Source: Moorella thermoacetica (lineage in GTDB: Bacteria; Bacillota; DSM-521; Neomoorellales; Neomoorellaceae). Taken from it: a DNA stretch of 64,000 bases. The notes beneath the pieces are model-generated. The model did not search any database. It was given only the letters and a program-made list of their open reading frames with translations, and was not told the DNA's origin. Position 1 is the first letter of the stretch. Each line of letters starts with the position of its first letter. This document shows, piece after piece, positions 1-64,000 of this stretch. Both the position numbers and the translations under genes were made by a program. The stretch is from NCBI RefSeq assembly GCF_001267405.1, contig NZ_CP012369.1, forward strand, positions 2,274,402 through 2,338,401. Direction: 5' to 3'.

Positions 1-389
1 ACCGTCATGCCCGCGGCCCGGTGGCCCTTGTCCAGGCGGCCGTAGTTTAGGCAGGCAGTGTACTTGCCGTCGATGCAGTTTTCACAGCGGCCGCAACCCT
101 TGTGAGCCTCGATGGCTACCCGGTCGCCGACCTGGAATTCGTCCACTGTTTCTCCCAGGGCGACAATGGTCCCGGCCCATTCATGGCCGAAGGTAAATTC
201 ACCGTAGGGAGGCATCTTTGGCATGCCCTTGGTGATAATCTTTACATCGGTGCCGCAGATGCCGCAGGCCGCCACCCTGACCAGCACCTCGCCGGGGCCG
301 GGTTTGGGCACCGGCTTTTCTACCAGGCGCACGTCGTTAGGGCCGAAGAGAACCAGGGCTTTCATTTTTTCAGGGATCATATAAGTCAT
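1..389 (-). CDS. Zinc-dependent alcohol dehydrogenase (MDR family), 5' part only
   Basis: The N-terminal 129 codons of a medium-chain Zn alcohol/polyol dehydrogenase; the rest lies beyond the left edge. The catalytic-zinc motif CGICGTD is near residue 42, GHE near residue 68, and a structural-zinc cysteine set of the C-x2-C-x2-C-x7-C type (GCGRCENC...C) is near residues 98-112. ATG at 389 follows AAGGAGGT at good spacing. It is the most distal visible gene of the LacI-controlled operon, 68 nt after the Tm-1-like gene, so it probably oxidises a polyol or hydroxy-acid intermediate of that pathway. The substrate cannot be read from the sequence. Confidence 0.9.
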   Translation of the reverse strand, partial: MTYMIPEKMKALVLFGPNDVRLVEKPVPKPGPGEVLVRVAACGICGTDVKIITKGMPKMPPYGEFTFGHEWAGTIVALGETVDEFQVGDRVAIEAHKGCGRCENCIDGKYTACLNYGRLDKGHRAAGMT

Positions 390-457
390 AGCTTTTGACC
401 TCCTTGGGAAATCACTCTACATTAACTCCAGGTCGGCGGCGTTCAGGTACTCAACCT

Positions 458-1798
458 TCACCTTGGTGCTTGCTTTACGATTGCGCTTTCTGGCGTTAAC
501 GATCGCCTCCATTTCGGGTTTTTTGGAGGGAGTGTGCCCTTCTCCACGGCTTCCCTGGGAAAGGTGCCATCTACCGGCCGAGAAACCTCCATCAACTGGT
601 GCAAAACAGCGACGGCGCTGGCGGCGAAGATCGGGTCGTTAATATGGGCGTTGAGTTTCATAAGTTTTATCCCGGGATTCAGGTTGGCCTCCAGGGACGC
701 CACCAGAGCGGCGTCGGCTTCCTGATCGTACAGGGGGCCACCGGCCCGGCCGTTTTCCGACCAGCCCTTGAGAGGGACCATCACCACCACCGGACCGCGA
801 GCGGCATTTAGCTTGGCGGCCATGACTTCGCCTACCTGGGCCAGTTCACCCCCGGTAGCCCGGACATTGGTATTGTAGGGGTTATGGTAGTGGGTCTTCC
901 GGCCTTGGAAACGCTGCGGTATGGTATCTGCCGGTCCAAAACAGAAGTAATCCAGGCCGCCCAAGGAAACAACTTGGGGAATCCCCCGCCTGCCTGCAGC
1001 TTCCAGGCGCGGCCGCAGGGGAGTATAAATATCAGCGCCATGGACCTCGCCGATCAACTCGTGGGGGGTCAGATCCAGAACGCCGTTTATTAACCCTGCT
1101 TCGATTAGTTCTTCCATGGCTGATCCGCAGGTCCCGGAAGCATGAAAGGCTATCACTTCGTAACCCAGTTCCACCAGTCGCCCCCGGGCGGCTGCTACTG
1201 CCGGGTCGGTATTGCCCAGAGCTGTGATGGCAATTACCGGCCGTTCCCCCGCCTTCAGGGGCTGGCCCCAGGCGGCCATTCCTATCACCGCCCCGGCAGC
1301 ATTGCTGAGGATAGTGCGGCTGACGGTGTTGGGACCACCCAGCAGGTCGGCTACTGAGAACATCATGGTAATGTCCTTGTACTCTACATAGGGCCGGACA
1401 TTGCCCGAGGCCACCGTAGAAACTATTAACTTGGGCAGCCCGACAGGCAAAGAGCGCATGGCCATAGCTGCTATGGCCGTACCCTGGTTGCCGCCGATGC
1501 CCAGGACGCCCGCCAGCTCTCCCCGGTCATAAAGTTCCATTAATACCCGGGCCGCTCCGCGGCCCATGGTTGCCATCATGGCATCCCGGTGCAAGGTGCC
1601 CAAATCCTTGTACTCCACCCCAGCCCGGCGGCAGATCTCTTCCCTGGAATAGGTCGCCTGAAAATTATGGGGACGATGAGTGCTGACATCCAGCACCGGG
1701 GCCTGCCAGCCATGACTGGTGATAAACTCCTGCAGAAAACGGGCTTCGGCCTCTTTGGTGTCTACTGTGGCGATAATGGCAATGTCCTTCGCTGTCAC
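458..1798 (-). CDS. Tm-1-like ATP-binding domain protein (UPF0261)
   Basis: 446 aa, the normal full length of the UPF0261/Tm-1-like family. The start (IAIIATVDTKEAEARFLQEF) and the glycine-rich GVLGIGGNQGTAIAAMAMRS region near residue 97 are family hallmarks. Bacterial members occur in catabolic operons and have no firmly established reaction; the plant homologue Tm-1 binds ATP. Here it sits between a TIM-barrel isomerase and a dehydrogenase in a LacI operon, so a role in sugar-acid breakdown is inferred. The gap to the upstream isomerase (164 nt) is occupied by a short copy of a dispersed repeat. Confidence 0.85.
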   Translation of the reverse strand: MTAKDIAIIATVDTKEAEARFLQEFITSHGWQAPVLDVSTHRPHNFQATYSREEICRRAGVEYKDLGTLHRDAMMATMGRGAARVLMELYDRGELAGVLGIGGNQGTAIAAMAMRSLPVGLPKLIVSTVASGNVRPYVEYKDITMMFSVADLLGGPNTVSRTILSNAAGAVIGMAAWGQPLKAGERPVIAITALGNTDPAVAAARGRLVELGYEVIAFHASGTCGSAMEELIEAGLINGVLDLTPHELIGEVHGADIYTPLRPRLEAAGRRGIPQVVSLGGLDYFCFGPADTIPQRFQGRKTHYHNPYNTNVRATGGELAQVGEVMAAKLNAARGPVVVMVPLKGWSENGRAGGPLYDQEADAALVASLEANLNPGIKLMKLNAHINDPIFAASAVAVLHQLMEVSRPVDGTFPREAVEKGTLPPKNPKWRRSLTPESAIVKQAPR

Positions 1799-1854
1799 AC
1801 CTTTTCTCCTCCGAAAATAACATCTGCCAAATCAGGCGATTATTGGTTTTCTTC

Positions 1855-1960
1855 CTGGAGACTGGGGGTACAGGCTTCAGGTTGCGGGTGCTTAGGCTAG
1901 CAACCTTGGCGCTTAAGTTGCTTAAGCGGCGGGGGTAGCTTGACTTTATTGCTAACGCCA
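1855..1960. repeat. Short copy of a dispersed repeat (see 31553-31790)
   Basis: This intercistronic stretch shares blocks with 31553-31790: CTGGAG, TACAGGCT, GCTAGCAA-CTTGGCG, AGTTGCTTAAGCGGCGGGGGT, GCTTGACTTT and TTGCTAACGCC in the same order. The interior present in the long copy is missing here, as in an internally deleted MITE-like element. It separates the isomerase gene from the Tm-1-like gene without breaking either one. Confidence 0.6.
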
Positions 1961-1962
1961 GT

Positions 1963-2880
1963 TTAAGCCAGGGCCCAGGCTTCCTTAATGACACGCTTGG
2001 CGTTGGCCAGAATTAACTCTGAAGTCTCGCCTGGCAGGAGGGGGCGCACCTCAGCACTCAAGACCGGCCATTTTTCCGGCCCGATGAGACCCATATCGGC
2101 CAGGAGGCGGAAATAGGCGCTGACCTGGGGCGTGTCAATCTCTCCGTCTTCCACCCCGAACCGGGGCTGCAAGTCGCCATATATGGGGTGACGCCGGTCT
2201 TTCATAACACAGTTGCCGATGTGAAAGGCCGTCAGGTAGTCTTTAACCAGGGGCAGGGCCTCCTCGGGTTTTTCCCGTAGCAACGGGAAGTGGGAGAGAT
2301 CCGCCAGGAGTCCAAACTTAGGGTAACTCGGACATAATTGTCTGGCAATATCAAAAGCATCACAGAAATGGCCAATTAAGGATTCTTTGTCAATATCCCG
2401 GTCAAAGATCTTAAGGGTAATGGCCGGGTTCCCCATCTCCCGGGCATATTCGCAGATCTGGCTCAAGGAATCGACCAGGAGTTTCTTCGCTTCCTCCCGC
2501 CGTTCCGCACCGGGGTCTTTACCCGCCGGGATGCGTACGGCCACGGCACCCAGGTCCGAGGCCTCCTTCAGGCAGTTAAAGACCTGCTTGATGGCCCGCT
2601 TTCTCTCCCCGGGCTCCAGGGAATTTAGGTTTAATTTCTGGGAAAAGATAGCTGGCTGGCAGGCGTAGCAAACCTCCAGGTGGGCAATTCTCAATAAACG
2701 GGCGGCTTCCATACGTTGCTTGATATCCCGAATCCAGCCGACTTCCACGGCGGTAAAAAAATCGTCTTCAGCAATACGTTGCAGTGTCTCGACCACCGGC
2801 CCGGTCCCATTGACGACCTCGGGGAAGGCTTTGAAATGGACGATCCCCACCTTCATATACTCATAAATGGAGGCCCGCAT
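1963..2880 (-). CDS. Sugar phosphate isomerase/epimerase (xylose-isomerase-like TIM barrel)
   Basis: 305 aa, typical for the AP-endonuclease-2 / xylose-isomerase-like TIM barrel family. Barrel-strand features are visible: an early VGIVHFKAFPEV strand, LGAVAVRIPAGKD mid-protein, FGLLADLSHFPLLRE (a metal-binding Asp/His strand) and TAFHIGNCVMKDRRHPIYGD near residue 215. Such proteins isomerise, epimerise or decarboxylate keto-sugar acids. Third catabolic gene of the LacI operon, 67 nt after the class II aldolase. ATG 2880 has a GGGGGA-rich region upstream; an internal ATG at 2856 is the alternative start. Substrate unknown. Confidence 0.85.
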   Translation of the reverse strand: MRASIYEYMKVGIVHFKAFPEVVNGTGPVVETLQRIAEDDFFTAVEVGWIRDIKQRMEAARLLRIAHLEVCYACQPAIFSQKLNLNSLEPGERKRAIKQVFNCLKEASDLGAVAVRIPAGKDPGAERREEAKKLLVDSLSQICEYAREMGNPAITLKIFDRDIDKESLIGHFCDAFDIARQLCPSYPKFGLLADLSHFPLLREKPEEALPLVKDYLTAFHIGNCVMKDRRHPIYGDLQPRFGVEDGEIDTPQVSAYFRLLADMGLIGPEKWPVLSAEVRPLLPGETSELILANAKRVIKEAWALA

Positions 2881-2947
2881 CCCTTAATCCCCCCTTAATT
2901 TAAATCATTTAGATGAAATGTAAATCAATTCTCGCGACCAAAAAAAT

Positions 2948-3541
2948 TTAACCCAGCTGAGCCATCAGGAAGGCTACCCTGGCATTATCCTCCAGGACGT
3001 CGGCCAGGTAAAAAGCCCGGTGGACATCCGGACCCACGGTGATAAAGCCATGGCGGGTCATTACAGCGGCCTTAAGTTCAGGATCTTTAAAGGCCCTGTT
3101 GACCATTTCAGCCAGTTCTACTGAACCCGCCGGTGCAAAGCCAATAATGCCGATCTTACCCAGGTTACCTTCGGCCGCCGCCGTGACTACGGGTAAATCG
3201 CCCCTGGCGGTTACATAGGCCGTGGCGTAAGCCGAATGGCCGTGGAAGACAGCTCCAACCTCCGGCCGGGCCTTCATGATGCCCAGGTGGAAGCGGATCT
3301 CTTTGGAGGGTTTACCTAAACCGGCCAGAATGTTGCCTTCCAGATCTACCAGCACGAAATCTTCCGGCTCTACGTCGCCGAAGGATTTACCAGTAGCTTT
3401 AATCAGGACCTGTTCCGGGTGACCGGGAACCCGGGCACTGATGTTACCGCTGGTGGCCGATGTGAGGTTACGGGCAAAGATTTGCCTGCTCACAGCAACC
3501 AGTTCCTGCTGCAATCCAGTAATCGCGTCGAGATCTGTCAT
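2948..3541 (-). CDS. Class II aldolase/adducin family protein (fuculose/ribulose phosphate aldolase-like)
   Basis: 197 aa, a compact class II aldolase. The catalytic/zinc region shows a Glu in PSKEIRFHLGI (about residue 80), the HGHSAY His-x-His pair (about residue 100) and a third His in MTRHGFITVG (about residue 164). NLTSATSGNISARVPG is the usual phosphate-loop-like segment. Family members cleave sugar-1-phosphates such as L-fuculose-1-P, or decarboxylate/epimerise related sugars. ATG 3541 is preceded by GGGAGGAAGG. It lies 88 nt after the creatininase gene, the gap holding a 15-bp hairpin. The exact substrate is not deducible. Confidence 0.88.
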   Translation of the reverse strand: MTDLDAITGLQQELVAVSRQIFARNLTSATSGNISARVPGHPEQVLIKATGKSFGDVEPEDFVLVDLEGNILAGLGKPSKEIRFHLGIMKARPEVGAVFHGHSAYATAYVTARGDLPVVTAAAEGNLGKIGIIGFAPAGSVELAEMVNRAFKDPELKAAVMTRHGFITVGPDVHRAFYLADVLEDNARVAFLMAQLG

Positions 3542-3566
3542 TGCTACCTTCCTCCCAACCCCGGCC

Positions 3567-3602
3567 CGGCTACAGGCCGGGCTCGTCCCCGGCCTGTAGC
3601 CG
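3567..3602 (-). other. Perfect 15-bp intercistronic hairpin
   Basis: Arms at 3567-3581 and 3588-3602 are exact reverse complements around a 6-nt loop. It lies between the creatininase stop and the aldolase ribosome binding site, inside an operon. There is no U-tract, so it is not a normal terminator; an mRNA stability or differential expression element is more likely. Confidence 0.75.
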
Positions 3603-3629
3603 TAAACAGGGGGTCTGGTTTACCTTTCT

Positions 3630-4478
3630 TTAAGCCCTCTCGGGGAAATCGCGGTTCTCTACTTTGAATGGAAACTTCTTCACTTCCTCCAGGAAGGCCG
3701 CCAGGTGCTCGGCTTCTTTTTCAAATAGCTTCAGGCCCTTTTCTTTGGTACCCCGGAAGGGGTTCCCAATGGTGGCGTGATCGGAGTACTCGTGGTGCTC
3801 CATGGGTACGAAGATATTTTCCGAACCCCGGAACATGACCGTCACGGTGCCGTCCTTCTTGGAAAAGTTGGGGCCCATCCAGGCCGGGGCATGAGCGCGG
3901 TCGTTGACTGCCCGGCTCATATCGACCAACCTTTCATCATAGGCCATCATCTGAGCGGTCTCCATTTCGCCGGCGTGCCAGCCAGGGGTTTCTTCCGGGG
4001 GACCCTCGAGGATGCCTTTAACTACTTCACATTCACGCTCGGTCGGGGTCTTGTAAAAGGCGACAAAAGCGCCGGTCTGATAGCGCAGTTTACGGAGGAG
4101 TTCGTCAATAGGCTTGGTGTTGGAGCCGTGATGGGTGACAAAGACGATTTTATTGGCGCCGTGGTAAATCAGGCTGCGGGCGATATCGTAGAGCACCCGG
4201 CGGAAGGTCTCGGCAGACAGGGTTACCGTGCCACAACCTTCGCCGACCCGGCCCATGTGGTGGGCTGAATAGCCAAAGGGGAGCAAGGGTGTATAAGGAA
4301 CATTGGCAATCTTGGCAGCTCTTTCAGTAACGGAAATAGTTGTAAAACTGTCGGTGCCAAGGGGGACGTGAGCGCCGTGCTTCTCACAACTACCCACCGG
4401 CACCATGACGGTATCGGTTTCTTTGAACCACTCTTGGGCATCGACGTAGGAGCATTCTAAGAGGTTGTAGCTTTTCAT
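3630..4478 (-). CDS. Creatininase family protein (amidohydrolase)
   Basis: 282 aa. The binuclear metal site of the creatininase/MftE-like family is readable: GSCEKHGAHVPLGTDS (about residues 28-43, with E, H and D ligands), THHGSN (about residue 117) and WHAGEMETAQM (about residue 167, His and Glu ligands). Family members hydrolyse creatinine-like cyclic amides or other amides and lactone-like bonds. The gene begins 19 nt after the lacI stop, so it is the first enzyme gene of the operon. The association with a class II aldolase, isomerase and dehydrogenase suggests opening of a lactone or lactam before C-C cleavage; that is inference. Confidence 0.88.
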   Translation of the reverse strand: MKSYNLLECSYVDAQEWFKETDTVMVPVGSCEKHGAHVPLGTDSFTTISVTERAAKIANVPYTPLLPFGYSAHHMGRVGEGCGTVTLSAETFRRVLYDIARSLIYHGANKIVFVTHHGSNTKPIDELLRKLRYQTGAFVAFYKTPTERECEVVKGILEGPPEETPGWHAGEMETAQMMAYDERLVDMSRAVNDRAHAPAWMGPNFSKKDGTVTVMFRGSENIFVPMEHHEYSDHATIGNPFRGTKEKGLKLFEKEAEHLAAFLEEVKKFPFKVENRDFPERA

Positions 4479-4497
4479 TGGACATGCCTCCTGCCAG

Positions 4498-5499
4498 TTA
4501 TTTAATTATAGTAGAGTCCCGGACCTGGAGCTTGGTAGCCAGGGTGGTGACCGGCGGCACCTCCCGGCCGGCGAGGAGCTCAGCCAGCACCTTCATGGCC
4601 GTTACCCCCAGGTCATAGACAGGAACAGCAACGGTAGAAAGCTGGGGGGTGATAAAGGAAGCGAGGGGAATATTGTCAAAGCCCATAACTGCTATATCGC
4701 CGGGAACCTGTAAGCCCCGTTCCTGAAGGGCCTTCATAGCCCCGATAGCCATCAAATCGTTATGGGCAAAGATAGCCGTTATAGCCCCGGGGCCCCTGAG
4801 GGGCAGCCGGTCAATAGCCTGGTACCCGCTCTCGAATTCAAAATTACCTTCAACGATTAAAAGGGGGTCTACTTTCATACCTCGCCCGGCCAGGGCACAC
4901 CGGTAACCATCCAGGCGATCACTGGCTGTAGTTGAGGTCGCCGGTCCAGTGATAGTTGCGATACGCCTGTGTCCCAGGGATAGCAGATGCTCTACCGCCT
5001 CCCGTGCCGCCAGGGTATTATTCACCTGCACCGCCGGCAGTTTGCCACGGTGACGTCCGATAACCACGGTAGCTATTCTTTCCTGGTCGAAAAAGTGGCT
5101 CTGGCTGGCGTCTTCCACGGCCCCGCCGCCGGTAAAGATTACTCCGTCCACCCGCTTTTCCCGTAGCACTCTTAAGTATTCCTGAGTACGTTCACGGGAA
5201 CGGTCGGTATTGCAGAGGATAACCGTGTAACCGGATTCATGGGCCACGTCCTCGACGCCCCGGACGATGCCGGGGTAGTAGGGGTTGGCGATATCCGGCA
5301 GGATAAGGCCAATGGTCCTGGTTTCATTGAGCTGCAGGCTGCGGGCCGCGGCGTTGGGGCAAAAGCCGAGTTCTTCGATGGCTGCTAGAACGCGCTGTTT
5401 GGTAGCAGGACTGATAGGATGCTGGCTGTTGTTGAGGACCCGGGAGACCGTAGTAACCGACACCCCGGCATGTCTGGCTACGTCTTTAATAGTGACCAC
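4498..5499 (-). CDS. LacI family transcriptional regulator
   Basis: 333 aa, full-length LacI/GalR type. The N-terminal helix-turn-helix VTIKDVARHAGVSVTTVSRV and hinge LNNSQHPIS are followed by a periplasmic-binding-protein-like effector domain (TIGLILPDIANPYYP near residue 62; GFDNIPLASFITPQLSTV near residue 273). It is first in the operon it presumably controls, with a strong promoter and three AACGTT-centred palindromic sites directly upstream (5561-5669), so autoregulation is expected. The effector is unknown, probably a sugar-acid or its catabolite. Confidence 0.95.
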   Translation of the reverse strand: MVTIKDVARHAGVSVTTVSRVLNNSQHPISPATKQRVLAAIEELGFCPNAAARSLQLNETRTIGLILPDIANPYYPGIVRGVEDVAHESGYTVILCNTDRSRERTQEYLRVLREKRVDGVIFTGGGAVEDASQSHFFDQERIATVVIGRHRGKLPAVQVNNTLAAREAVEHLLSLGHRRIATITGPATSTTASDRLDGYRCALAGRGMKVDPLLIVEGNFEFESGYQAIDRLPLRGPGAITAIFAHNDLMAIGAMKALQERGLQVPGDIAVMGFDNIPLASFITPQLSTVAVPVYDLGVTAMKVLAELLAGREVPPVTTLATKLQVRDSTIIK

Positions 5500-5560
5500 C
5501 GGCTTTCGCCTCCTTTTCCAGGCTCTCTTGATAAACCTTTCTTACTTGAGCAGGTTTCTG

Positions 5561-5574
5561 GGAAAACGTTTTCC
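5561..5574. promoter_or_regulatory. LacI-type operator O1 (perfect palindrome)
   Basis: GGAAAACGTTTTCC, a perfect 14-bp palindrome with the central CpG typical of LacI/GalR operators, placed about 12-25 nt downstream of the -10, where bound repressor would block initiation or early elongation. Confidence 0.8.
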
Positions 5575-5585
5575 TTCCGGTTTTA

Positions 5586-5614
5586 AGTCTACCACTCCCA
5601 GACGAAGATGTCAA
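5586..5614 (-). promoter_or_regulatory. Promoter of the lacI-led catabolic operon
   Basis: On the minus strand TTGACA (5614-5609), 17-nt spacer, TAGACT (5591-5586). It reads into lacI and is bracketed by LacI-type operators: one just downstream at 5561-5574 and two upstream at 5624-5636 and 5656-5669. Confidence 0.8.
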
Positions 5615-5623
5615 CACCTTTTC

Positions 5624-5669
5624 GGAAAACGTTACCCCTTTTTGTTTTTATTTAAGGTTAACGTTTGCC
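5624..5669. promoter_or_regulatory. Two auxiliary LacI-type operators
   Basis: GGAAAACGTTACC at 5624-5636 and GGTTAACGTTTGCC at 5656-5669 share the AACGTT core with O1. They lie upstream of the -35, at distances suggesting looping or cooperative binding by a tetrameric repressor. Confidence 0.65.
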
Positions 5670-5718
5670 TAAATAAAAACCTCCCTGCTGGAGCAGAGAG
5701 GCTGCCCCTGCCGGGAGG
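5670..5718 (-). terminator. Rho-independent terminator of the fadR-like gene
   Basis: On the minus strand CCTCCC (5718-5713) pairs with GGGAGG (5685-5680), with a largely paired interior, followed by TTTTTATTT. It lies about 100 nt beyond the stop of the 5822-6520 gene and insulates it from the lacI operon. Confidence 0.75.
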
Positions 5719-5821
5719 CCAACACCTTAAGATTCCCTCGAAAAATTTAAGCCCGCCTTTCATCCCTCCTTCGTACCTCGCTGCGCGAGCAATGAAGGCT
5801 CAGGCATTAGCTACATAGGGG

Positions 5822-6520
5822 TCACTTCTTCAACTTCTGGGCGACAAAACGCAAGTGCTTGGCCATTGCCTTGCGAGCGCTATCGGCAGCCCCGGAGATA
5901 ATGGCCTGGGTAATCTCGCTATGCTGTTCATAAAGCAACCTTGCATTTTCCAGGTTGGAGTATAACTGTTGACGTTTAGTGGCCAGGGTCTGGGCAATGG
6001 TATCGGCAATGGTATACATCAGGCGTGAGACAATGGGATTATGGGTCATTCCGGCAATGGTCAAGTGAAAGCGGACGTCAGTATCCTCCTGGAGAAAGCC
6101 ACGGGCGAGTTCATCGGCCATATGCTGGAGTATACCCACCAGTTTTTCCTTTTCCTCGGTGGTCGCCCGCTGCGCCGCCAGGTAAACTATTTCCCGTTCA
6201 AGGATCTGCCTGGCTTCCAGCAGATATATGACTTGCTGTTCTTCCAGGAGCAAAGCCATAACCAGGGGCTGGATAATGTCACTGTCCTGGACCTGGCGGA
6301 CAAAGGTCCCCTCCCCGGCCCTTACTTCCAGGATACCCATGGTAGTTAGAGCGCGGATGGCCTCCCGTACAGACGCCCGGCTGACACCAAGTTTATCCGA
6401 CAATTCCCTTTCGGAGAAGAATCGCTCCCCGGGCATGAGCTTCCCTTCGCTCAGGGACTTTTTGACCTGCTCGACTATTTCTTCGTAGATCTTTTTAGTT
6501 TTAATGGGCTTGAATTCCAT
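5822..6520 (-). CDS. FadR/GntR family transcriptional regulator (FCD domain)
   Basis: 232 aa from ATG 6520, which has GAGG at 8-nt spacing; an ATG six bases upstream (6526) is the alternative. Winged-helix region: ERELSDKLGVSRASVREAIR (about residues 38-57). The C-terminal FCD ligand/metal domain shows TDVRFHLTIAG and later His residues. It closely parallels the regulator at 46013-46714 (both begin with PI-TKKIYEEIV and share the RAGEGTFV/RPGEGTFV turn), so the two are paralogues. It is flanked by pdp and the lacI operon, so its target is unclear; its promoter region is repeat-rich. Confidence 0.93.
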   Translation of the reverse strand: MEFKPIKTKKIYEEIVEQVKKSLSEGKLMPGERFFSERELSDKLGVSRASVREAIRALTTMGILEVRAGEGTFVRQVQDSDIIQPLVMALLLEEQQVIYLLEARQILEREIVYLAAQRATTEEKEKLVGILQHMADELARGFLQEDTDVRFHLTIAGMTHNPIVSRLMYTIADTIAQTLATKRQQLYSNLENARLLYEQHSEITQAIISGAADSARKAMAKHLRFVAQKLKK

Positions 6521-6545
6521 CGACATTACCTCAAGTTGTTTTTGA

Positions 6546-6574
6546 TTATTATCACATTTTTAAGGCGATAGCAA
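6546..6574 (-). promoter_or_regulatory. Probable promoter of the fadR-like gene, with tandem upstream repeats
   Basis: Minus strand TTGCTA (6574-6569), 17-nt spacer, TAATAA (6551-6546). Directly upstream are two copies of TACCTTGACA (6576-6585 and 6587-6596, 11-bp period), and further upstream two near-identical 17-mers at 6616-6632 and 6662-6678, one mismatch apart. These are candidate regulator sites. Confidence 0.5.
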
Positions 6575-6767
6575 TTACCTTGACACTACCTTGACATGGA
6601 AAAGTTGCTATTCCTCCGGCTCATTGTTTCCCCATTGACACCATGCGACAGCGGACTACCCCCGGCTCATGGTTTCCCGCGTCCTTGCCGTGTAGGCCAG
6701 ATAAAGTGTTTATCGACAAAGAATGGTAAAAATGGCCATATTGATGGTCCCCACTATGCTCCCGAAT

Positions 6768-8075
6768 TTATCCCCTGATTATCTCATACACCAGGGGTTG
6801 CGGGGTGGGCGGTGCGGCGGCCAGAATATAGGCCGCCAGGAATCTCTCCCGGGCTGCCTCCAGGTTGGCCCGGTCGTTGACGTGGAATACAGCCAGGGGC
6901 TCGCCGGCGTTAACATAATCTCCCAGACGTTTTTTTAGTTCGATACCAACCGCCAGGTCGATGGGGCTTTCTTTGGTTATTCGCCCGGCCCCCAGGAGCA
7001 TAGCCGCCTCGCCCACCAGGCGTGCCTGGACGGCGCTGATGTAGCCGCTGCTTAGGGCGGCAATGGTAACCTGATCCGTGGCGCGGGGGAGAAGTTCCGG
7101 CCGGTCGACTACCGCCGGGTCGCCGCCCTGGGCGGCAATGAACCGCCGGAATTTGGCCAGGGCGGCGCCACCGGCCAGGAGCTCCTCCAGACGCCGGCGC
7201 GCCTCACCGTCACTACCGGTAGCCCCGGCCAGTAGAAGCATCTGGCTGCCCAGGGTGAGGCAAACCTCCCGCAACTCCCGCGGCCCGCCGCCGGATAAAA
7301 CGGCGATGGCCTCCCCGACTTCCAGGGCGTTGCCCACCATCATCCCCAGGGGTTCGTCCATATTGGTAATCACAGCTACCACCCGCCGCCCCATCTCCCG
7401 GCCCAGATCCACCATGATCCGGGCCAGTTCCCGGGCCGACTCCAGGTCGGGCATAAAGGCGCCGCTGCCAACCTTGACATCGAGGACTATGGCGTCGGCG
7501 CCAGCGGCGATCTTTTTGCTCATTACACTGCTGGCAATGAGGGGTATGCTCTCAACAGTCGCTGTGACGTCCCGCAGGGCGTAGAGCTTGCCGTCAGCCG
7601 GGGCCAGCTTCCCCGTGGGAGCAGTGACGGCCAGGCCGATCTCCTTTACCTGGCGAATCATCTCTTCCCGCGTCAGCTGCACCCTGAAGCCGGGGATGGA
7701 TTCCAGTTTGTCAATAGTGCCCCCAGTGTGTCCCAGGCCGCGGCCGGACATCTTAACTACCGGCACTCCGGCGGCGGCCACCAGGGGCGCCAGGACCAAG
7801 GTGGTGGTGTCGGCCACACCTCCGGTACTGTGCTTGTCGACCTTCACCCCCGGGATGGAACTCCACTCAATCTGTTCCCCCGAGGCTATCATGGCCCTGG
7901 TGAGGGCCGCCGTTTCCTCCCGGTCCAGGCCGCGAAAATAGACGGCCATGAGAAAGGCTGCCATCTGATAGTCGGGGATTATCCCGGCCGTATAATCCCG
8001 TATCATGGCCTCAATTTCGGCTGGGGCCAGGGCCTGGCCCTCCCGCTTGCGACGGATTAAGTCAAGCATCTGCAT
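6768..8075 (-). CDS. pdp: Pyrimidine-nucleoside phosphorylase
   Basis: 435 aa, normal for the thymidine/pyrimidine-nucleoside phosphorylase family (NP-II). Phosphate- and base-binding motifs are present: KVDKHSTGGVADTTTLVLAP (about residues 79-98), KMSGRGLGHTGGTIDKLESI (about residues 108-127), VMSKKIAAGADAIVLDVKVGSGAFM (about residue 184) and a C-terminal ferredoxin-like domain. It cleaves uridine, thymidine and deoxyuridine with phosphate to free base and pentose-1-P for salvage. Cytoplasmic homodimer in the family. GGGAGG lies upstream of ATG 8075. No deoC, cdd or nucleoside transporter is adjacent. Confidence 0.95.
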   Translation of the reverse strand: MQMLDLIRRKREGQALAPAEIEAMIRDYTAGIIPDYQMAAFLMAVYFRGLDREETAALTRAMIASGEQIEWSSIPGVKVDKHSTGGVADTTTLVLAPLVAAAGVPVVKMSGRGLGHTGGTIDKLESIPGFRVQLTREEMIRQVKEIGLAVTAPTGKLAPADGKLYALRDVTATVESIPLIASSVMSKKIAAGADAIVLDVKVGSGAFMPDLESARELARIMVDLGREMGRRVVAVITNMDEPLGMMVGNALEVGEAIAVLSGGGPRELREVCLTLGSQMLLLAGATGSDGEARRRLEELLAGGAALAKFRRFIAAQGGDPAVVDRPELLPRATDQVTIAALSSGYISAVQARLVGEAAMLLGAGRITKESPIDLAVGIELKKRLGDYVNAGEPLAVFHVNDRANLEAARERFLAAYILAAAPPTPQPLVYEIIRG

Positions 8076-8139
8076 AATTATATAAACCTCCCGCTAATTG
8101 AAAACCCGGTGCCCCCACCGTACTGGAACTCAGACAAGG

Positions 8140-8169
8140 ACCTTGATGCTCTGTCAATAGTATCAAGGT
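8140..8169. other. Intergenic hairpin between iorB and pdp
   Basis: ACCTTGAT (8140-8147) and ATCAAGGT (8162-8169) pair around a 14-nt loop. A T-run follows only on the plus strand, where no gene precedes it, so it is not a convincing terminator for iorB. The remaining iorB-pdp gap (8076-8352) shows nothing else. Confidence 0.45.
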
Positions 8170-8352
8170 TTTTTCATTACTTCCACAACATGATGATAAT
8201 TACGACTACCAAGGGTTAGGAGTATAGGACAGTTCCGGTGATTTGAAGCCTCTCGGATACTGTGATCATCCGGCCCCACCTGCCATGAGGTTTATTAACC
8301 CCGGCAGGCGGGACCTTATCCCCCTGGTTCTAGATATATCCCGCAACTATTA

Positions 8353-8931
8353 TTATTGCTCCCAGCCAAGATTAAATGCCTTTTTATTGACCTCCAAAAA
8401 CCTCTCCGGTACCGAGGCGGCCAGGGCCTCTTCCCAGGCCTCCCGGCTGATGGACAGCCGCCTGGCCAGGGCCCCCATGAGGACCATATTTACGGTTTTG
8501 ACATTGCCGGCCCGGCGGGCCAGGTCCAGGGCGTCCAGGACCACAAGATTTTGGACCAGTTTTCCCATTACCGCAACCAGGTCGGCCGGATAAGTGGCCG
8601 CTCCAGTAAGGACCGGTAAAGGCGGCATCTCCTGGTCGTTGACTATGAGACAACCCCCGGCCTTCAGGTAAGGTAGCCAGCGACATGCCTCCAGCTTCTC
8701 AAAGGCTACCAAGAAGTCGGCTGTGCCCGGGGCTATAACGGGGGCATAGACCCGGGGACCGAAACGAACCTGGGTCACCACGCTGCCGCCCCGCTGGGCC
8801 ATGCCATGGATATCGGATACCTTGACCTCGCCGCCTAGTGAGATAGCCGCCCGGGAGAGGACGCGGCCGGCGAGGATCGTTCCCTGGCCGCCGACGCCGA
8901 CCAGCAAGACGTTAAGCACATCGTTACTCAT
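8353..8931 (-). CDS. iorB: Indolepyruvate:ferredoxin oxidoreductase, beta subunit
   Basis: 192 aa. The gamma-type 2-oxoacid oxidoreductase domain opens with LLVGVGGQGTILAGRVL, the family signature. It partners IorA to oxidatively decarboxylate aryl pyruvates (indolepyruvate, phenylpyruvate, hydroxyphenylpyruvate) to aryl-acetyl-CoA with ferredoxin. The ATG at 8931 overlaps the end of iorA by 8 nt (GATGAGTAA), indicating translational coupling; a longer frame to 9012 inside iorA is rejected because the family motif begins just after the 8931 start. Confidence 0.93.
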   Translation of the reverse strand: MSNDVLNVLLVGVGGQGTILAGRVLSRAAISLGGEVKVSDIHGMAQRGGSVVTQVRFGPRVYAPVIAPGTADFLVAFEKLEACRWLPYLKAGGCLIVNDQEMPPLPVLTGAATYPADLVAVMGKLVQNLVVLDALDLARRAGNVKTVNMVLMGALARRLSISREAWEEALAASVPERFLEVNKKAFNLGWEQ

Positions 8932-10774
8932 CTTCTTCACCAGCCTTCCTGATGGCCTCACCAGGGCAGACCTGGGTACAAAGGCCGCAGCCGTTGCACA
9001 GTACCGGGTCAATCACTCCGTGCCCGTCGCTAAAGGAAATGGCGGGACAGCCCAGGTCCAGGCAATAACGGCAGCTCAGGCAGTTATCGGGGCTTACAGC
9101 GTAAACGGCTTCTTTTTCTTTCTTCAAGAGGGCGCAGGGCCGCCTGGCAATGATTACCGATGGTTCCCTGGCGGCCGTTTCTTCCTGGATCGCCCTCTCG
9201 AGGGTCTCTAGATTATAACTATCAACCACCTGTACCCGGTGCACCCCCAGGGCGCGGGCTATCTGTTCCAGGTCAACCTTAGGGGCCGGCTGATGGGAAG
9301 CAGTATAACCCGTGCCGGGATGGTCCTGGTGGCCGGTCATGGCCGTGGTGCTATTATCCAGGATAATCAAGGTCCCGGTGCCGCCATTGTAGACCATGTC
9401 CAGGAGTCCGGTCATTCCCGAGTGGAGGAAAGTTGAATCGCCAATAACCCCTACCACCCGCCGGGCGAAGTCCGCACCGCGGGCCTTCTCCAGCCCCATG
9501 GCCACCCCCAGGCTGGCCCCCATGCAAATACAGCTATCCATGGCTTGGAGAGGCGGTGTAGCCCCCAGGGTATAGCAGCCGATGTCACCGGCCACCACCA
9601 GCCGGAGCTTTTTCAGGACGTAAAAGACGCCGCGGTGGGGGCAGCCGGGGCACATGAGGGGTGGACGACCGGGGAGTTCAGCCGGCGCGGCAGTCGTCGT
9701 TTCCCTCGCATCCGGGACCGATCCTTCGCCTGCCCTTTGACCGCCCGGGGTCCTCATACCGGGCAAGGCCACCGCAGTCAGATCAGGAGCAACCAGCTCC
9801 GGGGCAACGGCCGCCACCTGCGAGCCCACCGTACGGGCGACAATGGCGCTACTCAATTCATCTACCCTTGGCACCAATTCCTTGCCTACTACACCCAGTC
9901 CCCAGGCGCGGATCTGATCTTCCAGGAAGGGTTCCAGTTCTTCTACCACATAGCAAGTTTTTACTGCCTTTACAAAATCGGAAATCAGCTTCTCCGGCAG
10001 AGGATAAGTTAACCCCAGCTTCAATACCGAAACCCCGGGCAGGGCCTCTTTAACGTACTGGTAGGCAATACCGGAGGTAATGATGCCCACCCGCCGGTCG
10101 GCCCATTCCACCCGGTTGAAGGGGGCAGTTTCCGCATAGGCCGCCAGCTTGAGACGCCGTTCTTCCACCACTACATGGCGGGCCTTGCCAAAGGCCGGTA
10201 GCATGACATACTTGGCGGGCTGTTTGACATAACTTTTAAGCGGCACTTCCTGGCGGTCGCCAAGTTCCACCAGGCTGTAAGAATGGGCAATCCGGGTGGT
10301 CAGGCGTAAAATTACCGGGGTATCAAATTCCTCGCTTAAATTAAAAGCCTGCATGACCATATCCTTAACTTCCTGGCTGTCGGCAGGCTCCAAGCAGGGT
10401 ATCTGGGCCATGCGGGCGTAAAAGCGGTTATCCTGCTCGTTCTGGGAGCTAAAAAGGCCGGGGTCGTCGGCCGAAACCAGGACCAGCCCGGCATTGACGC
10501 CGGTATAGGCCAGGGTCATCAGGGGATCGGCGGCGACGTTAACACCCACATGTTTCATAGCGGCCAGGGAGCGCGCGCCGCCTATGGCCGCACCAATGGC
10601 TACCTCCAGGGCCACCTTTTCGTTGGGCGCCCATTCCGCGTATACCTCCGGATAGCGGGCCAGGGCTTCTATAATCTCTGTACTCGGCGTCCCCGGGTAA
10701 GCGGCGGCCACCCGGACCCCGGCTTCCCAGGCCCCCCGGGCCAGGGCATGGTTGCCGATTAACAGTTCCCGCAC
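8924..10774 (-). CDS. iorA: Indolepyruvate:ferredoxin oxidoreductase, alpha subunit
   Basis: 616 aa from GTG 10774 (AGAGGTGAAATC upstream), giving the usual MRELLIGNHALARGA start; the frame continues open to 10828. Order: pyrimidine-binding N-domain (YPGTPSTEI), middle transketolase-like domain, ThDP-binding domain (GCPHRGVFY, then GDIGCYTLG and GDSTFLHSG), and a C-terminal 2x[4Fe-4S] ferredoxin (CLSCRYCLDLGC and CNGCGLCTQVCP). It converts aryl pyruvates plus CoA to aryl-acetyl-CoA, CO2 and reduced ferredoxin. Coupled to iorB downstream; a phenylacetate-CoA ligase upstream fits the same aromatic pathway. Confidence 0.95.
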   Translation of the reverse strand: MRELLIGNHALARGAWEAGVRVAAAYPGTPSTEIIEALARYPEVYAEWAPNEKVALEVAIGAAIGGARSLAAMKHVGVNVAADPLMTLAYTGVNAGLVLVSADDPGLFSSQNEQDNRFYARMAQIPCLEPADSQEVKDMVMQAFNLSEEFDTPVILRLTTRIAHSYSLVELGDRQEVPLKSYVKQPAKYVMLPAFGKARHVVVEERRLKLAAYAETAPFNRVEWADRRVGIITSGIAYQYVKEALPGVSVLKLGLTYPLPEKLISDFVKAVKTCYVVEELEPFLEDQIRAWGLGVVGKELVPRVDELSSAIVARTVGSQVAAVAPELVAPDLTAVALPGMRTPGGQRAGEGSVPDARETTTAAPAELPGRPPLMCPGCPHRGVFYVLKKLRLVVAGDIGCYTLGATPPLQAMDSCICMGASLGVAMGLEKARGADFARRVVGVIGDSTFLHSGMTGLLDMVYNGGTGTLIILDNSTTAMTGHQDHPGTGYTASHQPAPKVDLEQIARALGVHRVQVVDSYNLETLERAIQEETAAREPSVIIARRPCALLKKEKEAVYAVSPDNCLSCRYCLDLGCPAISFSDGHGVIDPVLCNGCGLCTQVCPGEAIRKAGEEDE

Positions 10775-10981
10775 GATTTCACCTCTCCCGTACTCCAGGC
10801 CCGCCGTAATCCGGGCCAAGGCTTTCATTCACTTTATATTCCAAAACCCAATGCGAAGTATATAGCCACACCAGCTTCAGCCATTTTATCATTCTGAAAG
10901 TATGGTGATCAACTCCCTAATTTTTCTTTGAATACAGTTTGGATATGATCAAAATTCCCCGCACAGCGGCATGCCGTCTTA

Positions 10982-11011
10982 AATTAAAACAGGCCGCCCT
11001 TATCCGGCGGC
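10982..11011 (-). terminator. Rho-independent terminator after the paaK transcript
   Basis: Minus strand GCCGCC (11011-11006), 7-nt loop, GGCGGC (10998-10993), then CTGTTTTAATTT. It closes the symporter-paaK unit and its downstream remnant frame. Confidence 0.7.
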
Positions 11012-11027
11012 TTAAAAGAATACCACC

Positions 11028-11201
11028 TTACCTCCCTACGCTTAACAGGTTCTCCCACTCCTGTTCAGTTTCCCAAATATCAAATTCACCCGCTTCAACA
11101 GGTTTTGTAGCCAGCGTAACCCCGTCTGCCTCTCCTAACATAGGTTCATCAATTGTAATCTGTTGGTCGGCACGGAGTCGACCCCTAATGGTATGTGGCA
11201 G
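11028..11201 (-). pseudogene. Remnant small-protein frame, possibly antitoxin-like
   Basis: Directly after the paaK stop and in the same frame, an open stretch of 57 codons ends in TAA at 11028. It reads like a real protein (IRGRLRADQQITIDEPML near its start, GEFDIWETEQEWENLLSVGR at its end), reminiscent of small type II antitoxin-like proteins. The only in-frame ATG would give 37 residues, so the 5' end appears lost or the start is non-canonical. No toxin gene is adjacent. Function not assignable. Confidence 0.4.
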
Positions 11202-12494
11202 CTACCGCAGATCCACCACCCGCCGGGCCTTGCCCTCGCTCCGGGCGATACTGTGGGGTTCCACCAAGCGCACCCTGGCCTTCAGCTGCAGTACCGTGTG
11301 CAGGCGGTCCATGACCTTTTCCTCCAGTTCTTCCAGGTGACGGTAACGGTCGCTGAAAAAGTCAGGATCTACCTCCACCCGCACCTCCAGCTCGTCGAGG
11401 TAGTTGCGCCGGCTGACGATGAGCTGGTAGTGGGGCGACACGCCGTCTATTTCCATCAGGACGCTCTCCACCTGGGAGGGGAAGACGTTGACGCCCCGGA
11501 TAATGAGCATGTCGTCCGTGCGGCCGGTAATCTTGGCCAGGCGGGCCGTGGTGCGGCCGCAGCGGCAGGGTTCAAAGTTTAAGGAGGAAATATCCCGGGT
11601 GCGGTAGCGTAGCACCGGCAACGCTTCTTTGGTCAGGGTGGTGATGACCACCTCGCCCTTGACCCCGGGTGGGCAGGGTTCCCCGGTGGTCGGATCCAGG
11701 ATCTCCACCAGGAAGTGATCCTCGGCCACGTGCTGGCCGTCCTGGTACTCGCACTCGCCGGAAACGCCGGGACCCATCACCTCCGTAAGGCCGTAGTTGT
11801 CAGTTGCCCGCATCCCCCAGCGCCGCTCGATCTCTTTGAGCATCTCCCGGCTGGAGGCCTCGCCGCCGAAGAGACCCAGGCGAACGGGGAGGGCCTGAGG
11901 ATCCACTCCTTCCTCTTCCGCTACCTCCGCCAGGTGCAGGATATAAGAAGGTGTCCCCACTAAGACGGTAGTGCCGAAGTCGCGCATTAACATAATATGG
12001 CGCTTGGAATTGCCGGCCGAGGCCGGGACAACAGTGGCCCCGACCCGCTCCAGCCCGTAGTGCAGGCCAAAACCGCCGGTGAAGAGGCCGTAACCAAAAA
12101 CCACCTGGGCGACATCCGCAGGCGTCACCCCGGCCAGGGAAACCATTCGCGCCACCAGGTCCGTCCAGGTCTCCAGATCCCGGCGGGTATAACCCACCAC
12201 CACCGGCCGACCGGTCGTGCCGGAGGAAGCCTGGAGGCGGACAACATCCTTCAACGGCACAGCAAAGAGGCCATAGGGGTAATTCTGGCGGAAGTCCTCC
12301 TTGGTGGTCATGGGGAGCAGGCGCACGTCTTCGAGGCTGCGGATGTCCGAAGGCCGGATACCTTTTGTTTCCATGGCCTGGCGATAAAAGGGTACCCTCT
12401 CGTAGGCCCTGGCCACCGTCTCCTGGAGGCGCGCCAGTTGCAGGGCCTCGATCTCCGCCCGGGGGCGGCATTCATTTTCCGAATCCCAGATCAT
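11202..12494 (-). CDS. paaK: Phenylacetate-CoA ligase
   Basis: 430 aa, standard for the PaaK adenylate-forming ligase. ATP-binding loop QASSGTTGRPVVVGYTRRD (about residues 88-106), the aryl-acid pocket region YGLTEVMGPGVSGEC (about residue 237) and the YRTRDIS hinge segment are present. It activates phenylacetate (or other aryl acetates) to the CoA thioester; run backward with IOR-derived aryl-acetyl-CoA it could yield ATP. Its start overlaps the symporter stop by 23 nt, so the two are co-transcribed. Substrate range is inferred. Confidence 0.92.
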   Translation of the reverse strand: MIWDSENECRPRAEIEALQLARLQETVARAYERVPFYRQAMETKGIRPSDIRSLEDVRLLPMTTKEDFRQNYPYGLFAVPLKDVVRLQASSGTTGRPVVVGYTRRDLETWTDLVARMVSLAGVTPADVAQVVFGYGLFTGGFGLHYGLERVGATVVPASAGNSKRHIMLMRDFGTTVLVGTPSYILHLAEVAEEEGVDPQALPVRLGLFGGEASSREMLKEIERRWGMRATDNYGLTEVMGPGVSGECEYQDGQHVAEDHFLVEILDPTTGEPCPPGVKGEVVITTLTKEALPVLRYRTRDISSLNFEPCRCGRTTARLAKITGRTDDMLIIRGVNVFPSQVESVLMEIDGVSPHYQLIVSRRNYLDELEVRVEVDPDFFSDRYRHLEELEEKVMDRLHTVLQLKARVRLVEPHSIARSEGKARRVVDLR

Positions 12495-13986
12495 CAGTCA
12501 TCAATCCTTTAGTTGCCGTAGTAGTTGTCCTATCAGCACCAAAAACTTTAGCTAGATGTTCCCTGGAAAAGGCCGGCGTGACGAGGCTCACCATGGGAAC
12601 CACTCCCAGAGGGATAACCATGGCCAGGGAGCCTATCGTCGGGATGACGCTGCCATCCAGGTGGTAGTAAAAGGACAGGCCCAGGGATATAGCCAGCCCG
12701 CTCAGGAGCCCCGCCCAGGCCCCGGCTTTAGTGGTCCGGGGCCAGTACAGGCCGTAGATATAAGGGGCCAGGAAGGCTCCGGCCACCGTGCCCCAGGAGA
12801 GGGACATGAGGACCAGGATAATAGTGGGCTTCAGGGCAATATAGACCGAAAGGCCAATAAAGAAGAAACACAGGAAACGCAGCAGGGCCAGGATTATACG
12901 GCGGGAAACCCCAGGAGCTCCGCCCTGGACCAGGTCAATAGCCACCGCGGAACTCGATACCAGTACCAGGGAAGCCAGGGTAGACATGGAGGCCGCCAGC
13001 ACCAGCAGCAACAAGAGCAGGCCTATCCAGGGCGGCAGATAATGATTGATAATCTGGGGCATAATGAGATCCGGGTTAGGTTGGCCGTTAAGCAAGGGCA
13101 TCTGGTTGTTGAAGAAGAGACGGCCAAAGGCGCCGGTGAAATATGCACCGGTAGCTATAATCAGGGCGAACAGGGTCGAAACCACCGTCGCCGGCCAGAT
13201 GGAACCTTCATCTTTAATAGCGTAAAACTTCTGTACCATCTGGGGCAGGCCCCAGGGTCCCAGGCTGGTGAGCACTACCAGGGAAAGGAGGGCGAACCAG
13301 TTGGGGCCCAACGGGTTAACCAGGCGCGGGTCGATGGCCGCCAGGCGGCTGATGCCGCCAGCCAGCCCGCCCACAGGCGGCGCAGATATAACATAATATA
13401 TCAGGACCACAACGCCGCCAATCATAATCAAACCCTGGATGAAATCAGTCAGGGTAACGGCAATGTAGCCGCCCAGGACCAGATAAAGGGCCGTAAAGGC
13501 AGCCATGGCAATGAGGGCTGTGGTAAAGTTAATGCGGAAAACCTGCTCGAAGAGGTAACTCAAACCCATATAAACCGAAGCCGAATACGGTACCAGGAAA
13601 ATAAAGATTACCAGCGCCCCCAACGTTCGTAAAGCCGGGCTGTCGTAACGTGCGGCCAGGAACTCGGGCATGGTCATGGCCTTCAAGCGAACCGTCATTT
13701 CCCTGGTCGGCCGCGCCAGGACCTTCCAGGCCAGGAAACTGCCGATGAAGGCGTTACCGATGACGATCCACAGGTCGGACAGGCCGAAACCCCACCCCAC
13801 TTTACCGGCATAACCTATAAAAATAACGGCGGAAAAGTAAGTCGTCCCGTAAGCAAAGGCCGATACCCAGGGGCCCACGGTACGATTACCCAGGAAAAAG
13901 CCGCCGACATCCCGCGATTTCTTCAAGCTATAAAAACCGATTGCCAAAAGCACGGCAAAATACAGGCCCAAAATAAAAAACTTCAC
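12472..13986 (-). CDS. Sodium:solute symporter family protein
   Basis: 504 aa with about 13 hydrophobic segments. N-terminal FFLGNRTVGPWVSAFAYGTTYFSAVIFIG, ALVIFIFLVPYSASVYMGLSYLF and the later LLVLAASMSTLASLVLVSSSAVAIDLV match the SSS (LeuT-fold) core. GTG 13986 has GGAGG at 8-nt spacing. Overlap with paaK implies import of an aromatic or other organic acid that the ligase activates; the substrate cannot be told from sequence alone. The 219 bp upstream (13987-14205) separates it from the methyltransferase cassette and presumably holds its promoter. Confidence 0.9.
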   Translation of the reverse strand: MKFFILGLYFAVLLAIGFYSLKKSRDVGGFFLGNRTVGPWVSAFAYGTTYFSAVIFIGYAGKVGWGFGLSDLWIVIGNAFIGSFLAWKVLARPTREMTVRLKAMTMPEFLAARYDSPALRTLGALVIFIFLVPYSASVYMGLSYLFEQVFRINFTTALIAMAAFTALYLVLGGYIAVTLTDFIQGLIMIGGVVVLIYYVISAPPVGGLAGGISRLAAIDPRLVNPLGPNWFALLSLVVLTSLGPWGLPQMVQKFYAIKDEGSIWPATVVSTLFALIIATGAYFTGAFGRLFFNNQMPLLNGQPNPDLIMPQIINHYLPPWIGLLLLLLVLAASMSTLASLVLVSSSAVAIDLVQGGAPGVSRRIILALLRFLCFFFIGLSVYIALKPTIILVLMSLSWGTVAGAFLAPYIYGLYWPRTTKAGAWAGLLSGLAISLGLSFYYHLDGSVIPTIGSLAMVIPLGVVPMVSLVTPAFSREHLAKVFGADRTTTTATKGLMTDDLGFGK

Positions 13987-14205
13987 CCTGCCATCCTCCC
14001 GTCCTGCCTTGAAGTTTAATTGGTTTTCTTATTCCACATCAAAGAGTAGAATCCTGCCGGGCCAGTTAAGTTTCTTTAATCGTTTTGTACAGTTAAAATA
14101 CGGCGATACGCTGGCCGAGAAAGGGTAAATACACTAAATACAGTTAGGGCTGTCCTTTTTACGCAGACGTCCACATTGGCTATTTGCTGGGCCAGCAATG
14201 GGTTA

Positions 14206-14394
14206 TCAAAATATTATGAGGTTTAATCCATTACTACCAAAAAGCATTCCTAGACCCCAAAAAATTACTAACCCAGGAACGCCGATACGAAATGCCAGCT
14301 TGGTCGAAAAAGTACCAGGAGCAACAAAATCGACAAAAGCAGAATCATCTATTCCCTCCATTTCCCATTTTTGGGGTACCGGCGTTCTAATCAT
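14206..14394 (-). CDS. Small membrane protein, third gene of the methyltransferase/nuclease cassette
   Basis: 62 aa, not recognised. The ATG overlaps the nuclease stop in an ATGA arrangement (14394-14391), the classical sign of translational coupling and the main reason to believe it. The N-terminal half is polar with a KWEMEG and DDSAFVDF stretch; the C-terminal third (GVPGLVIFWGLGMLFG) is a single likely transmembrane segment. An antisense plus-strand frame over the same bases has no such support. Function unknown; it could be a membrane effector or an inhibitor of the nuclease. Confidence 0.55.
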   Translation of the reverse strand: MIRTPVPQKWEMEGIDDSAFVDFVAPGTFSTKLAFRIGVPGLVIFWGLGMLFGSNGLNLIIF

Positions 14395-15419
14395 TTAGTC
14401 CTGAACTCCTGCAACCTCGTACACTCAAGTAAACGGTCCAGAGTTTTCAAAGTAAAAACTTTACCCCGCGTTGCCATCAACAGTTTCTTCATATCTTCTT
14501 TCCGTACGCCAAAACCACGGCCGGCGATGCAGGCAATTACCTCAAATCCGGGCTTACCGTTTACTAGTCTCTCCGCACTCAACTCTCCCAGGTGCTGGAC
14601 CCGGGTAACTTTGTCCCGGGCTGTGCCGTCGTCTTCGGTAATTTTAGCTTCGATAACTACACGGGGATTAAATTCATCAGGGATAATAAAGTCTGGCGCC
14701 TGATCAAAACCGGGGATTTTTTCTGCTCTCTTCGTTTTACGGTAGCTGATACCGGCTCCCGCCAGGATTTCTTCAATAGCATTTTCCAGTACATTACCTA
14801 TGAGCTCGGAGACAGAATCGCGGTGCCCGGCAAAGGGGCGGCCCAGAAACCTTTCATAAAGCAACATGGCATAGGGAACCCCCATACCCGCCAGGTTCCT
14901 GATACCAGCCAGCCCACTGCTCGTATCCGCTTTATCAAGGCGGTGGATCTTGTCCCCTTCTACCTGCGGAGCACCTTCCCGGAGTAAATGGCAGGCAGTC
15001 TCCAGCATGGCAATTACCCGCTTCTGCATCAAGGGAGAAAACCTGATTGGCTTCAAAGGAGCTATTCTAATCCGTCTGTCCAGGGCACGACTGAAGCCCT
15101 GGGAAATCTCTATGCCTGTTCTCTGGCTGGTAATGTAAGCCCATTCCGGCGGTGTAAAACCCAGGATAGTCCGTAAAACAATCAATGCCAGCGGGACTTC
15201 TTGTATTTTCTCTAAAATCACGTCGGGATGTAAAGAAATGAAGCCATTGGTGGCTTGCTTTAAGGCCTCATAGGCCCTGGCAAAAACCGGATATTCAATA
15301 AAACCCCGACCTTTGGGTATAACCATGAATTCAGATTCAAGGCAAGAAAAAACTACCCCCACATAGGCGTCCAGGTCAGCCCGTAATTCCTCCAGTGAGG
15401 CTTCAAAAGGATACTTCAT
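14391..15419 (-). CDS. PD-(D/E)XK nuclease-like protein, putative restriction component
   Basis: 342 aa from ATG 15419 (GGAG upstream, 17-nt overlap with the methyltransferase end); GTG 15452 and ATG 15434 are alternatives. Residues 1-200 form an unrecognised, probably helical domain. The C-terminal part carries the PD-(D/E)XK signature: an upstream Glu in NVLENAIEEIL (about 209-219), APDFIIPDEF (Asp243) and VVIEAKI (Glu257-Ala-Lys259), followed by basic DKVTRVQHL. That spacing and the hydrophobic strands match restriction-type endonucleases. Genetic coupling to a DNA methyltransferase supports a restriction role. No HNH or other nuclease motif was seen. The fold assignment is moderately secure; the role is inference. 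Confidence 0.7.
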   Translation of the reverse strand: MKYPFEASLEELRADLDAYVGVVFSCLESEFMVIPKGRGFIEYPVFARAYEALKQATNGFISLHPDVILEKIQEVPLALIVLRTILGFTPPEWAYITSQRTGIEISQGFSRALDRRIRIAPLKPIRFSPLMQKRVIAMLETACHLLREGAPQVEGDKIHRLDKADTSSGLAGIRNLAGMGVPYAMLLYERFLGRPFAGHRDSVSELIGNVLENAIEEILAGAGISYRKTKRAEKIPGFDQAPDFIIPDEFNPRVVIEAKITEDDGTARDKVTRVQHLGELSAERLVNGKPGFEVIACIAGRGFGVRKEDMKKLLMATRGKVFTLKTLDRLLECTRLQEFRTK

Positions 15420-17610
15420 CACCGCCAGCTCCATATTCAGATTCACCTTCACACACGATGGTTTCGCGCCTCGTCTTCAGCTGTACTCCGTTCTCCTCTA
15501 AATATGTCTCGATAGCACCGGCGCCGCCCAGTTCATCAATCATCCTGGCAATCAAGGCGAACTTTTTATCCCAACTTAGATTTTTATCCCATGTTGCCCG
15601 TAAATACCATACGGCCAGCCGGATTAAATGGCCGTAAATAATGCAACGAGTATCTCCCCTCGTCACAGGCACTCCGCCCTTTTCCAGTTCCTCCAGTTCC
15701 TTTATGATTAAGGCCGCAATTTGCTCCGGTTCTTTCACCAGCAGGCGCCGTGAAACTACACCTGTAGTCCGGCAAACGAAAACCGTATCTATAATTGAAG
15801 AACCGGTACCGTTGATATGGATGGAGGCTGCCATTTCCGCCGGACAGGGCAAGGTGGCTGTACAGGCCAGACCGGCATCTAGCAGGGCCACGGCAACAGG
15901 GTAATAAGCTTCAAGCCTGTTATGGTGATAAGTAAAGACAAAGGGGGCGCCCGGTTTTAAGGCTGCGGCCATATTAGAAAAAACCCGGCTCAACCCCCCG
16001 GTAAAATCATCGATCCCCCTGGACATGGTAGTATTACCTGTGAGTTCTTCAGGATTACGGGTTGTCCGTGGGGTAAATACCGGGTTACTAGCCCCCACCA
16101 GGCGCCGCAGCCATACATAACAAAAATCCATGAGTTCGGCATACTGGACGTTGGCAAAATAAGGCGGGTCGGTAAGAACGGCATCCAGGGAAGATGGTTT
16201 CAGAAAGGCCGTGGTGGCACTGGCGCACCTTAAATCTACCTCCCGCTGTTGCGTCATCCCTTGGCGGCGCTCCCCTATCCATTCTCCTTTGATCCATAAC
16301 TGCCGTTTACGGCCATTCACATGCCTTATTTCAAAGGGCCACTGGCAATAGTGTTTGGCCTTTAAATATTTGTCGACAATATTGGTCCAGCCGCCACTGC
16401 CAATATTTAGACCCGTTTTTCCCCCAGGTATCCCCAACATGTTGGATTCGCACTGGATTAAGCCGACGGGGAAACCGTGAACAGAGAAAATATCCAGGGA
16501 TTTCAGGGCATAGGGGTCGTAACGACAAAGCATGTTTTGATAGCGCAGCAGATCGGAAAGATTGGTGGCCAGGGCGTTTTTAATGCGTTCATCCGGCTGC
16601 TGGCTTATTTTCCGGGCGAGCAACTCCAAACCAAGGAGCTGGCGTTCGTTAAACATCTCCCGGTAATAGCGGTAACCCCACCGGTGGAGCCGGTTTGTCT
16701 CATCGCCAGCGGGTATTTTTTCTTCGGGAACAAACTGCGGCTGGAGCGCCTCCCATGTGCCAACAGCGGTTGCGAATTTGGCCAGATCATCAGCATCCGG
16801 TTTTTTAAAAAAGCGACCCCGGTGCTCAGGCTTGCAATAGGAGCAGTGATATTCAATGGCCACCATCCGGTGCCCGGGAGGGCCACTTTCCGGGTCAGGA
16901 TAAGAATTTCTAACGCCACAATGAGGACAAGGGCACTGGTTACGACCAGCCGGGCCTTTTGTTTTTAATTCTTCGCCGCAATTATGGCAGTGGCCGGGAT
17001 TTCTTTTATCCCCGACTTCGTTAAGGCTACCGCAGGTGGAACAGATTATGACATCCTTGGGGTGACGCCCCTTTTGCGCCAGAACATACCCTGGAAAGAG
17101 ATCAAATTCCCGGCCGCAATTATGACAGCGATGGACCTTTACCCAAAGGAAGTATTTTACCAGGGCATCCTGGCGCCCGCATATGGGACACCTGGTCCGG
17201 TAAAAAGGACCTACCTTTTCTTCTAAAAAAAATCCAACTTCCCGGGCTGCCTGCTGGTAAGCTTCCAAGTTCAGATGCTCAATCTCCTCGCGGACAATCC
17301 AATAAGCCATAGGATTAATATCATAACCCAGAATATGGCAGCCGAGACGGTTGGCCTCAATAAGGGGTGTTCCCCCGCCCATAAAAGGATCGGCCACCTT
17401 AAGACCTTGAAAATTATGGGAACGGTAGTAATTGTCGGCTAAATTGCCCTGTGCAAACTCTGCCAGTAGTAGACTGCGAAACAATGTGCCTGGCCGGCGG
17501 GCAAACCATTTGTGTACGGCAATAATGGGTCGATAATTCTGCTGGATTTGCTTTTCATGCAGGGCCAGGTCGGCCACAAAGGCTATGTCAAAGTTACGCT
17601 CGATTGTCAT
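15403..17610 (-). CDS. DNA methyltransferase with zinc-ribbon insert (DUF1156-like)
   Basis: 735 aa from ATG 17610 (CCGGAG at 7-nt spacing); a weaker ATG at 17658 exists. HKWFARRPGTLFRSLLLAEF (33-52) resembles the DUF1156 N-terminus. AdoMet motif I is VADPFMGGGT (72-81); catalytic motif IV is TDPPY (480-484), giving an alpha-like I...IV order. Between them lie six CxxC pairs (141/144, 162/165, 190/193, 208/211, 228/231, 256/259), i.e. about three zinc ribbons, possibly the DNA-recognition part. DPPY predicts N6-adenine or N4-cytosine methylation. It precedes a nuclease-like gene, so it is presumably the protective methylase. Confidence 0.82.
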   Translation of the reverse strand: MTIERNFDIAFVADLALHEKQIQQNYRPIIAVHKWFARRPGTLFRSLLLAEFAQGNLADNYYRSHNFQGLKVADPFMGGGTPLIEANRLGCHILGYDINPMAYWIVREEIEHLNLEAYQQAAREVGFFLEEKVGPFYRTRCPICGRQDALVKYFLWVKVHRCHNCGREFDLFPGYVLAQKGRHPKDVIICSTCGSLNEVGDKRNPGHCHNCGEELKTKGPAGRNQCPCPHCGVRNSYPDPESGPPGHRMVAIEYHCSYCKPEHRGRFFKKPDADDLAKFATAVGTWEALQPQFVPEEKIPAGDETNRLHRWGYRYYREMFNERQLLGLELLARKISQQPDERIKNALATNLSDLLRYQNMLCRYDPYALKSLDIFSVHGFPVGLIQCESNMLGIPGGKTGLNIGSGGWTNIVDKYLKAKHYCQWPFEIRHVNGRKRQLWIKGEWIGERRQGMTQQREVDLRCASATTAFLKPSSLDAVLTDPPYFANVQYAELMDFCYVWLRRLVGASNPVFTPRTTRNPEELTGNTTMSRGIDDFTGGLSRVFSNMAAALKPGAPFVFTYHHNRLEAYYPVAVALLDAGLACTATLPCPAEMAASIHINGTGSSIIDTVFVCRTTGVVSRRLLVKEPEQIAALIIKELEELEKGGVPVTRGDTRCIIYGHLIRLAVWYLRATWDKNLSWDKKFALIARMIDELGGAGAIETYLEENGVQLKTRRETIVCEGESEYGAGGDEVSF

Positions 17611-17618
17611 ATAAGCGC

Positions 17619-17643
17619 TCCGGTAATATTTTTCATTACCGGA
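17619..17643 (-). promoter_or_regulatory. Inverted repeat covering the methyltransferase ribosome binding site
   Basis: TCCGGTAAT (17619-17627) and ATTACCGGA (17635-17643) are perfect 9-bp inverted repeats with a 7-nt loop. The 3' arm in the mRNA overlaps the GGAG used by the start at 17610, so either a translational hairpin or a protein operator could set methylase level. Either would suit a restriction-modification gene. Confidence 0.55.
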
Positions 17644-17756
17644 ATATATTCGACGCATTCTATTGGTTACCTGCCTGTTTGGCCAACTTTAAATGTATTA
17701 AAGCCAGAATAAAAAAGATGGTCCGGGTGAGTGCAGGCCAGAATAATATTCACCGT

Positions 17757-18416
17757 TTAAGGAACTTCCTTTATACTATACCTGGCCAGGGCTTCAGTAT
17801 AGAGATCCCCGCCGTAGCAGTCGTTGATTACGGTAACCGGCAGGTCCTCGACCTCCAGGGCACGCAGGGCCTCGGGCCCCAGCTCGGGGTAGGCCACTAT
17901 TTCCGCCTTCTTGATGCACCTGGCGATTAAAGCTCCGGCGCCGCCCACGGCCGCGAAGTAGACAGCCTTATGGTCCACCAGGGCCTTCTTGACTTCAGGT
18001 GAGCGGAAACCCTTGCCGATCATCCCCTTGAGGCCGGTGGCGGCGATTAACCGCGGGGTATAGGGGTCCATGCGGCCGCTGGTGGTGGGCCCGGCCGCGC
18101 CGGTAACCCGGCCGGGTCTGGCCGGTGTAGGGCCGACGTAGTAAATAACCTGTCCCTTGAGGTCGACGGGGAGTTCTTCACCCCGGTCCAGGAGTTCAAC
18201 CAGCCTTTTATGGGCACTGTCCCGGGCGGCGTAGATAACGCCGCTGATTAAGACCCGGTCGCCGGCCCGGAGGGACTCGACATCGTCAACACTGAGGGGT
18301 GTATGGAGATGTCTGATGGGAGAATCCCCCGTCCGCCTATTATCTCCGGCCGGTCCTACCAGGCGTTTCAAGGAACTACCTGGTGCCGGCTGGGTGCTTG
18401 GATGGCTAACCTCCAT
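17757..18416 (-). CDS. fumB: Fumarate hydratase class I, beta subunit
   Basis: 219 aa, carrying the beta-subunit landmarks LSVDDVESLRAGDRVLISG, AARDSAHKRLVELL (about residue 65), YYVGPTPARPG and GPTTSGRMDPYTPRLI. It forms the oxygen-sensitive [4Fe-4S] fumarase with the alpha subunit upstream, interconverting fumarate and malate. ATG 18416 has GGGGGAGG at 7-nt spacing, which leaves about 35 extra N-terminal residues before the conserved start; that extension is unusual. Last gene of the arg-fum unit. The symbol is used loosely for the beta subunit. Confidence 0.9.
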   Translation of the reverse strand: MEVSHPSTQPAPGSSLKRLVGPAGDNRRTGDSPIRHLHTPLSVDDVESLRAGDRVLISGVIYAARDSAHKRLVELLDRGEELPVDLKGQVIYYVGPTPARPGRVTGAAGPTTSGRMDPYTPRLIAATGLKGMIGKGFRSPEVKKALVDHKAVYFAAVGGAGALIARCIKKAEIVAYPELGPEALRALEVEDLPVTVINDCYGGDLYTEALARYSIKEVP

Positions 18417-18527
18417 CTGCAGGCCTCCCCCTTATGATATGGCCAGAAAGTAAATACTATTTCATCGCCGTGGTCTCCAAGGAGCAGATTCCCGCGGGAA
18501 CGATGGTGGAACGGTTTGCTGCCCCTA

Positions 18528-19373
18528 CTAAAGGGTGATGCTCTTATGCCGGGCGGCGTGGCACTGGATATTTACGGCTACGGGCAGGCTGGCAATATGG
18601 CGGGCGAAGATCTCGACGTGCACCGCCAGGGCCGTCATCCGGCCTCCGAAACCCCCGGGACCGATGCCCAGGCAGTTGATGCTCTCCAGCAGATCCCTTT
18701 CCAGAGTGGCTATCCCTTCCAGGGGATGGGGCTCCCCCAGGGGGCGTAGCAGGGCTTTTTTGGCCAGCAGGGCACATTTTTCAAAATTACCCCCGATGCC
18801 GACCCCTACGATCAGCGGCGGGCAGGGATTGGGACCGGCTTTCTTGACGGTCTCAAGGACAAACTCCTTAACACCCCGGATGCCGGCAGCCGGCGCCAGC
18901 ATGACGGCGGCGCTCATATTTTCGCTACCGCCGCCCTTGGGCGCCACGGTGATGGTCAATTTATCACCGGGAACAATTTCCGTGTGAATAATGGCCGGCG
19001 TATTGTCCCCCGTATTCCGGCCGTCCAGGGGCGGGTAGACCATGGATTTACGCAGGTAGCCCTCAGTATACCCCTGGCGGACGCCGGCATTGATGGCGTC
19101 ATAGAGATAGCCCCCTTGAACCTGCACCTCCTGGCCCAGTTCCAGGAAGACCACCGCCACCCCCGTATCCTGACAGATGGGCACCTCCTCGGCGGCGGCG
19201 ATGGCGGCATTCTCCAGGAGCTGATTAAGGACGTCTTTCCCCTGGGGCGAGACCTCCCTGGCCAGGGCCCCTTCCAGGGCTCCCCGCACGTCCTCCCCCA
19301 GGTAGTAATTGGCCTGCCGGCAGAGGTCGGCCACCGCCCTGGTAATCTCGTCGCAGGTAATGATTCTGGTCAC
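18528..19373 (-). CDS. fumA: Fumarate hydratase class I, alpha subunit
   Basis: 281 aa, the alpha (TtdA-like) subunit. Cluster ligands are in PICQDTGVAVVF (about residue 66) and in further conserved Cys regions (NPCPPLIVGVGIGGNFEKCALLAKKAL), with PKGGGSENMSAAVMLAPAAG forming the substrate-binding part. GTG 19373 is preceded by GGAGG. It directly follows argH; argininosuccinate lyase releases fumarate, so this enzyme can return it to malate. The 111-nt gap to fumB is longer than normal for this pair. Confidence 0.93.
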   Translation of the reverse strand: MTRIITCDEITRAVADLCRQANYYLGEDVRGALEGALAREVSPQGKDVLNQLLENAAIAAAEEVPICQDTGVAVVFLELGQEVQVQGGYLYDAINAGVRQGYTEGYLRKSMVYPPLDGRNTGDNTPAIIHTEIVPGDKLTITVAPKGGGSENMSAAVMLAPAAGIRGVKEFVLETVKKAGPNPCPPLIVGVGIGGNFEKCALLAKKALLRPLGEPHPLEGIATLERDLLESINCLGIGPGGFGGRMTALAVHVEIFARHIASLPVAVNIQCHAARHKSITL

Positions 19374-19385
19374 CCGCTACCCTCC

Positions 19386-20780
19386 CTATCTTGAAAGTCC
19401 AGCCTGAATCCCGGCAAGGATCTCCCTGGCCCGCTCTATGGCTTTCCCCACGGCCTCCGGGGCCGGGCCGCCGGGGAGGTTGCGGCCGTTGACGCAGGCC
19501 TCGGCCTCGAGGCACCCGAAAATATCATTGTCAAACAGCGGCGAGAAGGACTGCCACTCCTCCAGGCTTAAATCCTGGAAGCTGCGGCCCTCCCGGAGGC
19601 AGTGGAGGACCAGGGAACCGATCACGGCATGGGCCTCGCGGAAGGGCAGGCCCTTACGCACCAGGTACTCGGCCACATCGGTAGCCGCGGCAAACCCCCG
19701 GGAGGCGTCGGCCCGCATGCGCTCCACCCGGAACCTGGCCGTGGCCAGCATGGGGGTAAAGACCATGAGACAGCCCTTGACGGTGTCCAGGGTGTCAAAG
19801 AGGGCTTCCTTATCCTCCTGCAGGTCCTTGTTGTAGGCCAGGGGCAGGCCCTTTAAAACCGCCAGCATGCCCATGAGGTGGCCGTACACCCGGCCGGTCT
19901 TACCCCGTACCAGTTCGGCGACATCAGGGTTTTTCTTTTGTGGCATCATACTGGAACCGGTGCTGTAGGCGTCATCCAGTTCCAGAAAACCGAACTCCTC
20001 GCTGGACCAGAAAATGACCTCTTCTGCCAGGCGACTCAGGTGCATCATAATAAGGGAGGCGGCTGCCAGGAACTCGACCACGAAATCGCGGTCGCTAACG
20101 GCGTCCAGGGAATTGGCGCTGATAGCCTTAAAGCCCAGCTCCCGGGCAACCAGCTCCCGGTCGATAGGCAGGGTGGTACCGGCCAGGGCCCCGGCGCCCA
20201 GGGGCATGACGTCGACCCTGTCAAGGCAATCGTCCAGGCGCTGCTGGTCACGGTAGAACATCTCAAAGTAGGCCATCAGGTGGTGGGCCAGGGTGACGGG
20301 CTGGGCCTTCTGCAGGTGGGTATAGCCGGGCATGATTGTCTGAAGGTGCTGCGCGGCCAGATCCACCAGGACCTGCTGCAGGCCGGCCAGGAGCTTTTTG
20401 ACGGCAGGAATCTCTTCTTTTAAATAGAGCCGCAGGTCCAGGGCCACCTGGTCGTTGCGGCTGCGAGCCGTGTGCAGCTTCTTGCCAGCCTCGCCGATGC
20501 GCTCGGTGAGGAGCTTTTCGATGTTCATGTGGATGTCCTCGGCGCCCACGTCGAAGGTCACCCGGCCCGCCTCGATGTCGGCCCGGATTTCCTCCAGGCC
20601 TTTGATAATGGCTTCACCTTCGGCCGGTGTGATGAGGCCCACCGCTGCCAGCATGCGGGCGTGGGCGATAGAACCGGCTATATCCTCTTTATAGAGGCGC
20701 TGGTCAAAGCTGATGGAGGAGTGGAAATCCTCCACCAGCCGGTCGGTTGTCCTGGTAAAACGTCCGCCCCAGAGTTTCAT
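19386..20780 (-). CDS. argH: Argininosuccinate lyase
   Basis: 464 aa, standard length. Family motifs: [21 protein letters not shown] at the start, [17 protein letters not shown] (about residue 104), [19 protein letters not shown] (about residue 149) and the mobile signature loop [16 protein letters not shown] (about residue 271), which contains the catalytic serine. It cleaves argininosuccinate to arginine and fumarate, the last step of arginine synthesis. AGGAG precedes ATG 20780. It lies 10 nt after argG and 12 nt before fumA. Confidence 0.97.
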
Positions 20781-20790
20781 AGAAATACTC

Positions 20791-21999
20791 CTATCTCAGT
20801 CCAGTTTTTTGTTCCATCAGCGCCCGTACCTTCAAGGGCAGGCCGAAGAGGTTGATGAAACCGGTGGCGTCCTTATGGTCGTAGTCACCGCCGGCACCGA
20901 AGGTGACCAGGTCCTCGTTGTAGATGGAATAAGGTGATTTGACCCCGGCCGGGGTGCAGCTGCCTTTATAGAGTTTTAGACGCACCGTGCCCGTCACCGT
21001 CTCCTGGGTGCTGTCCACAAAGGCGTCCAGGGCTTTTTTCAAGGGTGAGAACCAGTTGCCGTCGTAAACCAGCTCGGCGTACTTGGCGGCCACCATTTCT
21101 TTGAAATGCATGGTCATGCGGTCCAGGGTGAGGTACTCCAGTTCCCGGTGGGCTGTATAGAGGATCGTCCCCCCGGGGGTTTCATAAACGCCCCGGGACT
21201 TCATACCAACCAGGCGATTTTCTACAATGTCAACTATGCCCACACCGTTGGCCGCCGCCAGGTCATTGAGCTTCTCCACCAGGGCGACGGCGTCCAGTTT
21301 TTCCCCGTCCACGGCTACCGGAATACCCTTTTCAAAGTCGATGGTTACATAAGTCGGTTTATCCGGGGCCTGTTCCGGCGGGGTGATTATCAGGTAAAGG
21401 TCGTCCCCGGGTGCATTCCAGGGATCCTCGAGATCGCCTCCCTCGTGGCTCAAGTGCCAGAGGTTACGGTCCATGCTGTAGGGCCGGTCTTTAGTCACCG
21501 GCACCGGGATGCCCCGGGCGGCGGCGTAGTCCATGGCCTCTTCCCGGGAGCGGATGTTCCAGATCCGCCAGGGAGCGATGACCTTTAGCTGGGGATTTAA
21601 GGCCTTAACCCCCAGTTCGAAACGCACCTGGTCGTTGCCCTTGCCGGTGGCTCCGTGGGCCACGGCCGTGGCCCCTTCCTGTGCGGCGACCTCCACCAGG
21701 CATTTGGCAATGAGGGGCCGGGCGAAGGAGGTGCCCAGGAGGTACTTGCCCTCGTAAACAGCGCCGGCCTTGAGGGTGGGCCAGATGTACTCCTCCACAA
21801 ACTCCTTCTTTTTATCCAGAATATAGATCTTGCTGGCCCCGCTCTTTATAGCCTTTTCCTCCAGGGGTTCCAGCTCTTCTCCCTGGCCGACATCGACGGC
21901 CACGGCGATAACCTCATAACCATAGGTTTCCTTGAGCCAGGGGATAATAATGGAGGTATCCAGCCCGCCGGAATAGGCGAGAACTACCTTTTCGGCCAC
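20791..21999 (-). CDS. argG: Argininosuccinate synthase
   Basis: 402 aa from GTG 21999, chosen because GGAG lies 8 nt upstream and the protein then begins [17 protein letters not shown], as in the family; the open frame extends to 22116 without support. The ATP-pyrophosphatase loop [10 protein letters not shown] is at the N-terminus and the synthetase part contains [14 protein letters not shown]. It condenses citrulline and aspartate with ATP. Sixth gene of the arginine unit, between argF and argH. Confidence 0.97.
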
Positions 22000-22112
22000 A
22001 GTAAAGACTCCTTTCATATCCAAAATGTTTACCTGGCCCCATGGACCGGAAACATACTGCGTCCCGGTGCAGGAGACCGGATCGGCAAAGATGGCTGCGG
22101 GCTGAGACATCT

Positions 22113-23057
22113 TCAACCCATCAAGGCTACCATGATGGCCTTGTGGGCGTGAAGGCGATTCTCGGCCTCGTCAAAAACGGCCGACTGGGGTCCGTCCATG
22201 ACCTCGTCAGTGATCTCCTCGCCCCGGTGGGCGGGCAGGCAGTGGAGAACCATGGCGTCCGGCTTGGCCAGCTTGAGGAGCTCGCTGTTGATCTGGTATT
22301 TGCGAAAGGCCTGGCGCCGCTTCTCGGCTTCGTCCTCCTGGCCCATACTCGCCCAGACGTCGGTATAAAGGATATCGGCGCCTTCGGCCGCTTCTTTGAT
22401 GTTGTTGGTGACGGCTATCTGGCAACCGTTGCCGGCAGCTATGCGCCTGGCCTCCTCGACCACCTGGGGCATGGGCTCATAACCGGAGGGGCAGGCAATG
22501 GTGACGTTGAGCCCCACCTTGGCGCCCCCGTACATGAGGGAGTGGGCCACGTTGTTGCCGTCACCGATAAAGGTAAGGTTGAGGCCTTGCAGTTTTCCCT
22601 TCCACTCGCGGATGGTCATGATATCCGCCAGGGCCTGGGTGGGATGGAGGAAATCCGTCAGGCCGTTAATGACCGGGATGGAGGCGTATTCCGCCAGCTC
22701 CTCAACCTCCCGGTGGGAATAGGTCCGGATCATAATCCCGTCCAGGTAGCGGGAAAGGACCCGGGCAGTGTCGGCAATGGTCTCTCCCCGGCCCAGTTGC
22801 AGGTCGTCTTTGGTTAGGAAAAGGGGGTACCCACCCAGCTGGTACATGCCAACTTCAAAGGAGACCCGGGTGCGGGTGGATCGTTTGGTAAAGATCATTC
22901 CCAGGGTTTTACCCGCCAGCAGGGGATGGGGTTCCCTTTTTTTGAGTTTGGCCTTGAGATCGTCCGCCAGATCCAGCAGGTAAAAAATCTCTTCCCTCGA
23001 AAAATCCTTCAGGGAGAGAAAATCACGGCCTTTCAGGCTCCCCGCCAGGTCATTCAT
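22113..23057 (-). CDS. argF: Ornithine carbamoyltransferase
   Basis: 314 aa from ATG 23057 (AAAGGAGCGAAGG upstream). Carbamoyl-phosphate loop [16 protein letters not shown] (about residues 56-71), [14 protein letters not shown] (about residue 135), the ornithine region DVWASMGQE (about residue 230) and [18 protein letters not shown] near the C-terminus are all present. It makes citrulline from ornithine and carbamoyl phosphate. The 114-nt gap to argD holds a possible internal promoter (23121-23150). Confidence 0.97.
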
Positions 23058-23120
23058 TATACCTTCGCTCCTTTCCTTATTTACATTCCTTATTTTACTT
23101 GAAAACCCGTAATTTTTGCC

Positions 23121-23150
23121 ACTATATTTTCCCGCCGTACCTAAAACCAA
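23121..23150 (-). promoter_or_regulatory. Possible internal promoter before argF
   Basis: Minus strand TTGGTT (23150-23145), 18-nt spacer, TATAGT (23126-23121), about 65 nt upstream of the argF start, in the longest gap of the arg unit. Confidence 0.35.
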
Positions 23151-23171
23151 AAACTATGGCGGGCGCCCGCC

Positions 23172-24380
23172 TTATTTCTGCCCCTGCCCCAGTACTTCGT
23201 GCAACGCTTCTTTTAAAATGGTCACCGCCCGGTCAATGTCCTCCCGGGTGACTATTAAAGGCGGCAGGAAGCGGAGGACGTGACCATGGAGGGAGTTGAT
23301 TAAAAGGCCCCGCTCCTGGCAGGCCGCCACCACCTCTCCTGCCGGACCGTCAATCTCTACCCCCAGCAGGAGACCACGGCCCCGCACCTCGATGAGCTGC
23401 GGGAACTCCCGGACCAGCCCTTCTAATTGCTGGTAAAAATACTGCCCCAGCACCCGGGCATTCTCCACCAGCCCTTCTTGCAGGAGGGCCTTAAAGGCCG
23501 CCACGCCGGCCGCCGTCGCCAGGGGGTTGCCGCCGAAGGTGGAGGCGTGGTCCCCGGGGGCAAAGGCAGAAGCCGCTCTTTCTTTAGCCAGCATGGCACC
23601 GATGGGCACACCGCCGGCCAGGGCCTTGGCCAGGGTCAGGATATCAGGCTCGACCTCGTAATACTGGTAGGCGAAGAGATATCCCGTCCGGCCCAGGCCG
23701 CATTGGACTTCATCAAAGATCAACAGGAGCCCTTCGTCGTCGCAGAGGGCGCGTACGGCCTGGAGGTAATCCTTATTAGCCGCGTAGACGCCGCCTTCCC
23801 CCTGGACCGGTTCCAGCATGACGGCGCAGGTGCGGGGACCGACCGCCGCCCGCAGGCTGGAGAGGTCGTTGAAGGGGGCGTATCTAAACCCCGGCGGCAG
23901 GGGAGCAAAGCCGTGGTGGAATTTCTCCTGGCCGGTGGCCGTCAGGGTGGCCAGGGTGCGGCCGTGGAAGGAACGGCGCATGGTTATTATCTCATAGCTC
24001 TCCGGCCCCCGGTGTTCCTTGGCATATTTGCGGGCCAGTTTGATGGCAGCCTCGTTGGCCTCGGCGCCGCTGTTACAGAAAAAGACTTTATCCAGGGCCG
24101 AGTTCTCCACCAGCAGGCGGGCCAGCTCCACCTGGGGTTCGATCCAGTAGAGGTTGGAGCAGTGGATGAGCCTGCCGGCCTGCTCCCGGATGGCCTCCAC
24201 CACCCGGGGATGGCAGTGACCCAGGGAATTGACGGCCAGGCCGCTGACAAAGTCCAGGTACTCCTTGCCGTCGGCATCCCAGACCCGGGCGCCCTCACCC
24301 CGGACCAGGGCCATGGGGTAGCGCCCGTAAGTCCGCATAACATATTTCTCTCCCCTGGACACAATAGCCGCATTATCCAT
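23172..24380 (-). CDS. argD: Acetylornithine aminotransferase
   Basis: 402 aa, class III PLP aminotransferase. FVSGLAVNSLGHCHPRVVEA near residue 44, FCNSGAEANEAAIKLARKYA (about residue 99), the LLIFDEVQCGLGRTG region (about residue 218, Asp of the cofactor site) and LAKALAGGVPIGAMLA carrying the PLP lysine (about residue 248) are typical. It converts N-acetylglutamate semialdehyde to N-acetylornithine. The next gene upstream is argB at 66 nt. Confidence 0.96.
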   Translation of the reverse strand: MDNAAIVSRGEKYVMRTYGRYPMALVRGEGARVWDADGKEYLDFVSGLAVNSLGHCHPRVVEAIREQAGRLIHCSNLYWIEPQVELARLLVENSALDKVFFCNSGAEANEAAIKLARKYAKEHRGPESYEIITMRRSFHGRTLATLTATGQEKFHHGFAPLPPGFRYAPFNDLSSLRAAVGPRTCAVMLEPVQGEGGVYAANKDYLQAVRALCDDEGLLLIFDEVQCGLGRTGYLFAYQYYEVEPDILTLAKALAGGVPIGAMLAKERAASAFAPGDHASTFGGNPLATAAGVAAFKALLQEGLVENARVLGQYFYQQLEGLVREFPQLIEVRGRGLLLGVEIDGPAGEVVAACQERGLLINSLHGHVLRFLPPLIVTREDIDRAVTILKEALHEVLGQGQK

Positions 24381-24446
24381 TTTCCGGCCACCTCCTGATA
24401 TATTGTTTTAGTCCTTGCCCAATTAGTTTTTTAGACAAGCTGATAT

Positions 24447-25340
24447 TTACCCCGGAACAACCATAGTCCCCACCCCGGTATCGGTAAAGACCTCCAGTAG
24501 AATCGAGTGGGGTATGCGGCCGTCAATAATATGGGTCTTTTTGACGCCGCCCTCCAGGGCGCGGATGCAGCAGTTGACCTTGGGGATCATACCGCCGGCT
24601 ATGACGCCCTGCTGGATCAGCTCCGGCACCCGGCCGACCTCCAGGGAGGAGATCAGGGAAGCCGGGTCGTCGCGGTCGGCCAGGATGCCCTCCACGTCCG
24701 TCAGGAGCACCAGTTTGTCGGCCTGGAGGGCTACCGCCAGCTCGCCGGCTACCAGGTCGGCGTTGATGTTATAGCTCTCCCCCTCGGGACCTACACCGAT
24801 GGGGGCGACAACAGGGATGTAACCCTCGGCGATGACGGTTTCGATAATACCGGGGTTGACCCGCTCCACCTGGCCCACATAGCCCAGGTCCAGGTCCATT
24901 TCTTCCCCGTCTTTCTGGATGTGGGCCACCTGCTTGCGGGCTTCGATGAGGTGACCGTCTTTGCCGCAGAGGCCGATGGCCTTGCCGCCGTAACGGTGGA
25001 TGTTGGCCACGATCTCTTTGTTAATCTTCCCTACCAGGACCATTTCCACGATTTCCATGGTTTCGGCATCAGTTACCCGCTGGCCCTGGATAAATTGCGA
25101 CTGTTTACCCAGGCGGCCCAGCATGCTGGTAATCTCCGGACCGCCGCCGTGGACGATGACCGGCCGCATACCCACCAGGTGCATGAGGACGGCGTCCTGC
25201 ATAACGGCCTTTTTTAATTCGCAATTGACCATGGCGTGGCCACCGTATTTGATGACCACCGTCTTGCCGTAGAACTGGCGAATATAGGGCAGGGCCTCGA
25301 TTAAGATGCCCGTTTTTTCCAGGGGCGAAAGGGTCATCAC
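24447..25340 (-). CDS. argB: Acetylglutamate kinase
   Basis: 297 aa, amino acid kinase fold. KYGGHAMVN (about residue 32), IVHGGGPEITSMLGRLG (about residue 62) and ADLVAGELAVALQADKLVLLTDVEG (about residues 193-217) match NAGK. The N-terminal extension before the kinase core (KTGILIEALPYIRQFYGKT) is the helix found in arginine-sensitive hexameric NAGKs, so feedback inhibition by arginine is likely. It phosphorylates N-acetylglutamate. The start is 12 nt after argJ. Confidence 0.97.
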   Translation of the reverse strand: MMTLSPLEKTGILIEALPYIRQFYGKTVVIKYGGHAMVNCELKKAVMQDAVLMHLVGMRPVIVHGGGPEITSMLGRLGKQSQFIQGQRVTDAETMEIVEMVLVGKINKEIVANIHRYGGKAIGLCGKDGHLIEARKQVAHIQKDGEEMDLDLGYVGQVERVNPGIIETVIAEGYIPVVAPIGVGPEGESYNINADLVAGELAVALQADKLVLLTDVEGILADRDDPASLISSLEVGRVPELIQQGVIAGGMIPKVNCCIRALEGGVKKTHIIDGRIPHSILLEVFTDTGVGTMVVPG

Positions 25341-25352
25341 CGGTCCCTCCTA

Positions 25353-26570
25353 TCAAGTCCGGTAAGAGGCATTAATCTTTACATAATCATAAGTAAGGTC
25401 GCAGCCCCAGGCTGTAGCCGCGGCGCGGCCCCGGTTCAGATCCAGGATGATGGTAATCTCCTCTTCCGCCAGAATGGCCGCCGCCTTTGCTTCGCTGAAG
25501 GGCAGGGGCTCGCCACCGGCGGCCATTTGCTCGCGGCCGGCGTGGCTTTCCAGGTAGATGTCTATCTTATCCGGGTCGATTTCAGCACCGGAGTAACCGG
25601 CGGCACAGATGATACGGCCCCAGTTGGCGTCGGCGCCGAAGATGGCACTCTTGACCAGGTTGGAACCGGCTACGGACCGGGCCACCTGGCGGGCCTCGAC
25701 CTCGCTGGCCGCGCCATAAACCTCAACGGTTATCAGTTTACTGGCCCCTTCCCCGTCACGGGCGATGAGGCGGGCCAGGTAGCGACAGACATACTCCAAC
25801 CCGGACCGGAAGGCGGCATGCTCTTCAATGGTCAAGGGGGCGTTGCCGGCGCAGCCGTTGGCCAGGATGACTGCCATGTCGTTGGTGCTGGTGTCGCCGT
25901 CCACGGTCACCATATTAAAGGTCCGATCCACCACTACCCTCAGGGCCTGTTCCAGATCCTCCTGTTCGATGGCAGCGTCGGTGGTCAGGAAGCAGAGCAT
26001 GGTGCCCATATTGGGGTGGATCATGCCCGACCCCTTGGCGATGCCGGCAATAGTTACCGTCTCTCCCCCCAGGGGCAACTGGATGGCGATCTCTTTGATC
26101 CGGGTATCGGTGGTCATGATGGCTGCCGCCGCATCTCTGCCTCCCTCCACCGCCAGCCGGGCGGCAGCGGCCTGGATGCCGGCGGTGACTTTATCCATAG
26201 GCAGGGGCACGCCGATGACGCCGGTGGAGGCCACCACCACCTGCCACGGTTCGCAACCGACGGCTCCGGCCGTGACTACCGCCATCTCCCGGGCGTCCCG
26301 GTAACCCCGCTCCCCGGTACAGGCGTTGGCATAGCCGCTGTTGGCGACAATGGCCCGGGCCAGGCCGGCCTTGAGGTGTTCCGCCGTCACCCGCAGGGGC
26401 GCCGCCTTGACCCGGTTGCGGGTATAGACGGCCGCCGCCGTCGCCGGCACCTCGCTCACAATCAGAGCCAGGTCCAATTTTTCCTTTTTCAAACCGGCAT
26501 GAATGCCGGCGGCGACAAAACCCCGCGGGGCGGTGATGCCGCCGGCAACCGGCTGGAAGTCTTGCGTCAT
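25353..26570 (-). CDS. argJ: Bifunctional ornithine acetyltransferase / N-acetylglutamate synthase
   Basis: 405 aa from ATG 26570, which has GGAGGAGGAG directly upstream; the frame is open to 26669 inside the argC end. The self-cleavage site KGSGMIHPNMGTMLCFLTTD (catalytic Thr in MGTML, about residue 184) and NDMAVILANG are present. It recycles the acetyl group from N-acetylornithine to glutamate. No argA is seen, which fits a cyclic pathway with ArgJ starting it. Confidence 0.96.
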   Translation of the reverse strand: MTQDFQPVAGGITAPRGFVAAGIHAGLKKEKLDLALIVSEVPATAAAVYTRNRVKAAPLRVTAEHLKAGLARAIVANSGYANACTGERGYRDAREMAVVTAGAVGCEPWQVVVASTGVIGVPLPMDKVTAGIQAAAARLAVEGGRDAAAAIMTTDTRIKEIAIQLPLGGETVTIAGIAKGSGMIHPNMGTMLCFLTTDAAIEQEDLEQALRVVVDRTFNMVTVDGDTSTNDMAVILANGCAGNAPLTIEEHAAFRSGLEYVCRYLARLIARDGEGASKLITVEVYGAASEVEARQVARSVAGSNLVKSAIFGADANWGRIICAAGYSGAEIDPDKIDIYLESHAGREQMAAGGEPLPFSEAKAAAILAEEEITIILDLNRGRAAATAWGCDLTYDYVKINASYRT

Positions 26571-26617
26571 TGTCTCCTCCTCCATGTATGGAATGTGGAG
26601 TGCTTGGTCTCCTGTAT

Positions 26618-27658
26618 TTATGGACACAATCCTGGTACTTCCAGGGCCATGGTCTCCGGGAAACCGCACATAAGGTTGAGGTTCTGCACCGCCTGGCCGG
26701 AAGCGCCTTTGGTCAGGTTGTCGATGGCGCTGGCCACCACCACCCGGCCGGTGCGGGTATCTACGGCGAGATTAAGGTGGCAGTTGTTGCTGCCATATAC
26801 CCAGCGGGTGTGGGGCCACTGGCCGGGGGGTAGGAGGTGGACGAAGGGCTCACCGGCATAAAATTTTTCATATACCCTTCGCAGTTCCTCCGTCGATGCC
26901 GGCCGTACCAGGGTGGCGTACATGGTACTCAAGATCCCCCTGCTGATGGGAAGCAGGTGGGGGGTAAAGGTTACTTTAACCTCTTTGCCGGCCAGGGCGC
27001 TGAGTTCCTGTTCGATCTCCGGGGTATGACGGTGACTGGCGACGCCGTAGGGATTAATGCTTTCGTTGCACTCAACAAAGAGGCTGGTAACCCTGGCCTC
27101 CCGGCCGGCCCCGGAAACCCCTGACTTGGCGTCGATTATGATGGTCGCCGGGTCAATGTACCCCCCCTTAAGCAGGGGAGCCAGGCCCAGGATGGCGCTG
27201 GTGGGGTAACAACCGGGATTGGCCACCAGGCCGGCGCTACGGATGGCCTCCCGGTGAATCTCCGGCAGCCCGTAGACGGCCCGGGCCGCCAGCTCGTGGT
27301 TGCCGTGCTGGATTTTATACCATTCTTCGTAAGTCCTGGCGTTACGGAAGCGCCAGTCGGCGCCCAGGTCAATTACTTTGATCCCCCGTTCCCTGGCTCG
27401 GGTGGCTACCGGGACGGCGTGGCCGTGGGGCAGGGCGATAAAGATAACTTCCGCCCGGTCCATAACCTCATCGGGAGTCAAATTCTCACAGGTGAGGTTG
27501 GTATAGCCGGTAAGGGACGGGTAAACGCCGGCCATCCCTTCCCCGGCGTAACTGCGTGAGGTAAGGGCTACCAGCTCTACTTCCGGGTGCCGGCTCAAAA
27601 TGCGGACCAGTTCGGCTCCCGTGTAACCGGTAGCACCGATAATTCCGGCTTTAATCAA
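26618..27658 (-). CDS. argC: N-acetyl-gamma-glutamyl-phosphate reductase
   Basis: 346 aa from TTG 27658, which has AGGAGG at 8-nt spacing and gives the usual MIKAGIIGATGYTGAELVRI start. The Rossmann loop GATGYTGAEL is at the N-terminus, the catalytic cysteine is in VANPGCYPTSAIL (about residue 147), and the HRHTPEIEQEL segment (about residue 208) follows. It reduces acetylglutamyl phosphate with NADPH. First gene of the arginine operon, with a promoter and palindromic operator just upstream. Confidence 0.96.
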   Translation of the reverse strand: MIKAGIIGATGYTGAELVRILSRHPEVELVALTSRSYAGEGMAGVYPSLTGYTNLTCENLTPDEVMDRAEVIFIALPHGHAVPVATRARERGIKVIDLGADWRFRNARTYEEWYKIQHGNHELAARAVYGLPEIHREAIRSAGLVANPGCYPTSAILGLAPLLKGGYIDPATIIIDAKSGVSGAGREARVTSLFVECNESINPYGVASHRHTPEIEQELSALAGKEVKVTFTPHLLPISRGILSTMYATLVRPASTEELRRVYEKFYAGEPFVHLLPPGQWPHTRWVYGSNNCHLNLAVDTRTGRVVVASAIDNLTKGASGQAVQNLNLMCGFPETMALEVPGLCP

Positions 27659-27688
27659 AGCAAGGGACCTCCTCAGTTGGTGTTTATA

Positions 27689-27718
27689 ATTATACATTTT
27701 AGATGTATAATAATGCAA
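27689..27718 (-). promoter_or_regulatory. Promoter of the arginine operon
   Basis: Minus strand TTGCAT (27718-27713), 18-nt spacer, TATAAT (27694-27689); the short leader carries only the argC ribosome binding site. A palindromic operator overlaps the spacer and -10. Confidence 0.75.
27691..27709. promoter_or_regulatory. Probable ArgR/AhrC operator (ARG box)
   Basis: TATACAT (27691-27697), 5-nt spacer, ATGTATA (27703-27709) is a perfect 7-bp inverted repeat, AT-rich and about one ARG box long (19 bp). It lies over the -10 of the arg promoter, where ArgR would repress. The arginine-repressor identity is inferred from position and shape. Confidence 0.6.
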
Positions 27719-28063
27719 TAGGCTGGGTAAAATTTTACTTTATCTTAACATTGACCTCAATGTTGTTCTGGCCGATATTTTTCCCTCCCGGGTAGTCTTC
27801 ATGCCGACCGGATCGCCGGCCGCCGCAGGAGCCGTCCTGTTGCCACCATGGCCTACTAAGACTTCCATCCAAATTACTACAGCCGCAGCCGCAACCAGAG
27901 AAAGAAGCAGCCCTCTCGGGCTGCTTTCATGACCGCTGCTTATCTATATCAAGTTTGTAGTCATTTTCTTAACCTGTTGCTAACCCCCCTGGGTCTGGCG
28001 GGAAATCCGGGAACCGCGTACCGCATTAACATAGGCCGCCTCCAATCCAGGCCTTTTCTCCGG
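27719..28063. other. Intergenic region upstream of the arg promoter
   Basis: 345 bp between the SH3 protein gene and the arg promoter. Apart from the terminator at 27905-27926 no gene, repeat or known RNA motif was found; no T-box consensus is visible. Confidence 0.6.
27905..27926 (-). terminator. Terminator after the SH3-domain gene
   Basis: AAGCAGCCC (27905-27913) pairs with GGGCTGCTT (27918-27926) around TCTC. On the minus strand it is followed by CTTTCTC, a modest pyrimidine tail, about 140 nt after the stop at 28064. Confidence 0.55.
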
Positions 28064-29020
28064 CTAAGGACCTGGCTGGAGATCCAGGTAACTTTTCAGG
28101 ATATACCCCACCTGGCCGTTTCGCACCTTTATCCGCCAGTATGACGGCTCCCCCGGTCTGAGCCAGGCGAGCAGGTCCTCGTCCTCCAGGACGGCTACCT
28201 TCTCCCCAGCTGCCAGTTGCAGGCGATCTACGTATTTATTCCCCCGGCGTTCCTTCAGGGCAGTGGCTGCATTTACCCGGCCTTCCGCCATGACCATAGC
28301 CTTCCAGGCCGGTTCCCAGCGGTAGGTATGGGTAACCGTCCGGCTCTGGACCTTCGTACGCGGCCCGGTGGCTGCCGGTGCAGACCAGAGGGTCTGGTTG
28401 CTGATGGTTTTAATGGCCAGTTTACCCTCCGATCGGGTGAACTCCGTAGTCACCTGCTCGCTGATACCCTGCCAGCCTTCCCCCTGGGCCAGCCACTTCT
28501 TGTTCCAGCGCTCTTCGTTGCCGGCCACCTTGCGCCAGATCTCCTGGAGTTTGCCATCTTCCCAGGTGTACAGGGCATAAAAAGTGCTCAAAAAGTAGGC
28601 CCCGAAACTCTCGTCCAGGAGCTCCCGGATCAACACAGCGTTGCGTCCCGTTTCCAGTTGAACAACCTTGACCTCCTGCAGGGGCAGGGTGTCAAGCGTG
28701 GCCAGCACTACCGGTTGCCCGTCCCCCCGGCGGAAAACCCCCAGCATACCCCGGTCCTTGGACAGGGTAACGCCGATGATCTTCTCCACCCCGGCGTCAG
28801 GGGCCACATCACCCTCGGCCTCAAGGTGGTAGACCCCGGCGCCCTGGCCCCGGGCCAGGTCCTCCAAAATCTCCTTCCCTCCCCGGGCCTCCCCGCCCAT
28901 TACTGCCAGCTCCCTGGCCTCATAAGGGCCCGGCTGTCCTGTAGCCGTCCGCTGCCAGAAAACGAAGGCTGCTACCGCCAGGATAGCCAGGGCCCTGAGC
29001 CATAACCAGCGGTGCGTCAT
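28064..29020 (-). CDS. Membrane-anchored protein with C-terminal SH3-type domain
   Basis: 318 aa from ATG 29020 (GGAGG at 7-nt spacing; ATG 29035 is the alternative). Residues about 3-23 form an N-terminal hydrophobic anchor or signal (WLWLRALAILAVAAFVFW). The middle part (about 40-240) is not recognised but repeatedly resembles a beta-rich domain with lysine/tryptophan patches. The last ~60 residues (AAGEKVAVLEDEDLLAWLRPG, then SYWRIKVRNGQVGYILKSYL) look like a bacterial SH3 domain, normally cell-wall binding. Probably extracytoplasmic; function unknown. Confidence 0.7.
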   Translation of the reverse strand: MTHRWLWLRALAILAVAAFVFWQRTATGQPGPYEARELAVMGGEARGGKEILEDLARGQGAGVYHLEAEGDVAPDAGVEKIIGVTLSKDRGMLGVFRRGDGQPVVLATLDTLPLQEVKVVQLETGRNAVLIRELLDESFGAYFLSTFYALYTWEDGKLQEIWRKVAGNEERWNKKWLAQGEGWQGISEQVTTEFTRSEGKLAIKTISNQTLWSAPAATGPRTKVQSRTVTHTYRWEPAWKAMVMAEGRVNAATALKERRGNKYVDRLQLAAGEKVAVLEDEDLLAWLRPGEPSYWRIKVRNGQVGYILKSYLDLQPGP

Positions 29021-29104
29021 GTCCACCCCTCCCATCCTTTAAAACTTTATGCACCAGGAGGGCGGGTATGAATGACTCGTATCAGCCGGGACGCATTTTT
29101 TGAC

Positions 29105-30292
29105 TCAAGTAGCTACGTTACCCGCCTGCCAGCCGGCGAATTCGTCTTTGATCTGCGCCAGCAGTTCCCGGTCCAGCATGACATCCACCGCTGTCCAGGC
29201 CAGGGCCCTGGCGGCCAGGATGACCAGGCGCCGGCCGGCCTCACCCCTGACGGCCCGGGCAAACTCTCGGGTATGGGGTACCAGTTTCCCCGCATTGAGG
29301 GACAGGTAGGGGTGGATGGCCGGTACTACCCGGCTGACATTGCCCATATCCAGGGAACCCCGGCTGCGGCAGGCCGGGGCCAGGTCGGTGACGCCCAGTT
29401 CCTGCAAATTTCTCTGCCAGGCGCCTGCCAGGGTTCGGTTGACAAGCATGGCTTCGTAGGAGGGTTCGTAGTTGTGGTACCAGAAACGGGTACCGGTGGC
29501 CAGGGCCGCCGCTGTGGCACAGTCCTCCACCCGCCGGGCCACCCGGTTCAGGGCTTCCCTGGTACTGGCCCGGAGGTAAAAACGGGCCACCGCCCGTTCC
29601 GGAATGATGTTGGGCGAGACCCCGCCCTCGGTAATTATGCCGTGGATGCTGGCCTCGTCCTTTAAATAAGGCCGCAAAGCATGAATATTATTAAACAGCT
29701 GAATAACTGCCTCTAGAGCGTTAATGCCTTCCTCCGGGCTGGAGGCGGCATGGGCGGCCCGGCCTTCAAAAATAAACTCCAGGGCCTCCAGGGCTTGGGA
29801 AGTCACCTCGACGGCATTGGTGTCCCCGGGGTGAAACATCATGGCCACATCCAGGTCGTCCAATGCCCCCTCCCTGGCAAGTAATACCTTGGCGCCGTGG
29901 CTCTCCTCGGCCGGGGTTCCCAGGACCACAATAGTCCCGCGCAATTCCCGGACAGCGGCCGCCAGGCCTAAAGCGGCGCCCAGGCTGCCGGCTGCGATGA
30001 GGTTATGGCCGCAGGCGTGGCCCAGCTCCGGCAGGGCATCATACTCGGCCAGCAGGCCTATCCGGGGCCCGGGGGTCCCGGTGGCCAGTTCGGCCCGAAA
30101 AGCCGTCGGTAACTGGCAGAGGGGCCTGGTAATTTTAAAACCTTTTTCCGCCAGGATCCCGGTCAGGAGATCGGCGGCAAAATACTCCTCGTTCCCCGTC
30201 TCCGGGTGATCAAAGATGGCTTCCGCCACCTGGATAATCTGGTCCTTGATCTCCTCTATAGCCCGGCTAATCCTTTCTTTTACGCCGTACAT
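29105..30292 (-). CDS. M20 family amidohydrolase (AbgB/amidohydrolase type)
   Basis: 395 aa. Binuclear-metal ligands fit peptidase M20D: LAEYDALPELGHACGHNL (about residues 80-97, Asp/His region), GTPAEESHGAKVLL (about residue 128, Glu pair) and MMFHPGD (about residue 149, His). The lid domain lies about residues 175-290 (EFIFEGRAAHAASSPEEGINALEA). The closest named type is p-aminobenzoyl-glutamate hydrolase / N-acyl amino acid amidohydrolase. No transporter adjoins. Substrate not deducible. Confidence 0.88.
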   Translation of the reverse strand: MYGVKERISRAIEEIKDQIIQVAEAIFDHPETGNEEYFAADLLTGILAEKGFKITRPLCQLPTAFRAELATGTPGPRIGLLAEYDALPELGHACGHNLIAAGSLGAALGLAAAVRELRGTIVVLGTPAEESHGAKVLLAREGALDDLDVAMMFHPGDTNAVEVTSQALEALEFIFEGRAAHAASSPEEGINALEAVIQLFNNIHALRPYLKDEASIHGIITEGGVSPNIIPERAVARFYLRASTREALNRVARRVEDCATAAALATGTRFWYHNYEPSYEAMLVNRTLAGAWQRNLQELGVTDLAPACRSRGSLDMGNVSRVVPAIHPYLSLNAGKLVPHTREFARAVRGEAGRRLVILAARALAWTAVDVMLDRELLAQIKDEFAGWQAGNVAT

Positions 30293-30374
30293 AATTTTAA
30301 CCCCTAACCACCCGGAGATTAGATTCCCGGGCCATGGAAATAATAATACCAGAATAGCGATGGGAGGTTGGACT

Positions 30375-30608
30375 GTGTCCCTGGCATCCTGCTCCTGCCA
30401 TTGTACCTATTTAAATGATGGCCTGTGTGAGCTGGCCGGCCACCTGGACCGGGGCCTGCCCGTTATCTGTCCTTACCGGCAGCAGGCTACCGCTGGCTCC
30501 CGGCCCGGCCTACCAACCCCCGGTTGGGAAGGTCTCCCGCCCGGTTTCGTTACTGCCACGCACCATCGCTACCCCGGCTCTACAAAACCTGCCGGCCGTC
30601 AACGCTGA
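30375..30608 (+). CDS. Small Cys-rich protein, possible zinc finger
   Basis: 77 aa in a plus-strand frame convergent with the aminopeptidase gene (29-bp overlap of 3' ends). GTG 30375 has GGAGG at 7-nt spacing. The first 32 residues hold five cysteines (CSCHCTYLNDGL, then Cys18 and Cys32 in VICPYRQQ), a pattern like small Firmicutes metal-binding proteins of the C-x-C-x-C...C type. The remaining tail is proline/glycine-rich and low in complexity. Not recognised; could be spurious. Confidence 0.45.
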   Translation: MSLASCSCHCTYLNDGLCELAGHLDRGLPVICPYRQQATAGSRPGLPTPGWEGLPPGFVTATHHRYPGSTKPAGRQR

Positions 30609-31509
30609 GCCGGGGCCGCAGCAGAATGCCATCCAGATGGCTGGGGGCTTCCACCCGGCCCCCGAAGGTGCTGTTGTCCCCCAGGGCGATATGGACCGTA
30701 CCCCGCACCTTTTCATCCTCCAAGACGTTGCCCGTTAATTTGGCCAGGGGATTGAGACCGATACCCAGTTCGGCAATATTACGGCTCTCCGGGCCATAAC
30801 GGTTGAGTATTTCCTCCAGGGCACGGGCCTCCCCGCCGCTGACCTCCACGGCCCGGCCTTCCTCCACCCTGATTCGCAGGGGCTCCTTTAAAAAGCCGAT
30901 TCCGGACATGGCGCCGTCGATAACCAGTATCCCCCGGGCGGTTCCCTCCACGGGAGCTATATAGGCCTCGCCCGCAGGAAGATTGCCGAAATCTCCTGGC
31001 CGGCGATAGAGGCCCGTATCGGGGTGCCCCCGGCGGCCGGCGATGCTGAAGGTTAAATCTGTGCCCGCCGGGGTCGTCAGGTGTACCTCCTGTCCCCCCG
31101 TAAGGATTGCGGCATAATCCTCGCACTCCGCGGCCATGGCGTCATAATCAACTGCCAGGGTACGTTCCAGCATATCGGCCGTGGCCCCGGGCAGGGAGGC
31201 GATGCGGGCGCCGGCGTCATTGGCCGCCCGGCGGGCCCTGGTATGGGAGAGGGACCTGGAGGTAACCAGGACCACCACCTGGCCCTTGAGCATGGCTGCC
31301 GCCACCATCTCCGGTGGTTCTTGGCCGTGGTTGTCCCGGGGAAGCATGGTTATCGCGGCCGCCTCGGCCCCCAGCTCCCTGGCGGCCCGGAAGAAGGCTT
31401 CCCCCAGGGGCTGCAAATCGGTGTCGGTAACTATGAGAACCTTATCCCCCGCCCTGACGGCCAGGCACTCGGCCAGGGCCAGGCGGCAGGCTGAAGCTAG
31501 ATCAGGCAT
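30580..31509 (-). CDS. Aminopeptidase (M29-like / leucyl aminopeptidase T type)
   Basis: 309 aa. ACRLALAECLAVRAGDKVLIVTD at the N-terminus and the C-terminal ELGIGLNPLAKLTGNVLEDEKVRGTVHIALGDNSTFGG with SHLDGILL (metal ligands Glu/His/Asp) match the thermophilic aminopeptidase family related to M29. Shorter than classical M29 enzymes (about 400 aa), as in the COG2309 short subgroup. It would remove N-terminal residues from peptides in the cytoplasm. The promoter region upstream holds the 238-bp repeat element. Confidence 0.78.
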   Translation of the reverse strand: MPDLASACRLALAECLAVRAGDKVLIVTDTDLQPLGEAFFRAARELGAEAAAITMLPRDNHGQEPPEMVAAAMLKGQVVVLVTSRSLSHTRARRAANDAGARIASLPGATADMLERTLAVDYDAMAAECEDYAAILTGGQEVHLTTPAGTDLTFSIAGRRGHPDTGLYRRPGDFGNLPAGEAYIAPVEGTARGILVIDGAMSGIGFLKEPLRIRVEEGRAVEVSGGEARALEEILNRYGPESRNIAELGIGLNPLAKLTGNVLEDEKVRGTVHIALGDNSTFGGRVEAPSHLDGILLRPRLSVDGRQVL

Positions 31510-31552
31510 GTTAATAACCCCCTTGTGATTCAGTGCTTCCAGCTTCTGCAGG

Positions 31553-31790
31553 GGCTGGAGAGTACAGGCTCGGGCTCCGATGGTTCTCAGCTAGCAAACT
31601 TGGCGTTTAGTTGCTTAAGCGGCGGGGGTGGCTTGACTTTTATCCCTTTGATCAAACATAACGGGGCGTGGTACTTCTCGTTCCTTAAAGCTTGTTGCGA
31701 TCCCCATCCCGTTCACCGCCGCCTCACTTCGGCTTCACTGAGTTTGCTAACGCCTCGAACCAAGTCGCCCTCCGCCTGGACCCTCCAGCC
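31553..31790. repeat. MITE-like dispersed element, long copy
   Basis: 238 bp bounded by exact 8-bp inverted termini GGCTGGAG (31553-31560) and CTCCAGCC (31783-31790). A nested inverted pair is TAGCAAACT (31592-31600) and AGTTTGCTA (31741-31749). A shortened copy sits at 1855-1960. There is no ORF of note, so it could be a non-autonomous element or a conserved structured repeat. It fills most of the 300-bp gap between the amrS and aminopeptidase genes. Confidence 0.6.
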
Positions 31791-31809
31791 ACTTGGCGGC
31801 CTATATTTT

Positions 31810-32808
31810 TCATCTTACAATCGCCAGCTCGCTGCCGCAGGAGCGGCAGATACGGCCATCTAGGCCGGGCAGGGAAACGTGATAGCCGGTGCGGCGAATG
31901 ACCAGTTCACCGCATACCGGGCAATAGGTATTATTGGCCTCCGGATCGGCCACATTACCCAGATAAACATAATGCAAATGCTTCCTGGCCATATCCCTGG
32001 CGCGACGCATAGTTTCCAGGGGAGTCGGCGGCGCCTCAAGGCGGTACCGGGGGAAATAGCGGGAGAAGTGGAGGGGTGTATCCACCCCCAGGTTGGTCGC
32101 CACCCACTTGACCAGTTCTTCCAGTTCAGTCGAGTCGTCGTTGAGGCCGGTAACCAGGAGGGTGGTTATCTCCACATGGCTGCCGGAGTCCACTGCTGCT
32201 GCCGCCGTCTTAAGCACCGGGCGGTAATCGCCCTTGACAACCTTACGATAAAATTCCAGGCTGAAGCCCTTGACATCAATATTCCAGGCGTCAATCCAGG
32301 GCAGGAGTTCCTTCAGGGGCTCCGGCCGGATAAAGCCGTTGGTGACCATGACGTTCTTCAGCCCGGCATTCCGGGCCAACTGCGCCGTGGCCAGGACGAA
32401 TTCAAACCAGACCAGGGGTTCGGAGTAGGTGTAGGCTATTCCCAGGCTGTCGACCTCCCGTGCTTTGCGGACCAGGTCATCGGGAGAAATGACAACCGTC
32501 TCGGGCTCTTGCTGTGCTATTTCCCAGTTCTGGCAGAAGTCACAGCTGAAGTTGCAGCCCACGGTGCCGGCTGAGAGGATAAGACTGCCGGGGTAAAAGT
32601 GGTAGAGGGGCTTTTTTTCGATGGGATCCAGGGCCAGGGAAGAACAGCGGCCGTAATTACGGGTAATAAGGCGGCCCTCCCGGTTTTCCCGCACCCGGCA
32701 GACGCCCCTTTTTCCGGGAGCAATAACACAGGTATGGGGACAGAGGCGGCACTCGACCTTTTCTCCAGGCAGCTTTACATAATACGCAGCTTCGGTCACG
32801 CCATGCAT
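31810..32808 (-). CDS. amrS: AmmeMemoRadiSam system radical SAM enzyme
   Basis: 332 aa. The radical-SAM cysteines are in GTVGCNFSCDFCQNWEIA (about residues 83-100; CxxxCxxC). N-terminal CRLCPHTCVIAPGKRGVCRV and C-terminal CPVCGELVIRR...CRSCG add metal-binding cysteines, as in the AmrS/PflA-like group. It sits directly beside the Memo-AMMECR1 fusion gene, the pairing that defines the system. The biochemical role of the system is not established. GAGGGGAGCC precedes ATG 32808. Confidence 0.92.
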   Translation of the reverse strand: MHGVTEAAYYVKLPGEKVECRLCPHTCVIAPGKRGVCRVRENREGRLITRNYGRCSSLALDPIEKKPLYHFYPGSLILSAGTVGCNFSCDFCQNWEIAQQEPETVVISPDDLVRKAREVDSLGIAYTYSEPLVWFEFVLATAQLARNAGLKNVMVTNGFIRPEPLKELLPWIDAWNIDVKGFSLEFYRKVVKGDYRPVLKTAAAAVDSGSHVEITTLLVTGLNDDSTELEELVKWVATNLGVDTPLHFSRYFPRYRLEAPPTPLETMRRARDMARKHLHYVYLGNVADPEANNTYCPVCGELVIRRTGYHVSLPGLDGRICRSCGSELAIVR

Positions 32809-32875
32809 ACGGCTCCCCTCCTTCGCGAAACCGGAAACGTAATTGCCGTTGCCCAGCTCCCTGCTCCTGCCTCCG

Positions 32876-34255
32876 TTAATGGTAACGCGTTACCTTGAAC
32901 CTTTCCAGCCGGTAGGGCTCATCGGGGCCGATGCCGCCCTTCTGACGGGCAATGGCCACCTGTTCCGCCACGGTATCCACGCCCTCCAGGTCGGGAAGGA
33001 GCAACCCCCGCCTGTGACCACAGCTGACAATAACCCCGTAAACCTTCGGGTCCAGGTCCGCTACGGTGGCCGGTTCTGGTTCACTTAAGACATCCACCGA
33101 ATACTGGAGCTCGGGTAATTCGTCGACCGTTACCGGGGGGAAACGGGGGTCTTCCAGGCCTGCCGCCAGGGCGTTGTAGATAATCTCCCCGGCCAGGTTC
33201 TCCCGGGTGGGGCTGATGGTGCCAATGCAGCCCCGCAACTGGCCGTTTTTCTTTAGAGATACGAAGACGCCGGCCCGGCCGGCAAGTTCCGGGGGCAGCG
33301 GGGCGGGAACCGGTAACACTTTGCCCGTGCGCAGGTAGTGTTCCAGGCTCTGCCGGGCCAGGCGCACCGGCAGGGATTCTTCCCTGGCAGCAGCCGTCTC
33401 CCGGGCCAGCAGGCTGCGCTCCGGGGCCTCCTCGCCGGGTTCCAGGTGGGCCACCAGGTAGCCGACGCCGAAGGGTCCTTCATAGGAAAGGACTTCTCCC
33501 TTAACCCGGTAGCCGTCCAGGGCCCCCAGCCCCATAATAAAGGAACGCAGGCCGCACTCGCCGGCTCCCTCGGCCAGGTCTTCCGGTATGGCCAGGATCC
33601 CTTCGACATCCAGGGCTGCGAGCAAATTCCTTATTCTGGCATCAAAGACTTTGCCCCGGGGGTCGTAACCTGCCGGGGCTCCGGGCAGCAGGCGGTGGGA
33701 CATATCGCCGCTGGCCACCAGGAGGGCCCGGCGCGGGCTATCTTTGACGGCCCTCGCCAGGGCGGCGCCAAAGGCATAGAGTTTTTCCCGTTCCATAAAG
33801 GCCATGCCCATAGCCACCAGGGGTACCTCCAGGCCGGCCTGGCGTAAAAAATACAGAGGAACCATCATGCCGTGGTCCAGTTCCGGGGTCAGGCCGTAAC
33901 TACTGCTGGCCCGGGCATCAAGCCAGGCAACTGCTATCCCCTCCTCCCTAGCCTTTGCTGCAATAGCGCGGCTCAAATCCAGGTCCAGGCTGTACTTAAA
34001 CCGGACTTCCCCCGCCCGGAAGGCCGCCAGGTCGCCTGCCAGTTCCGGCGTCGCCCAGATACCCACGGCGTCGCGGAAGACCGGGCCGTGGGGGGAAATG
34101 ATAATTATTACCTCCGGCTGATGGGCAGCCACCCTGGCTGCCAGCTCCCTGGCCGCTGCCACCGTAGCCTTAATCCTTGCCACCTCGCCGCGCCCGACCT
34201 CCGGGACCATAATTGGCGGGTGGGGCATAAAGCCTACATCCAGCAACCGTCCCAT
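32876..34255 (-). CDS. amrB-amrA: AmmeMemoRadiSam fusion protein (Memo domain + AMMECR1 domain)
   Basis: 459 aa from ATG 34255 (GGGGTG upstream; GTG 34264 is possible). Residues 1-260 are a Memo-like domain related to extradiol dioxygenases ([46 protein letters not shown]). Residues about 280-459 are an AMMECR1 domain ([20 protein letters not shown], with [29 protein letters not shown]). The two are often separate genes; here they are joined. The amrS stop-to-start arrangement implies co-transcription. Molecular function unknown. Confidence 0.92.
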
Positions 34256-34391
34256 GGTAATCACCCCTTTTAATATAGCCCGGTATCCATCCTTTCATGT
34301 AACTACCAGAACCCGGGCCTTTCCCTCAAGGTTTACTTTACCACATCTGCCAGCACTTTGACAGGGGATGGAGTTCCCCGGGGACAAAAGT

Positions 34392-34422
34392 AGCCCGTGA
34401 CCCATTCGTCACGGGCTTTTTT
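34392..34422. terminator. Terminator, probably bidirectional
   Basis: AGCCCGTGAC (34392-34401) and GTCACGGGCT (34408-34417) pair perfectly around 6 nt, followed by TTTTTT on the plus strand and ACTTTTGT on the minus strand. On minus it lies 120 nt after the cwlD stop, so it probably ends that transcript. Confidence 0.75.
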
Positions 34423-34541
34423 ATCCCTCTACCGGCAGCCCTCCCGGTGCCCAGGCTCTAACCCCGGACCATTTTACCTTTACCCGGCCCAACTTCCAAA
34501 ATTTCCTGGCCCGGTATCGCGGGGTGACAGAGCTTTACCTG

Positions 34542-35273
34542 TTAACCTGCCGGTTTCCCCCCGGCAGGCGTTCCCTTCCCCGCCAGGTAATTGACAATGC
34601 CGGCGTAAATGGCAAAGGCCATGCGGCGCTGGTAGTGGGGATCAGCCAGCAGCTTTTCCTCTTCGGGGTTGGATATAAAGCCCACCTCCACAATAACCGC
34701 AGGGATCTTCTGGGTCCGGAGGACAAAGGCGTCAATACTTAAAGGTACCCGGTCGGTATTGGCCAGCAGGCGCTTAATCTCCGCCTGGATGGACTCAGCC
34801 AGCTTCTTTCCTTCAGCCGATTTGGGATCATAGAAAAGCTGGGCACCCCGCTCCCGGCTGTCAAAGGCATTGCAGTGGACGGAGATAAAGAGATCGGCCC
34901 CAACCTTCCCGGCGAGCCGGACCCTTTCCACCAGGTCGTCGCCCGATTCCCCTAGCGGGACGTTATCGTCCTGGCGGGTTAGAATAACCTTCGCCCCACC
35001 GGCTTTTAAAAAGCCGGCCAAGTCCTTGCTGATGGCCAAGTTAACCCGGTGTTCCGGCGTCCCCCCCGGCCCCATGGCCCCGGCGTCGATACCCCCGTGA
35101 CCCGGGTCGACCACCACCACCTGGTTAGCCACCGCCCAGGAAAGGGCCTGAATTGCCTGCTCCTCTTTTACCCCCTGATACCAAATCCGGACCCAGAAGG
35201 CACCCAGCACCGCCAGGGCGATTATTAACAATCCCCGGACGCGCCGCCGGGGAACAAAGACTACCCGCGCCAT
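34542..35273 (-). CDS. cwlD: N-acetylmuramoyl-L-alanine amidase CwlD
   Basis: 243 aa from ATG 35273, which has GGAGG at 7-nt spacing; the frame remains open to 35342. An N-terminal membrane anchor (VRGLLIIALAVLGAFWVRIW) precedes an Amidase_3 domain with zinc ligands in VVDPGHGGIDAGAM (His), EHRVNLAISKDLA (Glu) and ISVHCNAFD (His), and the catalytic Glu in PAVIVEVGFISNPEE. CwlD releases the stem peptide during synthesis of muramic-delta-lactam in the spore cortex, so the organism is probably a spore former. Confidence 0.92.
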   Translation of the reverse strand: MARVVFVPRRRVRGLLIIALAVLGAFWVRIWYQGVKEEQAIQALSWAVANQVVVVDPGHGGIDAGAMGPGGTPEHRVNLAISKDLAGFLKAGGAKVILTRQDDNVPLGESGDDLVERVRLAGKVGADLFISVHCNAFDSRERGAQLFYDPKSAEGKKLAESIQAEIKRLLANTDRVPLSIDAFVLRTQKIPAVIVEVGFISNPEEEKLLADPHYQRRMAFAIYAGIVNYLAGKGTPAGGKPAG

Positions 35274-35451
35274 GAGCCCGCCTCCCCCCATAATAAATAT
35301 GCCCCCGATTAATTCGCTACGCCAGGGAAGTATTACCTGCAAGACAGGAAAAATTATTTGCGGCGGCCAATCCTTGATCCTTTCCTCAGCCCTTGTTAAA
35401 ATTGATTCCTAAATAACAACGGCTTTAAACCTTAAGAAGGGAAGAAAACCC

Positions 35452-36429
35452 GTGGCTGTAATCGAAGTCCGGAACCTGGTCAAGCGCTTTAATGATCTGG
35501 AAGCCGTAGCCGGGGTCACCTTCAATGTTGAAGAGGGGGAAATCTTCGGCTTCCTGGGGCCCAACGGCGCCGGTAAGTCGACTACCATCAAGATGCTCTG
35601 CACCCTCCTCAAACCCACGGCGGGCCGCCTTACCCTGGCCGGGTTTGACGTAGCCCGTGAGCCCGATGCCGTCCGGCGCTCCATCGGCCTGGTTTTCCAG
35701 GACAACTCCCTGGACGACCGCCTGACGGCAGAAGAAAACCTTTACCTGCACGGCCTCCTCTATGGCCTCAGCCGGGCGGCCATCAAAGAAAGGATAGTAG
35801 AAGTCCTGGCCATGGTCGACCTGGCTGACCGCCGTCGGGACATCGTCCGCACCTTCTCCGGCGGCATGCGCCGGCGGCTGGAGATCGCCCGTGGCCTGTT
35901 GCACCACCCCAGGGTACTCTTCCTGGACGAGCCGACGGTAGGCCTGGACCCCCAGACCCGCAGCGCCATCTGGCAGCACATCCACCGGCTGCGCCGGGAA
36001 AAAAACATTACCATCTTTATGACCACCCACTATATGGATGAAGCAGAAAACTGCGACCGCATCGCCATCATCGACCACGGCCGTATCCAGGCCCTGGACA
36101 CCCCGGACAACCTTAAACGCCAGCTGGGGGGCGACGTGGTCACCCTGACGACCATCGACGATTCCCGGCTGCAGCAGGAGATCGCCGGCCGTTACGGGGT
36201 CAGGGTAATCAAAGACGAGGAGGGCCTGCGCCTCCAGGTTAGTGACGGAGCCACCTTCATCCCCCGGGTGGCCGCCGATTTCGGCGGACAAATTAACAGT
36301 ATATCCTTGCGGCGCCCCACCCTGGACGACGTTTTCTTAAACCTTACGGGCCGGGCCATCCGCGAAGAAAAACCCTCGGCTGCCAGCCTCATGCGTCTGA
36401 ACCGCCGCCACGGCCGCCGGCGCCATTAG
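35452..36429 (+). CDS. ABC transporter ATP-binding protein, DrrA type
   Basis: 325 aa from GTG 35452 (AAGGGAAG upstream). Walker A GPNGAGKST (about residues 38-46), signature FSGGMRRRLEIA (about residues 137-148), Walker B VLFLDEPTVGLD (about residues 157-168), switch His in TTHYMDEAENCD. The long C-terminal domain (GGDVVTLTTIDDSRLQQEIA...RPTLDDVFLNLTGRAIREE) is that of daunorubicin-resistance-type exporters. 19 nt before the permease gene, so they form one exporter. Substrate unknown. The divergent gap with cwlD (35274-35451) must hold both promoters. Confidence 0.95.
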   Translation: MAVIEVRNLVKRFNDLEAVAGVTFNVEEGEIFGFLGPNGAGKSTTIKMLCTLLKPTAGRLTLAGFDVAREPDAVRRSIGLVFQDNSLDDRLTAEENLYLHGLLYGLSRAAIKERIVEVLAMVDLADRRRDIVRTFSGGMRRRLEIARGLLHHPRVLFLDEPTVGLDPQTRSAIWQHIHRLRREKNITIFMTTHYMDEAENCDRIAIIDHGRIQALDTPDNLKRQLGGDVVTLTTIDDSRLQQEIAGRYGVRVIKDEEGLRLQVSDGATFIPRVAADFGGQINSISLRRPTLDDVFLNLTGRAIREEKPSAASLMRLNRRHGRRRH

Positions 36430-36448
36430 GAAGAAGGAGGAAAATTCT

Positions 36449-37243
36449 ATGCAACCTGCCCTGCGGGCCATCTACACCATCTGGTACCGGGAGTTTATCC
36501 GCTTCATCCGGGAGCGCAGCCGCCTCATTGGCATGATCGGCCAACCCCTCCTTTACCTGCTCATCGTCGGCCAGGGAATCTCGGCGGCCATGGGTTTCCG
36601 GGGTGTACCGGCCAATATCCCTGTAAATTACGTCCAGTTCATGTATCCCGGCATCCTGGGGATGTCCGTCCTTTTTACCTCCATCTTCTCCGGTGTCTCC
36701 ATCATCTGGGACCGGGAATTCGGTTTCCTCAAGGAAGTCCTGGTAGCGCCGGTACCCCGCTGGGCCACGGCCCTGGGTAAGGCCCTGGGAGGCAGTACCG
36801 TGGCCATCGTCCAGGCTGCCATCATGCTCTTCCTGGCACCTTTTGTTAAAGTATCCCTGACCCCCCTGATGATCTTACAGCTCCTGGGAACCCTGTTCCT
36901 TATTTCCCTGGCCCTGACCTTCTTCGGTATTGCCATCGCCAGCCGTATGGAAACCATGGAGGGCTTCCAGATGATCATGAACTTCCTGATCATGCCCCTC
37001 TTTTTCTTAAGCGGCGCCATCTTCCCTATGACCAATTTGCCCGGCTGGATGAATTTCCTGATGAAAATCGACCCCCTGACCTACGGCGTTGACGCCCTGC
37101 GCCGCCTCATCTACGCCGGTGCCGACCCCCGGGTACTGGAGTTCCTGGTCCACTACAGCCTGGGCTTCGACCTAACCGTTATCACCGCGATGGTCCTGAT
37201 TCTGGGCTTCCTCGGCTCCTGGTCCTTCAGCCGCCAGGAATAG
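36449..37243 (+). CDS. ABC-2 type transporter permease, DrrB type
   Basis: 264 aa with six predicted transmembrane segments (for example PLLYLLIVGQGISAAMGF, GILGMSVLFTSIFSGVSIIW, LTFFGIAIASRMETMEG and ALRRLIYAGADP near the end). The EFGFLKEVLVAPVPRW motif after the second segment and the FLIMPLFFLSGAIFPMTNLP segment are hallmarks of the DrrB/NodJ permease family. AAGAAGGAGG precedes ATG 36449. Works with the ATPase upstream for export of a hydrophobic compound or lipid. Confidence 0.93.
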   Translation: MQPALRAIYTIWYREFIRFIRERSRLIGMIGQPLLYLLIVGQGISAAMGFRGVPANIPVNYVQFMYPGILGMSVLFTSIFSGVSIIWDREFGFLKEVLVAPVPRWATALGKALGGSTVAIVQAAIMLFLAPFVKVSLTPLMILQLLGTLFLISLALTFFGIAIASRMETMEGFQMIMNFLIMPLFFLSGAIFPMTNLPGWMNFLMKIDPLTYGVDALRRLIYAGADPRVLEFLVHYSLGFDLTVITAMVLILGFLGSWSFSRQE

Positions 37244-37272
37244 AGCAAATAGGACACTCCTGCACCACCCAT

Positions 37273-37300
37273 AAAAAAACCGCCCCCTGGGTGAGGGGGC
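37273..37300 (-). terminator. Terminator after glnA
   Basis: Minus strand GCCCCCT (37300-37294), 5-nt loop, AGGGGGC (37288-37282), then GGTTTTTTTA. It lies 22 nt past the glnA stop and also separates it from the convergent ABC genes. Confidence 0.85.
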
Positions 37301-37321
37301 AGGCAGTGCTGGTCTTCAGGT

Positions 37322-38749
37322 TTAAACATCATAATACAAAACGAACTCATAGGGATGGGGACGCAGCTTGATCTGGTTGATCTCCCGCTTTTGCTTGTAT
37401 TCAATCCAGGCGTTGATGAGGTCCTCGTCGAAGACGCCTCCCTGAAGCAGGAACTCGTGGTCTTTTTCCAGGGCGGCGATGGCTTCCTCCAGGGAGTCGG
37501 GCAGGGACTTCACCCTGGCCGCTTCTTCCGGCGGCAGGTCATAGATATCTTTATCCAGGGGCTCGCCGGGGTGGATCTTGTTCTTAATACCGTCCAGGCC
37601 GGCCATTAACAGGGCGGCAAAGGCCAGGTACGGGTTGCAGGAAGGATCGGGCGGCCGGTATTCGATCCTCTTGGCGGCCGGGCTGCTGGAGTACATGGGA
37701 ATGCGGATGGCCGCGCTGCGGTTACGCTGGGAGTAAACCAGGTTGACGGGGGCTTCAAAGCCGGGCACCAATCGTTTGAAGGAGTTGGTGGTCGGGCTGC
37801 AGAAGGCCGTCAGGACGGGGGCGTGTTTTAACAAACCGCCGATATAATACAGGGCCAGTTCGCTAAGCCCCGCATAACCATTGGCATCGTAGAAGAGGGG
37901 TTCGTTACCCTTCCACAGGCTCTGGTGGACGTGCATGCCCGAGCCGTTGTCCTGGAAAACCGGTTTGGGCATGAAGGTAGCCGTCTTATTATGCTTGATG
38001 GCCACATTCTTGACCACATATTTGAACATCATCAGCTGGTCGGCCATCCGGGTCAGGGGGGCGTACTTCATATCGATCTCGCCCTGGCCGGCAGTAGCCA
38101 CCTCGTGGTGATGGGCTTCCACGGCGATGCCCATCTGCTTCAGCAGCAGGACCATCTCCGTCCGCAAGTTTTGCAGGGTGTCGGTAGGTGGTACCGGGAA
38201 ATAACCTTCTTTATAGCGCGGCCGGTAGCCGAGGTTGGGATGACCGTTCATTTCCACGCCCGAGTTCCAGAAGCCTTCATCAGAATCCAGGAAATAGTAA
38301 CCAGCGTACTGGCTCTGGTCAAAGCGGACATGATCGAGGATAAAGAACTCGGCCTCGGGTCCCCAGTAACTGGTATCGGCAATGCCGGTCTCCTTTAGAT
38401 AGGCTTCAGCCTTTTTGGCCACAAACCGGGGATCGCGGTTGTAATTCTGCCCGGTCATAGGGTCGTAGACATTGCATACCAGGCTGAGGGTGGGCACATC
38501 ACAGAAGGGATCGATAAAGGCGGTATCGGGGTCGGGAACTAAGATCATATCGCTCTCGTTAATGGTTTTAAAACCGCGAATGCTGGAGCCGTCAAAACCC
38601 ACGCCGCTGGTAAAAGCGCCTTCATCGAATTCGTCTAAGGGCACACTGAAGTGCTGCCAGGTCCCTGGCAGGTCGATAAATTTGAGATCGACCATCTGGA
38701 TATTGTTCTTTCGGGCCATCTCAAGTACTTCGCCTGGTGTCTTACTCAT
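37322..38749 (-). CDS. glnA: Glutamine synthetase, type I
   Basis: 475 aa, the length of GSI-beta rather than the ~444-aa GSI-alpha usual in Bacillus. [23 protein letters not shown] (about residue 46), [10 protein letters not shown] (about residue 128), [18 protein letters not shown] (about residue 208), [14 protein letters not shown] (about residue 265) and NRSAAIRIP (about residue 340) are the metal, ammonium and glutamate sites. DIYDLPPEE near residue 400 carries a Tyr at the adenylylation position of GSI-beta. It makes glutamine from glutamate, ammonia and ATP. GAAAGGAG precedes ATG 38749. Controlled by the leader at 38757-39086. Confidence 0.96.
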
Positions 38750-38756
38750 GCCGGTA

Positions 38757-38940
38757 ACTCCTTTCCCGTGAGATCAAATTAAACTTTGGTAGCCCAAATC
38801 TAGGAGCAACAGGTACGGCTTTTTAAATAGCCTGCCGGTTGCTATTTTGGAGCCTCCTGCTGGTGTCGCATTAACGATACGGAGGTCTTGTTCTAAAATC
38901 GCTACCCAGGAACGCTACTATCCACCTCCTCCAGCAGGCC
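38757..38940 (-). other. Structured 5' leader segment between terminator and glnA
   Basis: After the terminator the minus strand reads CCTGCTGG (38937-38930) and much later CCAGCAGG (38862-38855), an exact 8-bp pair; inside it GGAGGT (38928-38923) pairs with ACCTCC (38886-38881). Further down AATAGC/GCTATT (about 38842-38825) forms another hairpin. No known riboswitch, T-box consensus or open frame was recognised. Confidence 0.45.
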
Positions 38941-38944
38941 TAAA

Positions 38945-38993
38945 TTAAAAAATAAAAGACGCCAACCAGGGGGTGTTATACCCCCGGGGCGTC
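38945..38993 (-). terminator. Regulated terminator in the glnA leader
   Basis: Minus strand GACGCC (38993-38988) pairs with GGCGTC (38963-38958), with an inner GGGGGT/ACCCCC stem, followed by TTTTATTTTTT. Its 5' arm overlaps the second hexaloop hairpin (38987-39000), so the two structures exclude each other. Confidence 0.8.
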
Positions 38994-39054
38994 TTTGCCC
39001 TTACAGACACTCATTGCCTTATTCAATTACAACTCAGCCGGACATCTTTGTCCG
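38987..39054 (-). ncRNA. Putative ANTAR-type antitermination element of glnA
   Basis: Two hairpins with six-base loops of the AnnGnn form. P1: CGGAC AAAGAT GTCCG (39054-39039). P2: GGGC AAAGAC GCCC (39000-38987). Both loops have A1 and G4, which ANTAR-domain proteins recognise. P2 shares bases with the terminator's left arm. The 38-nt linker contains a small 5-bp stem. No ANTAR protein gene lies in the window. Confidence 0.65.
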
Positions 39055-39060
39055 TTTATT

Positions 39061-39086
39061 ATAATATACCACCCCGCTGGTTTTGG
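39061..39086 (-). promoter_or_regulatory. Promoter of the glnA leader
   Basis: Minus strand TTGCCA at about 39088-39083, 17-nt spacer, then TATTAT near 39065-39060. Transcription would start about 39052, just before hairpin P1, giving a ~300-nt leader to glnA. Confidence 0.6.
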
Positions 39087-39152
39087 CAAGTAGAAAATTA
39101 AACCCGGTTTATTCGTTCGTTTCCCTTTAAGATACTATTTCCAGGCCAATCC

Positions 39153-40880
39153 TTATTTGGTCAATTCCCGGCTGAAAGCTACTTTGAACTCCCGGGGCTG
39201 GTCCAGGCGCACCAATTCCAGGCTCAGGCGGTCCAGGGTGGCAGGTGTTGGCCGGCCTTCTTCATCCCAGCCGCGACGGCGGTAATAGGCCGTAACCAGG
39301 CGTGGTAATTCAGTAAGGGGTCCGGCTGTAATCTCGCCTGCCTCGACACCCTCCCGCAGGAAACGCTCCGGCAGGGTATCGGCTTCCCGGCCCAGGCCTT
39401 CCCGCAGGTTAAAGGCCCGCTCCATGGTCAAGCTTCGTTCAGCCGCCCCCTTTAGGTCCTCCGGAGTTACCTCCGTACCTGTTACTGCCGTCATCATCTC
39501 AGCCATCTGTTCCAGGCTCAACCACCCGCCCAAGTAGGCAAAGAGGCAACCGACGCCTGTTTCCAGGGCTACCGTCGTTTCCTGGATGCGGCTTACCTGG
39601 CCCACCAGGTCTTCCCCTTCCCGGTCGGCGGCGAAGAGGCCGGCATGGAGGGCCTTGCCGTAGCAGTAACTACCCCCCAAGGCCGACACCACCATCCCCA
39701 GGCCGTGAAGGGGTCGCACCCTGGGGTCATAACCCGGCATCTCAATACCCTTGATGGTCATGGCGTATTCCCGGGCACCGGAACCAATATATGCCGCCAT
39801 ACGGTCCACGCCTTCCGCGAGAAGATCGCCGATACCGGCCCGGTAGGCTATCATGCGAATTAGCTCCATAGTGGCCTCCGGTCGCTCCCAGCCCAGGTCG
39901 AAGCCCTCCGCTTGCAGCAACCCCCTCTGCCGGAGCTCGTAGGCGAAGGCTATGCTGCCGCCGGTCGAGACCGTATCCAGGCCCAGGTCGTTACAGCGTT
40001 CATTGGCCATGGTCACCAGGTCGGGATCCAGGTGGCCCGGGTTGGCCCCCAGGGCCCAGTAAGTCTGGAACTCCGGCCCCTTGCGTTCCAGCAACCGCGG
40101 CAGATCGACCGGGTCGATATCCGCTTTCCAGGCCCCCTGGAAGTTACGGGTAGGTAGAATAGCCCCCTTCAGGGCTCCCGGCAAAGGCGCCCGGTGGTCC
40201 CGGCGTTCGACCAATTCCGCCTGACGGACCAGGATGCGCGACCAGAGGTCTTGCCTGGCTACCGGAACATCGGGTTCTGCTTCCACCACCAGGGCCTTGA
40301 GCCTTTTCGCCCCCATGACGGTGCCCACGCCCCCGCGGGCCGCCGTGCTATGGTCGCTAATAATGCTGGCGTAACGCACCAGATTTTCCCCGGCCGGGCC
40401 GATACAGGCCACCCGGGCCCCCTGGCCGTGGCGTCGGCGCAGTTCGGCCCGGGTATCCCCTGTACCCTTGCCCCAGAGGTCCCGGGCCGGCCGCAACTCC
40501 ACCCGTCCCCGGGGACCCAGGTAGAGGTACACCGGTTCCTCCGCGCGGCCCGTCAGGAACAGCATCTCGTACCCCGCGCCGTGGAGCCAGGCGCCGAAAT
40601 CGCTCCCGCCCACCGAGCGGAAAAAGCCGCCACTCAAAGGGCTTTTTGTTACCACCAGCCAGCGATTGACTCCCCTGGCCCCGCTGCCGGCCAGGGGCCC
40701 GGCAACAAAGATTAAAATATTCTCCGGGCCCAGAGGGTCTACCCCGGCGGTCCCTTCGCCGTAAAGGTAACGTGCTGCCAGGGGGCGGCCGCCGATAAAG
40801 TCCCGGCAGACCCGTGCCGGGATTTCTTCCTGGCGGATATTGCCGTCGCTTAAACTTACCCGTAAAATTTGCCGCTCCAT
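39153..40880 (-). CDS. Aldehyde ferredoxin oxidoreductase family protein lacking the CxxC cluster motif
   Basis: 575 aa from ATG 40880 (GTG 40889 possible). N-terminal AOR domain: YLYGEGTAGVDPLGPENILIF, GPLAGSGARGVNRWLVVTKSPLSGGFF, and the pterin-region SDHSTAARGGVGTVMGAKRLKALVV. The C-terminal domains follow (NERCNDLGLDTVSTGG at about 293-308). Canonical AORs have a Cys-x2-Cys-x3-Cys between TRNFQ and GPE(Y/F); here TRNFQ (244-248) runs to GPEFQTYWALG (268-278) in 19 residues with no Cys. The last conserved Cys region (VGCLFAYLGG) persists. It may bind the pterin without the [4Fe-4S] cluster. Confidence 0.88.
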   Translation of the reverse strand: MERQILRVSLSDGNIRQEEIPARVCRDFIGGRPLAARYLYGEGTAGVDPLGPENILIFVAGPLAGSGARGVNRWLVVTKSPLSGGFFRSVGGSDFGAWLHGAGYEMLFLTGRAEEPVYLYLGPRGRVELRPARDLWGKGTGDTRAELRRRHGQGARVACIGPAGENLVRYASIISDHSTAARGGVGTVMGAKRLKALVVEAEPDVPVARQDLWSRILVRQAELVERRDHRAPLPGALKGAILPTRNFQGAWKADIDPVDLPRLLERKGPEFQTYWALGANPGHLDPDLVTMANERCNDLGLDTVSTGGSIAFAYELRQRGLLQAEGFDLGWERPEATMELIRMIAYRAGIGDLLAEGVDRMAAYIGSGAREYAMTIKGIEMPGYDPRVRPLHGLGMVVSALGGSYCYGKALHAGLFAADREGEDLVGQVSRIQETTVALETGVGCLFAYLGGWLSLEQMAEMMTAVTGTEVTPEDLKGAAERSLTMERAFNLREGLGREADTLPERFLREGVEAGEITAGPLTELPRLVTAYYRRRGWDEEGRPTPATLDRLSLELVRLDQPREFKVAFSRELTK

Positions 40881-40932
40881 CAAAAACACCCCGCCAATAC
40901 TTTTCCTTTAGTATCGGCAGGGTGCTGCCGGC

Positions 40933-41586
40933 CTATTCTCTATCCAGCAACACGACCCGGGCCGGGGACGCTTCGGCTCCCAGGAGGCGCAGGGGCAGGG
41001 CCAGCATCTGATAAGCGCCGGGAGGCACCTCTCTCAGTCTGAGGCCCTCAATGATAATGATCCCTCGCTCCAACAAAGTCCGGTGGGTCGGGTAATCAGG
41101 CTGGTCCCGCTCCATCCCCAGGGCATCCAGGCCGACTCCGCGAACCCCTGCTTTAGCCAGGTGGGCAGCGGCCCCGGCATCCAGGTAGATAAAGTCGACT
41201 TCATTGCCGGCAGCCCAGGAGTTTTTAGTTTTCAACAGAATAAAATCGCCAATCCGGACCGGCTGGCCCGCCAGATCCCCGGCCGTAATGCGGTCGTTGA
41301 CTGCCGTCAGGTCCAGCACCCGGCAGGAGCCGATTAAATACGACAGGTCCAGGTCGGCGGTGGTGCCCCCGCCCGGGATCACATGGGCGGGAGCATCGAT
41401 ATGGGTGCCGGTGTGGGTATCCAGGAGCCAGCGCGTTTCCCGCACGCCGTTTTCATAGTTACGAGTTATTTCCGTTTGCGGTTGCTTTTCCGCCCTGTTT
41501 TTGTAGACCGGCATACCGGGGTATATGGGCATGGATATGTCGTAGATCCGCAAGTTTTTCACCTTAAGAAATCGATTCTGCTCCAT
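40933..41586 (-). CDS. Cyclase family protein (kynurenine formamidase-like)
   Basis: 217 aa from ATG 41586 (GGGAGG just upstream). The family motif HTGTHIDAPAHVIPGGG (about residues 66-82) carries the zinc/manganese ligands; the YDISMPIYPGMPVYKNRAE start and GLDALGMERDQPDYPTHRTLL toward the end complete the match. Members hydrolyse N-formylkynurenine, isatin or related cyclic amides, but many are uncharacterised. It is 52 nt upstream of the AOR-like gene and downstream of zwf. Confidence 0.9.
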   Translation of the reverse strand: MEQNRFLKVKNLRIYDISMPIYPGMPVYKNRAEKQPQTEITRNYENGVRETRWLLDTHTGTHIDAPAHVIPGGGTTADLDLSYLIGSCRVLDLTAVNDRITAGDLAGQPVRIGDFILLKTKNSWAAGNEVDFIYLDAGAAAHLAKAGVRGVGLDALGMERDQPDYPTHRTLLERGIIIIEGLRLREVPPGAYQMLALPLRLLGAEASPARVVLLDRE

Positions 41587-41644
41587 TTTCCTCCCACCAG
41601 CGGCGAGCATCGCAAATTAATAGTCTCTGGGCCGCTGGCGGCCC

Positions 41645-43078
41645 CTACTGGCCGGCGGCGTAATTGGGAAATTGCGGCTGCCCCTGAGCCGCCCACGCGG
41701 CCGATATGGGATCGACAAACTTCCAGGCCGCCTCCACCTCATCCCAGCGGGTGAAAAGGGTAGGGTCCCCCCGCATTACATCATAAAGCAGGCGCTCATA
41801 GGCCTCGGGGGAATTAACCCCCACCTCACAATTCTGGCAAAAATCCAGGCGGATGGGTACGATGTAATTATTATTCCCCGGCCGCTTGGCATTGAGCTGA
41901 ACGTAGACGCCTTCCAGGGGCTGGACGCGGATGACCAGGAGATTGGGGCGTAATTCACCGTATTCCTTAAAATACAGGATATCCGGCAGGGATTTAAACT
42001 GGAGGATAATTTCCGTCACTTTAAGCGGCAGGCGCTTGCCCGTACGCAGGTAAAAGGGCACGCCGGCCCAGCGGAAGTTATCTATGAAAAGCTTTAAAGC
42101 GACAAACGTTTCCGTCGTGGAATCAGGGGCCACTTCCTTTTCCTGGCGGTAAGGCGGCACCATCTGCCCATCTATCTCCCCGGCACCGTACTGGCCGCGG
42201 ATGGCGTTCTTGCTGACTGCCGCCGCATCCAGGGGTTTCAAAGAACGTAGCACCTTTACCTTTTCATCGCGAATAGCTTCAGTGGCCAGGCTGGCCGGTG
42301 GTTCCATGGCCACCAAAGTCACCAGTTGCAGGAGGTGGTTCTGGACCATGTCCCGCAGCGCCCCGGCGCGGTCGTAGTAGCCGCCCCGGTTCTCCACACC
42401 CACCGTTTCCGCCGAAGTAATTTGGACGTGGTCGATATATTTATTATTCCAGACCGGTTCAAAAAAAGTATTGGCAAAGCGGATGACCATGATGTTCTGG
42501 ATCATTTCTTTCCCCAGGTAATGGTCAATGCGGTAAATCTCTTCTTCGCTGAAAGCCTCCCGCAGCTGGCGGTTTAATTCTGTCGCCGAAGGCAGGTCAT
42601 GGCCGAAGGGTTTCTCAATAACGACCCGCTGCCAGCCCCGCGCTGGTACCAGGCCTGTTTCCTTTAAGCTCCGGATTACGGGGCCAAAGTGTTCCGGGGC
42701 CACGGCCAGGTAAAAAATGCGGTTGCCCCGGGAGCCCGCCGCCTCCTCCAGTTCCACCAGGAACTGTCCCAGGCGGGTATATCCCTCCGGGTCATAAATG
42801 TCGGTTCGGAAATAGTGCAAACGGGTGGCAAAGGGCTCAAAATAGGCGTCCAGGGAAGCGGCGCGGCGGGAAAAGGTCTCCAGGGACGGCAGTAATATCT
42901 CCTGCCGGAAGCTATCCCGGGTAAAACCGCACCGGCCCACAGCTATTACCCCAAGAGCCGGCGGCAGGAAACCATCGACAAAAAGGTTGAATAAAGCCGG
43001 GTAAAGCTTGCGCCGGGCGAGGTCCCCCGTGCCGCCAAAGATCACCAGCAAGCTGTTGTCCAACCGATCCGGGGCCAT
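41645..43078 (-). CDS. zwf: Glucose-6-phosphate dehydrogenase
   Basis: 477 aa, normal length. NADP-binding FGGTGDLARRKLYPALFNLF (about residues 13-32), VIEKPFGHDLPSATELNRQL and the substrate site RIDHYLGKEMIQNIMVIRF (about residues 183-201, catalytic His and Lys) are present. It oxidises glucose-6-P to 6-phosphogluconolactone with NADP. No pgl or gnd lies beside it; the downstream neighbours are the cyclase and AOR-like genes, which do not belong to that pathway. Confidence 0.96.
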   Translation of the reverse strand: MAPDRLDNSLLVIFGGTGDLARRKLYPALFNLFVDGFLPPALGVIAVGRCGFTRDSFRQEILLPSLETFSRRAASLDAYFEPFATRLHYFRTDIYDPEGYTRLGQFLVELEEAAGSRGNRIFYLAVAPEHFGPVIRSLKETGLVPARGWQRVVIEKPFGHDLPSATELNRQLREAFSEEEIYRIDHYLGKEMIQNIMVIRFANTFFEPVWNNKYIDHVQITSAETVGVENRGGYYDRAGALRDMVQNHLLQLVTLVAMEPPASLATEAIRDEKVKVLRSLKPLDAAAVSKNAIRGQYGAGEIDGQMVPPYRQEKEVAPDSTTETFVALKLFIDNFRWAGVPFYLRTGKRLPLKVTEIILQFKSLPDILYFKEYGELRPNLLVIRVQPLEGVYVQLNAKRPGNNNYIVPIRLDFCQNCEVGVNSPEAYERLLYDVMRGDPTLFTRWDEVEAAWKFVDPISAAWAAQGQPQFPNYAAGQ

Positions 43079-43197
43079 AATATCCGCCTTTCCACCAATT
43101 TCCCTACTATTTTGTGCTCCAGGCCTGGTTTTTATTTTTTATTGATAGAATCAAAAGGAGCCCGCTAAAACAGCGGACTCCTATACGTTGATTTTTT

Positions 43198-43272
43198 TGG
43201 AGCGGAAAACGGGATTCGAACCCGCGACCCTCGGCTTGGGAAGCCAATGCTCTACCACTGAGCTACTTCCGC
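43198..43272 (-). tRNA. tRNA-Gly (anticodon CCC)
   Basis: Cloverleaf on the minus strand with acceptor GCGGAAG, D-arm AGCTCAGTGGTAGAGC, anticodon loop TTCCCAA, T-arm GGGTTCGAATCCC and an encoded CCA at the 3' end. Convergent-side neighbour of zwf. Confidence 0.95.
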
Positions 43273-43311
43273 TTGTGGATTTTATTTTACTCCTTTCCTT
43301 TTCTTTTGTCA

Positions 43312-43447
43312 AGTTAATAACGGCTCTATGTCACCGGACAGTGATATTGTCACCCTGTAAGCGGACTGAGAAAATGTCACTATGAGTAATCTCTTACCCG
43401 CCAGTCAAGGGGGGTGACATTTTCTCTGTCCCTTGACAGTTAATAAC
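43312..43447. mobile_element. Possible relic of transposon ends flanked by 10-bp direct repeats
   Basis: AGTTAATAAC occurs at 43312-43321 and 43438-43447. Between them are three copies of a 19-bp motif: GGACAGTGATATTGTCACC (43336-43354), GGACTGAGAAAATGTCACT (43363-43381) and, on the minus strand, GGACAGAGAAAATGTCACC (43431-43413). The last two form a 13-bp perfect inverted repeat. No transposase remains. Multiple terminal repeats of this kind are seen in IS21-like ends. Confidence 0.45.
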
Positions 43448-43539
43448 CATCTGGCTTGTCAAGCATCGACGAAAATGACCGCTAAAACCCATCTGGGCGT
43501 CTGCCAGGGAAGTGGCAAAATCAGGCCTGCAAATTTTCC

Positions 43540-43568
43540 TTGACAGAGGCAGTATAACCGTATATGAT
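43540..43568 (+). promoter_or_regulatory. Promoter of the tRNA-Lys-Glu-Asp cluster
   Basis: TTGACA (43540-43545), 17-nt spacer, TATGAT (43563-43568), starting just 10 nt before tRNA-Lys. A near-consensus stable-RNA promoter. Confidence 0.88.
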
Positions 43569-43578
43569 AAAAAACTGT

Positions 43579-43654
43579 GGGCCATTAGCTCAGGCGGTAG
43601 AGCACCTGACTTTTAATCAGGGTGTCGGTGGTTCGAATCCACCATGGCTCACCA
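43579..43654 (+). tRNA. tRNA-Lys (anticodon TTT)
   Basis: Acceptor GGGCCAT pairs with ATGGCTC; D-arm AGCTCAGGCGGTAGAGC; anticodon stem CCTGA/TCAGG with loop CTTTTAA; T-arm GGTGGTTCGAATCCACC; CCA encoded. Confidence 0.96.
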
Positions 43655-43661
43655 AACATAC

Positions 43662-43736
43662 GGCCCGTTGGTCAAGAGGTTAAGACACGAGCCTTTCACG
43701 CTCGTAACGGGGGTTCGATTCCCCCACGGGTCACCA
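43662..43736 (+). tRNA. tRNA-Glu (anticodon TTC)
   Basis: Acceptor GGCCCGT pairs with ACGGGTC; anticodon stem CGAGC/GCTCG with loop CTTTCAC; T-arm GGGGGTTCGATTCCCCC; CCA encoded. 7 nt after tRNA-Lys. Confidence 0.96.
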
Positions 43737-43741
43737 ATTCT

Positions 43742-43818
43742 GGAGCCGTAGTGTAGTGGTCTAACATGTCGGCCTGTCACGCCGAAGATCGCGGGTTCAA
43801 CTCCCGTCGGCTCCGCCA
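43742..43818 (+). tRNA. tRNA-Asp (anticodon GTC)
   Basis: Acceptor GGAGCCG pairs with CGGCTCC; anticodon loop CTGTCAC; T-arm CGGGTTCAACTCCCG; CCA encoded. 5 nt after tRNA-Glu. Confidence 0.96.
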
Positions 43819-43829
43819 GGAAAGCCAAA

Positions 43830-43850
43830 AGCCCCGGAAAGGGGCTTTTT
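43830..43850 (+). terminator. Terminator of the tRNA cluster
   Basis: AGCCCC (43830-43835), GGAAA loop, GGGGCT (43841-43846), then TTTT. It lies 11 nt after tRNA-Asp. Confidence 0.9.
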
Positions 43851-43899
43851 GGCACCAGGCCCACCAGCTGTTACCGGTGGGCCTGGTTTTTACCGAACA

Positions 43900-45678
43900 T
43901 CATTTTCCGGGCGTATAGACGCCACGGCTGCCCCGACTGCGGTTGCCCGAAGCAACAATTACCGCCAGGATAATAATAACGATAATAGTACCGGCAAGGA
44001 TACTCACCCCGTTGGCCAGGTTTACTTTGACGGCGGTAGCAGTTGCCATCTGGGTCAAGTCGCCGTGGGCCGGGATCATCCATTTGAAGATATAGGCCTG
44101 GAGGACTGTAATGATGCTGATAATGACCGTCATCAAAATGCTAGGTACGATGGCGAAGCGGAAGAGATCACCTTCTTTACCCACATAGCCGGTAGCAGCC
44201 GTAGCCACGGCGATGGTCTGGGGGGAGATCATTTTCCCGGTGACGCCGCCGGAGGAGTTAGCAGCCACTGTCAATACCGGGTCGACGCCGATATTCTGGC
44301 CGGTAATATACTGGAGTTTTCCGAACAGGGCGTTGGCGGACGTATCACTACCGGTAATAAAAACCCCCAGCCAGCCCAGGAAAGGCGCCACAAAGGGGAA
44401 GGCCTTGCCAGTGACCGTCAGGGCTTGGCCCAGGGTGGTGCTCATGCCGGAAAAGTTGGCTATATAGGCATAACCCAGGACCATAAATATAGTGAGGACG
44501 GCGTAGCGCAGGTCGTATAAGGTCTCGCCGAAGATCCGCAGCCAGTCACCAAAGCGCATTCCCAGGATTAACATGGAAATAAAGGCGGCAAGGAGGATAC
44601 CGGTGCCTGCTGCCGAAAGCCAGTTAAAGGTGAAGATGGCGTCCATGGCCTTGGAAGCACCCGCCTTGATAACAGCCTGATGCAGTCCCGGGATGGCGAA
44701 CTTGACAGTAACCTGATCCAGCACAGCCTTCACCGAATTAATACCCCAGTCACCCACCATTAAGGTGAGGATAATAAAGGGCATCCAGGCCTTGAGGACG
44801 GCACCGGGCGTGTGATGGTTCCGGGTACCCTTCACTGCCGGTTCGTTGGGGAAACGCCAGATATTCCTGGGTTGCCAGACACGCAGGAACAGGAGCAGGC
44901 AGACTAGAGAAAATAGGGCGGAGATAATATTCGGTAACATGGGGCCTAAATAGTTGGCCGAAAACCACTGGCCAAGGGCAAAGGAGCCGCCGCTAACCAG
45001 GCAGGCCGGCCAGGTTTCTTTGACACCCTTCCATCCCGACATAATGGCCACGAGCCAAAAGGGAACCAGGACGGAAAGGAATATCAACTGGCGGCTAATC
45101 ATTTTGCTCAAAAGCATGGAGTCGATGCCGGACACCTGGGCCAGGGTGATAACCGGTACCCCGATACCACCGAAGGCCACCGGCGCTGTGTTGGCCAGCA
45201 AGCAGATGCTGGCGGCATAAATAGGATTGAACCCCAGGCCGGCCAGCATGGCCGCGGTAATGGCCACGGGGGTGCCGAAACCGGCCGAACCCTCGAGGAA
45301 GGCGCCAAAGGAGAAGGCAATCAGGAGGGCCTGGAGGCGCCGATCTTCGGTAAGGCCGGCGATGGAATCCTTGATCACTTCGAACTGACCGGTCTTCACC
45401 GTAATCTGGTATAAAAAGACAGCGGTTACTACAATCCAGCTGATGGGGAACAGGCCGTACAGACCACCATTGAGGAAGGAAAGGACGGCCAGGCCGGCAG
45501 GCATCCGGTAACCTAAAATGGCGACAATAATTGCTACTACTACCGTCAGGAAGCCGGCAATATGACCCTTCATCCTTCGGATAGCCAGGGCATAAAACAG
45601 GAAGAGAATGGGGATAACAGCCAATAAAGCCGACAGCCCCAGGTTATTAACCGGGTCATAAACCTGTATCCAGGGCAT
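43900..45678 (-). CDS. lctP: L-lactate permease
   Basis: 592 aa with about 14 transmembrane segments; PF02652-type lactate/glycolate transporter. Diagnostic stretches include LLIAFSFGAFLEGSAGFGTPVAITAAMLAGLGFNPI (about residue 104) and, near residue 430, FLGWLGVFITGSDTSANALFGKLQ and ANSSGGVTGKMISPQTIAVATAA. It imports lactate or glycolate with protons. TAAGGAGG precedes ATG 45678. Last gene of the lactate unit; a 334-nt leader separates it from the regulator gene. Confidence 0.95.
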   Translation of the reverse strand: MPWIQVYDPVNNLGLSALLAVIPILFLFYALAIRRMKGHIAGFLTVVVAIIVAILGYRMPAGLAVLSFLNGGLYGLFPISWIVVTAVFLYQITVKTGQFEVIKDSIAGLTEDRRLQALLIAFSFGAFLEGSAGFGTPVAITAAMLAGLGFNPIYAASICLLANTAPVAFGGIGVPVITLAQVSGIDSMLLSKMISRQLIFLSVLVPFWLVAIMSGWKGVKETWPACLVSGGSFALGQWFSANYLGPMLPNIISALFSLVCLLLFLRVWQPRNIWRFPNEPAVKGTRNHHTPGAVLKAWMPFIILTLMVGDWGINSVKAVLDQVTVKFAIPGLHQAVIKAGASKAMDAIFTFNWLSAAGTGILLAAFISMLILGMRFGDWLRIFGETLYDLRYAVLTIFMVLGYAYIANFSGMSTTLGQALTVTGKAFPFVAPFLGWLGVFITGSDTSANALFGKLQYITGQNIGVDPVLTVAANSSGGVTGKMISPQTIAVATAATGYVGKEGDLFRFAIVPSILMTVIISIITVLQAYIFKWMIPAHGDLTQMATATAVKVNLANGVSILAGTIIVIIILAVIVASGNRSRGSRGVYTPGK

Positions 45679-46012
45679 TGTTTCATTGCCTCCTTACCAT
45701 GCCATGTATTAAATTTCAAATATACTGTTATGGCATCCAGGTGTTCAGACCGGACACTTACCAAAGTGCGTTGCTGTTGACAACCGGATGCTCCCCTAAC
45801 AAGGAACCTCCTTTCCCTTTAAACTACCACCGGGAGGAGAAACTGCACCCAGGCCTTTTTAGTACCTCTACCGCGTTCCACCCACTAGTATGTTTATTTA
45901 TTATTTCTCCCTTTTATGTCAATTATAATCCATACAACAGTTGAATCATGGCCTCATTTTTATAAACCTTAAATATCACCAATAAAAACAGATTGGCTAA
46001 TTTTTGACCCCA
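45679..46012. other. lctP leader region with weak promoter and operator-like site
   Basis: Minus strand TTGTCA, 17 nt, TAAGTG is a weak promoter near 45770-45799. A FadR-operator-like site TGTTCAGACCG (45742-45752; two mismatches to TGGTCNGACCA) lies just below it. An AT-rich stretch with TTGACA at about 45918 offers another promoter. No ORF of note. Confidence 0.35.
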
Positions 46013-46714
46013 TTATTCTTTTTGCAACTCCTTTTCGACAAAGCGCAGGTGCTGGCAGATAGCCTTCCTGGCGGCCCGGGGGTCATGGGCTTTGATGGCT
46101 TCATAAATCTGATTGTGCTGGGCAAAAAGCTTTTCCGGGTTGCCCGCGGTGGTATAAAGGCGCTGGCGGCTGGTCTTCAGGGCCTGGCGCATGGTATCGG
46201 AAACTGTATGCATCAGGCGCGCCAGGACGGAGTTGCGGGCCGCCTCGGCAATGGCCAGGTGGAAACGCAGGTCTGCCTCTTCACCCAGAATGCCCCGCTG
46301 CAGGTCATGCTCCATCTCCTTTAAAAGCTCCTCCATCTTTTCCAGGTCCTCCGGCCCGGCGCGGCGGGCCGCAAGATATGCGGCCTCGCCCTCCAGGGCC
46401 TGGCGGGCTTCCAGAAGTTCCATAGCAGCCTGGCGGTCCAGGAGCAGAGCCATGGCCAGGGGTTCAACTATGGCCCCGTTGCGGATATTCTGGACAAATG
46501 TGCCTTCTCCCGGCCTGATAACAATTACTCCCATGGCCGCCAGGGCACTCAGGGCTTCCCTGACGGAAGCACGACTGACGGCCAGGCGTTCGGACAATTC
46601 CCGTTCCGAGGGCAGGCGGTCCCCCGGTTTCAGGTTACCCTCGCCAATGAGATCTTTAATCTGCTGGACGATCTCTTCGTAGATTTTTTTAGTCCTGATA
46701 GGTCTCAGGTCCAC
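46013..46714 (-). CDS. FadR/GntR family regulator of lactate utilisation (LldR/LutR-like)
   Basis: 233 aa. Winged helix: LPSERELSERLAVSRASVREALSAL (about residues 34-58) with RPGEGTFV wing; FCD domain follows (EEADLRFHLAIAEAARNS, about residue 150, and QHNQIYEAIKAHDPRAARKAI with the metal-binding His). It lies within the lactate operon, 32 nt after the LutB-like fusion and before lctP, so lactate is its likely effector. A TGGTCAGGCCA site at the operon promoter is a plausible target. Paralogue of the gene at 5822-6520. Confidence 0.93.
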   Translation of the reverse strand: MDLRPIRTKKIYEEIVQQIKDLIGEGNLKPGDRLPSERELSERLAVSRASVREALSALAAMGVIVIRPGEGTFVQNIRNGAIVEPLAMALLLDRQAAMELLEARQALEGEAAYLAARRAGPEDLEKMEELLKEMEHDLQRGILGEEADLRFHLAIAEAARNSVLARLMHTVSDTMRQALKTSRQRLYTTAGNPEKLFAQHNQIYEAIKAHDPRAARKAICQHLRFVEKELQKE

Positions 46715-46746
46715 CTGTCCCCACCTCCGGGAATAAAATCGGGGAG

Positions 46747-48948
46747 TTATTTACTGTTCCCGCCACCCTGCAAGTTCTCCAAGGCCGCCAGCACCTCAGC
46801 CGTATGCTTGACCTTGATAGAGCTGCCCTTCTGATCCAGGCCGCCGCGTAGCTGCAGGACGCAGCCCGGGCAGTCCGCAGCCACCACTTGCGCACCACTT
46901 TCGGTAATATTTTTCAGCTTGCGTTCCAGGATAGGGGCGCTGATCTCCGGGTACTTGATGCTATAAGAACCACCAAAACCGCAGCAGCGGTCGCTTTCCT
47001 GCATCTCTACCAGTTCCACCCCCGGCTGTTCCTTTAAAACCTGCCTGGCCACCTGGTCCAGGCCCAGGTGCCGCTTGAAATGACAAGAGTCATGATAGGT
47101 AACCTTTACTGCCCCGCTGCCGGATTTTTTAGCCTGCTTGACCTTTTTCCCCTGCCCGCCAGTTAATTCATGGACCAGCTCGGTAAAGTCTTTTACCTTC
47201 TTCGCCAGGGCCCTGGCCCGCTCCTCCCAGGCCGGTTCGCCGGCCAGGAGCTCGGGAAAGTCCTTTTTCAGGGCCACGGCGCAGGTAGGGCAGGCGGTGA
47301 CCACAACATCGGCCCGGGCCTCTTCCAGCGCGGTAATATTTTGTTTGGCCAACTTCACCGCCGTCTCCCGATCGCCGGCATAAACTGCCGGGGCACCGCA
47401 GCAGGCCTGGCCCTGGGGAAATGTTACCTGCACCCCTTCCCGCCCCAGCACTTTATAAACAGCCTCACCGATCTCCGGGTAGGCAAAGTCAATTACGCAA
47501 CCGCTGTAAAAGGCGGCCTTGAGACGCGGCCTGCCGGTACGGGCCTCCAGGCGTTTGACCCGGTCCCGCAGGGGCTCCTTAGCAATGGCCGGCAGGCTGC
47601 GGCCGGAGGTCAAGTTGCTGAAGAAGAGAGGCAGGTGCCGGATCAGGGGCTGGCCGTGGGTTACCGGACCCTGGAGGCGGGAGGCCGCCCGCAGGAGGGT
47701 GTGCATCAGCTTCGGTTTAGCCACTATGCCGTGGAGGGCGATCCGGTAGCCGCTGGAAAGCCCCTGCTTCGTGACGACCCGCTCCCGAAGCTTCAACACC
47801 AAATCGGGGATATTAATCTTTGCCGGGCAGACCTCGGCACAGCGCCGGCAGCCGATACACAGGCTCTGGGGGTCGACGGCGTCTTCCAGGGAATTGAAGA
47901 AGGCCGTGAGGACACTGCCGATACCGCCGTTGTAAATATAACCATAGACCTGGCCGCTGACCAGCTGGAAGACCGGGCAGACGTTGGTGCAGGAGGCGCA
48001 GCGGATACACTGCAGGGCCTCCTTGAAGACCGGGTCGGCGGCCATCCTGGTGCGCCCGTTGTCCAGAAGAACGACGTGCAGTTCCTTAATACCCTCGCCT
48101 TCGCCCCGCCAGGCCGGCACCGGACCGGTGATCATGGTTACGTAACTGGTAATGGGCTGAGCCGTACCGCTGCGGGGCAGGGCCTCAAGGATGGGAACAA
48201 TATCTTTAATGCTGGGCACCAGCTTCTCGTAGCCGACAATGGCCACGTGAACCGGTGGTACAGTAGTAGTCAAGCGGGCGTTGCCTTCATTGGTGCAGAG
48301 GACAATGGTCCCCGTTTCAGCCACGGCAATGTTGGCGCCGCTGATGCCCATGCCGGCAGTCAGAAATTTTTTCCTCAACTCCCGGCGGGCGATACGGACC
48401 ATATTTTTAATATCAGGTTCTACCGGTTCACCCAGGTAACGGCTGAAGACCCGGGCGACCTCCTCCTTGGGGAGGTGAATGGCCGGCATGACCATATGGG
48501 AAGGCCTCTCCCCGGGCATGAGCTGGAGGATCCACTCGGCCAGGTCGGTTTCGTAGGGATTGATACCCCGTTCCTGGAGGAATTCGTTCAGGTGGATCTC
48601 TTCCGAAGCAAAGGACTTGGACTTGACGATTTCTGTAACGCCGTGTTCTTTAGCTACCTGGTAGATATATTCCCTGGCGGCCGCTGCGTCCTTAGCTCGG
48701 AACACCTTGCCGCCTCGGGCCTCCACCGCCCGGCTGAACCGGTCGGCCAGTTCCTCGTAACGGCCGGCGGCATCAGCCTTGATAGCGGCAATCCTCTGCC
48801 TTAAGGATTCAAAATCCCGGCCGGCATAAACCTCTTCCCGGGAAACTACATAGGAATCGGCAAAGCGACCAAGGGCTCCCCGCAGGCTGGCGTTATTCAG
48901 GGCCTGCCGGATACGTTGCTTGAATTCTTTACCGGCCACGGCTGGCAC
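46747..48948 (-). CDS. Lactate utilisation Fe-S protein, LutB-LutA type fusion
   Basis: 733 aa. Residues about 60-300 form a LUD (DUF162) domain (TEIVKSKSFASEEIHLNEFL, AVAETGTIVLCTNEGN). Two [4Fe-4S] motifs follow: CIRCASCTNVCP (314-325) and CIGCRRCAEVCP (364-375). From about 480 there are two CCG (DUF224) repeats (YSGCVIDFAYPE...CCGAP; HDSCHFKRHL...RCCGFGG). Separate LutB (LUD + Fe-S) and LutA (CCG) are thus one chain. Probably electron transfer for lactate oxidation. Overlaps lutC by 20 nt. Confidence 0.88.
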   Translation of the reverse strand: MPAVAGKEFKQRIRQALNNASLRGALGRFADSYVVSREEVYAGRDFESLRQRIAAIKADAAGRYEELADRFSRAVEARGGKVFRAKDAAAAREYIYQVAKEHGVTEIVKSKSFASEEIHLNEFLQERGINPYETDLAEWILQLMPGERPSHMVMPAIHLPKEEVARVFSRYLGEPVEPDIKNMVRIARRELRKKFLTAGMGISGANIAVAETGTIVLCTNEGNARLTTTVPPVHVAIVGYEKLVPSIKDIVPILEALPRSGTAQPITSYVTMITGPVPAWRGEGEGIKELHVVLLDNGRTRMAADPVFKEALQCIRCASCTNVCPVFQLVSGQVYGYIYNGGIGSVLTAFFNSLEDAVDPQSLCIGCRRCAEVCPAKINIPDLVLKLRERVVTKQGLSSGYRIALHGIVAKPKLMHTLLRAASRLQGPVTHGQPLIRHLPLFFSNLTSGRSLPAIAKEPLRDRVKRLEARTGRPRLKAAFYSGCVIDFAYPEIGEAVYKVLGREGVQVTFPQGQACCGAPAVYAGDRETAVKLAKQNITALEEARADVVVTACPTCAVALKKDFPELLAGEPAWEERARALAKKVKDFTELVHELTGGQGKKVKQAKKSGSGAVKVTYHDSCHFKRHLGLDQVARQVLKEQPGVELVEMQESDRCCGFGGSYSIKYPEISAPILERKLKNITESGAQVVAADCPGCVLQLRGGLDQKGSSIKVKHTAEVLAALENLQGGGNSK

Positions 48949-49492
48949 CTCCGTTTTCGCCTACCAGGATGATGAACAGCCTCTCTGGCCCATGAACACC
49001 TACGGTCAGGCTGCGTTCTATGTCGGCCGTGCGGCTGGGACCGGTAACCAGGGTGAAATAGCCGGGCCAAGGGCCCCGCTCCAAATAGGCGTCGATTACT
49101 TCGGTCAAATTGGCCCGGACCCTCTCCGCCGCGAGCAGGGCCACGCAAGTCAGGGGTAACATAGCTGCCAGGCGGGTTTTCAGGTCGGTGGCGTCCATGG
49201 CCAGGGTCCCTGTCTCGGCGATACCGTACTCAAACTCGACGATACCAGTATCGGCCTGACGGGCAAATTCCGGTCCGTCCTTTTCAACGTTGAATCCTGC
49301 CCCGGCCAGGGCCGCCTCCACCCCGGCTGTTTTCACCAGGGGGGAGTCCACCAGGGCAATCTTTGATCCCAGGGGACGTAAAACCTCCACCAGTTTAGCG
49401 CCAATTTCGCCCGGACGGGCTGCCTGGATCACCCGGGCGCCCATGGCTTCGGCCTGGCTGGTGAAGGAAGTAATGAGTTCCTGAGATTTCAA
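48929..49492 (-). CDS. lutC: Lactate utilisation protein C (LUD domain)
   Basis: 187 aa, a single LUD/DUF162 domain; VEFEYGIAETGTLAMDATDLKTRLAAM (about residues 82-108) and the C-terminal LVTGPSRTADIERSLTVGVHGPERLFIILV are the LutC/YkgG signatures. Required with LutA and LutB for lactate oxidation in other Firmicutes. Its end overlaps the next gene by 20 nt and it lies 32 nt after the glcF-like gene, so tight co-transcription is clear. Confidence 0.92.
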   Translation of the reverse strand: MKSQELITSFTSQAEAMGARVIQAARPGEIGAKLVEVLRPLGSKIALVDSPLVKTAGVEAALAGAGFNVEKDGPEFARQADTGIVEFEYGIAETGTLAMDATDLKTRLAAMLPLTCVALLAAERVRANLTEVIDAYLERGPWPGYFTLVTGPSRTADIERSLTVGVHGPERLFIILVGENGGASRGR

Positions 49493-49524
49493 ATATGACC
49501 CTCCCCGTAAATAGAGGCGTGAAG

Positions 49525-50796
49525 CTAATTGGCGGTAATACCGTAAGCCTGTTCTAGAAGTTGGACTACGTGGAAGACACTGGGGGACAGGCCGGCCTGG
49601 GCCAGGCCGTCTTCCAGTTGCATGCGGCAGGCCGGGCAGGCGGTGACCACCGTACCGGCGCCGGTGGCCTTGATAGCTGCCACTTTGTGGGCCTGGACCT
49701 GCATGGAAACATCGTAATTAGTCAGGCTGAAGGAACCGGCACTGCCGCAGCAGCGATCGGCATTCTTCATTTCCACCACTTCCACCCCCGAGATGGAACC
49801 CAGGATTTGCCGCGGCTGGCGGCTAATCCCCTGGCCCCGCACCAGGTGGCAGGGATCGTGGTAAGTCACCTTTAAAGGCAGACTGCCGGTCGGCACGCGG
49901 TAATCAATCTCCACCAGGAATTCATTGATGTCCCGGGCCTTTCTGGCCATCTGCCCGGCAACCTCCCCCAGGGGGCCGTTATCCATGAGGCTGGGATAGT
50001 ATTGCTTCCAGGCCTCGCCACAGGTAGCGCAGACAGTGACCAGGTAGTCAAAGTTATATCCCTGAAAAATATGCAGGTTGGAAGCAGCCATCTCCCTGGC
50101 CGTAAGGACGTCGCCGTGGACCAGGGTGGGTATACCGCAGCAGTGTTGGTCCCGGGGGATTATAACTTCGATATCGTTGGCCAGGAGGACGTTGACCACT
50201 GCTCGGCCGATATCAGTGTAGATATAGTTCTCCAGGCAACCTGTGAAAAAGGTTGCCCTGGCCCGGGGCTGCACCGGGCGGATAACCTCGGGGAATTCCT
50301 CTCTCAATGTGCGCCTGGCCAGGGGCGGCAGGACCCGTCTCAGTTCCAGTCCTATAGGAAAGCGGGGGTTACAGCGCTGGATTTCCGGCCGGTAACGCAG
50401 GGCGAAGGACTGGAAATGACGACCGGTCTTCAAAGCCGTATCGAAGAGCCAGGACCGCTTTAAACCCTGGAAGATAACCTTTTTTAACCAGGGTAGCCCT
50501 TTTTCCCGCACCATGGCCGCCCGCGCCGCCAGTACTACCTTGTCCACCCGGACGCCGCTGGGGCAGTTGGCCACGCAGGCCATACAAGTGAGGCAAAAGA
50601 GAAACTTTTCAGCTAGGGAATGGGTGGCCGGAATTTCTCCCCGCAGGTAGGCGTAGGCCAGCTGGACCTTACCACGGGCCACAGCCGCTTCCCGCAGGAT
50701 CTCTTTATACAGAGGGCAGACTGCCTGGCAGTTGCCGCACTTCATGCACTTGGCCATTTCTTCGCCAACCAGGGCCAGGTCATCTAAATAGCTCAC
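49525..50796 (-). CDS. glcF: Fe-S protein with CCG domains (GlcF-like)
   Basis: 423 aa. Two [4Fe-4S] motifs near the N-terminus (CMKCGNCQAVCPLYKE at about 17-32; CLTCMACVANCPSGV at about 68-82), then two CCG repeats (FFTGCLENYIYTDIG...HCCGIP; YHDPCHLVRG...RCCGSAG; CPACRMQLEDGL). This is the layout of glycolate oxidase iron-sulfur subunit GlcF. It receives electrons from the FAD subunit GlcD, whose gene ends 6 nt upstream. Starts AAGGAGTGAGGGGCCGTG(ATG)-like, close to that stop. Confidence 0.92.
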   Translation of the reverse strand: MSYLDDLALVGEEMAKCMKCGNCQAVCPLYKEILREAAVARGKVQLAYAYLRGEIPATHSLAEKFLFCLTCMACVANCPSGVRVDKVVLAARAAMVREKGLPWLKKVIFQGLKRSWLFDTALKTGRHFQSFALRYRPEIQRCNPRFPIGLELRRVLPPLARRTLREEFPEVIRPVQPRARATFFTGCLENYIYTDIGRAVVNVLLANDIEVIIPRDQHCCGIPTLVHGDVLTAREMAASNLHIFQGYNFDYLVTVCATCGEAWKQYYPSLMDNGPLGEVAGQMARKARDINEFLVEIDYRVPTGSLPLKVTYHDPCHLVRGQGISRQPRQILGSISGVEVVEMKNADRCCGSAGSFSLTNYDVSMQVQAHKVAAIKATGAGTVVTACPACRMQLEDGLAQAGLSPSVFHVVQLLEQAYGITAN

Positions 50797-50802
50797 GGCC
50801 CC

Positions 50803-52203
50803 TCACTCCTTCGCTGGGACCGGACCAACGAGTTTGCCGGGATTGAGTAACCCCAGGGGATCCAGGGCTTGCTTGATCCGGCGCATGACGTCCAGGCCGT
50901 TGGCGCCAAACTCGAGTTCCATATACTTCTGCTTGGCAATACCGATACCATGTTCACCGCTTAAGGTTCCGCCCAGTTCAACGGCAGTACGGAAAATCTC
51001 ATCGACGGCACTGTGTACTCGCTGCATTTCTTCCCCATCCCGCTCGTCACAGGTAATGGTTGGGTGCAGGTTGCCGTCGCCGGCATGGCCATAAGTGGCG
51101 ATGGTCAGGTTATATTTTTGGGCAATCTTCTCCAGAGCCAGGAGCATAGCTGGTATCTGGCTACGGGGAACAGTGGCGTCTTCCAATACGGTAGTGGGCC
51201 GCAGGCGTGCACAGGCCGGCAGGGCAGCCCGGCGGGCGGTCCACAGGTTTTCCCGTTCGGCATCGTCCCGGGCGACCTGGACCTGGCCGCCGTTTTCCCG
51301 GCAGACCCGTTCAACGATAGCCGCCTCTTTGGCGACAACCTCCGGAATACCGTCCACTTCCAGCAGGAGTACGGCCGCCGCCTCTACCGGAAGGCCGGCG
51401 TGGCAGTATGCCTCCACTGTACGAATGGTAACATTATCCATAATTTCCATAGTAGCAGGTATAACCTTGTTGGCGATGATCTCGGTGATGGTCCTGGCGG
51501 CCCCCTCCATCCGGTCAAAGACGGCCAGCATGCTCCGCCGAGCTTCCGGCGCCGGGATCAGGCGCACGGTAATGGCCGTCATGATCCCCAGGGTTCCCTC
51601 ACTACCGCAGAAAAGTTTCACCAGATCGTAGCCGCTAACATTCTTTACTGTCTTCCCACCGCAATGAAAGACGGTGCCGTCGGCCAGAACGACCTCCAGC
51701 CCCATGACATAATCCTTGGTAACCCCGTACTTGAGGCCCCGCAGGCCCCCCGAGGACTCTGCCACGCTACCGCCCATGGTAGCAGTGGTCACACTTCCGG
51801 GATCGGGCGGGTAGATAAGACCATGGGGGGCGACGGCGTCATTAAGGTCCTGGACAACCACCCCCGGCTGAACGGTGGCTGTCAAGTTTTCAATATCCAG
51901 CTCCAGGATCTTGTTCATCTCGGTAAAAGAGACGACCAAGCCATCTTCCCGGGGAATGACCCCGCCGCTCAAATTGGTACCTGCACCCCGGGGGTAAACC
52001 GGCACCCGGTACTCCGTAGCCAGGCGCATAATGGCTACCACTTCTTCCGTCGACCGCGGCAGGGCCACGGCCAGGGGCAGGTGTTTGGCCTGGGCGGCCG
52101 CAGCATCAAAGGCGTAGCACCAGCGGTCCTCCGCTTCCGTGATGAGCCGTTCCCGACCCAGGATACCTTCCAGTTTCTTCAGCAATTCCTTTTGCGCCGT
52201 CAA
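50803..52203 (-). CDS. glcD: FAD-linked D-lactate/glycolate dehydrogenase (GlcD-like)
   Basis: 466 aa, vanillyl-alcohol-oxidase fold. PRGAGTNLSGGVIPREDGLVVSF (about residues 75-97) is the FAD-binding core, GSVTTATMGGSVAESSGGLRGLKYG (about residue 135) its pyrophosphate part, and YGHAGDGNLHPTI and GTLSGEHGIGIAKQKYM (about residues 367 and 410) the C-terminal FAD-oxidase C domain. Oxidises 2-hydroxyacids. First gene of the operon, preceded by a TATAAT promoter at 52324-52351. No etfAB lies nearby, unlike the electron-bifurcating type. Confidence 0.94.
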   Translation of the reverse strand: MTAQKELLKKLEGILGRERLITEAEDRWCYAFDAAAAQAKHLPLAVALPRSTEEVVAIMRLATEYRVPVYPRGAGTNLSGGVIPREDGLVVSFTEMNKILELDIENLTATVQPGVVVQDLNDAVAPHGLIYPPDPGSVTTATMGGSVAESSGGLRGLKYGVTKDYVMGLEVVLADGTVFHCGGKTVKNVSGYDLVKLFCGSEGTLGIMTAITVRLIPAPEARRSMLAVFDRMEGAARTITEIIANKVIPATMEIMDNVTIRTVEAYCHAGLPVEAAAVLLLEVDGIPEVVAKEAAIVERVCRENGGQVQVARDDAERENLWTARRAALPACARLRPTTVLEDATVPRSQIPAMLLALEKIAQKYNLTIATYGHAGDGNLHPTITCDERDGEEMQRVHSAVDEIFRTAVELGGTLSGEHGIGIAKQKYMELEFGANGLDVMRRIKQALDPLGLLNPGKLVGPVPAKE

Positions 52204-52300
52204 GGCTTAAGCCTCCCCCCTATGAATTTCGCCTCTGGCCAGCTACCATGTGCTTGTTGTCACAATATCTTAAGGCTCTTAATGGTCTGTCAATTTTGTC

Positions 52301-52351
52301 TGGCCTGACCACCTGATGGTTCTATTATAGCATTTTTTTGGGGCAATTCAA
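52301..52351 (-). promoter_or_regulatory. Promoter and FadR-like operator of the lactate operon
   Basis: Minus strand TTGAAT (52351-52346), 16-nt spacer, TATAAT (52329-52324), then TGGTCAGGCCA (52311-52301) about 13 nt past the -10. That site differs by one base from TGGTCNGACCA, the E. coli FadR core. It would let the operon's own FadR-type protein repress initiation. Confidence 0.65.
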
Positions 52352-52370
52352 TAAGTATTTTTCGGGAAAT

Positions 52371-52395
52371 AAAAAAAGAAGGGCCAACGCCCTTC
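52371..52395 (-). terminator. Terminator after purA
   Basis: Minus strand GAAGGGC, CAAC-type loop, GCCCTTC (52395-52378), then TTTTTTTATT. About 20 nt past the purA stop, and directly upstream of the lactate promoter. Confidence 0.88.
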
Positions 52396-52415
52396 AAACG
52401 GAATATTAAAAACGG

Positions 52416-53702
52416 TTAAAAAGGACTCTCCAAAACAATGGTCTGGTCCCGGCGCGGGCCCACGGCGATGAGGTGGACGGGAACGCCGGTGAGCTCTTCC
52501 AGCCGCCGGATATAACGGCGGCAATTAGCCGGGAGGTCATCCAGGGACCTAGCGCCGGTAATGTCTTCGTGCCAGCCCGGGAGTTCCTCATAAACCGGTT
52601 CGCACTCCTCTAATGCCTTCAGGCTGGCCGGAAAATCTTCCCCCACCGTCCCCCGGTAGCGGTAACTGGTACAAATTCTTAAAGGATCAAGGCCCGTCAG
52701 GACGTCCAGCTTGGTCAGGGCGATACCCGTCAGGCCGTTTACCTCGGCAGCATGGCGCAGGATAACCGTATCCAGCCAGCCGCAGCGGCGCGGTCGCCCG
52801 GTGGTGGTACCGAATTCCATGCCCTGTTGCCTCAGGGCGTCACCGGCAGGCCCGGTAATCTCCGTAGGGAAGGGGCCGGAACCCACCCTGGTGGTATAGG
52901 CCTTGACCACGCCAATGACCTTGTCGATGCGTGTCGGGCCGACGCCGGCGCCGATGCAGGCCCCGCCGGCAACGGGATAGGATGAAGTCACAAAGGGATA
53001 GGTTCCCTGATCCAGGTCCAGGAGGGTCCCCTGGGCGCCTTCAAAGAGAACCTTACGCCCCTCCTGGAGGGCCCGGTTCACCAGGCGAACGCTGTCGGCA
53101 ATCAGCGGCCGCAGGCGCCGGGCGTAACCGGCGTATTCCTCCAGGATGGCCTGGAGATCATATCCCGGCCGGTCATAAATCTTAGCCAGGAGTTCATTGG
53201 TGGCAGCCAGGTTATGGGCCACTTTGGCGCTAAACTCCTCCCAGTCCAGGAGGTCGCCCACCCGGATACCCGTCCGGGCGGCTTTATCCACATAGGCCGG
53301 GCCGATACCCCTTTTGGTGGTGCCAATCATGGCCGCACCGCGGTGTTCCTCCTCGGCGGCGTCCAGGCCTTTGTGGTAGGGAAGGATCAGGTGAGCCCGG
53401 TTGCTGATCTTCAGACCGGAGGTATCCACGCCCCGGGCCGCCAGGCCGTCTAACTCCTCCACCAGGACCGCCGGGTCGAGGACTACACCGTTACCGATAA
53501 TACAGAGCTTGCCGGGGTAGAGGATACCCGAAGGCACCAGGTGCAGTTTAAATTCCTCATGGCCGACCATTACCGTATGGCCGGCGTTGCTACCTCCCTG
53601 GTAGCGAATCACCACATCGGCCCTTTCAGCCAGGTAGTCTGTGATTTTTCCCTTACCTTCATCGCCCCACTGGGCGCCAACCAGTACTACCGCTGCCATC
53701 AA
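52416..53702 (-). CDS. purA: Adenylosuccinate synthase
   Basis: 428 aa, normal length. GTP-loop [20 protein letters not shown] (about residues 6-25), [15 protein letters not shown] (about residue 33), [18 protein letters not shown] (about residue 126) and [16 protein letters not shown] near the C-terminus match PurA. Forms adenylosuccinate from IMP, aspartate and GTP. AGGGTGG precedes the start; the codon after the first ATG is also ATG, so the start may shift by one residue. Confidence 0.97.
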
Positions 53703-53737
53703 GGCACCACCCTTCGATTTTAATTTACCGACTGCAG

Positions 53738-55138
53738 CTAGTCACGGGCGGAAGTACCCGCCATAATGGCCCGGGCGGTAATCACCCCGGCGGCCGAGGC
53801 CTGGGCCAGGCCCCGGGTAACCCCGGCGCCGTCACCGGCGGCGTACAAGCCGCGGATATTGGTCTCCAGGTCACGGGTTAAATTTAACCTGGATGAATAG
53901 AACTTAACCTCGACCCCGTAAAGGAGGGTATGGCGGGAGTAAACCCCGGGAGCAATCTTATCCATCGCCTGAAGCATTTCGATAATAGCCGTCAAGTGCC
54001 GGTAGGGGAAAACCAGGGAGAGGTCCCCCGGCGTCGCTTCCGTCAGGGTCGGGTTGATCAGCCCTTTTTCCAGGCGGTCGGCTGTGGTCCGCCGGCCGGA
54101 AAGGAGATCCCCCAGGCGCTGTACCAGGACGCCGCCCCCCAGGAGGTTGGCCAGTTGCGCCACATAACGGCCATAGGCAATGGGTTCTTTAAAGGGTTCC
54201 GTAAAGGTCTTGCTGACCAGGAGGGCAAAATTGGTATTGGTGGTCTTCTTTTCCGCATAGGAATGACCGTTGACCGTCACCAGGCCCTCGTTATTTTCCA
54301 GCACGACCTCACCGTAAGGGTTCATGCAGAAGGTCCGTACCCGGTCATCAAATTTCCGGGAGTAAAAGATAAACTTGGATTCATAGATCACGCTGGTCAG
54401 GTGTTCCATGACCGCCGCCGGGACTTCCACCCGAACGCCGACGTCCACCGGATTGACCGCCAGCTTTAATCCCAGTTTACCAGCCACTTTACGGAGCCAG
54501 TCGGAACCCTCCCGGCCCGGGGCCAGGACCACGTAGCGGGCCTTGATTTCCTCACCCTTACGGGTAACTACCCCGGCGACCCGGTGGCCATCCACCAGGA
54601 TCTCCTCCACCGGTGTCTCCGTCCGCACCTCCACCCCTCGTTCCTCCAGGTAGTCTTTCATGGCCTGGAGGATTTCCTGGGTACGACCCGTTCCCAGGTG
54701 GCGAATGGGCGCCGAGATTAACTTCAAGTCCGCCAGGATCGCCTGGCGCTGGATATCTAAAATCCGCTCGTCGTCAGGGCCGCCGTATACCCTGTCCGGT
54801 GCCCCAAAATAAAGGTAAATCTTGTCGACATAATCAATGAGGGAAGTAACATCCTGCTGGGGTATATATTCATTAAGCCAGCCCCCAACTTCCGGCGACA
54901 GGGTCAATTTACCGTCACTGAAAGCGCCGGCGCCCCCCCAGCCGGATACCACCGAGCAGGGGTTACAGTGGAGGCAACTGGAACGTGTCTCCTGGGACGG
55001 GCAAACCCGGCGTTGTAAACCGTGCCCTTTCTCCAGGATCAGCACCTTCAGGCCGCTTCTCTGCCGCACCAGCTCCAGGGCGGTAAAAATACCCGCCGGG
55101 CCGGCACCGACGATGACAACATCGTATCCCTCAGCCAT
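53738..55138 (-). CDS. FAD-dependent dehydrogenase of unknown substrate (COG2509 type)
   Basis: 466 aa from ATG 55138 (GGAGGGGAGAGGG upstream; the frame is open to 55171). Rossmann GxGxx[50 protein letters not shown] (about residue 50) and [19 protein letters not shown] with [14 protein letters not shown] near the end are the marks of the uncharacterised COG2509 FAD family. Lies 35 nt upstream of purA. Reaction unknown. Confidence 0.85.
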
Positions 55139-55302
55139 CCCTCTCCCCTCCTCAAGTCTATATCCAGGCAAAAAAATAGTCCCTAACCGGGATTAATCAA
55201 AACAACTCAGAACAACATTATAATTTTACCAGATAGGTAGAGGGGCGTCAAGAAAAATTGCCCCCCATGCTCCACCTTCATACCGCCGGGCAAACCCTGG
55301 CG

Positions 55303-56223
55303 CTATTTGCCGGATGCGACACAATCGGTCTTCTCCCGCGCCTGAACCGGAGCCCCCAGGTTGACGGTGATAATACCAGCTGCTACCAGAGCCAGGCCCA
55401 GCAAAAGGTTGAGGGTTAATTTCTCTCCCAGTAGGAGTGAACTAAAGAGGACGCCGAAGACTGGGACCAGGAAGAGATAAACGCTGGTCTGGCTGGCCGG
55501 ATAGCGGGCCTGGATGGTCAGGAGGATAACGAAACCCAGGGCCGAGGTTAGAAGGGCAGTATATAACATGATGCCCAGACCGGGGGCGGTCCAGGAAAAG
55601 CGCAGGCCGTGGTCGGCGAAGGCCGCTACCAGCATCAACACCAGGGACCCGTAGAACATCTGGTAGGTGGTAACCTCCAGCTTATCCCTGGTTTTAAAGG
55701 CGGCCTTCAGGTAAACGCTGGCCAAGCCCCAGCCGATGGACCCCCCCAGGAGGACCAGGATCCCGATAAATTCAGCATGGGTCGGATGCATCTTCCAGGG
55801 ATCTACGACCAGGATTAAACCTGCGAAACCGATAATTAAGCCTGCCATTTGCTTCCCTGTCAGGGGTTCCCGGAGTAATAAAAAAGCCAGGAAGGTAAAG
55901 AAGAAGGGGTAGCTATAAAGAACCACCGAGGTTATACCGCTCTTTACCATGCTAATACCCAGGTGCAGAGCGCCGCCCATAATGGCCGTCTGCAGGAGGC
56001 CGAGAAGAAATAAAGGCCAGAAATCCCGGCCGGCATGCCATAGTTTCCCCTGGCGCCTGCCGGCCAGGGGAAGCAGGCAGAGGGCCCCCAGGAAGAACCG
56101 CCAGGCGGCAAAGGATAAGGGCGGCAGGTAGAAGCTACCGATCTTCATGGCCGGGAAGGTCAGCCCCCAGATCAAGGCTACCAGGATCAGGGCGTAAATG
56201 TGTTTGGGCTGCAAGATAACCAC
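55303..56223 (-). CDS. EamA/DMT family transporter
   Basis: 306 aa with ten hydrophobic segments in two EamA repeats: ALILVALIWGLTFPAMKIG at the start of repeat 1 and FIGILVLLGGSIGWGLASVYLK at the start of repeat 2. Drug/metabolite exporter family; substrate not deducible. Start unclear: GTG 56223 has GGAGA immediately before it, and TTG 56214 has better spacing from GGAG. A promoter at 56394-56423 leaves a ~165-nt leader. Confidence 0.9.
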   Translation of the reverse strand: MVILQPKHIYALILVALIWGLTFPAMKIGSFYLPPLSFAAWRFFLGALCLLPLAGRRQGKLWHAGRDFWPLFLLGLLQTAIMGGALHLGISMVKSGITSVVLYSYPFFFTFLAFLLLREPLTGKQMAGLIIGFAGLILVVDPWKMHPTHAEFIGILVLLGGSIGWGLASVYLKAAFKTRDKLEVTTYQMFYGSLVLMLVAAFADHGLRFSWTAPGLGIMLYTALLTSALGFVILLTIQARYPASQTSVYLFLVPVFGVLFSSLLLGEKLTLNLLLGLALVAAGIITVNLGAPVQAREKTDCVASGK

Positions 56224-56393
56224 TCTCCTGAAATGTTTTTCATCCTGTTGCTATGACGGGTAGCTCAAGTCCCATTAGACTCTGATTGCGTCTGAGGTTC
56301 GGGGCGTAAAATCTCCCCGCAGCTTCACGCCACCCCGCCTGACCACCATTATCCTGATCGCTGCGTAAGGCCGCCGTAACTGGCGCTCCTTAG

Positions 56394-56423
56394 ATTATAC
56401 ACCCCGCCGGCAACAGTAAGCAA
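56394..56423 (-). promoter_or_regulatory. Promoter of the EamA gene with a long GC-rich leader
   Basis: Minus strand TTGCTT (56423-56418), 18-nt spacer, TATAAT (56399-56394). The leader (56386-56224) contains inverted segments such as CGGGG/CCCCG around 56310-56330. No known riboswitch class was recognised. Confidence 0.6.
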
Positions 56424-56463
56424 TTGCTCCTGCAGGGTTCCCGGTCGCTCCCCGGTAAAAGAA

Positions 56464-56490
56464 TAAAAAAACCGCCCCGGATAGGGGCGG
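56464..56490 (-). terminator. Terminator after fdhA
   Basis: Minus strand CCGCCCC, 5-nt loop, GGGGCGG (56490-56472), then TTTTTTTATTC, about 26 nt past the fdhA stop. Confidence 0.9.
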
Positions 56491-56515
56491 CTGGTGGGAA
56501 AATAATCTCCCACAG

Positions 56516-59218
56516 CTACTTTTTAACCTTGATAGCTACAGCACAGGTTTTATACTCGGGTATTTTAGCAACCGGATCCAGGGCAGCAATTGTAAGCAGG
56601 TTGGCTGCTGCTTCATGGAAATGGAAATTCATAAATACCTGGCCCCGGGGTATGCGATCCGTAACCAATGCTTTAACCCTTACTTTACCACGTCGGGAAA
56701 CAATCTCAATCATTTCTCCTTCCCGTATACCCAAACGGGCTGCATCGTTATCATTAATCTCCACCACAGGAGCAGGACACATCTCTTCCAGCCCCCTGGA
56801 CTTACGGGAAATAACAGTATGATAGTGATACAAATTCCTGCCAGTGGTAAATAAGAACGGGTACTCCTCATCAGGTTCTTCGGCCGGCGGCCGGTAATGC
56901 ACTACCTGGAACTGCCCATAACCTCTGCTAAATTTTTCCCGATGGAGAACGGGTGTACCCGGATGTTCGAGGGAAAGCACCGGCCACTGTAACCCTTTAT
57001 CTTCCAGGCGCTCATAAGTTATACCCGCATAGCTGGGAGTTAACCCTGCTATCTCCTGCATTATCTCCCCAGGCGACGAATATTTCCGCGGATATCCCAT
57101 TAACAGCAACAAATCGTTTAAAATAAGCCAATCCGGCCGTGCTTCACCGGGAGGTTCAATGGCTTTATGCAAAAGCTGCACCCGGCGCTCCGTACTGGTA
57201 AAGGTACCTTCCTTTTCCGCAAAGGAAGCTCCAGGTAAAACAACATCCGCCATCCTGGCTGTCTCCGTCAAAAAAATATCCTGTACCACCAGAAACTCCA
57301 GGTTCTTTAACGCCTCTTTTACATGGGAGACATCTGGATCAGTCAAGACAGGGTTTTCTCCTAAAATATACATCCCTTTCAATTTGCCTTCTTGGGCTGC
57401 CGCCATCATCTCCATTAATGTCAGGCCAGGTTCTCCGGGTAAGTCCGGTACCCCCCAGGCTTCGCTAAATTTATGGCGAACCCCCGGATCTGTTACTGGT
57501 TGGTATCCCGGTAATACATTGGGTAATCCACCCATATCGCAGGCACCCTGGACATTGCTCTGCCCCCGCAGGGGATTTACGCCGCTACCTTCTTTACCGA
57601 CCTGACCACAGGCCATGGCCAGGTTGGCCAGGGCCATCACGTTGGCCGTACCAGTTATATGCTGGGTTATTCCCATTGCGTACAAAATAGTAGAGCTCGG
57701 ACCCCGGGCATAAGTCCTTGCTGCCTCGATAATATCGCCTGCCGGAACACCTGTAACTTCTGACACCTTTGCTGGTGTATACTCCTCTACGGCAAGTTTT
57801 AGAGCCTCAAAACCTTCCGTCCTCTGGGCAATAAATTCTTTGTCATAAAGCTCTTCCTTGATGATTACATGAAGCAGTCCATTCAGCAGAGCAAGATCTG
57901 TTCCGGGTTTTTGTCTTAACCACAAGTAACTGAAGTTCACCAGTTCAATACGCCGGGGATCAGCAACAATGAGCCTGGCTCCACGACGGACAGCTTCTTT
58001 TACTTTAAGGGCAATAACAGGATGGTTCTCGGTTGTATTGCTGCCAATGACAAAGATACAATCTGCGCTGGCGATGTCAGCGATAGAATTGGTCATTGCA
58101 CCGCTGCCAAAGGTTGTTGCCAGACCGGCAACTGTAGAAGAGTGTCAGAGGCGAGCACAGTGATCAACATTATTGGTGCCCAGTACCCCCCGGGCCAGCT
58201 TTTGTAAGAGATAATTCTCTTCATTGGTACATTTAGCTGAACAAAGAAAGCCCAGAGCTTCAGAGCCGTAGCTGCCTTTAATCTGAGTTAATTTCTGGGA
58301 TACAAGGGCTAAAGCTTCTTCCCAGGAAGCCTCCCGGAAATAGCCTTTTTCCCTATCTCCCTCCCGGATCAACGGCCTGGTTATCCTGTCAGGATTGTGA
58401 ATATAGTCAAAACCAAAGCGGCCTTTTACGCACAGCCAGCCGTTGTTTACCTCAGGGTTTTCGTAACCCCTAACTTTTACCACCTTACCATCTTTTACAT
58501 AAAGGGTGAGATTACAACCCACGCCGCAGTAAGAACAAATACTGCGGACTTTTTTGAACTCCCACTCGCGGCCCTGGCCCAGGCCGGCCTTCTCCGTCAG
58601 AGCTCCCACCGGGCAGACCTGGACACAGTTACCGCAAAAGACGCAGCCCCCTTCTTCCAGGCTTACTTCCGCTCCGGCCTTCGTCGCCCCCACCCGGGCG
58701 GCGCTGCCTTTACCCACCAGGTCCACGACCCTCTGGACCTGCACCTCCTGGCAGGCGCGGACGCAACGGCCGCAAACGATACATTTATTATAATCCCGCA
58801 CAATGAAGGGATTTTCCTTCAAAACGGGCAATTCCTCGCGTTTTACTGGCAGTTCGCCATGCTTTACACCGTAAGTGTAGGCGCAATCCTGGAGCTGGCA
58901 GTTACCTGCTTTTTCGCAGGTCAGGCAGTCCTCCGGGTGGAGGCTTAAAAGCATTTCAATAATACCCTTGCGCATCTCCTCTATAACAGGCGTGCTGGTC
59001 CGGATCACCATACCCTCGGCGACCGGCGTATTGCAGGCCGTCATGGGTTTTGCGGCGCCCTCGATGTCGACCAGGCACAGACGGCAATACCCCAGGGGCC
59101 GCAACTTTGGATGGTGGCACAGGGTGGGGATATGGATACCATTTTCCCGGGCCACCTCCAGGATGGTCATGCCCTCTGGAGCCGTAACCCTTTGTCCGTC
59201 AATGGTCAGGTTAACCAT
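56516..59218 (-). CDS. fdhA: Formate dehydrogenase alpha subunit, selenocysteine-containing
   Basis: 900 aa with Sec358 encoded by in-frame UGA (58147-58145). [2Fe-2S] ferredoxin domain ([12 protein letters not shown]), a His/Cys cluster ([17 protein letters not shown]), two [4Fe-4S] motifs ([28 protein letters not shown]) and the MoCo/W catalytic domain ([11 protein letters not shown]...[12 protein letters not shown]), then HCARL-Sec-HSSTV, the formate dehydrogenase active site. Typical of the NADP-linked W-Se enzyme of Moorella that reduces CO2 to formate in the Wood-Ljungdahl pathway. ATG 59218 overlaps fdhB by 8 nt. Confidence 0.96.
58116..58147 (-). promoter_or_regulatory. UGA selenocysteine codon with bacterial SECIS hairpin
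   Basis: UGA at 58147-58145; 12 nt later GTTGCC, loop GGTCT, GGCAAC (58132-58116) form a 6-bp stem. The loop GGTCT and its distance resemble the E. coli fdhF SECIS. SelB-bound recoding is therefore expected, not termination. Confidence 0.9.
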
Positions 59219-61334
59219 TACTCTCCCCCTCTCCGGCCAGGACCATCATCCCGACCCGGTAACAGCGCAGGCAGCGTTCGGCTTCGGCCCTGCCTGCGTA
59301 GAAATCGAAGCCGCCTTCAACTTCCCGGAAGTCCTTTACCCGCTCGGCCAACGGCGCCACCCTTTCTGCCTGCCGCGGCCGGCCGCCGTAGATTCCTACA
59401 TCCTCTTCCGGGTCATAGACGCCGACCTTTTCCAGCCACGCGTCCAGCTCGTCCTCTACCGTGGGACTGGTGGTCCCCTGGCGCAGGTACTGGTCAATGG
59501 AAACTGCCGCCCGGTTGCCCTGGGCCACGGCCTCAACTACCGTCCTGGCCCCCAGGACGATATCGCCGCCGGCGAAGACGCCGGGGACACTGGTAGCCAG
59601 GGTCACCGGGTCAACACTGATGGTACCACGTTTGCCCACCTCGATCCGGCCGTCCAGGAAAGACAGGTCGGCCGCCTGGCCGATAGCCGGCACCACAATA
59701 TCGCAGGGCAGGAAAAACTCCGTTCCCGGCACGGGTACGGGCCGGCGCCGGCCAGAATCGTCCGGCTCGCCAAGTTTCATCCGGACGCACTGCATACCCT
59801 TGATATTGCCTTTTTCCGCTACCAGGGCGGTGGGATTAACCAGGAAGTGATAAATAACCCCCTCGGCCTCGGCATCCCTGACCTCGGTCGCATGGGCCGG
59901 CATTTCCGCCCGGGAACGCCGGTAAATAAGGTGCACCTCCCGGGCCCCCCGGCGCAGGGCGGAACGGGCGCAATCCATCGCTACATTGCCGCCGCCGACG
60001 ACGGCCACCACCTTGCCCTCCAGGGAAGGACACCGGTCCAGGTTCAAATCTCGCAGGAACTTGACCCCGGGGATAAATCCTCCATAGCCTTCATCCTCGC
60101 CGGCTACTCCCATGCGGGAGCTGGCATGGAGGCCGGTAGCAATAAAGACGGCGTCGTAATCGCGCTGTAATTGGTCCATGGTCACGTCGACGCCGACCCG
60201 GGTGTTGAGGTTGATGGTTACGCCCAGAGCCTTGATGGCCTCGATCTCTCCAGCCAGGATATCCCGTGGCAACCGGTAACTGGGAATACCCACCGCCAGC
60301 ATACCGCCGGCCACCGGCAAGGCCTCGAAAATAGTCACTTTATAGCCCCGACCGGCGAGCTGGTAGGCGGCGCTGAGACCCGCCGGTCCGGCACCGATGA
60401 TGGCTACCTTCTTGCCTGAAGTGACGGCCGTTGTTTCTTCCCCACCGGCCTGTCCTGCCGGCCGCCAGGGTCCCGTAAAGAGATTACCCCCGCAGACGGC
60501 GACCGGCCGGCGGCCGCGTTTCACCTCATAATCGGCTACGAAGCGCTTCAGGCCCCGGATGGCCAGGGGTTCGTCAACATTGCCGCGGCGGCAGTTTTCT
60601 TCACACGGGTGGACGCAGACCCGTCCCAGGACACCGGCCAGGGCGGTCCGCTGGCGGATGATGGCCAGGGATTCCTCATAGCGGCCATCCTTAATGGCGT
60701 CAATATAAGCCGGGATGTCCAGGTGGGCCGGGCACCGCTTGAGGCAGGGCGCAGTAACAAAAGGTTTATAGGTTAAACCGGCTGCCGGGGAAGCGGCGGC
60801 CGCTCCCTTTCCGCGGTCGTTCCCCACCAGGACCCGTCCGGAAGCCAGAACCTGCACCCGGCCTCCAGGCCCTGGTCTCCGTTGACCCCCGGCGACCCTG
60901 CCGCTATCCTCCAGGAAAGGTCGCAAGGCCTCGCTATAATAATCTAAAAAATCAAGAACAGCTTTGGCCCCAGCCTGGCCGAGCTCGCACAGAGAACCAT
61001 CCCGTACAATCCAGGCCACCCGTCGGAGAAGGTCTAAATCGGAGGGAAGGCCTTCGCCCCCGGCGATGCGTACCAGGACATTGTAAATAACCCTGGTCCC
61101 TACCCGGCAGGGTACGCAGCGGCCGCAGGATTCCCCCTGGACGGCCTGGTAGTAAGCCTGTAAAGCAGCCAGCAGGTCTACGGCCGGGTCGGTGACTACG
61201 AGACCATCCCAGCCAATAAAGGCCTTTAACTGCCGACCGCCAAATTCCCCGGCCCAGGACGGTCCTCCCCCCGACGGACCGCCCCGGTGATCGACAACTT
61301 TTCCTCCCCAGGTGCTAAATACCACCTCTCCCAA
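59211..61334 (-). CDS. fdhB: Formate dehydrogenase beta subunit (NuoF-like + GltD-like flavoprotein)
   Basis: 707 aa from TTG 61334, which has AAAGGAGGG at 9-nt spacing; the frame is open to 61412. N-terminal NuoF-type Fe-S part ([19 protein letters not shown], about residues 68-85), then a GltD-like part with [4Fe-4S] cysteines ([27 protein letters not shown]), FAD loop [20 protein letters not shown] (about 315) and NAD loop [15 protein letters not shown] (about 450). It passes electrons between NADP(H) and fdhA. Overlap with fdhA confirms one operon. Confidence 0.93.
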
Positions 61335-61428
61335 GGCAGTATCCCTCCTTTGGGTCCTGTCCCGGGGGCAAGCCCGGAACCTCCTTATAAGCATAAATGC
61401 GATACTCTTCACAATCTTTCTCTATCAT
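61315..61428 (-). CDS. Possible leader peptide overlapping the fdhB start
   Basis: A 37-codon frame from ATG 61428 to TAG 61315 overlaps the fdhB TTG start by 20 nt in another frame. The product is hydrophilic and acidic at first (MIEKDCEEYRIYAYKEVPGL). Its ribosome binding site is weak (GAGG, far upstream). It could couple translation to fdhB or be spurious. Confidence 0.25.
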   Translation of the reverse strand: MIEKDCEEYRIYAYKEVPGLPPGQDPKEGYCLGRGGI

Positions 61429-61450
61429 GAATAGAAGAGCCTCTATGAGA

Positions 61451-61479
61451 ATTATAGCAGAGCAGAAGACTATTGGCTA
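61451..61479 (-). promoter_or_regulatory. Promoter of fdhB-fdhA
   Basis: Minus strand TAGCCA (61479-61474), 17-nt spacer, TATAAT (61456-61451). Leader of about 110 nt to the fdhB TTG. Confidence 0.6.
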
Positions 61480-61595
61480 GAAAAAATATTTATACGAAAA
61501 TTTGAACAAAGATAATCAAACTCTCAGGCCCTCATCATTTTAAATCTTTTCCAGCTCTGCTTCCAGCACTTTCGCCGGCTTGCGGATTTTTCGCC

Positions 61596-63296
61596 TCACT
61601 TATCTACCCTGGCGCCGAAACTTTTGACCAGTATTTCCCTGATAGCCGCTACATCGGCGTCAGTGAAGGTGCCCGGGTCGCGGCCCACACGGGCGGCATA
61701 GGCAGCCGCTACCCCGGCCGCATCTCCCAGGACGCAACTATTGGGCAGCACCCGCAGCTCGGCCCAGGCCAGGGAGGAGATGCTGGCTGCATAACCAGGG
61801 ATAAGGAGGTTGGGCACCGTCCGGCTAAGGAGAACGTTAAAGGGAATATACACCGGATTTTGTGGCCATCCGTCTGGTCCCGGCGTTGTCCGAGGATAAT
61901 CGGGCCGCAAAAAGGGCGTCACCGGCCAGCGGTAGCTGCCGTCGCTCCCTTTAAGATCGCTGAAATGATAGGCATTGATATCCTGCCAGTAAAAGCCCAG
62001 GCCGATACGGTTGGCATAATTCCCGAGATCATCGCCATCAGGGGGGCCAGAACCTGCGCCCCGGGCAGCCGATGCGTTCAGGGCGTAATTGTTATTCTCA
62101 GTCCCCGGACGGGTTTCCCTGGGGTCCATCACCGTGTGCACTGTCTCCCGCAGGTAGAGGATATCGCCGGTCACCGGCCGGCCTGCTGCATCCCGCACCA
62201 CCTCGGCCTCTTCGAACCCTTGAAAATGGCGCAAGGCCCGGATGAACTCCGGGTCGTCCAGTAACTGGCGCGCCCGCTGCCAGGCCGTATCCGTGTCCAG
62301 GGCCCCTGGCGCCATATCCCCGGGATAGGCATCATGCCCCCGGTCGCGGCCGTTGGCCCGGCCGTCGACGTTAAAGATAAGGAGGGCATTAACCCACCAC
62401 TCCGGGCTTCCCGGCCCGTCCTGGGCGGCGTTGAGGGGTTTCAGGGCAAAGCCCAGGGGGCCATATTTATCGTTAAAAGCGGTAACCACCGGGTCGCTTA
62501 TGTAAACTTTTTTACCGCCGTAGGCCCCCCATACCCCTTTTGCTCGTTGAAAAACCATATCCGGGTAGCGGCCCGGCCGAACCCCCTTCACCTTAAACAT
62601 CAAAGTAGCCGCTTGCTGGCGCGGGCGGAGGTCGCTGCTGCCATTCAGAAAATCTCTGGTCAGGAGTTCGGCCGGCCAGTCCGCCCGGCCCACCGTCACC
62701 CCGGCCTGGCTCAGGCGGCTGAGCCTGCCGTCCTCGGAGGCGTCAACAAATATCGGCGCCGCCAGGATTTCTTTCCCGCTACCCCAGGCGATGGTCCCGG
62801 TCGCATCACGTTGCAGTTCCCGCAATGCCAGGGCGCGCAGGCGGCCACGCCGGTCCTTCCGGACGGCGGTTATGTCCATAGCCCAGTAAGTTTTGAGGTT
62901 CGGCAGCCTTCCCAGGTCCGCGGCAATCCGCGCCGCAAGATCTGCCGTGCGGTAAAAAGGACCTACCGCTTTCAACCAGTGGGCAAATGAGCCCCCCTGG
63001 GCCAGCTTCCCGTCCCGGTCCCAGTAGCGCAGGTCCCAGAAGTTCTGGCCGCCCACCGTAGCCAGGCCGCCGTACTCGCGGCCGGGGTAGGGGACCACCA
63101 GGGCCACCTGCTTGTCCGGCGCCGCGACCGCGGCTTTCCAGGCCGCCGCGCACCCGGCCAGGCCGCCGCCATAGACAACAATATCCGCCTGCACCACCGG
63201 CGCTGTCAGGGGCCAGCCCTCGGGCCTGCTCCCCGTACCGGAGAGAGTTAACATAAAGCAGAAAACGATAAAAAATAACAATAACCGTTTCCCCAT
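61596..63296 (-). CDS. Exported FAD-dependent oxidoreductase
   Basis: 566 aa. The N-terminus (MGKRLLLFFIVFCFMLTLSG) is a typical signal sequence. The Rossmann loop DIVVYGGGLAGCAAAWKAAV (about residues 38-57) binds FAD; DLRYWDRDG and FVDASEDGRLSRLS (about residue 200) are typical of the FAD-dependent oxidoreductase family near PF12831. Substrate unknown; location outside the membrane would suit carbohydrate or polyphenol oxidation. The 133-nt gap to hepT holds nothing recognised. Confidence 0.85.
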   Translation of the reverse strand: MGKRLLLFFIVFCFMLTLSGTGSRPEGWPLTAPVVQADIVVYGGGLAGCAAAWKAAVAAPDKQVALVVPYPGREYGGLATVGGQNFWDLRYWDRDGKLAQGGSFAHWLKAVGPFYRTADLAARIAADLGRLPNLKTYWAMDITAVRKDRRGRLRALALRELQRDATGTIAWGSGKEILAAPIFVDASEDGRLSRLSQAGVTVGRADWPAELLTRDFLNGSSDLRPRQQAATLMFKVKGVRPGRYPDMVFQRAKGVWGAYGGKKVYISDPVVTAFNDKYGPLGFALKPLNAAQDGPGSPEWWVNALLIFNVDGRANGRDRGHDAYPGDMAPGALDTDTAWQRARQLLDDPEFIRALRHFQGFEEAEVVRDAAGRPVTGDILYLRETVHTVMDPRETRPGTENNNYALNASAARGAGSGPPDGDDLGNYANRIGLGFYWQDINAYHFSDLKGSDGSYRWPVTPFLRPDYPRTTPGPDGWPQNPVYIPFNVLLSRTVPNLLIPGYAASISSLAWAELRVLPNSCVLGDAAGVAAAYAARVGRDPGTFTDADVAAIREILVKSFGARVDK

Positions 63297-63429
63297 CAGT
63301 TAATTCCCAGTCGTTTTTTTATAGTTATCATAAAATGATTCAAATCACCAAGATCGGCCTTTAATCCCGGATGACCTCAGCATCAAGTCGAGCATTATGA
63401 CTTCGGTATCGGCAGCGATTGAGATACTC

Positions 63430-63747
63430 CTATATCCCTAAAAATTTACCAATACCATAAATGAATTCTACCAGGTCGCCCAGGCCGGTTTGTAAGTGTT
63501 TATACACCAGGCGGCGGTCAATGTCCATGTATTCATGGGCAAGGATGTTACGAAAACGTACCGCCCCAGACAGCTTCCGGGCTAGTTCTTGTGAAATGGG
63601 TATGTCGGCATAGGTTTCCGGTTCGGGTAAATCCATGGCGCTGATAATATGATTGCCAATATCCATAATGCAGGTAATGGCCAGTTCCAGATCCCTTTCT
63701 ACCGTAGAATAAATTTGATGGTTATGCAGGAATTCGTCAAGGCTCAC
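63430..63747 (-). CDS. hepT: HepT-like ribonuclease toxin (DUF86)
   Basis: 105 aa from GTG 63747. The toxin motif R-x4-H-x-Y is present in RFRNILAHEYMDIDRRL (about residues 79-95), with the usual helical frame (ELAITCIMDIGNHIIS). HepT is an RNase-type toxin normally paired with the MntA nucleotidyltransferase, whose gene should lie just upstream; no MntA frame exists between this gene and the plus-strand gene at 63934. It may therefore be an orphan, or its partner lies elsewhere. Confidence 0.85.
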   Translation of the reverse strand: MSLDEFLHNHQIYSTVERDLELAITCIMDIGNHIISAMDLPEPETYADIPISQELARKLSGAVRFRNILAHEYMDIDRRLVYKHLQTGLGDLVEFIYGIGKFLGI

Positions 63748-63857
63748 GTTTTGATATTCCTTTAACCCTTAATAAGCAACAAAATAGCCAAGGAACCTTG
63801 TCCTGGAATTAACAGGCAGGCTTGTTCCATAAATAGCCCGGGAAGCGCAAAAAATCC

Positions 63858-63886
63858 TTGCTTTAAGCTGGCAAATGTAGTCTAAT
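63858..63886 (+). promoter_or_regulatory. Promoter of the right-edge plus-strand gene
   Basis: TTGCTT (63858-63863), 17-nt spacer, TCTAAT (63881-63886), about 48 nt upstream of the ATG at 63934. Confidence 0.5.
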
Positions 63887-63933
63887 TTAATTGATTAACT
63901 TAAATTGCCGGTGTTTCAGGAGGTTTGTCGATA

Positions 63934-64000
63934 ATGATTAATCCCATCGTCTTTCAGCAAGTTTACCAGCGAAACAGCGAATTGTTAATCTACCAGGACC
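63934..64000 (+). CDS. Start of an unidentified plus-strand gene, cut by the right edge
   Basis: ATG 63934 follows AGGAGG at about 9-nt spacing and opens a frame MINPIVFQQVYQRNSELLIY that continues past the window. Too short to identify. It points away from hepT. Confidence 0.65.
   Translation, partial: MINPIVFQQVYQRNSELLIYQD

Follow-up and report, generated by a model that had tools for sequence, protein, structure and literature searches.

Structure of the glnA leader

The window, i.e., the whole 64-kb stretch of DNA analyzed here, carries on its minus strand the gene glnA (37322..38749), encoding a type I glutamate-ammonia ligase of 475 aa (TIGR00653, E 1.7e-204; PF00120 and PF03951), and, 198 nt upstream of this gene, an intrinsic terminator, AAAGACGCCCCGGGGG..CCCCCUGGUUGGCGUCUUU followed by the U tract UUUUAUUUUUU (38996-38947; stem 38996-38955, U tract 38957-38947). 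Three hairpins, written here with their loops in square brackets, are present on the same strand: P0, CGGAC[AAAGAU]GUCCG (39054-39039), in which loop positions 1 and 6 are able to pair; Pmid, AGGC[AAUGAGU]GUCU (39019-39005), with a loop of 7 nt that has A at position 1 (A1) and G at position 4 (G4); and P2, GGGC[AAAGAC]GCCC (39000-38987), the putative antiterminator. A sigma-70-type promoter, TTGCCA-17-TATTAT, is predicted at 39061..39089 (minus strand), from which the RNA is expected to start at about 39054-39056, so that P0 would lie at the very 5' end of the transcript.

The first-pass annotation had described two hairpins with AAAGAT and AAAGAC hexaloops, each with A1 and G4, and a strong terminator sharing left-arm bases with the second of them; these correspond to P0 and P2, both with stems of at least 3 bp, and the left arm of the terminator does begin within the loop of P2, making P2 and the terminator mutually exclusive. 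The same annotation remarked on an unusually long linker of 38 nt containing its own stem. This length, the stem-to-stem distance between P0 and P2, is correct and falls outside published spacing, but the linker stem seen in the minimum free energy fold was dropped since its sequence is not conserved, and the conserved stem of the linker is a different one, Pmid, which had been missed. A short linker between two hexaloops was therefore not found, as Pmid lies close to P2 (4-5 nt) but has a 7-nt loop. The region between the terminator and glnA (38750-38946) is about 100 nt longer in the window and in genome G013 than in other Moorella, and includes an inverted repeat, GGCCTGCTGG...CCAGCAGG (about 38929-38850).

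Regarding stability, the fold of 39060-38945 has an energy of -42.4 kcal/mol (z = -4.3; 0/200 shuffles), most of which is supplied by the terminator. At 37°C the terminator is predicted at -23 to -26 kcal/mol vs. -6.1 kcal/mol for P2, and since it is far more stable than P2, termination would be the default without a stabilizer. At 58°C the predicted energy of Pmid is -0.1 kcal/mol, so that the hairpin would scarcely be stable; the host organism is probably a thermophile, and Pmid would be marginal at growth temperature, with its stability depending on protein. A register-shifted P2 obtained from co-transcriptional folds was dropped, as it is absent from some species.

Both strands of the 64-kb window were scanned for two ANNGNN hexaloop hairpins of at least 4 Watson-Crick pairs each, at most 45 nt apart and with a terminator overlapping the second, and P0/P2 with its terminator was the sole match; 20 dinucleotide shuffles gave a mean of 0.35 hexaloop pairs and no pair with a terminator. 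Rfam covariance models (riboswitches, T-box, glnA RNA, and others) did not match the leader at the gathering threshold or at E ≤ 1, and detected only tRNAs in the whole window.

Conservation of the leader in Moorella

An alignment of the glnA leaders of eight Moorella genomes revealed conservation of the leader in all of them; relatives with GlnA of about 90% identity include Moorella stamsii and M. sulfitireducens. Over the three hairpins, 97.9% of cells are paired vs. 26-50% in slid controls, with G005 slightly misaligned in the middle stem. The stems of P0 and P2 show base changes on both sides, and this covariation supports them as RNA hairpins; the second pair of P2, for example, is G-C in two genomes and A-U in six, while its loop AAAGAC is invariant (8/8). 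The distance between P0 and P2 is nearly constant in the eight genomes (37-40 nt).

Pmid was found 4-5 nt upstream of P2 in all eight genomes, in the form given above in the window, as CGGC[GAUGCAU]GCC in most others and as CGGC[GAUGUU]GCCG in G005, with a loop of 7 nt in seven of the eight. Its columns are invariant in 8/13 cases vs. 1/24 in the spacer upstream (eight genomes; Fisher p 2.5e-4), its stem survives G-C/G-U changes, and its outer pair is A-U in two genomes, C-G in one, and an unpaired C-A in five. Within the loop, AUG is conserved, with its G at position 4. G4 is in fact present in 24/24 loops (three hairpins, eight genomes), and A1 in the loops of P0, Pmid, and P2 in 7/8, 2/8, and 8/8 genomes, respectively. 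The AnnGnn-type hairpins of the first-pass annotation are thus kept in the leaders of relatives, the exception being one Moorella (G005) with G for A at position 1 of the P0 loop; the Pmid loop of G005 likewise begins with G. Positions 1 and 6 of the P0 loop covary as a pair, A-U in seven genomes and G-C in one, and the loops of both P0 and Pmid can be closed in all eight genomes (A1-U6 and R1-U7, respectively), so that neither is a clean open hexaloop.

The ANTAR response regulator and related leaders in the same genome

The ANTAR reading of the first-pass annotation called for a cognate regulator elsewhere in the genome, and exactly one clear ANTAR domain was detected in the single-contig genome of 2,527,564 bases (E 3e-23; G000:C1:1230756-1230914). 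The gene sits between two further glnA genes, glnA1 and glnA2, upstream of gltB-type genes, with no kinase gene adjacent to it, and encodes a protein of 208 aa with a receiver domain (8-115) and an ANTAR domain (134-186), for which the closest solved structures are Rv1626 (1s8n) and EutV (6wsh). Aligned to EutV, the phospho-acceptor Asp of the receiver domain is conserved, and, among the positions for which RNA-contact roles have been described in EutV (PMC8934654), Arg142, Lys143, Lys149, Glu160, Tyr164, and Met172 are kept, Lys147 is replaced by Arg and Asn173 by Asp, and Arg168, Arg175, and Arg177 differ. Upstream of the ANTAR gene (L001:2060-2140, minus strand) lies a hairpin GGGC[GACGGC]GUCC, whose A1 form takes its place upstream of the ANTAR gene in G008 (L203/L224), and its position suggests that the regulator may control its own gene.

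Similar leaders were detected at other nitrogen genes of this genome, forming a regulon of candidate sites for the only ANTAR protein. Two of them are canonical dual-hairpin attenuators: the glnA1 leader has GGGAGC[AACGUG]GUUCCC followed after 8 nt by GGC[AAAGAA]GCC, and the leader of a PII gene has GCAAGC[AGUGUA]GUUUGC followed after 6 nt by GGGU[GAAGAA]GCCC, each with an overlapping terminator. The glnA2 leader, directly downstream of the ANTAR gene, contains a single hairpin overlapping a terminator, AGGGC[AACGGC]GUCCU. A dual-motif covariance model, the seed of which includes glnA1 and excludes the PII leader, ranked glnA1 first (E 4.7e-10) and the PII leader second (E 6.6e-4) in the whole genome, and also detected related leaders across the family; own-genome R2 matches with E > 0.04 were regarded as chance, with the exception of that at glnA2 (E 0.4), and one weak R2 match, L156, falls within a coding region. 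In relatives the PII-type leader precedes an ammonium-transporter-like gene. At L155:1501-1846 of the own genome PII alone follows the amt/PII-type leader, at a distance of 345 nt, as would be expected after loss of the transporter gene. The hexaloop motif is absent from the leader of the fourth glnA; leaders of this type (L152, L153, L146, L148, L149) share another conserved hairpin, GGCGUCC...GGGACGC, with UUUC after it. A search of the own genome with the pattern GGNCAAAGAYGNCC was dropped, its match count being about that of the backwards control and the two exact sites of the window not being listed.

Regarding the single hairpin of glnA2, a near-invariant GGGC[AACGGC]GUCC overlapping a terminator lies upstream of glnA2 in 12/12 loci of the family (own genome: L159:1400-1620, G000:C1:1230631-1230644). 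In other Bacillota (L197-L225) the same hairpin precedes glnA, amt-like, gltB-like, asnB-like, and ANTAR genes, and is often clustered. The 60 nt upstream of the hairpin contained no G4 hairpin in 11 of the 12 family glnA2 leaders, and within this distance the copy of the window's genome has only the 3-bp GCU[CAAGAU]AGC. An ANTAR gene was present in 9/9 sampled genomes with GGGC[AACGGC]GUCC vs. 23/41 without it (Fisher p 0.011, not corrected for relatedness), and in seven of those nine the exact hairpin stands at a recognizable nitrogen or ANTAR gene. This hairpin is a candidate single-hexaloop ANTAR attenuator and may be the type of single-hexaloop site called for by Walshe et al. (PMC8934654).

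Distribution in sister genera

A three-hairpin covariance model was run against 22 genomes of the class and matched in full only in the eight Moorella that carry this glnA; its weak match in G016 (E 0.0099) is a two-hairpin leader. In two sister genera, the orthologous glnA leaders are canonical, with two hairpins. The glnA leader of G016 reads AGGGC[AAGGGA]GUCCU-12 nt-AGGC[AAAGAA]GCCU, with a first hairpin almost identical to P0 of Moorella, and that of G003 has CGGC[AAUGGA]GCC upstream of GGC[AAUGAA]GCC, with a first hairpin resembling Pmid. An ANTAR gene is present in 10/10 family genomes carrying this glnA (E ≤ 1e-150). The draft assembly of G015 contains a canonical dual-hairpin glnA leader (L186, G015:C2:24695-24737) but yielded no ANTAR gene, which may reflect either a gap in the assembly or a lost regulator. 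The glnA of the window differs from the three other glnA genes of its genome, and in a genome-contig scan its nearest relatives beyond Moorella were found in cyanobacteria, proteobacteria, and other phyla (55-64% identity).

Proposed mechanism and alternative explanations

Given a single ANTAR response regulator in the genome and hairpins that are kept in relatives, antitermination is the best reading of the leader, and glnA would, as first suggested, be controlled at the level of transcription elongation. The dual-hairpin ANTAR pattern originally proposed is thus well supported by the sequence in its ANTAR part and incomplete in its two-hairpin anatomy. We consider it likely that the leader attenuates transcription of glnA and that the only ANTAR response regulator of the genome reads it, most likely with Pmid in the role of first hairpin and with P0 as an extra. 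By default, the nascent leader would fold the strong terminator and transcription would halt upstream of glnA. The regulator, phosphorylated presumably when nitrogen is limited, would dimerize, and the dimer would bind the hexaloop-type hairpins as they emerge and keep P2 closed, thereby denying the terminator its left arm and allowing the RNA polymerase to proceed into glnA. The recruiting hairpin would most likely be Pmid, and P0, an earlier hairpin of the same type at the RNA 5' end, would be additional to it, giving a three-hairpin variant of the mechanism.

Pmid is favored over P0, with moderate confidence, because the 4-5 nt between Pmid and P2 fit published spacing while the 38 nt between P0 and P2 do not. 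In curated actinobacterial ANTAR sites the linker measures 2-25 nt. In eut leaders it measures 5-12 nt, a 14-nt linker drastically lowers induction (PMC3369931), and extension by 20 nt abolishes antitermination in vitro (PMC8934654). Regarding the Pmid loop, G4 is the essential contact in EutV and A1 is not contacted, being thought to aid folding of the loop, so that G at position 1, as in the Pmid loop of most genomes and in G005, would be tolerable. A further reading, which is tentative and in our judgment less likely than not, is that of a relay, in which an ANTAR dimer would be recruited by P0 as the RNA emerges and handed to Pmid and then to P2; this would extend the model of successive binding put forward by Walshe et al. 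(2022; PMC8934654).

Alternatively, P0 and P2 could form the working pair, with Pmid as a mere spacer that folds the 38-nt linker and brings both close. In the window, the two exact A1/G4 hexaloops belong to these hairpins, the distance between them varies little in the eight genomes, and P0 closely resembles the canonical first hairpin of G016; however, longer linkers abolish antitermination in the eut system, folding Pmid out would still leave about 19-23 + 4-5 nt between P0 and P2, and the conserved AUG with loop G4 in Pmid exceeds what a spacer needs. In addition, the conserved pair between positions 1 and 6 may turn the P0 loop into a tetraloop and so make P0 a poorer ANTAR site. P0 and P2 are thus probably not the working pair, and this explanation is regarded as unlikely. 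Still less probable is that the terminator is governed by RNA refolding or another factor, the hexaloops being coincidental, with P0 (AAAGAUGUCCGGCU) pairing with the 3' arm of the terminator or with a fixed level of read-through: P0 does pair with this arm in a fold in which P2 is forced, and P0 and P2 have the string AAAGAY in common, but in other Moorella the pairing would depend largely on G-U pairs, and refolding explains neither the conservation of G4 in three loops of eight genomes nor a regulon in which similar leaders are linked to the genome's sole ANTAR gene.

The hairpin might also be no more than the terminator of the upstream gene on the same strand (39153-40889), which ends here, as its location between two same-strand genes would allow. 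The promoter-like site between that gene and the hairpins, whose -35/-10 region aligns in 8/8 Moorella leaders, argues against this, as do the different upstream regions found before the same leader in other Moorella, which indicate that the leader belongs with glnA; we regard this explanation as very improbable.

Comparison with known ANTAR systems

ANTAR attenuators were predicted in 2012 at nitrogen genes, including those of glutamine synthetase (PMC3369931, PMC3369936). The predicted attenuators of Desulfotomaculum and others share the gene theme and the mechanism with the leader described here and occur in related bacteria, but are described as two tandem stem-loops (PMC3369931) rather than three hairpins. 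The eut leaders of Enterococcus faecalis read by EutV/EutW (Ramesh et al., 2012, PMC3369931; Walshe et al., 2022, PMC8934654) likewise combine a REC-ANTAR regulator with A1/G4 hexaloop hairpins, the last of which overlaps an intrinsic terminator, whereas the Moorella leader has three hairpins instead of two, a middle loop of 7 nt, and glutamine synthetase as its target. The NasR/nasF and AmiR/amiE leaders also have a dual hexaloop with an overlapping terminator (PMC3369936), but their regulators differ in the input domains. A single RNA with more than two G4 hexaloops is known in the EutX/rli55 sRNA, with its additional single hexaloop (PMC8934654); this RNA sequesters EutV and does not simply attenuate a biosynthetic gene.

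The mechanism is thus known and the three-hairpin leader is the new part; no description of such a leader was found in the text of the papers cited here. It is not settled in what way an ANTAR dimer makes use of two hairpins. According to the crystal structure, a single dimer is unable to hold the two simultaneously, and it has been proposed that the dimer is recruited by the first hexaloop and then passed on to the second (PMC8934654), a proposal that the three-hairpin leader fits. One ANTAR protein with natural one-, two-, and three-hexaloop leaders in one genome would offer a ready-made test. If the relay were true, then, taking into account the single-hexaloop attenuators at glnA2 and elsewhere, the same regulator would use one, two, or three hexaloops, giving different sensitivities for different nitrogen genes. 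Regarding nitrogen control in acetogens, the leaders provide a concrete model in which a single regulator acting at the level of transcription elongation would be common to glnA, PII/amt, and a second glnA.
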